From an uncultured Deferribacteres bacterium (GTDB taxonomy: Bacteria; Zhuqueibacterota; JdFR-76; DREG01): a DNA stretch of 33,244 nt. Numbering within the stretch: the stretch's first letter is position 1; each line of letters opens with the position of its first letter. Made by a program: the position numbers and the translations under genes. The DNA is taken from contig CAJVYQ010000008.1 in assembly GCA_913009825.1 (NCBI GenBank), positions 78,484 to 111,727 on the forward strand. Reading direction: 5' to 3'. A model generated the notes under the pieces. That model was not told where the DNA came from. It did no database searches and saw only the letters and a list, made by a program, of their open reading frames with translations. Of this stretch, positions 1 through 33,244 are shown piece after piece.

Positions 1-1169
1 ACAAGAATGGCAAATTCGCGGTAATTGCAGCTGTTTTCCTTTTTCTTTTTCAGAATCAGGCCGGCTACGGCGTCGGCCTCGCTGGTTAAGGTGTCATGAT
101 GCAGGTGCTCGACCATGGGCGGGAGATCGGCAAAATGGGCGACCAATTGTTTGTCAATATTGATCTTCACCTCCAACCGATCCGGATTGTTGTGCTGAAT
201 GAGCCGGTAAGCTGCATCTAAAATTGCCTGAGAGGAACGGTAGTTTTCCTTCAGCACAACTTTTTGGGCGCTGGGGAAAACATCGGTAAATTCCAGAATG
301 TTGCTGATGGCGGCGCCGCGAAATTTGTAGATGGACTGATCGTCATCGCCAACTACAGTGATATTTTGTCCGTCACCGGCAAGTAATTTCAACAGTTGAA
401 ATTGGGCAAAATTGGTATCCTGAAATTCATCCACCAGAATGAAACGGAACTGTTTCCGCACGCGCTGCAACACGGAAGGATTTTCCCTGAACAACTTCAA
501 CACCAGCCATACCTGATCGCCGAAATCGATATTGCCCTGTTTTGTCAGCAGTTCCTGATAGACCCGATAAGTCCGGGCAATTTCCATCTGTTTCCCCGCT
601 TCATCCTGCAAAGTTTCATCTTCCGGGTGCTGCCCGGCTTCGGCCAACAGGTTTTCAGCGTAACGCAAATAATCGTCTGGTGAAACGTCCTCATCTTTGG
701 CGCGGCTGATCAAATTCAGGATAGCATGGATAAATTGAGTGGGATCGCCAAGCGGGCGGTAGTAATTTAACGGAAATTCGAACAGGTTTTCGCGGAAAAA
801 AATGTACTGCTCCGGTTGAGACAGCACACGCAAATCGGACGTCATACCCAGGTCGATAGCGTACTCCCGCAAAATCTTGTCGCCGAACGCATGAAACGTG
901 CTCACATTGATGTTGGCGTACCCGTACGGCAGCAGCACATCCACTCTCTCCTCCATTTCGGCTGCGGCTTTGTCGGTAAAAGTTAACGCCAGAATTTCTT
1001 CCGGCGCCGCCATTTTACTGCCGGTCAGATAAGCAATGCGATAGGTGATCACTTTGGTTTTGCCGGTACCGGCTCCGGCCACAACCAGCAAAGGCCCGGT
1101 TCCGAATGTAACCGCTTCGCGCTGCCGTTCGTTCAGTCCTTCCACTATTTTTTCAACGGTTAATTCCAT
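1..1169 (-). CDS. UvrD/PcrA-type superfamily 1 DNA helicase, partial (C-terminus outside window)
   Basis: ATP-dependent 3'-5' DNA helicase of the UvrD/PcrA/Rep family, acting in nucleotide excision and mismatch repair. The reading frame starts at an ATG (1169-1167), encodes MELTVEKIVEGLNERQREAV and stays open for 389 residues to the left edge; full-length relatives have about 650-750 residues, so roughly the first half is present. In order I see the Q-motif (LNERQREAV, 12-20), Walker A GAGTGKT (32-38), motif Ia ALTFTDKAAAEM, motif Ic STFHAFG, Walker B VDEFQDTN, motif III VVGDDDQSIYKFRGA and motif IV ENYRSS, all intact. UvrD, PcrA and Rep cannot be told apart without the C-terminal half. No convincing ribosome-binding site precedes the ATG. 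The gene stands alone, with a 720-bp gap upstream holding an M1 repeat. Confidence 0.93.
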   Translation of the reverse strand, partial: MELTVEKIVEGLNERQREAVTFGTGPLLVVAGAGTGKTKVITYRIAYLTGSKMAAPEEILALTFTDKAAAEMEERVDVLLPYGYANINVSTFHAFGDKILREYAIDLGMTSDLRVLSQPEQYIFFRENLFEFPLNYYRPLGDPTQFIHAILNLISRAKDEDVSPDDYLRYAENLLAEAGQHPEDETLQDEAGKQMEIARTYRVYQELLTKQGNIDFGDQVWLVLKLFRENPSVLQRVRKQFRFILVDEFQDTNFAQFQLLKLLAGDGQNITVVGDDDQSIYKFRGAAISNILEFTDVFPSAQKVVLKENYRSSQAILDAAYRLIQHNNPDRLEVKINIDKQLVAHFADLPPMVEHLHHDTLTSEADAVAGLILKKKKENSCNYREFAIL

Positions 1170-1218
1170 TTGCAAATCGCTTTTAATATTGGCTCATCGC
1201 CACATAAAATATCTCATA

Positions 1219-1372
1219 CCTAAATTGAGCGATTCTTAGTTTGAAACAACCACCCAAAGAGTTTTGTCATTCTGCCTGCCCGACGAACCGCAGGCGGGAA
1301 AGAATCTTGTTAGTTCTGTGCACTAAACCAACAAGATTCCTACGGAATGACATGAGAATCGCTCAATTCAGG
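1219..1372. repeat. M1 palindromic element, copy A (MITE-like)
   Basis: A 154-bp element ends in 18-bp inverted repeats: CCTAAATTGAGCGATTCT at 1219-1236 and its complement, one mismatch, at 1355-1372. It is flanked by a 5-bp direct repeat TCATA (1214-1218 and 1373-1377), the mark of a transposition event. The interior is a second palindrome centred on GTGCAC, with AAGAATCTTGTTAGTTC on the left arm. Compared with copy B (8499-8628, opposite orientation), copy A carries an extra GC-rich palindrome at about 1274-1298. It has no coding capacity. Confidence 0.85.
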
Positions 1373-1377
1373 TCATA

Positions 1378-1889
1378 GTAAAAAATATGAGGTTTACCAC
1401 CACCGTTTTTAAAGTTCTGTCCCAAAGGCACTAAATCACAAAAAATATTAATATCGAAGCTGTTAAATTTAGTTGTTTTGCAAATTTCAATTTTGCAAAG
1501 AATACACTCCAACAATCCCTCAGTTGTATACAACCGCCAGGTTGAAGATGGTTTTTATGTCCCACATGAATATGCACTATATATTGCGTAAGTACTTGTT
1601 TATTAGTTTAAAATCAAACATGCAGTGTTCAATTATTCATGGATTTTCTCACAATCGACTAGTAAACAAGAACTTAATGAACAATAAAGCACCTGATTTA
1701 GCGAGGTCTGAAACGAAGAACCATGAATGTTTTCTGCTCATAATATAAATCCAAAAGTCAAGGAAAACTTATGAGTAATAATAAGCCCTCAAGGGGGGAC
1801 ACAGGAGATGTTGAACAATTAGTTCTCTGTTCATCTGTTCATTACATCCGGTTCACTCCGTTCATTTTTTTATCCCGTCAAAAAACATT
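1378..1889. other. Intergenic stretch without recognisable gene
   Basis: AT-rich sequence between the M1 repeat and the flippase-like gene. A 91-codon frame on the plus strand (1473-1748) has no ribosome-binding site, low-complexity composition and no familiar motif. A short G-rich tract (caaggggggacac, near 1789) resembles half of the hairpin at 31746-31787. I see no tRNA, clear promoter or terminator here. Confidence 0.4.
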
Positions 1890-2900
1890 TTAAACCCCCT
1901 CTCCCTTTTCAACATCAGCTTTCACCCCTTTAATGCTCAGGCCTTCCAGCGACAGAATGATCAATCCCAGCACCAAAACGGGCAAAATATTGATGCCGTG
2001 CACGATAACGGCATAAGACAGGGCCGGGCCCTTCGGCACCAGAAACAATCCCAGGGCAAGCTGACATAAATAATGATAGGTGCCAACATAGCCCGGCGAA
2101 GACGGCACCAAAATACTGATGGTAGTCATGACCAGTAAAACCAGCACCGAATACCAGGGCAGCGAATAGATCGATGTAAAATCGAAGGCGTAGAACGCTA
2201 ATTGGAAGATGAACGCATACGCGGCCCACATCAAAACAGAGATGAAAAAAACGATAATATAATGATACCGGTATTTCAGCGGCACCACGCCATCCAGAAA
2301 AGAGAAAAGCATCTCCTCAAATTTCCGGGTGAATTTTTCCGGTAAAAATTTTTCCGCTTTTTTAATCAGAATTTTTGTCGTATCGCGGTATTTTTTCATC
2401 AGCAGTAAAACAACAAACAGGATACCGATGAAAACAAAACTGATGTAGCCGCTGGTGCGGATCCATTCGGGAAACGGGAAAACCACAATAGTTAACGCCA
2501 TAATAATCAACAGGGTGAACACATCAATAATGCGTTCGATTACGATAGTGCCGAAAACAGCGCTGGCGGGAACCGGATTTTTCTTGGCCAAAACATAAGC
2601 GCGGACAAACTCGCCCAGATGAGCCGGGAGAAAAACATTAAACATGTAACCGATCATCAGGGCATCAAACAAAGAAGAGATTTTTACGCGACTAACCGGC
2701 CGCAGTAAAAAACCCCAACGAACCGCTCGCAGCCAATTACTAAAAATATTCACACCGACGCCCAACAAAATGAACCAGTAATTGGCGTCCACAAACGTTT
2801 CGTACATCTGGCCAAAATCCACCTTGCGAAAGGCCAAAAAAAGAAATACCAGACTGATGAGTAAACCAATGGCAACTTTTGTCTTATTCGATTTTAACAT
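1890..2900 (-). CDS. Lysylphosphatidylglycerol synthase TM region / UPF0104 flippase-like integral membrane protein
   Basis: A 336-residue polytopic inner-membrane protein with about eight hydrophobic segments, the first at residues 9-25 (VAIGLLISLVFLFLAF). The segment LRAVRWGFLLRP followed by YMFNVFLPAHLGEFVRAYVLAKK is the conserved core of the UPF0104 / LPG-synthase transmembrane family (YbhN, AglD-like). Members stand beside glycosyltransferase and lipid genes and are thought to move lipid-linked substrates; the precise substrate is unknown. The soluble aminoacyl-transferase domain of MprF is absent, so this is not a lysyl-PG synthase. A GGAG lies just before the ATG. It is separated from the upstream envelope operon (3021-8385) by a strong hairpin terminator, so it probably has its own promoter or is expressed by read-through. 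Confidence 0.85.
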   Translation of the reverse strand: MLKSNKTKVAIGLLISLVFLFLAFRKVDFGQMYETFVDANYWFILLGVGVNIFSNWLRAVRWGFLLRPVSRVKISSLFDALMIGYMFNVFLPAHLGEFVRAYVLAKKNPVPASAVFGTIVIERIIDVFTLLIIMALTIVVFPFPEWIRTSGYISFVFIGILFVVLLLMKKYRDTTKILIKKAEKFLPEKFTRKFEEMLFSFLDGVVPLKYRYHYIIVFFISVLMWAAYAFIFQLAFYAFDFTSIYSLPWYSVLVLLVMTTISILVPSSPGYVGTYHYLCQLALGLFLVPKGPALSYAVIVHGINILPVLVLGLIILSLEGLSIKGVKADVEKGEGV

Positions 2901-2928
2901 AACTCCATCTGCCTTCCCTGGTTTGATT

Positions 2929-2972
2929 AAAAACTGATTCCATCGCTAAAAAAAGCGATGGAATCAGTTTTT
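2929..2972 (-). terminator. Rho-independent terminator of the envelope operon
   Basis: A perfect 19-bp stem (left arm 2929-2947, right arm 2954-2972) with a 6-nt A/T loop (2948-2953). The stem ends in A/T runs on both sides, so it can terminate in either direction. It sits about 50 bp beyond the stop of the gene at 3021-3968 and before the start of the flippase-like gene at 2900; it most likely ends the operon that begins at 8385. Confidence 0.85.
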
Positions 2973-3020
2973 ACTTTTTCGTATTTATCGTCCGGTTCAC
3001 AGTTTTTTGCCGGTAAGGAT

Positions 3021-3968
3021 TTAAGTTAACTTCTCTATAATTGCTGTTGCCAGCAGCGGGATCATGATTTCATGATGGCCGGTGAATTGAAATCCTTTGC
3101 CGGCGCCTTCCGTCGGCCGCTGTACCACATTTACGCGCGGACGGTAGTGCTGAATCATGTCAAAATTGGCCGTGTAAAAGTGGGTAACCGGGCTGCCCAA
3201 GTTGCGGGCAACCGTGAGCGCTTTCAAAAACACTTCAGGGAGGATAACCGTGGAACCCACATTCAGGACAACGCCGCCGTGACCCAGTCCGGAAATCACA
3301 TTGGCCAGAATGCGAAAGTCCCGCAGACTGCGCGAACCGATAGCCGCACCGTCCGCATTGGGGTGCTGGTGGACAATATCGGTACCAACGGCCACATGAA
3401 CGGTCACCGGCACATGCAACTGATAAGCAGTGGCCAAAATACTTTGTGACAGAAACTCCGGTTTGTCCGCTAAAATTCTTTTGCCCAGAATTTCACCGAA
3501 CCCCAAATCCGGATCGTTTTTCAGTTGAACGGTTTCATTCACAATAACAGCCGTATCCCGGGACATGCCGAAAGTGCCGTCTTTCAGATTGGTTGACACG
3601 TCTTCGGATGTCTGCCCCCAGTAGGCTGTTTCCACATCGTGAATGGTTCCGGCCCCGTTCAGGGCAATAGCACTGATCACGCCCCGTTTCATCAGATCGA
3701 TGACAACCGGCGATAAGCCGCACTTGATAACATGGGCGCCCATCATCCAGATGACCGGTTTTCCTTTGTCGTGTGCGTCCACAATCAGATCAACAAATTC
3801 CTGCAGATCTTTTGCTTTTAAAATTTGCGGCAGTGAATTCCAGAAGGCGGCAAACGACTGCCCTTTTTCCGCAACTCCGGCAAACACTTCCACAGCTACT
3901 TTGCTTTGCCGGTTAGAGATGGAGATGGTTTTCACCTTTGTGATATCTATTTCTTTGTATCCGGACAT
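3021..3968 (-). CDS. Deoxyhypusine-synthase-like protein of unknown substrate
   Basis: A 315-residue soluble protein. Segments such as KPVIWMMGAHVIKCGLSPVV, ISAIALNGAGTIHDVE, VTVHVAVGTDIVHQHPNADG and the C-terminal GHHEIMIPLLATAIIEKL match, as I remember them, a broadly distributed bacterial family related in fold to NAD-dependent deoxyhypusine synthase. Bacteria lack the eIF5A substrate, and the characterised bacterial relatives of this superfamily include homospermidine synthases, so a polyamine-type or other NAD-dependent transfer is possible but unproven. I could not place the catalytic lysine of true deoxyhypusine synthases with confidence. The start lies 7 nt after the stop of the DUF3108 gene, which makes it the last gene of the LPS-core operon. 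It could also be a sugar-related enzyme, given this context. Confidence 0.6.
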   Translation of the reverse strand: MSGYKEIDITKVKTISISNRQSKVAVEVFAGVAEKGQSFAAFWNSLPQILKAKDLQEFVDLIVDAHDKGKPVIWMMGAHVIKCGLSPVVIDLMKRGVISAIALNGAGTIHDVETAYWGQTSEDVSTNLKDGTFGMSRDTAVIVNETVQLKNDPDLGFGEILGKRILADKPEFLSQSILATAYQLHVPVTVHVAVGTDIVHQHPNADGAAIGSRSLRDFRILANVISGLGHGGVVLNVGSTVILPEVFLKALTVARNLGSPVTHFYTANFDMIQHYRPRVNVVQRPTEGAGKGFQFTGHHEIMIPLLATAIIEKLT

Positions 3969-3975
3969 GTTTCAC

Positions 3976-4773
3976 CTATTTTTTTACCGGATGAACGCCT
4001 TTGTACTCTATCAATTCCGCCACTATTGAACCGACGACGATTTCACTTTTCATCATTACCGGCGTATGAGTTTTGTCCACTGTCAACCAAACTTTCAACC
4101 TGCCCTTGTGTTGAAATATGCCGGCGCTGCGTAAGATGGGTTCCACAACGATGCAGGAAAACTTTCCGGCTTTCACCCGCACCGTCTCTTTTTTTAGTAT
4201 TTTCACCTCCAACGGATACAACTTGCCGTCGGAAAAATTTTCCACGGAGATGGATTGTCCCAACTTCAAATCCTGCGTGCGAATGAAATAGAGCGCCGAC
4301 AAGACATCCTGAGCATACAGCGGTACTGCAAACGTATCTTTTTGGGTGATCACCCGCCGGTTTTCCTGATCGAAAATATTTTTCACATCCGCTTTGTATT
4401 TTCCTTCCCGCAAATGTTTTTCGAACCGCCGGGAAAACATACCGGTTGAATCCATGAAAGATTCCACTTTGTCACGCACCTTGTAAAAAGCGGAAAAAAA
4501 ATCGTTGGATTCGGCACGGGAGACGATGTGATAACTGGGCAGCTCGTTGACTTTAATTATTTCGGGAATTTCCATGTACGCGTATCCGGCTTTAATGGGC
4601 CCGTAGCGAATGATAAATTTCAGATACTCTCCGGTTCGGAATGCCTCGTTTTCGATCACACGGTCCAATTCGGAAACCGTGTTGGTAGAATCTGATATTA
4701 TCTCCGTTTCCTGGGCAAAGCCCGACTGATACGAAAACAACCCAATCAAAAATAAAATACAGAATCTTTTCAT
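3976..4773 (-). CDS. DUF3108 domain-containing exported protein
   Basis: 265 residues with a Sec signal peptide (MKRFCILFLIGLFSYQSGFA, residues 1-20, Ala-X-Ala-like cleavage before QETE). The rest is beta-rich and fits the DUF3108 family: an early GEYLKFIIRYGPIKAGYAYM segment, a central LSALYFIRTQDLKLGQ segment and the end-domain GRLKVWLTVDKTHTPVMMKS. This family is periplasmic or outer-membrane associated; its function is not established. It lies between a GT9 glycosyltransferase gene upstream (71-bp gap) and the deoxyhypusine-synthase-like gene downstream (7-bp gap), so an envelope role is likely. The family recognition is from memory of its pattern and not from a search. Confidence 0.75.
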   Translation of the reverse strand: MKRFCILFLIGLFSYQSGFAQETEIISDSTNTVSELDRVIENEAFRTGEYLKFIIRYGPIKAGYAYMEIPEIIKVNELPSYHIVSRAESNDFFSAFYKVRDKVESFMDSTGMFSRRFEKHLREGKYKADVKNIFDQENRRVITQKDTFAVPLYAQDVLSALYFIRTQDLKLGQSISVENFSDGKLYPLEVKILKKETVRVKAGKFSCIVVEPILRSAGIFQHKGRLKVWLTVDKTHTPVMMKSEIVVGSIVAELIEYKGVHPVKK

Positions 4774-4844
4774 ATAAATTGTCTCATATTTTCAGCGTTG
4801 CCTTCCCAACAATCGTTCCGGAAAATCCGGATTCCCTGTCCGAA

Positions 4845-5888
4845 CTACATTTTTACAGTTTGCGCCACTTTGTCGAATACCCGCTCAACAGGAATCAGTT
4901 CCATGCAATTGAAATGCTTGTCTTTCTCTTTTCTGATCCGTTCACATTCCGGCAAAGACGGCATTAACGCGGCATCCGGCTGTCCGTACGGTCCCCAGCG
5001 GCGGGGATGACACGGACCGGAAGGACAGTACAAACCCACTACTTTTTTACCGACCGCCACAGCCAAATGGAGCGGCCCGGTGGAATTGGCCACAACCGTT
5101 TCCGCCCGCCGGTACAAGGCCGCCAATTGCTTGAGATTCAAAACGCCATCCAGCCGGATATGCTTACGTTTCGCCGGCTTCAAAACAGAATCGAGCAAAA
5201 ATCTTTCGCTTTCCGCCCCGGTAAAAACAACGGTTAGTCCCAACTTTTCATCTATCTGATCGGCAAGTTCGGCAAAATGGATTAACGGCCAGTCCATGGC
5301 CGAACCGCCGCTGCCGGGGTGCAGAACGATAAAGGGCTGCTTCAGTTTATAAACGTAAATCAGCTCATCTATCTTTGCATCAGCTTCCTGCGGAATGGTA
5401 AAATCGAAAACCAGATCGGCTTTTTCAATTCCCAACGGTCGCAGCAGGGTAACATTCAAATCGGCTTCATGCAGGCCGCTGTTTTTGCGATGGACAAACA
5501 CTCTTTTGTTGAAGAAAACAGAAAGCGTCCGGAATCCGGTACCAATTCTGATGGGGACCCGCGCCAAAAACGCCGCCAGTGCCCAGTCCGGTTCCGGATG
5601 CAGAAAGATGACGCCGGAAAAACGATGCCGGTGCAAAAAATCCACTTTGCTTCTGAATATGGCGAAATCCTCATCGATCCAGGCACGGTTCACAAACGGA
5701 TGATCTGTCACGACAGGAAGCGTGTATTTCCGCACCAAAAAATGGATTCCCATAGCCGGAAAATGCTGCCGCAAAACACGGGCAACAGGGGTGGAAAGAA
5801 TAACGTCCCCCAATCGATCCGTACGGATGAGCAGAAAAGTTGAACGGTGTTCCTTTAAATGTTCAATCCGTTTCATCCTCATCATCAT
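4845..5888 (-). CDS. Glycosyltransferase family 9 (ADP-heptose:LPS heptosyltransferase-like)
   Basis: A GT-B fold glycosyltransferase of 347 residues. The N-terminal half starts with STFLLIRTDRLGDVILSTPV, the GT9 acceptor-side signature (D-R-L-G-D-V). The C-terminal half has LHPGSGGSAMDWPLIHFAEL and VVANSTGPLHLAVAVGKKVV, the nucleotide-heptose binding motifs seen in WaaC/WaaF/WaaQ. It should add a heptose or similar sugar to the LPS inner core on the cytoplasmic face. Four in-frame ATGs cluster at the start (5888, 5885, 5882, 5876); the first is used here, and the choice changes only four residues. It overlaps the 3' end of the phosphatase gene upstream by 26 bp, which implies translational coupling. 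The acceptor position cannot be told from sequence alone. Confidence 0.88.
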   Translation of the reverse strand: MMMRMKRIEHLKEHRSTFLLIRTDRLGDVILSTPVARVLRQHFPAMGIHFLVRKYTLPVVTDHPFVNRAWIDEDFAIFRSKVDFLHRHRFSGVIFLHPEPDWALAAFLARVPIRIGTGFRTLSVFFNKRVFVHRKNSGLHEADLNVTLLRPLGIEKADLVFDFTIPQEADAKIDELIYVYKLKQPFIVLHPGSGGSAMDWPLIHFAELADQIDEKLGLTVVFTGAESERFLLDSVLKPAKRKHIRLDGVLNLKQLAALYRRAETVVANSTGPLHLAVAVGKKVVGLYCPSGPCHPRRWGPYGQPDAALMPSLPECERIRKEKDKHFNCMELIPVERVFDKVAQTVKM

Positions 5889-6405
5889 TCCTGTTCGATT
5901 CGGCTAAAAAAGCGTCCGCTAATTGCAAAATCCGCGGCAAAATCCGTTTAATTTCCCTTTCTATCTCCCCGTAAATTTTACGATAATTTTCCTTGTCCCG
6001 TCCAATCGGATCGGCAATATTAACTTTTTGCATCCATCCGGGTTTCCGGTCGAAGGCTTTGAGTGTGAAAACATTGTCGGTGTAACGGGGAAAATGGGCG
6101 CGAATGAAGCGTTCATGATCGCGGGCCATGGCTAAAATCAAATGCGTATTTTGCAGTAACGATTGCGTCACCCCCCGGGAGAGGTGATCCCCAATATCGA
6201 TGCCCTGTTCGGCAGCAACATCAACTGCATGATCCGTCGCCGGCATATTCACAAAACCACCCGTTCCGGCCGATAAAACGGAGATTTTGTGCCGGCAGGC
6301 AGCAGGGATCATTTTTTTCAGAATCCCTTCGGCCATGGGACTGCGGCAACTGTTGCCGGTGCAGATAAACAGAACCGTAAATTTTTTATCCATATTTTTT
6401 GTCAT
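5863..6405 (-). CDS. Low-molecular-weight protein-tyrosine/arginine phosphatase family protein
   Basis: 180 residues with the family's P-loop near the N-terminus: FICTGNSCRSPMAEG, giving the C-x5-R active site at Cys15-Arg21, and a later DPIGRDKENYRKIY that supplies the general-acid Asp (D-P). Both catalytic elements are intact. Members act on tyrosine phosphate (Wzb type) or arginine phosphate (YwlE type); the Thr after the catalytic Cys is the residue linked to arginine phosphatase specificity in YwlE, which makes that reading possible here. A second ATG at 6393 (MDKKFTVLF) is also plausible. The gene lies between two GT9 genes and overlaps the downstream one, an unusual place for a phosphatase outside capsule loci with a tyrosine kinase; no kinase is in the window. 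Confidence 0.88.
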   Translation of the reverse strand: MTKNMDKKFTVLFICTGNSCRSPMAEGILKKMIPAACRHKISVLSAGTGGFVNMPATDHAVDVAAEQGIDIGDHLSRGVTQSLLQNTHLILAMARDHERFIRAHFPRYTDNVFTLKAFDRKPGWMQKVNIADPIGRDKENYRKIYGEIEREIKRILPRILQLADAFLAESNRNDDEDETD

Positions 6406-6466
6406 TTTTCACCCGAACGGAAAACTTTCATTCTTTAAAAATTATGGCTGTTGCACAACTCGTAAG

Positions 6467-7486
6467 CTACTTCAGCAGCGCCAGCGCCGAATTAAAAACT
6501 TCTTCCGGCGAAATATCCCGCAGGCAGGCAAGGGTTTTACGCGGGCATTTTTTTCTGCCGTGATCCGTGCACGGGCGGCATGCCATCTCCTTTTGCATCA
6601 CCGCCTGTTTTTCCGCTATTGGACTGAAACCAAATTCCGGAACCGTGGAGCCGAAAATAGTAATCGTAGGGATGTTTACCGCGCTTCCCAAATGTGTGGG
6701 CGCACTGTCGTTACAGACCAGCAACCGGCATTTTGAGAGGAAATATGCCGTTTGTCGTAAAGTCAACTTGCCGATAAAATTGACTGCACGGCTGCCGGCA
6801 TCGGCAATGATGAAATCTCCCAGCGCAATGTCTTTACTGCCGCCGATCAGACAAATCCGATAGCCCCGGTTGAGAAACAGGTCTGTCAGTCCGGTAAAAT
6901 TCATTTCCGGCCACCGTTTAGTGAACCAGATTGACCCGGGAGCAAGGGCAATAATTTTTTCTTTTCCGGTCAGATCATTGGCAGCCATCAGACCCTTTAC
7001 CATCGTTTCATCCTGTTCGTCCGGGAACAATTCCTGGCGGATCACACCCAAATTTATCACACCAAACGGTTTCAGCAAAGACAAGTTTCGTGACACCTCA
7101 TGTCCTTCGTAATTGTACTTCACTACGTGAGAGTACAACCATTTTGCCGGACTGCGGTCAAATCCGATGCGGATGGGAATTCCCGCCAGCCGCGCCAGCA
7201 AAGCGGTTCGATAAGAACGATGAGGAAGCAGGGCAATGTCAAATTTTTCATCTTTTATCTTCCGCACCCATTTCTTCAAATAGGAAACGCTGTTTCCCCG
7301 GCTATGTTTATCATAATTCCAGAGTTTTTTCACAAAAGGATTATGTTCTAAAATATTTTTTGTCTCCGGTATCACCATTGCCGTAACCTGACTGCCGGGC
7401 AGTTCCTGGCGAATTGCCCGAAACAGAGGGGTTACCAGAATGACATCGCCGGGGAAAGCGGTTTGAATCAGCAGGATTTTACTCAT
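6467..7486 (-). CDS. waaF: ADP-heptose:LPS heptosyltransferase II-like (GT9)
   Basis: 339 residues from the chosen ATG at 7486 (MSKILLIQTAFPGDVILVTP). This start overlaps the stop of the upstream acyltransferase as ATGA, typical of coupled genes; an upstream in-frame ATG at 7540 would add 18 unfamily-like residues. GT9 features are clear: the N-terminal FPGDV-TPLFRA segment, APGSIWFTKRWP in the second Rossmann domain and NDSAPTHLGSAVNIPTITIF followed by GSTVPEFGFSP. A WaaF-like cysteine tail (CRPCTDHGRKKCPRK) is present. The predicted reaction is transfer of L-glycero-D-manno-heptose to the LPS inner core at the cytoplasmic face. The distinction from WaaC/WaaQ rests on this C-terminal Cys/His segment and is moderate. 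Confidence 0.85.
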   Translation of the reverse strand: MSKILLIQTAFPGDVILVTPLFRAIRQELPGSQVTAMVIPETKNILEHNPFVKKLWNYDKHSRGNSVSYLKKWVRKIKDEKFDIALLPHRSYRTALLARLAGIPIRIGFDRSPAKWLYSHVVKYNYEGHEVSRNLSLLKPFGVINLGVIRQELFPDEQDETMVKGLMAANDLTGKEKIIALAPGSIWFTKRWPEMNFTGLTDLFLNRGYRICLIGGSKDIALGDFIIADAGSRAVNFIGKLTLRQTAYFLSKCRLLVCNDSAPTHLGSAVNIPTITIFGSTVPEFGFSPIAEKQAVMQKEMACRPCTDHGRKKCPRKTLACLRDISPEEVFNSALALLK

Positions 7487-8385
7487 TGGTTCGGCTCCGT
7501 TTCCGGGGCGGTTTTCCACCGCCGGTGCAGCCAGAACCATTGTTCCGGATGAAGACGAATATCCTGCTCCAATCGGCGCACATGAATTTCCGTCACTTTC
7601 CGAACCGCGCTTCTCAGGTTGCCTTTTTCCACGGCGAAATGAAGTCGTTCAAAATAGATCCGATAGCGGCCGTTTTTTAACAGGGCCGTTGTATAAACGA
7701 TGGGAACCCGGTTACGGAAGTGATAGACCGCCGGCCCGGGCGGTGTAGAGGCGAGACGGCCAAAAAACGGAACAAAAACACCGTTCCTGCCCGCATCCTG
7801 ATCGGCAAGAAGACAAACCATCTCACCACGACCGAAAATTTTAGGGAAAGTGGATTTGGCATGTTCCCGGGAGATAATTTTCAGCCCGGAAAGATTCCTG
7901 TGTTCATTGATCGATCTGTCCACTTTACTATTTCTCATTTCAGCCGCCACAGCCCAGGCGGGAAATCCTTTTAAAGCAACAGCTGATCCCAAAATTTCCC
8001 AATTACCGATGTGACCGGTCAGCAAAATCACTCCCCTGTCCTCATTCATCGCCTCTTCCAAAACCTCCCAGTTAGCCGAATCGATGAACTGATTGATATC
8101 GTGGCGAATAATTTTGGGCAGTATGATCTGTTCAATGGAAACGCGACTGAAATGGAAGAACACTTTTTGGGCCAGACGTTGTATTTCGGCATCGGTTTTC
8201 CCGGGGAATGCCCGTTGCAAATTTTTCACCGTTACATCTCTGCGGATTTTCAACCGCTTGAACCAAAAGGCGCCCAGTTTATTATGAAATTCGATGGCTT
8301 CCGGAATCGGTTTGGCTCGCAGCCAGCCGCTTAGAACCCGGAAAATAAAATACTCAAAATTATTTTTTAAGCCGATTCTATCCAT
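7483..8385 (-). CDS. LpxL/HtrB-family lipid A acyltransferase-like protein
   Basis: 300 residues of the lysophospholipid/lauroyl acyltransferase family. The active-site segment LTGHIGNWEILGSAVA gives the H-x4-E form of the catalytic H-x4-D/E dyad; LADQDAGRNGVFVPFFGR is the acyl-acceptor segment, and HPEQWFWLHRRWK near the C-terminus is a family hallmark. The N-terminus carries a weak membrane-association segment (NNFEYFIFRVLSGWL). It likely adds a secondary acyl chain to a lipid A precursor. It is the first gene of a six-gene operon with LPS-core transferases and is coupled to the next gene by an ATGA overlap. Which acyl position it modifies cannot be read from the sequence. Confidence 0.88.
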   Translation of the reverse strand: MDRIGLKNNFEYFIFRVLSGWLRAKPIPEAIEFHNKLGAFWFKRLKIRRDVTVKNLQRAFPGKTDAEIQRLAQKVFFHFSRVSIEQIILPKIIRHDINQFIDSANWEVLEEAMNEDRGVILLTGHIGNWEILGSAVALKGFPAWAVAAEMRNSKVDRSINEHRNLSGLKIISREHAKSTFPKIFGRGEMVCLLADQDAGRNGVFVPFFGRLASTPPGPAVYHFRNRVPIVYTTALLKNGRYRIYFERLHFAVEKGNLRSAVRKVTEIHVRRLEQDIRLHPEQWFWLHRRWKTAPETEPNQ

Positions 8386-8466
8386 TTTTTCATTTTAACA
8401 TTGCAAGCTGTCAAGTTAATAAATTCAATTTTATCATTTTAGTACGTTTGTTACATTCATAAAATC

Positions 8467-8776
8467 CTAATACTTTAGCTATTTGAAAATAGATAGTACC
8501 TAAATTGAGCGATTTTAATGTCATTCCGTAGGAATCTTGTTGGTTCAGTGCACAGAACTAACAAGATTCTTTTAGAATGACAAAACTCTTTAGGTGGTTG
8601 TTTCAAGATAAGAATCGCTCAATTTAGGTAGTAATTATCAGGTTGTCATTCCCGAATGCTCCTATCGGGAATCTATTTTTCAGATTCATCTGGATTCCCG
8701 GTCTGCAGCAGGCAGGCCGCTTAAATTATACGGGAATGACAATTTAGTGTACTGTTTCAAAAAACTAAAGTGTTAC
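8467..8776. repeat. M3 palindromic element, copy 1, interrupted by an M1 element
   Basis: The right end TTTCAAAAAACTAAAGTG (8755-8772, continuing TTAC to 8776) is complementary, 18 of 23 positions, to the left end beginning CTAATACTTTAGC at 8467. The flanks are ATAAAATC (8459-8466) and ATAAAACC (8777-8784), an 8-bp duplication with one change. An M1 element sits inside (8499-8628); without it and its 5-bp duplication this copy is about 175 bp. The interior has a CATTCCCGAATG...CGGGAATC palindrome and a GCCTGC-type REP-like palindrome near 8699-8718. Confidence 0.7.
8499..8628. repeat. M1 palindromic element, copy B, nested in M3 copy 1
   Basis: 130 bp with 18-bp inverted ends (8499-8516 and 8611-8628, 17 of 18 complementary) flanked by the 5-bp duplication TAGTA (8494-8498 and 8629-8633). 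Its complement aligns with copy A at 1219-1372 almost throughout, except that the GC-rich insert of copy A is missing. This makes copy B the cleaner example of the family. Confidence 0.87.
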
Positions 8777-8808
8777 ATAAAACCAAACATTTGCCGGCCG
8801 GATTTGAC

Positions 8809-9729
8809 TCACTCATTTTCCTCATCTTTTGCCGCTGCTTCCATTTCATCTTCCTCCCAGCGGCGGTAGGTGCGGTAATTACGAATGCGCACAAAAATGA
8901 AGGCGATAATCGCTATGAAGGGTAAAATCACCCAGAAAAAAATATCCGATTGAAAGATAAAATTCCAACGGTATTTTTTCCCCACCTCTTTGAACACATG
9001 CCACTGAAAAGATTCCTGATTCATTTCCAGTACATCGTCGAATGCCCGTTCCCATCGATTGTATTTCCGCGTCTTTTTCAGAATATCGCTGAGCGCATCC
9101 CAACCCAGCGCATCCACAATCATCTTCACGGAAAAGTAGCTCTCCGCATACGCCAGATTGGCTTTGGATTGCTGAAACCGCAGCACATTTTCAATTTCCG
9201 GTAATGTCAGCAATGAGTTGGTCAGGTTGGCCTTCGACAACGTGGAAATATAGTTGGAAAAATTTTCTCCGGAGATTATCATTGCCACCCCCTCTTCAAA
9301 CCAGCGGGGAATGATACCGGGAGAAAAATTCTTGCCGATCAGCACGTGTACCAATTCATGGCGAAGCACAACCGGCAATTCTTTGCCATTTTTTTTTGCC
9401 AATGAAACGTAGACAATCCCCACCTCGGGTTTGGTCACCGCCTGACTCCATTCCGGCACTTTTTTATTAGTAAGTTTCTGCCAGCTCTTTTCGTCTTCCG
9501 CTAAAAAAATATTCACTTCACCGGAAAATGGAATTTTGAGCCGGGCCGTGATTTCCGCCAGCGCTTTATCCGTCGTCTGCAAGGTGGTTTCGGCAACGAA
9601 ACGGTTCCCCCGGGCATAAAATATCCGCACAGAATCATTGCGCATTACCTGCCAATCGGCCGAAAATAACGGATGTATCATCAGCCCGAATAAAAAGAAG
9701 CAGAAAAATGTAAAATTCAACCGTTTCAT
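8809..9729 (-). CDS. Membrane-anchored gluzincin-type (peptidase MA-like) metalloprotease
   Basis: 306 residues. An N-terminal signal peptide (about 1-23, FFCFFLFGLMIHPLFSA) is followed by a periplasmic domain with the zinc motif HELVHVLIG (H-E-x-x-H), then IIPRWFEEGVAMI about 20 residues on, which provides the third zinc ligand Glu as in the peptidase-MA / gluzincin group. Near the C-terminus is one transmembrane helix (about 258-280, DIFFWVILPFIAIIAFIFV) followed by a basic and then very acidic tail (EEDEMEAAAKDEENE). The predicted protein is a periplasmic, membrane-tethered zinc protease with its tail in the cytoplasm; the substrate is unknown. It stands alone, between a repeat-filled gap and an IS200 relic. 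Confidence 0.8.
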   Translation of the reverse strand: MKRLNFTFFCFFLFGLMIHPLFSADWQVMRNDSVRIFYARGNRFVAETTLQTTDKALAEITARLKIPFSGEVNIFLAEDEKSWQKLTNKKVPEWSQAVTKPEVGIVYVSLAKKNGKELPVVLRHELVHVLIGKNFSPGIIPRWFEEGVAMIISGENFSNYISTLSKANLTNSLLTLPEIENVLRFQQSKANLAYAESYFSVKMIVDALGWDALSDILKKTRKYNRWERAFDDVLEMNQESFQWHVFKEVGKKYRWNFIFQSDIFFWVILPFIAIIAFIFVRIRNYRTYRRWEEDEMEAAAKDEENE

Positions 9730-9824
9730 ATCAACTAAGTGGTCATAAGATAATTCAACGGTTTTTCAGATTCAAGGATTTTCATTGCGGGAAGGGGACA
9801 TTAAGAATAGAGAAAGTCAACTTT

Positions 9825-10442
9825 CCACTGCCAGAGGCGGTGGCTTGAAATATTGCCATGGAAGATGCGATGGGATTCATACCTCAATACCGGATAATTC
9901 AATTTCCCTTTGTCAATATCTTTTTCTTTTTTCTCTTGCCATTTTACATACTTACGAATTCGTTCTTCGTCAAGGCCGACTGTACTTACACAGTACCTTC
10001 GTGACCAAAAATGTCGACATCAATACTGTTTACCAACTCTTTCGTAGCTATGAAATAGCCGTATCGATAACTTTCCCTTTAAAAATCCCATTATCGAACT
10101 GCTGAATATTTTTGGGGAATCTCTATCACTAAATGCACATGATCTTCTTGGATATTTAACTCTAATATCTCCACCAAATCTTTCTGCTTGCATAAAAAGT
10201 ATAACTATTGCTTACAATACTCGGCTATCTCATCCTTTAATATTTTAAAGCGATACTTGGGACAAAAAACTATTATGATACTTGCATTCATAAATTGGTT
10301 GACTTAACTTTGTAAACCGTTTCATTGGATTGTACCCCCCTGGTTTATCGCACTTTAAAGGGAGGTACAACTTATTTATGATCCGTTATTAATACAAACG
10401 GAAGAACCTTTTTAAGAAAACCACTACCTGAAGCAGTGGTTT
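9825..10442 (-). mobile_element. Decayed IS200/IS605-family insertion element
   Basis: The tnpA relic lies between two related hairpins: 9825-9843 (CCACTGCCAGAGGCGGTGG) and 10421-10439 (CCACTACCTGAAGCAGTGG, extendable to 10418-10442), 15 of 19 positions alike and in the same orientation. Subterminal hairpins of this kind are what the Y1 transposase recognises at the two ends of IS200/IS605 elements. No tnpB/IscB-type gene is present. Exact ends are uncertain because these elements make no target duplication. A second inverted repeat (GTACCCCCCTGG...AGGGAGGTAC, 10334-10371) lies between the relic gene's start and the upstream hairpin. Confidence 0.75.
9850..10325 (-). pseudogene. tnpA relic, IS200/IS605-family Y1 transposase
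   Basis: Reading the minus strand from an ATG at 10325 gives MKRFTKLSQPIYECKYH, then, after a frame change, VFCPKYRFKILKDEIAEYC, DLVEILELNIQEDHVHLV, GKLSIRLFHSYERVGKQY, RHFWSRRYCVSTVGLDEE and RIRKYVKWQEKKEKD. These fit the IS200 transposase from end to end. The HUH metal-binding pair (H-V-H, codons in 10133-10144) and the catalytic tyrosine (codon 9948-9950) survive, but several frameshifts and stop codons break the frame, so no active protein can be made. The start and end are approximate. Confidence 0.8.
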
Positions 10443-10489
10443 TATGAATCAATAAAAACCTTCTCACAGAAAGGAAAGGAGGATTAAAC

Positions 10490-11716
10490 ATGTGTGTAAC
10501 CAATCGGAGAGATTTTTTTAGAATTGCCGGAAGCGGTTCGGTGGCGGTTGTTTTAACCGGCGCTTCCGCTCTTTCTGCGTTCAATTCCGAAAGGATTGAT
10601 ACGAATTTCAATGTAGTAGAACAAATTGATCCCTGGATTGAACTGAACATGGAGCATCTGGCTTCCAATGTAAATGAAGTGCGAAGAAAAATTGGAAAGA
10701 GACCGATCATGGCCGTAATAAAATGCAACGCGTACGGTCATGGAGCTGTAGAAATTGCAACCGCACTGCAGAACAACAGCCATATTCAACATTTTGCGGT
10801 AGTAAAAGTCAGAGAGGCTCTCACTTTACGACAAAATAACATCCGGGGAATGATTTTGAATATGGGACCATTCAATCGGAGCGAGGCAAAAGAGGTGATT
10901 AAACATCGAATTTCCCAGGCTGTTTATTCTGATGCGGTGGATGTTCTTGCGGAAGAAGCACGAAAGCTCGGCAAAACCGCCACTGTTCACATTTATCTGG
11001 ATACAGGATTGGGCCGCGTTGGCGTGCCGCACCGGAAAGCGCTGGCCTTTATTGAAAAAGTATCCGCCATGCCTGAAATAAAAATTGAGGGCATTTTTAC
11101 AGGAATGACCGAAGATGATGAGATGGATCGGATGCAGATAGAGCGCATCACAGCAGTTTGCGAAGCAGCCAATATGAAAGGTATCAATGTTGGGATTCGC
11201 CACGCAGCAGCAAGCGCAGAAGTGGATCGCTATCCGTTTACTTACCTGGATATGGTACGGCCCGGCAATTGCCTGGTCGGTTTAGAACCGGAGAGACAGC
11301 ACAGCATGAAAATCAGACCGGTAATGAGTTTTAAAACCCGCGTTATTTATGTAAAAAAAATGTACCCGGGAGAATCCATTTCTTATCACCGGGCATATAA
11401 AATAACCAAAGAGACTTTAATTGCAACGCTGCCGTGCGGCTATTCTGACGGTTATCCCCCGGTTGTTTTAAATAAAGCCGATGTGCTTATCAGAGGCAGG
11501 CGGTACCGTACAGTTGCACCCATTACGGCGAACCATACGATGGTTGATATTACCGGTGCAGAAAATATCAGAATTGGTGACGAAGTCGTGCTTTGGGGTA
11601 AACAGGGAAAGGAACAGATCACGAAAGTTGAGTTGGAAATGCTGGCCCCCAACGCGACAAACACTTATCGCATGGCAACCCGAACACGTTCATATTTGCC
11701 CAGAGTAGTTGTCTGA
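10490..11716 (+). CDS. Tat-exported alanine racemase-like PLP enzyme
   Basis: 408 residues; the ATG follows a strong AAAGGAGG at a spacing of 7. The N-terminus NRRDFFRIAGSGSVAVVLTG is a twin-arginine signal (RR at 6-7, hydrophobic stretch, then Ala-rich cleavage region), so the enzyme is expected in the periplasm. The body is a fold-III PLP racemase: AVIKCNAYGHG carries the PLP lysine (Lys78), YLDMVRPGNCLVGLEPE matches the alanine racemase barrel, and SYHRAY (Tyr at about 299) followed by TLPCGYSDGYPP holds the second catalytic base. Where alanine racemases normally have G-R-x-S/C-M-D, this one has TVAPITANHTMVD (341-353), so the usual Met-Asp pair is replaced. It may racemise a different or broader set of amino acids. 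It stands alone, just after the IS200 relic. Confidence 0.85.
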   Translation: MCVTNRRDFFRIAGSGSVAVVLTGASALSAFNSERIDTNFNVVEQIDPWIELNMEHLASNVNEVRRKIGKRPIMAVIKCNAYGHGAVEIATALQNNSHIQHFAVVKVREALTLRQNNIRGMILNMGPFNRSEAKEVIKHRISQAVYSDAVDVLAEEARKLGKTATVHIYLDTGLGRVGVPHRKALAFIEKVSAMPEIKIEGIFTGMTEDDEMDRMQIERITAVCEAANMKGINVGIRHAAASAEVDRYPFTYLDMVRPGNCLVGLEPERQHSMKIRPVMSFKTRVIYVKKMYPGESISYHRAYKITKETLIATLPCGYSDGYPPVVLNKADVLIRGRRYRTVAPITANHTMVDITGAENIRIGDEVVLWGKQGKEQITKVELEMLAPNATNTYRMATRTRSYLPRVVV

Positions 11717-11827
11717 TGTTGGTGATAAATCGAGGCATTTTACGCAACCCCGGAAGCTGAATTTGTTTGCAACTCAATTTTCGGTTTTATCTCAAAACGG
11801 CCATTTTTCAGAGAAGGAGAATGTACT

Positions 11828-13201
11828 CTATCTTACAATGGGTAAACCGTATTTTTTTGCTTTGCGGTAAATCGTGGCGCGGCCGATTCCCAACTTTCTC
11901 GCCGTCAGGGAGACGTTGCCTTCGCATTCCAGCAGAGCTTTTCTGATCGCTTCTTCTTCCAGCTTTTCAATCCAGGTATTCAAAGTTTTACTGGTATCTA
12001 CAACCTTGCGTTCTCCGATCACACGAACATTGGGCGGCAAATCATTGACAACAACCTCGTTGGAAGAGGCAAGTAGTACAGCCCGTTCAAGTGCATTTTC
12101 CAACTCTCTCACGTTTCCCGGCCAGTGGTATGCCATGAGCATTTCCAGAGCGTCGGAGGAGATTTCCCGCACTTCCTTTCCCTCCCGGTCGGCATATCTT
12201 TCTAAAAATAACTGGGCCATGATGGGAACATCCTCTTTACGTTCACGCAGAGGAGGAATTCTGATGGGAAATACGGCCAGCCGGTAAAACAGGTCTTCCC
12301 TGAATTCGCCTTTCCGGATTGCTTCTTCAATATCCTTGTTGGTGGCGGCAATAACCCGCACATCCACTTTAATTAAATCGTTTCCACCAACCCGCTCAAA
12401 TTCCCTCTCCTGCAGAACACGTAAAACTTTAACCTGGGTTGCCGGTGACATTTCTCCGATTTCATCTAAAAAAATGGTACCGCCGTCCGCTAATTCAAAT
12501 TTACCGATCCTTTTATTGGAAGCGCCGGTAAACGAACCTTTTTCATGACCAAAAAGTTCGCTTTCCAACAATGATTCCGGCAGTGCGGAACAATTTACCG
12601 CTACAAACGGTTTGTTCTTTCGCTTCACACTACCATAATGAATAGCACGGGCGATCAGTTCTTTTCCTGTGCCGCTCTCACCCTGTAACAAAACCGTCAC
12701 ACTGCTGTCGATTACTTTGTTCACCGCACGAAAAACGTCCTGCATGGGACCACTCTGGCCGACAATGTTTTTAAACTGATATTTCTCTTGCAATTCCTGG
12801 CGCAATTTTTCCACTTCGCCGCGCAATTCATTATTTTCGATGGCATTGCGGATAGTGATCAGCAGCCGGTCGCCGGAAAATGGTTTGGTGATAAAATCGT
12901 ATGCTCCCATTTTCATGGAACGCACCGCAATATCGATGGTGCCATGAGCGGACATCATGATAACCGGAATCCGGGAGTACTGCTGTTTGATCTGCTGCAG
13001 AGTTTCGATGCCATCGATACCGGGCATCTGAATATCCAGCAAGATCAAATCGGGCACATCTTCCCGCAGAAAACGGAGACACGCTTCCCCGTTGGATGCA
13101 TGAAGCGGAATATAAATTTTTTCTTTTTTCAGATGAATTTCAATCATACGGCGAATATTTCTGTCATCGTCAACGATTAAAATTCTGTATTTCTTCTTCA
13201 C
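11828..13201 (-). CDS. NtrC-family sigma-54-dependent response regulator
   Basis: 457 residues in three domains. Receiver (about 5-120): acidic pocket DDD at 11-13, phospho-acceptor Asp56 in LLDIQMPG, Ser84 and Lys106. AAA+ domain (about 145-380): Walker A GESGTGKE near 172, sigma-54 contact loop HEKGSFTGA (the common GAFTGA motif with Ser in second place), Walker B GGTIFLDEIGEM and an arginine-finger segment FREDLFYRLAVFPI. C-terminal Fis-type helix-turn-helix: NVSLTARKLGIGRATIYRKA. It should activate sigma-54 promoters when phosphorylated. No histidine kinase gene adjoins it, so its partner lies elsewhere, and no -24/-12 promoter was identified with confidence nearby. Confidence 0.95.
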   Translation of the reverse strand: MKKKYRILIVDDDRNIRRMIEIHLKKEKIYIPLHASNGEACLRFLREDVPDLILLDIQMPGIDGIETLQQIKQQYSRIPVIMMSAHGTIDIAVRSMKMGAYDFITKPFSGDRLLITIRNAIENNELRGEVEKLRQELQEKYQFKNIVGQSGPMQDVFRAVNKVIDSSVTVLLQGESGTGKELIARAIHYGSVKRKNKPFVAVNCSALPESLLESELFGHEKGSFTGASNKRIGKFELADGGTIFLDEIGEMSPATQVKVLRVLQEREFERVGGNDLIKVDVRVIAATNKDIEEAIRKGEFREDLFYRLAVFPIRIPPLRERKEDVPIMAQLFLERYADREGKEVREISSDALEMLMAYHWPGNVRELENALERAVLLASSNEVVVNDLPPNVRVIGERKVVDTSKTLNTWIEKLEEEAIRKALLECEGNVSLTARKLGIGRATIYRKAKKYGLPIVR

Positions 13202-13607
13202 TTACGCAGCCTCCATTTGAACCGTAAATTTATTAAACTGGATCGCAAAATAGCCGGTTTTCTATCGATTGAAATCAAGAACGAAACACCAATTTCCTTT
13301 TTTATCGGCAATTTACAGCAAAAAAGTGAATTCCCCTTCACATTGCCAAAAGAACAGTCATTCTTTTACAGTAAACCATCACAGGGGTAAGTGAATGATC
13401 TCTTATAAACCGCTGAAGCAGCTAAAATAACTTTTTTATTTTAGCCCACAACTTAAGTCGCGGGCCAACGTATCGACACGGATTTAGGATGTTTTCATAC
13501 ATCCTGTGACCGATTACATTTTGCAGTTTTACATCCTCATGGTGAAAGAAAAAGTAACACAAAATTCATTTTTTGTCTCACTGCCATCCCTTCAGCATAA
13601 GAAAATT
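13202..13607. other. Intergenic region upstream of the response regulator, with two hairpins
   Basis: No gene is seen. Two adjacent inverted repeats lie at 13421-13445 (GCTAAAATA arm, 7-nt spacer) and 13444-13465 (GCCCACAACTTAAG...; on the minus strand it pairs throughout with G-U wobbles). Together they could form a terminator or an extragenic palindrome between the gene at 13792 and the response regulator. A possible GGATG...CATCC inverted repeat occurs near 13487-13502. No promoter could be assigned. Confidence 0.4.
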
Positions 13608-13730
13608 GTAACTATTCACGAATGCCGGTTTCATGATGTGAGATAAACTTTCGACTCCCTGCCTGCAACAAGCAGGCGGAAAGTCGAAGCATGAGCAACG
13701 TTACCGGATAGAGCCTATCTGAATAGTTAC
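13608..13730. repeat. M2 palindromic element, copy 1
   Basis: 123 bp bounded by GTAACTATTCACG (13608-13620) and the complementary TGAATAGTTAC (ending 13730). The interior has TTTCGACT...AGTCGAAG arms around a GCCTGC...GCAGGC palindrome (about 13660-13679). The flanks are A-rich and give at best 8 of 9 matching bases, which is not convincing as a duplication. Confidence 0.7.
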
Positions 13731-13791
13731 AAAAAAATTATTAAATTTCCGGGTTGGGAAAGAAATTCATCCTAAATCCAAGAGGAAAATA

Positions 13792-14850
13792 CTAAATAAG
13801 ACCTTTAGAATCAAATATTTTTTTTAGATTTTTTTCCCCCGTCACAATTTTTATCTCAATTTCCAGGATATGCAAGTTGCGCAATTGCGCTCTGATCACC
13901 GGATCGATTCGTTCCGCGTCTTTTTCGGTTGTAATGAGCCAATCGGCCTGATATCTTTCTTTCTGTGCCAGTAGCTGCTCAAGTTCTTTTCGCTTAAAAA
14001 AATGGTGATCATTGAATGAACGAAAAAAAACAACGTTCGCAGCTAACATTTCCAGTGTATGTTGAAAAGATTTTGGTTTGGCGATCCCGGCAAAAGCGAT
14101 CACCTTTTTCCCTGTCAGAGCTGCAAGAGGCAGGCGTTTTGTCCGGTTTGCATCGACAATTCCGGCAGGAGAATAATTGGAATAAATAACAGGCTGTTGT
14201 AATTTTTTCTCTACATCCTCCCTGATTTCCGCCAGACTGCGTTGCGTCTGATTCAGCCGTGTGACCCAGATCAAATCAGCGCGTCGCAACTGGGTAAGCG
14301 GTTCACGCAATTTACCGGCGGGGAGCAGGCGTTTCCTTCCCCACAAATCGGTTGCGTCCAATGTGACAATATTCACATCCCGGTCGATTTGCCGGTGCTG
14401 AAACGCATCGTCGAGAATGAACAGGTCCGGCTGTAGCTGCCGCATGGCCATTTTGCTGCCGCGAAGGCGGTTAGCATCTACAATGACAACCCCATTTTCC
14501 AAATGGCGCGCCAGGATGCGCGGTTCATCCCCGGTTAAAACCGGCGCAGTCCTTTCCAGATTTATTCTATCGAGACAGAGAGTTTGACCCGATTTCCTGC
14601 CGTATCCCCGGGTGAGAATGGCCACTTTTTTGTTTGAACCGTTAAAATAGCGCGCCAAAAAACGAACCAAAGGCGTTTTACCCGTCCCGCCCACCGAAAT
14701 ATTTCCCACACAGATAACCGGCCGGGGAAGACGAATTACCGGCAGTAAGCCGTGATCAAAATAGAAATTGCGGATTTCCATCATGCCGCCGAAAAGCGCC
14801 GAGAGAGGCCAGAGCGGCAACGAGATAAAATCAGATTTTGAAAAAGGCAT
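13792..14850 (-). CDS. lpxK: Tetraacyldisaccharide 4'-kinase
   Basis: Phosphorylates the 4' position of the tetraacyl disaccharide 1-phosphate to form lipid IVA, the sixth step of the Raetz pathway, at the cytoplasmic face of the inner membrane. Its 352 residues include an N-terminal membrane-associating segment (LPLWPLSALFGGMMEIRNF), the P-loop CVGNISVGGTGKTPLV at about 46-61, ILTRGYGRKSG, TGDEPRILAR, the family motif LDDAFQHRQIDRDVNIV and LLPAGKLREPL. Length and motif order are normal for LpxK. The gene overlaps the end of the DUF374 gene upstream by 20 bp and closes the lipid A operon. Three A/T-rich codons precede the stop; an M2 repeat lies just downstream. Confidence 0.95.
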   Translation of the reverse strand: MPFSKSDFISLPLWPLSALFGGMMEIRNFYFDHGLLPVIRLPRPVICVGNISVGGTGKTPLVRFLARYFNGSNKKVAILTRGYGRKSGQTLCLDRINLERTAPVLTGDEPRILARHLENGVVIVDANRLRGSKMAMRQLQPDLFILDDAFQHRQIDRDVNIVTLDATDLWGRKRLLPAGKLREPLTQLRRADLIWVTRLNQTQRSLAEIREDVEKKLQQPVIYSNYSPAGIVDANRTKRLPLAALTGKKVIAFAGIAKPKSFQHTLEMLAANVVFFRSFNDHHFFKRKELEQLLAQKERYQADWLITTEKDAERIDPVIRAQLRNLHILEIEIKIVTGEKNLKKIFDSKGLI

Positions 14851-15508
14851 CTAACTTTTGCTCTTGTTCGATCATTTCGGAATCGAGCCGTTGTTTAAGT
14901 TTGTTGAGTTCTTCACCGGCGAGATCCTGTGGTACCCGGAACGGTTCGCCAATATTAATCAGGACTCTGGCAAACGGCTTGGGCAGCATGTAACGATCCC
15001 AACTTTTGAAACGAATAGCGGGCCGGGAGGAAAAAGATACCGGCAAGATGGGAACCTGCGCCTGTTGAGCCATTAATATAACACCTTTTTTCGATTTGTG
15101 CGGCGGACCGGTGGGGCCATCCGGAATGATGACCCCACTTTCCCCCTGTTGCAACAAAGTTACCATTTTATAAAACGCTTCCCTGCCGCCGCGGGAACTG
15201 CTGCCGCGTACAGTCGTGTAACCCAGTTTCTGAATCGTTCTGGCAATCATTTCACCGTCCAGATGCCGGCTCACCAACGCAACCATTCGATGAAATCGGA
15301 AGAAATAAGCACTCATTAAAAAACGACCGTGCCAGCTTGCCACAAGAAAATTCTGCTTCTGCCGCCACAGTTTTTTCACAATCTCTCCCCCTTCTACTTT
15401 AATCCGGTAGGTGCGGCCCAGCAACAGGATAAAAACCCAGCCCAGATAAACAGACAAGTAAAATTCAATTTTTTTCCTTAGCCGCAGTTCCGCAACAGAT
15501 TCAGTCAT
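14831..15508 (-). CDS. DUF374 lysophospholipid acyltransferase-like protein
   Basis: 225 residues of the DUF374 family, related to PlsC/LpxL acyltransferases. A hydrophobic N-terminal anchor (FYLSVYLGWVFILLLGRTY, about 12-30) is followed by FLVASWHGRFLMSAYFFR, which carries the catalytic-type His, then VRGSSSRGGREAFYKM and the highly conserved IPDGPTGPPHKSKKGVI. Members often sit beside lpxB or lpxK and waaA and are presumed to act on lipid A or phospholipid acyl chains; direct biochemistry is limited. Here the gene is wedged between lpxB (8-bp overlap) and lpxK (20-bp overlap), which supports a lipid A role. Confidence 0.88.
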   Translation of the reverse strand: MTESVAELRLRKKIEFYLSVYLGWVFILLLGRTYRIKVEGGEIVKKLWRQKQNFLVASWHGRFLMSAYFFRFHRMVALVSRHLDGEMIARTIQKLGYTTVRGSSSRGGREAFYKMVTLLQQGESGVIIPDGPTGPPHKSKKGVILMAQQAQVPILPVSFSSRPAIRFKSWDRYMLPKPFARVLINIGEPFRVPQDLAGEELNKLKQRLDSEMIEQEQKLDAFFKI

Positions 15509-16631
15509 TTTCCCTCATCATCGAAAAAGCCAGTTCCGCCACCCGTTTGGCGGAACCTTTACTTCCCAATCGTTTTCGGATCAAATTGAAACCTGATGCC
15601 ATTTTTTTTCGCTCCTGTTCATTTTGCTGTAACTTCAACAGAACCGGCAGCACTTTTTCCGGACAAAAATCATCCTGAATAAATTCCGGTACTACAAGTT
15701 GCCCGGCAATAATGTTGGCCATGGCAATATAATCTACCTTGATGAGTTTTTTGGCCAACCAGTAGGAAAATGGCGACACTTTGTAAACCACCACGAACGG
15801 CGTGCCAACAATAGTGCCCTCCACAGTGGCCGTACCGGAAGCGACTAACATCAGAGATGAATAGGCCATCAGCGGGTAGGTTTCCGGCACCCGCGTAATT
15901 TCCATATCCTGTAGGATTTTATCATAAATTGCAGCCGGGACATTTTCGGAAATGCTTACACAAAGCCGGATTTCGGGAACCTTCCATTTAAACTGTCCGG
16001 CAATTTCTACCATATCGGGAAGCAGGCGGTGAATTTCCTGAATCCGGCTTCCCGGCAGCAACGCCATAACAGGAGCACCTGCCGTCAGATGATATTTCTC
16101 ATAAAATTCATTTTTTGTGGGACGGATTTGCAACGAATCCAAAAGGGGATGCCCCACAAAGGTGACAGGAACGTTGTGGTTTCGGTAAAAATCTTCTTCG
16201 AATTTAAAAATTACTGCCATTCTGTCAACAAACCGGGCGATTTTTTTTACACGGTTTTTCCCCCAGGCCCAAACCTGTGGACTGATATAATAGAGCACCT
16301 TTAGCCCCAAATGATGCACAAACGCCGCAATGCGCAGGTTAAAACCGGGATAGTCGATCAAAATGACCAGATCCGGTCTCTGTTCCCGGAGAAGCCTTTT
16401 TATGTGATGCAGTACTTGCCAGATAAAAGGCAGATGTCTGATGACTTCTGAGAAACCCAAAAAAGCCATTTGCGAAATATCGTATTCCGTCTCCATACCG
16501 GCGGCACGCATCTTTTCACCGCCGATGCCCCAAATTTTGATTTGGCAATCGATATTGCGCAGCTCCCGCACCAGGCCTGATCCGTGCAAATCACCGGACG
16601 TTTCGCCGGCTATGATGAAAACATTTTTCAT
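15501..16631 (-). CDS. lpxB: Lipid-A-disaccharide synthase
   Basis: GT19 glycosyltransferase that joins UDP-2,3-diacylglucosamine and lipid X to make the lipid A disaccharide. 376 residues, a normal length. Recognisable blocks in order: FIIAGETSGDLHGSGLV at 5-21, KIWGIGGEKMRAAGME, MAFLGFSEVIRHLP, LVILIDYPGFNLRIA, LKVLYYISPQVWAWGKNRVK, VTFVGHPLLD, LLPGSRIQEIHRLLP, LVASGTATVEGTIVGTPFVV and YKVSPFSYWLAKKLIKVDYI. It starts 4 bp after the ICMT-like gene's stop and overlaps the DUF374 gene by 8 bp, so the lipid A genes are co-transcribed. No lpxA, lpxC or lpxD is in the window. Confidence 0.97.
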   Translation of the reverse strand: MKNVFIIAGETSGDLHGSGLVRELRNIDCQIKIWGIGGEKMRAAGMETEYDISQMAFLGFSEVIRHLPFIWQVLHHIKRLLREQRPDLVILIDYPGFNLRIAAFVHHLGLKVLYYISPQVWAWGKNRVKKIARFVDRMAVIFKFEEDFYRNHNVPVTFVGHPLLDSLQIRPTKNEFYEKYHLTAGAPVMALLPGSRIQEIHRLLPDMVEIAGQFKWKVPEIRLCVSISENVPAAIYDKILQDMEITRVPETYPLMAYSSLMLVASGTATVEGTIVGTPFVVVYKVSPFSYWLAKKLIKVDYIAMANIIAGQLVVPEFIQDDFCPEKVLPVLLKLQQNEQERKKMASGFNLIRKRLGSKGSAKRVAELAFSMMREND

Positions 16632-16635
16632 TGTT

Positions 16636-17211
16636 TTAGCCCCAAAGCTGCCAGCGCAGAAAGATTAACAACGACACAAAAATAAAACTGGTCAACGTGC
16701 TTCGCTCCGAATGTAACGCTTTTTGCAGCGAAGGAATTCTTTCCTGTCCGCTGTTGTAAGACGGCAATTTAGGCAGGATGCGCGGCACATTTTGCCTGTA
16801 GGTTTGGTAAATTTCGCCAAAGTTCTTCTGCAAATATTCTTCTTCCAGACTGATGATAAACGCATACTGGACGACAAACAGAACGAACAACAGCAGCAAC
16901 ATCCACGGCATCCAGGGCCACGCTGCAATACAGAGACCGGAGGCCATAAGAAAATTTCCCAGGTATAATGGATTGCGCATAAAAGCATACGGCCCGGTCA
17001 TCACCAATTCTTCGCCGCCGGCGCCGGATGTGGTGCGCGTAGCGCTGCCGGCATGAGCCACCGCCCGGATGCGAATCAGTTCCCCCACAACGGATATGGA
17101 GATGCCGATTAGAAAAGTGTTCCAGGTCGGTTGGGCTAAAATCAAAACCGCAATGATCAGCGGGATAGGAGTGTAACTTCGGTTATCAAAAAAGAATTTG
17201 CGAATATCCAC
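16636..17211 (-). CDS. Isoprenylcysteine carboxyl methyltransferase (ICMT)-like membrane methyltransferase
   Basis: 191 residues with four to five membrane segments. The segment GPYAFMRNPLYLGNFLM is the SAM-binding hallmark of the ICMT / phospholipid-methyltransferase group (R-N-P-x-Y-x-G), and EEEYLQKNFGEIYQTYRQNV is the typical C-terminal E-E...Y-x-x-Y segment. The substrate in bacteria is unknown; protein prenylation is not expected, so a lipid or small-molecule acceptor is likelier. The start is GTG at 17211 with GGAG 7 nt before it. It lies 4 bp upstream of lpxB and presumably leads the lipid A operon, though its role there is not established. Confidence 0.83.
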   Translation of the reverse strand: MDIRKFFFDNRSYTPIPLIIAVLILAQPTWNTFLIGISISVVGELIRIRAVAHAGSATRTTSGAGGEELVMTGPYAFMRNPLYLGNFLMASGLCIAAWPWMPWMLLLLFVLFVVQYAFIISLEEEYLQKNFGEIYQTYRQNVPRILPKLPSYNSGQERIPSLQKALHSERSTLTSFIFVSLLIFLRWQLWG

Positions 17212-17237
17212 AGTAACTCCGGTTAGGTTTTAATTTT

Positions 17238-17311
17238 GTCACAATTCAGTTTTTTGAAGCGACACACTAAGCTGTCATTCCCTGCTATTTTTCAAAAAAC
17301 TAAATTGTGAC
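17238..17311. repeat. M3 palindromic element, copy 3 (short)
   Basis: 74 bp with ends GTCACAATTCAGTTTTTTGA (17238-17257) and its near-perfect complement ending at 17311, the same terminal sequence as the M3 copies at 8467 and 21057. The core keeps a GTCATTCCC motif but is much shorter. No flanking duplication is visible. It lies 27 bp upstream of the GTG start of the ICMT-like gene and so may carry or displace its promoter. Confidence 0.65.
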
Positions 17312-17345
17312 GCGTTCGTAAAAAATCCCAAAACTTGCGCATGAA

Positions 17346-17491
17346 TCTATATAGAGACTGAACGAAAAGTAGCTAAATTGTATATCAAACATCTTGTTTG
17401 AATTATAATCTTATTGAAAAGCAGGAAACTAAACAATTTATAAAACAAGCAAGATGCATGTTTTCCACTTTTCGTTAAGACACTATATATG
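17346..17491. repeat. Long imperfect inverted repeat, unassigned MITE-like element
   Basis: The left arm CTATATAGAGACTGAACGAA (17348-17367, continuing AAGT) pairs imperfectly with the right arm ACTTTTCGTTAAGACACTAT (17467-17486). A second, inner pair of arms (CATCTTGTTTG and CAAGCAAGATG) makes the whole 146 bp foldable. It is not related to M1-M4. No target duplication was found. Confidence 0.5.
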
Positions 17492-17703
17492 GCGAATAAA
17501 TGAATACACACCATATTATATGTTGATTGTATTTTTAATTTGTCGACTTTCCACGAGTACGTCAAATTTTTTTAATGATCACAGAGTTGTTAAAAATCAT
17601 AGGGGAATTGTAAACACCCGGAGAAATTCAATTGCTTACCGGAAGAGGTACGAAAACTCCTCTCTTGTTGCAGATTTCGGAAATTACTCAACTTTGCGAT
17701 TTG
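17492..17703. other. AT-rich intergenic stretch
   Basis: Between the unassigned inverted repeat and the end of the Gfo/Idh/MocA gene I see no gene, terminator hairpin or repeat; the short frames here lack ribosome-binding sites and recognisable motifs. Confidence 0.4.
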
Positions 17704-18702
17704 CTACTCTACCTCTACTCTGTTCCGCTTAATTTCATCCAATATCATCTGGGCAACTTGCAACGCGTGCAAACCGTCCCGGCCGCTTACCACAGGTTCT
17801 GTTCCCGACAAAACCGCATCCACAAATGATTGTAATTCCAACTTTAACGCATTCTCTTCCTCCGAGGGCAACTGCCGGTAAACAATCTGTTTGCGCACAC
17901 CATCCTTTTCAATGATTCCCCAGGAAACGGGAGAATAATTGGACGAAGCGTCCGGTATTGTCTTCAACTGGTAAACTTCCGCCAAACCGGCTAACAGATC
18001 CAAAGAAGCGTACATATCCTGTTGGAAAAAGCGTATTTTCCGCATTTTTTTCAGTGATATCCGGCTGGCGGTTAGATTAGCCACACACCCATTTTCAAAT
18101 TTAATTCTGGCATTGGCGATATCTTCATTTTCCGAAATCACCGAAACGCCGTTGGCATCGATGTTTTTTACCGGGCTTTTTACTACCGACAAAATCAGAT
18201 CGATATCATGAATCATCAGATCCAGCACAACAGCCACATCGGTTCCCCGCGGATTAAAAGAGGCCAGACGGTGTGCCTCAATAAACCTGGGTTGTAATGT
18301 ATCTGTGGGTAGTTTTTGAAAAGCGGGATTGAACCGTTCTATGTGGCCGACCTGTAACACGATTTCCTTTTCTTCGGCCAGACGAACCAGCCTTTCGGCC
18401 TGCTCGATGGAAGATGAAATCGGTTTTTCCACAAATACGGATTTGCCGTCCCGGATCGCTTCGGCGGCCAGGTCAAAATGTTTCACAGTCGGAACGGCGA
18501 TACAGAGAGCATCGATTCTGTCGAGCAGGTCTGCATAATTTGCCAAAAAATCTACGCCCAATTCATTCGCCACACGCACACCGCGTTCCCGGTCGATGTC
18601 GTACACGCTTACCAAATCAGCTGCCGGAATTTGCAGCAGATTCTGGCCATGATAGCGACCCAATTTGCCGACACCGGCGATGCCTATTTTGAGTTTTGGC
18701 AA
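17704..18702 (-). CDS. Gfo/Idh/MocA-family NAD(P)-dependent oxidoreductase
   Basis: 332 residues. The N-terminal Rossmann domain has IGIAGVGKLGRYHGQNLL (G-x-G-x-x-G), the loop AVPTVKHFDLAAEAIRDGK and the family signature VFVEKPIS with its catalytic Lys; the C-terminal domain carries HIERFNPAFQKL and VVLDLMIHDIDLILS, whose H-D-x-D segment is usual at the sugar-binding site. The start is TTG at 18702 with an AAGGAGA just before it. Relatives beside lpx genes include GnnA, which oxidises UDP-GlcNAc at C3 before amination by GnnB to give amide-linked lipid A acyl chains; that function is possible here but no gnnB is in the window. The gene is about 500 bp from the lipid A operon, on the same strand. 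Confidence 0.9.
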   Translation of the reverse strand: MPKLKIGIAGVGKLGRYHGQNLLQIPAADLVSVYDIDRERGVRVANELGVDFLANYADLLDRIDALCIAVPTVKHFDLAAEAIRDGKSVFVEKPISSSIEQAERLVRLAEEKEIVLQVGHIERFNPAFQKLPTDTLQPRFIEAHRLASFNPRGTDVAVVLDLMIHDIDLILSVVKSPVKNIDANGVSVISENEDIANARIKFENGCVANLTASRISLKKMRKIRFFQQDMYASLDLLAGLAEVYQLKTIPDASSNYSPVSWGIIEKDGVRKQIVYRQLPSEEENALKLELQSFVDAVLSGTEPVVSGRDGLHALQVAQMILDEIKRNRVEVE

Positions 18703-18833
18703 AATCTCTCCTTTTTCTGTAGATCAAACCTTCCGGGTTTTCAGATAATTACGGATATCACTATGTCTCACGATTTTTCCTTCATAAAACAATTCATACC
18801 ATCGAAGAAAAACCTGGAAGGTTTTCTTCCTTT

Positions 18834-20816
18834 TTACCTCCCACTTTTCAGACTTTCAATTTCATCCCGAATTTCGGCGGCTCGTTCAAACTGGAGGTCG
18901 ATGGCGGCTGCGCGCATCTCTTTTTCCAAAAATTCCAGAATATCTTCTCTGGCCATATCCTCCCCGGGCAGATGGATTTTTGTTTTCTTCTCCCATCTTA
19001 CCGTTTTTTCATCCGCGATGCGGGTAGAATGCATCACATCTTCAACGGATTTGTACACGGTTGTCGGTGTGATACCGTGTTCTTCATTATATTGCCGTTG
19101 TATTTCCCGGCGCCGGTTGGTCTCATCGATCACTTTCTGCATGGATTTAGTAACGTGAACCGCATAAAAAATTACCTTGCCGGCGACATTACGCGCCGCC
19201 CTGCCGGCAATTTGCATTAACGACCGCTCCGAACGCAGGAAGCCTTCTTTGTCCGCATCCAACACGGTAACCAGGGATACTTCCGGCAGATCCAGGCCTT
19301 CCCGCAGTAAATTAATGCCGACCAAAACATCAAAATCCGCCAGACGTAAACCCCGCAGAATCTCCATCCGGTCCAATGTATTCACTTCGGAATGTAGATA
19401 GCGCACCCGGATACCGGCATCGGCCAGATAATCGGTTAAATCTTCCGCCATTCGTTTTGTAAGCGTGGTTACCAAAACGCGCTCCTTTCTGGTACAACGT
19501 TGGCGAATCTCTGCAATCAGATCATCGATCTGTCCTTCGATCGGCCTTACTTCTATTTCCGGATCCATCAATCCGGTGGGACGAATGATCTGCTCAACCA
19601 CCACACCTTTGCATTTTTCCAATTCATAATCAGCCGGTGTTGCCGACATAAAAATGATCCGGTGAAACATAGATTCAAATTCATCAAAATAGAGAGGGCG
19701 GTTATCCAGAGCGGACGGCAAACGGAAACCGTGCTCAACCAGTGTTTCTTTGCGGGACCGGTCGCCGCGGTACATGCCGCGAAACTGCGGCAGTGTAACA
19801 TGGGATTCATCCGCAATCATCAAAAATTCCTTGGGAAAATAATCCAGCAACGTGGCCGGCCGCTGTCCCGCTTCCCTGCCGGAAAGGTGACGTGAATAGT
19901 TCTCTATCCCGGAACAGTAGCCGATTTCCAGCATCATCTCCAGATCGTAGTTGGTACGCATTTCCAATCGTTGGGCTTCTAACAATTTATTTTGACTACG
20001 ATATTCAGCCAACCGTTCTTCAAGTTCAGTACGTATCCTCCCCATAGCCATTTCCAGTTTGGGCTGAGTGGTTACAAAATGTTTGGCAGGGTATATCGCT
20101 AACCTGGGCATATCGGAAATAATTTCTCCCGTCAATGTGTCTATTTTGTAAATGGACTCAACCTGGTTGCCGAACAATTCCACCCGCACCGCCTGTTCTT
20201 CGTAAGCCGGAAAAATCTCCACAACATCACCACGCACCCGAAAAGTGCCGCGATGAAAATCGATATCATTACGTGTGTAATGTATATCGATCAGTTTCAG
20301 CAAAATTTCATCCCTGTCGATCTCCTGACCCCGTTCCAGAAACAGAAGCAGATCGCGGTAATCATCCGGCGAGCCTAATCCGTAGATGCAGGATACGGAG
20401 GCGACAATGATCACATCATCCCGTTCCAACAGAGCGCTGGTGGTTTTTAAACGCAGCCGGTCTATTTCATCATTGACGGAGGTATCTTTTTCGATGTATG
20501 TATCGGTTGTAGGCAGGTACGCCTCGGGTTGATAATAATCGTAATAGCTGATAAAATATTCCACGGCATTCTCCGGAAAGAAGGATTTCAACTCCCCGTA
20601 AAGCTGCGCGGCCAGTGTTTTATTGTGAGAGATAACCAGCGCCGGTTTGCCGTAGTTGACAATGACATTGGCGATGGTAAACGTTTTGCCTGAACCGGTC
20701 ACTCCTAAAAGTGTCTGGAACATGTCACCGCGGCGAAGGCCTTCCGTCAATTCCGAGATGGCTCTCCCCTGGTCTCCCTGCGGTTCAAAATCCGATTTTA
20801 ATTTAAAAACGGCCAT
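18834..20816 (-). CDS. uvrB: UvrABC excinuclease subunit B
   Basis: DNA-damage verification helicase of nucleotide excision repair; it is loaded by UvrA2 and recruits UvrC. 660 residues, normal length. Visible: Walker A GVTGSGKT at 38-45, the beta-hairpin region [20 protein letters not shown] that clamps one strand, the UvrA-interaction domain, [13 protein letters not shown] (Walker B), [12 protein letters not shown], helicase motifs V and VI ([13 protein letters not shown] and QIAGRAARN) and the C-terminal UVR motif ([20 protein letters not shown]), which contacts UvrC. All motifs are intact. The gene reads towards the Gfo/Idh gene with a 131-bp gap; an imperfect hairpin around 18807-18833 may attenuate transcription after it. 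A single-gene transcription unit is likely. Confidence 0.98.
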
Positions 20817-21056
20817 CTATCCTTTTCAATTTATGAGAAAACCTGCATTTTAAATTAAATTAAAATATACAGGGGAATGCAGGTAAAATCAAGCGGAAAA
20901 CCGGAAGGACAAAAACCAGAATGGCCGGAAGCAGTTCTTTCTGCTTAAATTCTTTGCAAATTCCGGAATCTTGATGTACATTGTTACTTATTTTGTAACC
21001 AAACAGGTTACCGGAAGAACATAGGAAAACATAACTTTCAAGAAACTTGAATTTTT

Positions 21057-21525
21057 GTAACATTTTAGTTCTTTGAAATAATTGTTCCATTTCGCTTTTC
21101 CGGGTAAAACCTCAGTTACGGGTGGAAGTATGCATAAACCTTATTTTTGTTTTTTCAACCTTAATAGCTGCAAGTAGCCCCACCCCATTTTTACCTTATT
21201 ACCTTATTTTTCATGTTTTCATATCACAACTAAGGTAATAAGGTTTAGAGACTTGGTTGCAAATCATGCTATTAAGGTGTAAAAGATAAAAATAAGGTTT
21301 TCAGAACTCTAAAATGGGTAGCTCAGGCTACAAAATAATGAAGCGATACCACTTTTATCCACCCGTAACTGAGGTTTTACTTTTCCGGTACGACACGCGA
21401 AATTGTTATTCACGCATGATTCAAGCGGGAATCCACATTAATCCGGAAAATGGATTCCCGATAAAAACATTCGGGAATGACAAAATGCCGGATGATGGCA
21501 ATTTTTCAAAATACTAAAGTGTTAC
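21057..21525. repeat. M3 palindromic element, copy 2, interrupted by an M4 element
   Basis: Left end GTAACATTTTAGTTCTTTGA (21057-21076) and the complementary right end ending ACTAAAGTGTTAC (21525) agree at 19 of 23 positions and match the other M3 copies. The flanks are GAATTTTT (21049-21056) and GAATATTT (21526-21533), an 8-bp duplication with one change. An M4 element with its own perfect duplication lies inside (21104-21380); the element without it is about 184 bp. The core has GGAATCCA...TGGATTCCC arms like copy 1. Confidence 0.75.
21104..21380. repeat. M4 palindromic element nested inside M3 copy 2
   Basis: 277 bp bounded by a perfect 22-bp inverted repeat (21104-21125, beginning GTAAAACCTCAGTTACGG, and 21359-21380) and a perfect 8-bp target duplication TTTTCCGG (21096-21103 and 21381-21388). 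Inner arms (ACCTTATTTTTG...CCTTAATAGC and GCTATTAAGG...AAAATAAGGT) and a third pair (ACCTTATTACCTTA and TAAGGTAATAAGGT) make it foldable along its length. It has no open frame of note. This is the freshest-looking insertion in the window. Confidence 0.88.
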
Positions 21526-21581
21526 GAATATTTTTAGAAGTTTCTTGTATTCATCGAGACGCGCAAAATAGGCGGGTCTTG

Positions 21582-21706
21582 GTCACTATTCAGATACAAT
21601 ACGTTTATGTTGGAAGCTGTTTTACATCCCCCGTACCCCCGAAACGACTATAGTCCCTTTTTGTGGAGGTGCGGGGAGTATTCCTTCAATCTGCCTGAAT
21701 AGTAAC
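21582..21706. repeat. M2 palindromic element, copy 2 (diverged)
   Basis: 125 bp between GTCACTATTCAG (21582-21593) and CTGAATAGTAAC (21695-21706). The core differs from the other M2 copies: an imperfect CCCCCGTACCCCC...GGAGGTGCGGGG palindrome resembling the hairpin at 31746-31787 takes the place of the GCCTGC type. No target duplication remains. Confidence 0.6.
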
Positions 21707-21761
21707 AGAAAAAGACACAAGTCGCAAAATTGCAAAACATTCAAAATCAGGGAGATGAAAT

Positions 21762-22952
21762 ATGCAAGCCGTCATGATGGTTGCCGGAAAGAGTACGCGT
21801 ACCTGCCCTCTAACACTCACACGCCCTAAACCGCTGCTGCCGGTTTTAAACAAACCGCTGATCTATTTTAACCTGGATCAATTAGCCGGTCTTGTCGATG
21901 AAGTCATCCTCATTACCGGGTATCGCAAAGAGTCGATCGGCGATCTGTTGGGTAACAGTTACCGGGGAATGAGGATTGTTTACCGGGAGCAAAAAGAACA
22001 GTTGGGAACAGGTCATGCTGTTTTGCAGGCGGCCCCGCATATCAGAGGTCCGTTTATTGTGATGAACGGAGACGATCTGTTTGCCCGGGAAGACATGGAA
22101 ATGTTAACGAATTACCGTTTTGCCGCGCTGGCGTTGAAAGTACCGGACCCGTCGCTGTATGGCGTCTACAATGTTACGGAGACTAATCAGGTAATCCGCC
22201 TGATAGAAAAGCCGAATGAGGAGATTGGCAATTTGGCAAATGTTGGCTGCTACCTGTTCCAGCCATCCATCTTCCCGATCCTGGAAAAAACCGAACCGAG
22301 TGAAAGAGGTGAAATCGAAATCACGTCAGCCATTCAAACTATTGCCAAAATCGAACCTTTCTTTGTTTTGGAACTGAATAAATATTGGCTGCCCACCGGC
22401 TATCCCTGGGATTTGCTTAAAACTCAAAATTACTTATTCGATCATTACTTCCGGCCCGAATCACAACAGGTAAGCGAACAGGACCTGACCATCACCGGAA
22501 ATGTTCAGATCGGAGAAAACACAATTTTGCAGCGAGGAGTTGAGATAAACGGTCCGACAGTAATCGGGGATCATTGCGAGATTGGCGCCGGAACATTCAT
22601 CGGCCCTTACACGAGTATTGGTTCCGGATCCATCATTGGCCGCGGCAGTATCATCGATCATTCTATATTTCTAAAAGAAGTCACTGTAGGCTTAAACAAC
22701 CTCATTCGCTATTCGGTTTTAGGCGAGCACGTTTCTATAGGAGAAGCCTGCCATTTCATATCCCAACATCCCGGGCGGAAAAAAATCACTTCGAAAGTAA
22801 AAGGAAAACAGGTTGATGTGCAACTGCCCAACCTGGGAACCATAGCGGCGGATCATGCGGAAATTGGCGCTCACACTATCATCTATCCGGGTTGTAAAAT
22901 CATGCCGACAAAAGTGATCCCCATAGTAAGCAAAATTGAGCAGGATGTTTGA
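21762..22952 (+). CDS. Bifunctional-type sugar-1-phosphate nucleotidylyltransferase with left-handed beta-helix domain
   Basis: 396 residues. The N-terminal nucleotidyltransferase domain begins MQAVMMVAGKSTRTCPLTLT followed by RPKPLLPVLNKP, the nucleotide-binding signature, with GTGHAVLQAA, IVMNGDDLF (metal-binding Asp) and RLIEKPNEE further on. From about residue 245 come hexapeptide repeats (ITGNVQIGENTILQRGVEI, TVIGDHCEIGAGTFIGPYTS) that form a left-handed beta-helix and can acetylate an amino sugar in GlmU and its archaeal relatives. A UDP-GlcNAc, UDP-glucose or dTDP-sugar product is possible, and the acetyltransferase half may be structural only. GGGAG precedes the ATG. It is a solitary gene on the plus strand, with repeats filling the gap before it. 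Confidence 0.85.
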   Translation: MQAVMMVAGKSTRTCPLTLTRPKPLLPVLNKPLIYFNLDQLAGLVDEVILITGYRKESIGDLLGNSYRGMRIVYREQKEQLGTGHAVLQAAPHIRGPFIVMNGDDLFAREDMEMLTNYRFAALALKVPDPSLYGVYNVTETNQVIRLIEKPNEEIGNLANVGCYLFQPSIFPILEKTEPSERGEIEITSAIQTIAKIEPFFVLELNKYWLPTGYPWDLLKTQNYLFDHYFRPESQQVSEQDLTITGNVQIGENTILQRGVEINGPTVIGDHCEIGAGTFIGPYTSIGSGSIIGRGSIIDHSIFLKEVTVGLNNLIRYSVLGEHVSIGEACHFISQHPGRKKITSKVKGKQVDVQLPNLGTIAADHAEIGAHTIIYPGCKIMPTKVIPIVSKIEQDV

Positions 22953-23027
22953 TGGGGTTCAGGGAAAAAGAACGAACTCCGATCAATTCTCAAAAAGAAT
23001 AAAATTTTCTTGATAAATGAACAATAA

Positions 23028-23063
23028 AACATTAAATTTTAACCTTTGTAAAAATTTAATGTT
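23028..23063. promoter_or_regulatory. Inverted repeat before the toxin/antitoxin chimera
   Basis: A 13-bp perfect inverted repeat (AACATTAAATTTT at 23028-23040 and its complement at 23051-23063) with a 10-nt spacer, 21 bp before the TTG start of the chimeric gene. It could be an autoregulatory operator, as common before toxin-antitoxin genes, or a weak hairpin after the gene at 21762-22952. There is no T-run characteristic of a terminator. Confidence 0.45.
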
Positions 23064-23083
23064 AGATGTAAAGGCAAAACGAG

Positions 23084-23359
23084 TTGCAGTACGAAATTAC
23101 AATCAAACCTCAGGCGATAAAAGATGGGAGGAAAATTCCGGGAAAAATTCTTAAGCGAATATTTGAAAATATTGCAGAAATAGGAAATGATTTACATGGA
23201 GATATCAAACAATTGACTAATTTTAATCCGGAATATCAATTGAGAGAGGAACTTCAGGATTTTGAGGATATGAGAGATCTCCGCGAAGCAAAGGAAAAAG
23301 AGAAAAATAGTCGCGGAATGAGCTTGTCAGAAGCAAAAAAAGAATTGAATATTAGATAA
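23084..23359 (+). pseudogene. RelE-like toxin N-terminus joined to antitoxin-like C-terminus (chimeric relic)
   Basis: A 91-codon frame beginning with TTG. Residues 1 to about 52 (QYEITIKPQAIKDGRKIP through GDIKQLTNFNPEYQLR) look like the first half of a RelE/ParE toxin, ending exactly where the conserved R-V-G-x-Y-R strand should begin. Residues 53-91 (EELQDFEDMRDLREAKEKEK and SLSEAKKELNI) look instead like the C-terminal half of the partner antitoxin. The natural order is antitoxin then toxin, so this looks like a deletion between two tandem modules. The toxin half lacks its catalytic C-terminal strands, so it is unlikely to cleave RNA. An M2 repeat starts 4 bp after the stop. I cannot exclude that it is still expressed as a small protein. 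Confidence 0.6.
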
Positions 23360-23363
23360 CAAC

Positions 23364-23483
23364 GTAACTATTAAGGTATGCTATATTCATGAACAGTATT
23401 AACGCTTCGACTCCCCGCCTGCTGCAGGCAGGGATTCGAAGGCTTTTTGCGCAATAAACGAAAATCATACCTTAAATAGTTAC
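23364..23483. repeat. M2 palindromic element, copy 3
   Basis: 120 bp bounded by GTAACTATTAAGGTATG (23364-23380) and the complementary CATACCTTAAATAGTTAC (23466-23483). The flanks ATAACAAC (23356-23363) and ATAACAAT (23484-23491) are an 8-bp duplication with one change. The core is CTTCGACTCCCCGCCTGC with complementary GCAGGCAGGGATTCGAAG (about 23405-23442). Confidence 0.8.
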
Positions 23484-23595
23484 ATAACAATAAACAACTG
23501 CACCGGACCACTATTCTGCCGGCACTCCATAACGGCAGGTGAGTTAACTCGATAGACGCGAATCTTGCTTTAATGAGAGGGAAAGGAGAACTTTC

Positions 23596-25401
23596 ATGGT
23601 AATGAAAAAAATGCGTGAGCATACCAAAACATTTCTTGTTATTTTGGTACTCGCATTTGTGGGCACAATTATCTTCGACTGGGGTATGAATGTAACCGGT
23701 ATCAAAAAACGCCCCAATGTGGCGGGCGAAGTAAATGGAGAAGAGATCAAATGGGATCAGTTCAACCGCCGCTATCAACAATTGGTCGAGAATAAGCGTG
23801 AACAGGGACAGGACAATTTGTCGGACAACGACATGATGCAGATAGAAAACCAGGTCTGGGATGAAATTGTTCAGGAAATTTTAATCAGGCAGGAAATTCA
23901 TCGCCGCGGAATTGTCGCCACGGACAGCGAGATTGTCATGATTCTGAAAAACAATCCGCCGAAGATTTTGCGGGATGTTCAGTCATTTCAAACCGACGGT
24001 AAGTTTGATATGCAAAAATACCGCGCTGCTTTGACTGATCAAAATCCACAGAATCAGTCATTTTGGCTGCAGGCGGAAGATTATGTGCGCAATTTTATGC
24101 TGCCTTACCAAAAATTGCAGGAACAAATTGCCGCTTCCGTTTTTGTCACGCCGGAAGAAGTTCGCTGGAATTACATCAAGCAGAACGAAAAAATAAAAGT
24201 CCAATATATTTTCTTTGATCCCAATAATATCTCCGACGATGAAGTAAACGTAGATAACAGTGAAATCGAAAAATATTACCGGGACCATGAAAAAAAATAT
24301 CACGAACCGGAGAAACGGAAGATCGATTATGTCATGTTTCCGTTCGTACCCACTGCTAATGATTCACAGGCAGTATTCAGCGATGCCAAAGACTTGATGA
24401 AACGGATCAAAAATGGAGAAGATTTTGCAAAGCTGGCAAAATCATACTCGGAAGATCCCGGTTCTGCACAAAAGGGTGGCGAGCTCGGATTTTTTGGCAA
24501 AGGGACGATGGTTAAACAGTTCGATGATGCCGCATTTTCTGCCAAAGTTGGCACGGTTGTGGGTCCAATTAAAAGCTCTTTCGGTATTCATATCATCGAA
24601 GTGGAAGAGAAAAAAGTGGAAAATGGGGAAGAGAAAGTAAGAGCCCGGCATATTTTACTAAAATTTACAACCAGCAGCCAGACAGAAAGCGACATGAAAA
24701 CCAAGGCCAGTCTTTTTGCCATGGATGCTATGGAAATGGGTTTTTCCGAAGCGGCGAGCAGGGATTCTCTTAAGATTGAAACATCGCCGTTCTTCATCGA
24801 AGGCGGTTTCATTCCGGGCATCGGATTTTCACGAACCATCAATCAATTTGTTCACAAGAGTAAAATCGGAGATATCCGGGAAGAACCTTTCTATACGGAT
24901 CGTGGTTACGTGGTGGCCAAAATCAACGATATTCAACCGGAACGGACAAAACCTTTAGCTGATGTTTCTGCCTCTATTAAAAGCATGTTAATCCGGGAGA
25001 AAAAAATAGAAGAAATTGGTAAATATTGCGCCGGTGTAAGATCTAAAATGTTAGTGACTGCCGATTTTCAAACCATAGCAGAAAAAGATTCTTTGAAAAT
25101 TACGGAGACAAATCAGTTCTCGCGCAACGATTATATACCTCAGGTTGGCAAAGATCCTGATTTCACCGGAACCGCTTTTGGCCTGAATGTAAATAAAATT
25201 TCTCATCCGGTTAAGACCGCCAGAGGATATTATCTCATCAAAGTGATTGAGAAAGTACCTATCGATGAAGCTAATTTTGAAGCACAAAAAAATACGCTGC
25301 GGCAAACAATTCTGAGTAGAAAACAACAGCAGGCTTTCATCGATTGGTTCAACGACTTGAAAGCGAAAGCCAGGATCAAAGACCTGCGACAAAACGCATA
25401 A
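23596..25401 (+). CDS. PpiD/SurA-like membrane-anchored peptidyl-prolyl isomerase
   Basis: 601 residues, preceded by AAAGGAG at a good spacing. An N-terminal anchor (FLVILVLAFVGTIIFDWGM, about 13-31) holds the protein at the periplasmic face. Residues about 40-190 form a SurA_N-like chaperone region (GEVNGEEIKWDQFNRRYQQL). A parvulin domain follows at about 235-337 (KLAKSYSEDPGSAQKGGELG, FGIHIIEVEEK), and a second PPIC-like region starts with VRARHILLKF at about 348; a third partial repeat appears near the end (FGLNVNKISHPVKTARGYY). The protein would help fold outer-membrane or periplasmic proteins as they leave the Sec channel. The length matches PpiD (about 620). It stands alone on the plus strand; the second parvulin-like region seems degenerate. 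Confidence 0.9.
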   Translation: MVMKKMREHTKTFLVILVLAFVGTIIFDWGMNVTGIKKRPNVAGEVNGEEIKWDQFNRRYQQLVENKREQGQDNLSDNDMMQIENQVWDEIVQEILIRQEIHRRGIVATDSEIVMILKNNPPKILRDVQSFQTDGKFDMQKYRAALTDQNPQNQSFWLQAEDYVRNFMLPYQKLQEQIAASVFVTPEEVRWNYIKQNEKIKVQYIFFDPNNISDDEVNVDNSEIEKYYRDHEKKYHEPEKRKIDYVMFPFVPTANDSQAVFSDAKDLMKRIKNGEDFAKLAKSYSEDPGSAQKGGELGFFGKGTMVKQFDDAAFSAKVGTVVGPIKSSFGIHIIEVEEKKVENGEEKVRARHILLKFTTSSQTESDMKTKASLFAMDAMEMGFSEAASRDSLKIETSPFFIEGGFIPGIGFSRTINQFVHKSKIGDIREEPFYTDRGYVVAKINDIQPERTKPLADVSASIKSMLIREKKIEEIGKYCAGVRSKMLVTADFQTIAEKDSLKITETNQFSRNDYIPQVGKDPDFTGTAFGLNVNKISHPVKTARGYYLIKVIEKVPIDEANFEAQKNTLRQTILSRKQQQAFIDWFNDLKAKARIKDLRQNA

Positions 25402-25467
25402 TACGGAGAATTGCCGTAATCCCATTTGTAAACCAAAAAAGTATCCGCTCAATAAATCATGGTAGTG

Positions 25468-25569
25468 GTAACTATTCAGGCTCAGTATTCCTTGTAGAGC
25501 GAGATGCTGTCTCGTTGAGGCGATTCAGCGAATCGCCCTGCATAAAAGAACATAATGCTGAATAGTTAC
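25468..25569. repeat. M2 palindromic element, copy 4
   Basis: 102 bp from GTAACTATTCAGG (25468-25480) to CTGAATAGTTAC (25558-25569). The core is a GCGAGATGCTGTCTCGTT hairpin followed by GGCGATTCAGCGAATCGCC, unlike the cores of copies 1 and 3. No duplication in the flanks. The 13 bp after it lead directly into the truncated M1 copy C. Confidence 0.7.
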
Positions 25570-25581
25570 GCTAAGATTTAA

Positions 25582-25641
25582 AAAGATTCCTCCCCGCCTG
25601 CAGCGGGCAGGCTGAATGACATGGGAATCGCTCAATTCAGG
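25582..25641. repeat. M1 palindromic element, copy C (right-end fragment)
   Basis: Only the right part of an M1 element: AAGATTCCT, a CCCGCCTGC...GCAGGC-type palindrome (25593-25612), GAATGACATG and the terminal repeat GGAATCGCTCAATTCAGG ending at 25641. The left half is missing. Its end lies 2 bp from the stop codon of the ATPase gene at 25644. Confidence 0.7.
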
Positions 25642-25643
25642 TT

Positions 25644-27185
25644 TTATAAAGTAGTCGTCAAATCCCGGTCCAAACTTCTGTATTGAATCGCTTCACTTAC
25701 ATGGTATGCTTTTATTTCAGCACTATTTTCCAAATCTGCGATGGTTCGCGAAACTTTAAGAATGCGATCGTAAGCCCGCGCAGAAAGGCCTAATTTGGTG
25801 ATAGCCATTTTTAACAATTCCTGACTCTCTTCATCGATAGAACAAAATTTGTGTATCTCTTTGGATTGCATGTGGGCATTATAATATATAGTTTTGTAAA
25901 ATTTAAAACGATCCAATTGAATTTGATGCGCTTTTTTTACCCGCTCTTTAATGGCGGCTGAATTTTCACTTTTTGCCCGGGAAGCCATGTCTTTGTAAGA
26001 CACGGCAGGCACTTCGATATGAATATCAATCCTGTCCAACAATGGCCCGGAAACCCGCGCGCGGTAGCGTTGAATCATGGGAATTGTGCAGGTGCATTCG
26101 TGATTGGGATCGGTCAGATAGCCGCAGGGGCAGGGATTCATTGCCGATGCCAGCATAAAATTTGCCGGGTAAGTTAAACTGATCATGGCGCGGGAAATGG
26201 TTACTTTGCCATCTTCAAGAGGCTGGCGCATCACTTCCAATACATTTTTTTTGAATTCGGGCAGCTCATCTAAAAACAACACGCCGTGATGTGCAAGGCT
26301 CACTTCTCCCGGATGAGGGATATGTCCGCCGCCTATTAATCCGGCGTCGCTGATGGTATGGTGGGGAGAACGAAAAGGACGCTCTGCAACCAATGCGGTA
26401 TTTGCCGGCAGAATACCGGCAACCGAATGTATTTTTGTAGTTTCAATGGCTTCGTCAATAGTTAAATCAGGCAAAATAGTCGGCATTCTTTTGGCCAGCA
26501 TGGTTTTTCCGGAACCGGGCGGCCCGATCATCAAAATATTATGCCCGCCGGCAGCAGCAACCTCCAAAGCCCGTTTTACATGTTCCTGCCCTTTCACATC
26601 GGAAAAATCGATAGTATAAGATTGCTGATTGCTGAATACATCCACCATATTCAACCGAAACGGTTCAATTTCTGTTTCACGGTTCAAAAATGAAACTGCT
26701 TTCTCAAGACTTTCAACGGGAATCACATCGATTCCTGCCACCATCGCGGCTTCGCGGGCATTTTCTTCGGGCAGCATCACCCCTTTAAGCCCGGCATCAC
26801 GGGCGGCGACAGCGATGGGCAATGCGCCCCGAATACCACGCAGATTGCCGTCGAGGGAAAGTTCGCCAAGTAAAATATAATCGTTGAGAGAATCCTGAAG
26901 AAGAGTACCTGACGAAGCTAAAATTCCGATGGCAATGGGCAGATCCAGCGCACTCCCCTCTTTTTTAATATCGGCGGGCGCCAGATTGACAATGATTTTT
27001 TTAAGCGGAAAACGATAGTCACAATTTTTGATGGCCGCTTCCACCCGCTCCCTGGCTTCCCGCACCGCTCCATCCGGTAAACCGACAATGCTAAAATAGG
27101 GAGACTGCCCTTCCAGATGCACTTCAACTTCAATAACATAGGCATCGATACCAAGAACTGCAGCGCTTAAGATTTTTGAGAACAT
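25644..27185 (-). CDS. comM: YifB/ComM-family Mg-chelatase-like AAA+ ATPase
   Basis: 513 residues, the usual length for ComM/YifB. The N-terminal domain has the Lon-protease-like fold ([54 protein letters not shown]). The AAA+ domain shows Walker [18 protein letters not shown], the [20 protein letters not shown] segment (Walker B), [19 protein letters not shown] with the zinc-like cysteines of the family, and [19 protein letters not shown]. ComM is a hexameric branch-migration helicase that aids integration of transforming DNA in Vibrio; this is a conserved role but not tested in this lineage. No other competence gene is in the window. A fragment of an M1 repeat adjoins its stop codon. Confidence 0.93.
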
Positions 27186-27271
27186 GCGATCCCCTTATAT
27201 CATTTACCTTTGAGCCTCTTTGGATCAATCGGATATTTCAAAAAAAACCGGTAGATTTTTCCGCTTCGGTT

Positions 27272-27496
27272 TCACTCCATATCGATGGATTTGATGAAAG
27301 CCTCCACCTCTTTCATCATCTCTTTCTCTTTTTCCTGATCATAACCTCCGGTGTAACGCAGATTGAAAGAGATTGTGTTCCTTTTACCATCGATGGTGTA
27401 ACGCCACGAATACATGTAATTGATTACGCCGGAACGTTGCACCTGATCCAGTACTTCCTCAGGAGTAAGATGTTTTACCCTAAATATCTTTACCAT
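27272..27496 (-). CDS. Small conserved-looking protein of unknown function
   Basis: A 74-residue soluble protein (MVKIFRVKHLTPEEVLDQVQ at the start, an amphipathic charged C-terminal helix KEKEMMKEVEAFIKSIDME). The central YSWRYTIDGKRNTISFNLRY looks like a beta-hairpin. A CAGGAACAGG precedes the ATG, and it lies 49 bp downstream of the SH3-parvulin gene on the same strand, so they may be co-transcribed. Codon use resembles its neighbours. I recognise no family; it has no signal peptide, Cys pair or HTH. Confidence 0.6.
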   Translation of the reverse strand: MVKIFRVKHLTPEEVLDQVQRSGVINYMYSWRYTIDGKRNTISFNLRYTGGYDQEKEKEMMKEVEAFIKSIDME

Positions 27497-27545
27497 GGCC
27501 TGTTCCTGTCATTCAATAATTTTGAACGGAGTACGCATTCTTTTT

Positions 27546-28076
27546 CTAACGAACCCGTTTAATAATGTGATATCCCAGCGGGGTTTTCACCACGCCGGAG
27601 ATCTGCCCCGGTTTCAATTTTAACACGGCATCTTCGAATTCTTTGACCAGATCACCCTTTTCGAACAAACCCAAATCGCCTCTGTTTTTCTTGGCGCCCG
27701 GATCGATGGAATATTTGACAGCCAGCTCATTAAAATCCGCACCGTTTAACAATTCTTGTAATACTTTTTTAGCATCGGTCTTGTTTCTTAACAAGATGTG
27801 CATGGCATGAAATTTAAAACCGGCAATATTTGTTGCATCGGTGGTGACGGATGGTTTCCAGATATACCCCTCCACCCGGACTTTGACCCAGTTCCCTTCT
27901 TCTTTTATCACTTTCAATTTTGTGCCGGCATTTAATTTGCCGAGAATATTACCTTTGGGTGAGGAGCGCAAATTCTCTATTTTTGCTTTCACCCAATAAT
28001 TCTTAGTAGTTTCCTGACCCATTACCATAGAAAAACATAACGCTGCCAGCACAAAACTCATGAACATCTTTTTCAT
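27546..28076 (-). CDS. Exported SH3-domain plus parvulin peptidyl-prolyl isomerase
   Basis: 176 residues with a Sec signal peptide (MFMSFVLAALCFSMVMG, cleaved near residue 20). Residues about 28-75 form a bacterial SH3 (SH3b) domain (KAKIENLRSSPKGNILGKLN, GTKLKVIKEEGNWVKVRVEG). Residues about 88-176 form a parvulin/PPIC domain (FHAMHILLRNKTDAKKVLQE, YSIDPGAKKNRGDLGLFEKG, TPLGYHIIKRVR). The combination is compact and not common; SH3b domains often bind peptidoglycan or peptides, so the isomerase may be held at the cell wall. GGAGGA lies 8 bp before the ATG. It may form a unit with the small gene downstream. A single PPIC domain and no SurA chaperone region are present. Confidence 0.88.
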   Translation of the reverse strand: MKKMFMSFVLAALCFSMVMGQETTKNYWVKAKIENLRSSPKGNILGKLNAGTKLKVIKEEGNWVKVRVEGYIWKPSVTTDATNIAGFKFHAMHILLRNKTDAKKVLQELLNGADFNELAVKYSIDPGAKKNRGDLGLFEKGDLVKEFEDAVLKLKPGQISGVVKTPLGYHIIKRVR

Positions 28077-28139
28077 CGAATTATTCCTCCAATCTTTAAC
28101 TACCAGGTTCCCGAACAGATTTGATTATATTGTTTCTGT

Positions 28140-28233
28140 GTAACTACTCAAGTATGTTCCATAAATTAGCTGTAATCACGCTTCGACTGAGTTTATCCTG
28201 CAAATCAAACAATAAGCATACCGGAGTAGTTAC
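28140..28233. repeat. M2 palindromic element, copy 5, overlapping the 3' end of the PfkB gene
   Basis: 94 bp between GTAACTACTCAAGTATG (28140-28156) and the complementary CATACCGGAGTAGTTAC (28217-28233). The flanks GTTTCTGT (28132-28139) and GATTCTGT (28234-28241) form an 8-bp duplication with one change. The core keeps CGCTTCGACTGAG, also seen in copy 3. The PfkB stop codon (28205-28207) lies inside it. Confidence 0.75.
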
Positions 28234-29152
28234 GATTCTGTTCCAATTCACTTTTCAAAAATAGTTTTACGTCTTCCAGCCTGGGGATCCCTTCTCTTCC
28301 GCCCAATTGGCTGCATTTTAAAGCGGCTGTTGCATTGGCAAATTTCATTATTTGCGGTAACTGCCATTTTTTCAATAAACCATAAACAAAAGCGCCATGG
28401 TACACATCCCCTGCGCCGGTAGTGTCGACAACTTTTACCGGGAACGCAGGTTCGTGCCAAAATTGTTTCCCATCAAATCCGATGGAACCTTCATCTCCCA
28501 GTGTGGCAACGACCCGGTCACACCCCATCCGGTGAATGTGCCGCATGGTGTCATCCATGGAATTACCATCACTGAAATCGTGTAAAAAATCTTTCGAGCA
28601 GATAAAATAATCTACAAAACGAAAGAACTGTTTCATCTTCGGGCGCAGGCTGCCGGCATCCATCACCACTTTCGCGTTCGCTTTCTTTGCCAGTTTGGCG
28701 CTCTTTAAAGCGGCGTCCGGATCCCGTCCGTCGATCAATAAAAATGCTGCATGTACGAACGGTTCAAACTGAATTTCACCGGTGCTAAAAAACAGACGCT
28801 CATCCCGTTGCAAAACAACCGACCGCTTTCCGCTGTCCTTTTCAATCCAGACAAATGCCTGTGCCGAGGGTGTATCGGCAACTACCTTTACAAAACGAGT
28901 ATCTACGCCATCTTGTTCCAGGGCACGGCGAATAAATCTGCCTTCAATATCGTCACCCACTTTGCCGACAAACGCAATTTTGCCCATTCCCAACCTGCCG
29001 AGTGTTGCCAGCGCAGTGGCGACAGGACCGCCTCCCTGCTGAGAATAAGCGATACAATCCGTTTTCTGATTCAGCGCCGGATATTTTTCAACGATGGCCA
29101 GATAATCGAATGCGCACAAACCGAATCCGACGCACTGCCACATTTTATTCAT
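28205..29152 (-). CDS. PfkB/ribokinase-family carbohydrate kinase
   Basis: 315 residues from the chosen ATG at 29152 (MNKMWQCVGFGLCAFDYLAI). This start overlaps the stop of the carboxypeptidase gene by 8 bp; the ATG at 29143 (MWQC) is equally possible, and the longer frame to 29209 adds no family-like sequence. Family signatures: GGGPVATALATLGRLG near the N-terminus and VDTTGAGDVYHGAFVYGLLK near the C-terminus with the catalytic Asp of the D-T-T-G-A-G-D motif. It should phosphorylate a sugar or nucleoside; the substrate cannot be told. The last eight residues (NYSGMLIV plus part of the preceding Arg codon) are encoded by the M2 element, so the original tail was replaced. It is the last of three coupled genes after ispG. 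Confidence 0.88.
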   Translation of the reverse strand: MNKMWQCVGFGLCAFDYLAIVEKYPALNQKTDCIAYSQQGGGPVATALATLGRLGMGKIAFVGKVGDDIEGRFIRRALEQDGVDTRFVKVVADTPSAQAFVWIEKDSGKRSVVLQRDERLFFSTGEIQFEPFVHAAFLLIDGRDPDAALKSAKLAKKANAKVVMDAGSLRPKMKQFFRFVDYFICSKDFLHDFSDGNSMDDTMRHIHRMGCDRVVATLGDEGSIGFDGKQFWHEPAFPVKVVDTTGAGDVYHGAFVYGLLKKWQLPQIMKFANATAALKCSQLGGREGIPRLEDVKLFLKSELEQNRNYSGMLIV

Positions 29153-30650
29153 TTCCCGGCAATCTTGCGAGAGTGATCGACAATTTTTTGTTGCGTTCGG
29201 CGGGAACAATCACCGATGCAATCGTCTTCTCCCGGTACCCGGCGGCGGATACCTGAAATGTGTATTTGCCGGGAAGAAGCAAACGATAGAAAAAGCCGGT
29301 TTTGGCATCAGTCCGGCCCGGCGCCACAACCGGAGAGAAATCAAACTCCGCTTGCAGAATGGCGTCCACACCGGTTCCCCGGTTTTTATTACGGACAAAA
29401 CCGGAAACACCCGCTTGCAGGGTCCGGTTTAAAAGATACGTCACGCCTTGCCATTGAGATTCCACCAAACCGGCAATCTCCCTGAACGAAGGGAAATACT
29501 CATCCCCGGTTTCAACAATAAACGCAAGGGTGCGAAATTTAGCGTACAACCAATTGGCGCTTTGGCCGGATTTTCCATTTAACGGAATCGTTCTGTATTT
29601 TTTGCCCTTCCGGTTTCTCTCCAGACGGTCAGCAAGATGTGCAGCCACATCACGGATCAATTCCGCATCCGGCGGTTTCATCTCATTCGCCCAGGGAAAG
29701 AGCACCGATTCGCCGAAACTGTGGTAATCGACCGCCAGAACGAAGCGTTCCCGATTCGCTAAATTCACCAATGCCCGCGTCTCACTTTCGGAAACCGGCG
29801 CCGTGCCGCGGTAATACCAGGTTTCCGGTTGATCGCTGCCGCCGTCAGACCAGTTGAAATTATAATTGCGATTCAGATCCACACCATCTGAATCCGGTTC
29901 AAAAATACTGTTTTGATTGTTATCATGCAGATTTTTTCGCCACCACGGAAATTTCAGATGATTGGCGATGACATAATCGTACCCGTCCGGGTTGAGACAG
30001 GGTACAACCCACACGGACAAATTTGTCAACCAGTTCGCCACCTCCGGTTCAGCCTGATGAGTGACAAGGCGACGAACAATACCCAGACAAACCTGTATGC
30101 CAACCGGTTCTCTGGCGTGCTGCCCGGCCATGAAAAGTACGGCGGGTTTGATTCGGTTTTTCCCGGCGCCATATTCAGATATTTGAACCGCAATAATCGG
30201 CCGCTTTTGGTGTTGCGACCGGCCGATTTCTTCGACCCGCACAATATCGCTGTGTGCAGCTTTGAGTGAATCAATTTCCGCCAGAATCTGCGCGTAACCG
30301 GGATAAACCGGATCAACGGTTTCCTGCTGTTCGGATTCGATGACAATGACCGACGGAATGCCGGCGTTGTTCAGCGTCAGCACATCCCGAAACCGCCCGC
30401 TCACTTCCACGAAATCGGCAACAACCTGCTCTTTTTTGATGAACTTCATGCGGCGCAATTTTGCCACCTGGTCATCCGATTGAGGAAAAATCCGGATGAT
30501 GACACGATCGCCGGTTTTATGTGTCTTCTGCCAGTGGTGAAAATAGAAAGCCAATCCAACAAAAATAACGAACACAGAGAGAACGATTACTAAATAATAC
30601 CGATATTCTCTTTTTTTCCCGGCCATTTTATCGCCGCTCAGTTTCCCCAT
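29145..30650 (-). CDS. Membrane-anchored M14-family zinc carboxypeptidase
   Basis: 501 residues. An N-terminal transmembrane segment (YYLVIVLSVFVIFVGLAFYF, about 18-37) anchors it to the membrane. The peptidase domain has the zinc ligands in GQHAREPVG (H-x-x-E, about 177-180), NPDGYDY, GVDLNRNYNFNW (substrate-binding Arg), VDYHSFGESVLFPW (third zinc His) and the catalytic Glu in FIVETGDEYFP at about 378. A C-terminal region (about 420-500, SGFVRNKNRGTGVDAILQAE, GKYTFQVSAAGYREKTI) is a carboxypeptidase-regulatory-like beta domain. It trims C-terminal residues of peptides, probably in the periplasm. Start options are 30650, which overlaps the end of ispG by 13 bp, or 30626. The gene order ispG, carboxypeptidase, kinase has no obvious functional link. 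Confidence 0.92.
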   Translation of the reverse strand: MGKLSGDKMAGKKREYRYYLVIVLSVFVIFVGLAFYFHHWQKTHKTGDRVIIRIFPQSDDQVAKLRRMKFIKKEQVVADFVEVSGRFRDVLTLNNAGIPSVIVIESEQQETVDPVYPGYAQILAEIDSLKAAHSDIVRVEEIGRSQHQKRPIIAVQISEYGAGKNRIKPAVLFMAGQHAREPVGIQVCLGIVRRLVTHQAEPEVANWLTNLSVWVVPCLNPDGYDYVIANHLKFPWWRKNLHDNNQNSIFEPDSDGVDLNRNYNFNWSDGGSDQPETWYYRGTAPVSESETRALVNLANRERFVLAVDYHSFGESVLFPWANEMKPPDAELIRDVAAHLADRLERNRKGKKYRTIPLNGKSGQSANWLYAKFRTLAFIVETGDEYFPSFREIAGLVESQWQGVTYLLNRTLQAGVSGFVRNKNRGTGVDAILQAEFDFSPVVAPGRTDAKTGFFYRLLLPGKYTFQVSAAGYREKTIASVIVPAERNKKLSITLARLPGNE

Positions 30651-31714
30651 TTGTTAACTTCATCCACCAAATATTCTACAATTTCACTTTCCCTGATTTT
30701 AGCGACAGTTTCACCGTTTTTGTAAATCAGGGCAGAATGTTTGCCGCAGGCGACGCCGATGTCCGCCTCCCTCGCTTCGCCCGGACCATTCACCGCGCAA
30801 CCTAAAATGGAGACGGTTACATTTTTCTTCACACCGCCGAGTTTTTTTTCCACTTTTTTAACGATACCGATCAGATCCACTTCTATTCTGCCGCAAGTGG
30901 GACAACTGATAATGTCGAGGCCGAACTTGCGCAGTTCCAGCGATTTTAAAATTTCAAAACCGGCTTTCACTTCTTCCACCGGATCATCCGTCAGCGACAC
31001 GCGGATGGTATCGCCGATCCCCTGCCACAGTAAACTGCCAATGCCGATCGCGGATTTAATGCTGCCCTTCTCCTTCAAACCCGCTTCCGTCACACCGAGA
31101 TGAAGCGGAAAATCGACCTGTTCGGCGAGCATCCGGTTACTGAGAATCATGGTCGGCACGTGAGAAGATTTGATGGAGATAACCAGATCGTCAAAGCCGA
31201 AATCCTGACAGATTTCCACCTGCCGGAGCGCGCTCGCAACCATCGCTTCCGCGCTTGGATAGCTATATTTTTCCAGTAAATCTTTTTCAACCGAACCGGA
31301 ATTGATGCCGATGCGAATGGGAACCGATCGTTCTTTCGCGGCGCGCAGCACCGCTTTGATGCGATCCGTCACACCGATATTCCCCGGATTGATACGTATT
31401 TTGTCCGCACCGGATTCGATTGCCTGCAAAGCCATGCGGTAATCGAAATGAATATCGGCAACGATGGGAATGGAAATTTGTTTTTTTATCTCCTGCAACG
31501 CCTGTGCGGCTTTTTCATCTGGAACCGTCAGCCGGATAATCTCGCAACCGGCCTCTTCAAGTTTCTTGATTTGGGCAACCGTAGCTGCGACATCTTCCGT
31601 TTTTGTGGCGGTCATGGATTGGACGGAAATCGGCGCATTCCCACCGATGACCACATTCCCAACCCGGACAATCCGGGTTTCCTTCCGCTTTATTTTAAAA
31701 TATTTTTCCGGCAT
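30638..31714 (-). CDS. ispG: 4-hydroxy-3-methylbut-2-en-1-yl diphosphate synthase (flavodoxin)
   Basis: IspG (GcpE) turns 2-C-methyl-D-erythritol 2,4-cyclodiphosphate into HMBPP in the non-mevalonate isoprenoid pathway, using a [4Fe-4S] cluster. 358 residues, the standard length of the short two-domain form. Visible: TIM-barrel segments VQSMTATKTEDVAATVAQI, IPIVADIHFDYRMALQAIES, DKIRINPGNIG and the C-terminal cluster domain with SCPTCGRIEVD and ILGCAVNGPGEA, which supply three Cys ligands and the Glu. The insert domain of the plant-type long form is absent. The pathway means isoprenoids are made by the MEP route here. It overlaps the carboxypeptidase gene by 13 bp. A long perfect hairpin lies 30 bp upstream of its start. 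Confidence 0.96.
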   Translation of the reverse strand: MPEKYFKIKRKETRIVRVGNVVIGGNAPISVQSMTATKTEDVAATVAQIKKLEEAGCEIIRLTVPDEKAAQALQEIKKQISIPIVADIHFDYRMALQAIESGADKIRINPGNIGVTDRIKAVLRAAKERSVPIRIGINSGSVEKDLLEKYSYPSAEAMVASALRQVEICQDFGFDDLVISIKSSHVPTMILSNRMLAEQVDFPLHLGVTEAGLKEKGSIKSAIGIGSLLWQGIGDTIRVSLTDDPVEEVKAGFEILKSLELRKFGLDIISCPTCGRIEVDLIGIVKKVEKKLGGVKKNVTVSILGCAVNGPGEAREADIGVACGKHSALIYKNGETVAKIRESEIVEYLVDEVNKWGN

Positions 31715-31745
31715 CTTTTTCCCGAATCAGGCAATTGCGTGCTTA

Positions 31746-31787
31746 ACACCCCCCGTACTCCCCTCTTGAGGGGAGTACGGGGGGTGT
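31746..31787. repeat. Perfect 20-bp GC-rich hairpin
   Basis: ACACCCCCCGTACTCCCCTC (31746-31765), a 2-nt TT spacer and the exact complement (31768-31787). No T-run follows on either strand, so it is not a standard terminator. It stands between ispG's start and the GH78 relic. Similar but degraded pieces occur at 10334-10371, near 1789 and inside the M2 copy at 21582. It looks like an extragenic palindrome family. Confidence 0.85.
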
Positions 31788-31929
31788 ATACCAGCAGCCA
31801 AACAAAAACAATCTTTTACACACACTTAGTGATCGGTCACCTGTAATTTAATTTTTCACGAGCAGTTCGTTATAAAATAAACAATTATCAAATTTAAAAT
31901 CAATAGAAATATCTATTTGATCCTTTCAA

Positions 31930-32224
31930 TCGGTTGCCGCCGGTCAGCGGCTCCCCGCGTAACCAATATGAATCGATTGCTCGGAAACAATTTTACAGCC
32001 GACCCATTTGTCGCAGTTTTTTCGCACTGCCGGCCACCAAAATCTGATAAGCCGATTGCATTCTCCCGTTCCGATCCGATTGAAGAATCCAGCTTAATCC
32101 GGGCGGCGGCGACTCGATACTCAGCGGATTGGTCAGATATTCGCAGCGCAGGTTTTCCACAACAATACCGGCAAAGGCCGGGAGAGTGAATAATCCCGCA
32201 AAAAAATAAGGAGGAAAAACAATA
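31930..32224 (-). pseudogene. Relic of an alpha-L-rhamnosidase (GH78) N-terminus
   Basis: On the minus strand one frame reads LFTLPAFAGIVVENLRCEYL, TNPLSIESPPPGLSWILQSD and RNGRMQSAYQILVAGSAKKL, then a stop (MGRL*); a shift of frame restores KIVSEQSIHIGYAGSR. These blocks match the N-terminus of exported bacterial alpha-L-rhamnosidases (N-L-x-x-E-Y-x-x-N-P-L...L-S-W...Q-x-A-Y-Q-I-L-V). A signal-peptide-like stretch lies in another frame just upstream with GGAGG near 32210, hinting at a further frameshift. Nothing of the catalytic (alpha/alpha)6 domain remains: sequence after about 31930 is AT-rich and unlike GH78. The gene was broken and most of it deleted. Recognition is from pattern memory. 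Confidence 0.7.
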
Positions 32225-32232
32225 TGTTTCTC

Positions 32233-33057
32233 TTAATTCTCACTTTTTCTTCGCCGCAGAAAATTGATCAAACCCTCCGGATCATCTGTTTGAATGCCGT
32301 CCACGCCCCACTCTATAACCTGCTGCCATTCATTTTCGGATGATTCATCTTCATCCATGATCACGATGGCGCCTGCTTCATGACATGCCCGGGCAAAATC
32401 CGGGGAAAAAGCATCCCGGGTCGTAGCCACAACCGCAGGATGGAGCATTTGTAATGTAACCGGTAACAACCATTTATAAATTGGGTCCGGCATGGCGATA
32501 CATCGGGGGCATTCTTTAGCAAGCTTTCTGAAAACCGGCAATCGGATCGACGGACTGTACCAGAAGGCGTCGTTTACCATATTATATTTTTTCAGCAATT
32601 TCACAAGTTTGGCCACAGGCGCTTCTTTCATATCCAGGTAAACTCCACACTTACCCTGACAAAGTTCCAGAATTTCCTCAACGGTAGGGATTTGAGTTCC
32701 TGCCCATTCCGCACCGACCCGGCTGCCGATGTCAATGGTTCGCAATTCATTCAGCGTAAAGTCATTCACTTTTCCCGTGACGTCTTTTGCATAGGAATCG
32801 ACGTCATCATTATGAACGCTCACCAGAACCCCATCTTTGGTGGTGCGCACATCAATCTCAATAAAATCGACACCCAGTTCGATGGCTTTTCGGTAAGCCG
32901 GCAGACTGTTCTCCGGAATGCCGCGATGGGCGCCACGGTGGGCTACCACATAAATGCCACCGTTTTTCGGCGGATTGAGTTCTGTTTGTTTTTGTGAACT
33001 GCAGCCGGGTAAAAAAACAAACGGAACCAAAACAGAGAGATACAAAATTTTTTTCAT
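32233..33057 (-). CDS. Lipoprotein glycerophosphodiester phosphodiesterase (GDPD family)
   Basis: 274 residues. A lipoprotein signal (MKKILYLSVLVPFVFLPGC, lipobox L-P-G-C with Cys19) tethers it to a membrane. The GDPD domain starts with VVAHRGAHRGIPENSLPAY (catalytic H-R-G and P-E-N), FIEIDVRTTKDGVLVSVHND (metal ligands E-x-D and the second His), then VYLDMKEA and, near the end, WGVDGIQTDDPEGL. The usual V-x-x-H-D is V-S-V-H-N-D here. It hydrolyses glycerophosphodiesters to glycerol 3-phosphate and an alcohol, in the periplasm. A single gene, with an M1-like repeat end 22 bp upstream of its start. Confidence 0.93.
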   Translation of the reverse strand: MKKILYLSVLVPFVFLPGCSSQKQTELNPPKNGGIYVVAHRGAHRGIPENSLPAYRKAIELGVDFIEIDVRTTKDGVLVSVHNDDVDSYAKDVTGKVNDFTLNELRTIDIGSRVGAEWAGTQIPTVEEILELCQGKCGVYLDMKEAPVAKLVKLLKKYNMVNDAFWYSPSIRLPVFRKLAKECPRCIAMPDPIYKWLLPVTLQMLHPAVVATTRDAFSPDFARACHEAGAIVIMDEDESSENEWQQVIEWGVDGIQTDDPEGLINFLRRRKSEN

Positions 33058-33078
33058 GATCTGCCAAACTAATTTGTT

Positions 33079-33096
33079 CCTGAATCGAGCGATTCT
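33079..33096. repeat. M1 terminal repeat, solitary or strongly diverged copy
   Basis: CCTGAATCGAGCGATTCT at 33079-33096 agrees with the M1 left end at 16 of 18 positions. A possible degenerate right end, AGTAAGAATCGACGAACT, lies at about 33179-33196, so this may be an old copy of about 120 bp. It lies in the promoter region of the lipoprotein gene. Confidence 0.45.
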
Positions 33097-33244
33097 CTTT
33101 TTTTTCGCTTATTTTTGCTATGAGAGCCAAATTCGGTTGGATTATTATTTCCAACATTTAATTAGGCGACCTTTTGAAAGTAAGAATCGACGAACTTTAT
33201 TGGATTAAAGGTTTTTAACAAATCGATCATTTTTTGTGGGACTA

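Follow-up and report, generated by a model that had tools for sequence, protein, structure and literature searches.

What would an alanine racemase do outside the cytoplasm, and would it still act on alanine there? The question is raised by a gene at positions 10490-11716 (+) of the window, the 33,244-nucleotide stretch of a contig from an uncultured Deferribacteres bacterium that was analyzed here. An earlier note had described its product as a twin-arginine-exported relative of alanine racemase with an altered active-site loop, and had suggested a broad or non-alanine specificity, for instance the production of D-amino acids that edit peptidoglycan. By sequence comparison, a racemase-type protein with a Tat leader and a rebuilt pocket is not a single-gene oddity but is shared across several phyla. 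The window protein is probably an uncharacterized exported racemase that converts amino acids between their L and D forms outside the cytoplasm, beside an ordinary Alr inside, and its specificity is probably not limited to alanine.

An alanine racemase fold encoded by a solitary gene

The reading frame is intact and encodes 408 residues from an ATG start, seven nucleotides downstream of a Shine-Dalgarno-like AAGGAGG read directly from the DNA (10476-10482, +); no promoter or terminator signal at the gene rose above chance. The product passes the Pfam cut-offs for Ala_racemase_N (174.2 bits, cut-off 24.1) and Ala_racemase_C (106.4 bits, cut-off 25), and that of the alanine racemase model TIGR00492 (267 bits, cut-off 168), although ordinary Alr proteins from the same phylum score higher on the latter, at 389-418 bits. 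Its AlphaFold2 model has the alanine racemase fold, with a mean pLDDT of 90.3 and a poorly modelled leader. Foldseek matched this model to alanine racemases at a TM of about 0.84, the best PDB match being the alanine racemase 4y2w (TMq 0.84, 31% identity). Another of the nearest solved structures is 4ecl, the serine racemase domain of VanTG.

The gene stands alone, as the earlier note had observed. Both flanking genes, encoding a Peptidase_MA_2 protein and a sigma-54 response regulator, lie on the minus strand, neither ddl nor murF flanks it, and an operon was rejected. Genes for a lipid A acyltransferase, a heptosyltransferase-type protein, LpxK and LpxB are found on both sides (window positions 6470-16631), which fits a diderm host.

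A conserved twin-arginine leader

A leader and linker of about 46 residues (10490-10627, +), absent in ordinary Alr, precede the racemase domain and form the low-confidence part of the model. Residues 5-11 (10502-10522, +) read NRRDFFR, and the stretch after RRDFFR (residues 6-11) is moderately hydrophobic, with a mean Kyte-Doolittle value of 1.78 over 15 residues. The window protein thus combines an RRx[F] motif in the n-region and a hydrophobic stretch, features of a Tat substrate, with a genome that encodes TatC. TatC is present in all six KSB1-like genomes. RRx[FI] is present in 26 of 26 readable members of a 27-protein Tat clade, the masked N-terminus of L047 being left out of the count, so the twin-arginine signal first read from this one gene has held up in its relatives. 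With such conservation across phyla, Tat export of the clade racemases is well supported, and export of the window racemase is predicted. In one clade member (L046:1492-2709) the Tat motif is followed by LVNC, a lipobox-like sequence that also points to export and suggests that this racemase may be a membrane-anchored lipoprotein.

The 27 Tat-type proteins group together in a tree of 83 sequences, set apart from the rest by a branch with 100/100 support, and split into clade A, with 16 members including the window racemase, and clade B, with 11. Recurrence of the Tat signal and the altered loop in other members of one clade is more than chance would give. The distribution is patchy: Tat-type orthologues were found by related-genome search in 6 of 82 genomes of the window's phylum, its own included, and in 6 of 149 genomes of the phylum around L056 (E <= 1e-85). 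Relatives in the GTDB collection belong to Aminicenantes, candidate division B38, Gemmatimonadota, SM23_31, KSB1, Acidobacteria gp2, and Ignavibacteriales and Bacteroidetes bins. In the literature searched, mostly outside subscription journals, we found no published Tat-exported alanine racemase.

Catalytic residues are kept in a rebuilt pocket

We compared the 27 clade members with 54 other Alr-type proteins, using the residue numbers of Geobacillus Alr, which were assigned from the alignment and from counts along conserved motifs. The PLP Schiff-base lysine, Lys39, corresponds to Lys78 of the window racemase (10721-10723, +; within VIKCNAYGHG), and the second catalytic base, Tyr265', to Tyr299 (11384-11386, +; within SISYHRAY). 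Both had been reported as kept in the window protein, and both are invariant in the 27 and in the 54. Arg136, His200 and Arg219 are likewise kept in 27/27. In Geobacillus Alr, Arg219 is the residue that holds the PLP ring nitrogen unprotonated. An interaction with this effect has been described, and it favors racemization over other PLP reactions (PMC3245724). As the clade keeps Arg219, racemization is the expected chemistry, and by alignment the residues for a two-base mechanism are retained.

The surroundings of these residues are another matter. In the window racemase the loop G308-R-V-C-M-D-Q314 is replaced by A343-P-I-T-A-N-H349 (11516-11536, +), directly followed by TMVD, and the altered loop recurs in other clade members. 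Met312, present in all 54 other proteins, is Ala or Ser in 26 of the 27, the remaining sequence (L076) being truncated at that point. His166, which stacks on PLP in Alr, is kept in 54/54 and lost in 27/27; Thr, Pro, Ser, Gly or Glu stands in its place, Gly205 in the window racemase (11102-11104, +). Asp313 has become Asn throughout clade A (16/16) and Ser in nine of ten readable members of clade B, while its salt-bridge partner Arg363 has given way to other residues, usually Leu, and to Tyr402 in the window racemase (11693-11695, +). Further changes in the clade are Asn203 to Ser (Ala in the window racemase), Gly266 to His in clade A, residue 314 to His, and, in most members, Gly308 to Ala and Ile352 to Ser. 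The substitution of APITANH for GRVCMDQ was therefore correctly noticed and is shared across the clade, but to speak of an altered loop understates a pocket in which His166, Asn203, Gly266, Gly308, Ile352 and Arg363 have changed as well.

Positions 313 and 363 (window residues 348 and 402, bases 11531-11533 and 11693-11695) are coupled. In the 83-protein alignment Asp occurs with Arg in 49 rows, neither occurs in 33, and no row is mixed. The broad-spectrum Bsr racemases have lost the pair too, as has a clade whose loop reads M-N (L084, L086, L087, L091). One change on the tree suffices for the loss of Met312 and one for that of His166; the pair requires two. Crystal structures show the Arg363-Asp313 salt bridge and contacts of Asp313, via waters, with the PLP oxygen and the substrate; Asp313Asn (D322N) in Mycobacterium tuberculosis Alr lowers D-cycloserine affinity, and Bsrs, according to the same authors, naturally carry Asn here (PMC10288493). 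The Tat clade, in which the whole Met312/Asp313/Arg363 network is lost, offers a natural test of that network. With these changes the site should admit amino acids that differ from alanine or are larger than it.

Measured against Alr/DadX (TIGR00492; PF01168 and PF00842), the window racemase thus shares the two-domain fold, the PLP lysine, Tyr265', Arg136, His200 and Arg219, and differs in its Tat signal, in its lower TIGR00492 score and in the replacement of His166, Met312, Gly308, Asn203, Asp313, Ile352 and Arg363. Where canonical Alr has C311-M312-D313 with His166, it has T-A-N with Gly.

Could the protein, at least in this genome, have lost or altered its racemase reaction, and be a PLP protein with different chemistry or a copy in decay? 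His166 and the Asp313-Arg363 pair are gone. The window racemase also sits on a long branch (0.75), and some of its changes are private or rare (Lys129 to Tyr, His166 to Gly, Asn203 to Ala); this copy may therefore be less active than its relatives or differently specialized. We nevertheless regard loss or change of the reaction as very unlikely, given that both bases and Arg219 are invariant in the clade and that the reading frame is intact behind a strong ribosome-binding site.

Comparison with Bsr and VanT racemases

The exported racemases of this fold that we found described are the broad-spectrum Bsr enzymes (BsrV, Pseudomonas putida Alr and lysine racemase; NF009879). Like the window racemase, they have predicted export and Asn313 and lack Arg363. 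Bsrs keep His166 and Met312, whereas the Tat clade does not; the Bsr loop S-M-N-T with His166 contrasts with T-A-N-H and Gly in the window racemase. On NF009879 the window racemase scores 177.7 bits against a cut-off of 434, while a Bsr control (L081) reaches 532.7. For ordinary Alr-type proteins from the window's phylum the values are 152-183 bits, so the window racemase has no special likeness to Bsr, and membership in that family was rejected. In the free tree Bsr forms a separate clade on a long branch and is not joined to the Tat clade, but a tree joining the two, with two to three Bsr sequences included, was not rejected (p-AU 0.556).

The protein may still work like a Bsr and produce non-canonical D-amino acids in the periplasm, either for incorporation into peptidoglycan or for release as signals. 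In favor of this are the predicted export and the Asp313Asn change common to Bsr and the Tat clade, the tolerated joint tree, and the example of BsrV, which is periplasmic and has a broad site (PMC7890096). We consider such a role unlikely, since the NF009879 score is no higher than that of ordinary Alr-type proteins, His166 and Met312 are kept in Bsr and lost here, and no YkuD L,D-transpeptidase that could use such D-amino acids was found in the genome. Nor can Asp313Asn serve as a specific mark of broad specificity, a use we rejected because another clade of Alr-like proteins has Asn too. Of the reading proposed earlier, Tat export and a non-standard pocket are strengthened by conservation across phyla, whereas a broad or non-alanine specificity is plausible: Asp313Asn is shared with Bsr but also found elsewhere, and Met312Ala and the loss of His166 are absent in the Bsrs compared.

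The catalytic domain of the VanT serine racemase (NF033131; 4ecl) has the same fold and gives the second-best NCBIfam score, 253 bits, which is below the cut-off of 460. VanT, judging by titles, is membrane-bound with a cytoplasmic catalytic domain; the window racemase has a Tat leader instead.

A probable racemase beside the ordinary Alr

The window's genome encodes a canonical Alr with the loop GRVCMDQ (L001), a second Alr-like protein (L002:1063-2214, minus strand; loop GGNAMDAMMVD, Glu at position 129) and a YggS-like protein. The Tat form is accordingly not the only Alr of its genome; had it been, this would have counted against the earlier reading. The second Alr-like protein groups with L032, L111 and L112 in a clade of its own. 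Two M19 dipeptidases are encoded as well, and no YkuD domain was found in the genome, which makes peptidoglycan editing through L,D-transpeptidases unlikely and weakens the role first suggested for the protein. Exchange of D-amino acids by penicillin-binding proteins would be another possible route into peptidoglycan. P. putida Alr, a periplasmic broad-spectrum enzyme, serves lysine and arginine catabolism, and no incorporation of its D-amino acids into peptidoglycan was found (PMC6034422). It offers a precedent for a catabolic role, with which the lack of L,D-transpeptidases in the window's genome agrees.

We propose that the window protein has the alanine racemase fold and racemizes amino acids with PLP and two bases, Lys78 and Tyr299'. 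It would fold and bind PLP in the cytoplasm and then cross the inner membrane by the Tat pathway. Its pocket is remodelled by loss of the PLP-stacking His166, by Ala or Ser for Met312 and by removal of the Asp313-Arg363 bridge, which lies close to the PLP phenolate and the substrate. Once in the periplasm, the enzyme would bring L- and D-amino acids into equilibrium. Its role would most likely be in scavenging or turnover of amino acids derived from the envelope and from peptides, and less likely in D-Ala supply, which the cytoplasmic Alr can cover. We infer activity, wider specificity and physiological role, and localization likewise, from sequence. Export together with racemase activity, taken alone, is likely; toward the whole model, with a pocket wider than that of Alr, we lean with modest confidence.

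If this is true, the clade, with pocket changes unlike those of Bsr, would add a further lineage with D-amino-acid chemistry in the periplasm, from phyla on which experimental data are scarce. Annotation by TIGR00492 would call its members plain alanine racemases, and a role in D-Ala supply would be misread from it.

Seven draft genomes bear on that role (G083, G086, G088, G090, G094, G141 and G204; the genomes behind L048, L054, L057, L064 and L079 together with G141 and G204). In these no Ala_racemase_C protein besides the Tat form was found, which would suit a part in D-Ala supply there; either that supply is otherwise unexplained or the drafts are incomplete; being drafts, they are a lead only. 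Together with the passed TIGR00492 cut-off, they speak for an exported alanine, or alanine/serine, racemase of ordinary specificity whose pocket changes are neutral or adaptive to the periplasm. We find this quite unlikely, as the changes hit positions invariant in the 54 other Alr-type proteins and the window's genome has its canonical Alr. One could go further and see a separate family of Tat-exported, PLP-loaded racemases with a pocket chemistry of its own, patchy across several mainly uncultured diderm phyla, which in some lineages would be the sole such racemase, making D-amino acids outside the cytoplasm for subsequent import. We hold this larger picture to be very doubtful.

Gene neighborhoods

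The neighbors of the clade racemase genes vary from genome to genome. D-aminoacylase-like amidohydrolases, an M19 dipeptidase, an enolase-superfamily epimerase-like enzyme, an Na:Ala symporter, an L-serine dehydratase and SSS-type symporters (the type assigned by eye) were seen nearby, but no arrangement is widely shared. Amidohydro_3 genes near some members are uninformative, with 7 to 40 matches in each genome, and we rejected the neighborhood as a guide to function on both counts. Alr proteins with a Bsr-like loop on alphaproteobacterial plasmids (L133:679-1800 and L134:562-1836) are encoded by genes that share a few bases with the amidohydrolase gene upstream of them. About 2 kb from one clade racemase gene lies a gene for a D-aminoacylase-like Amidohydro_3 protein (L064:1279-2976, minus strand) with a Tat motif of its own, ISRRDFLKK.
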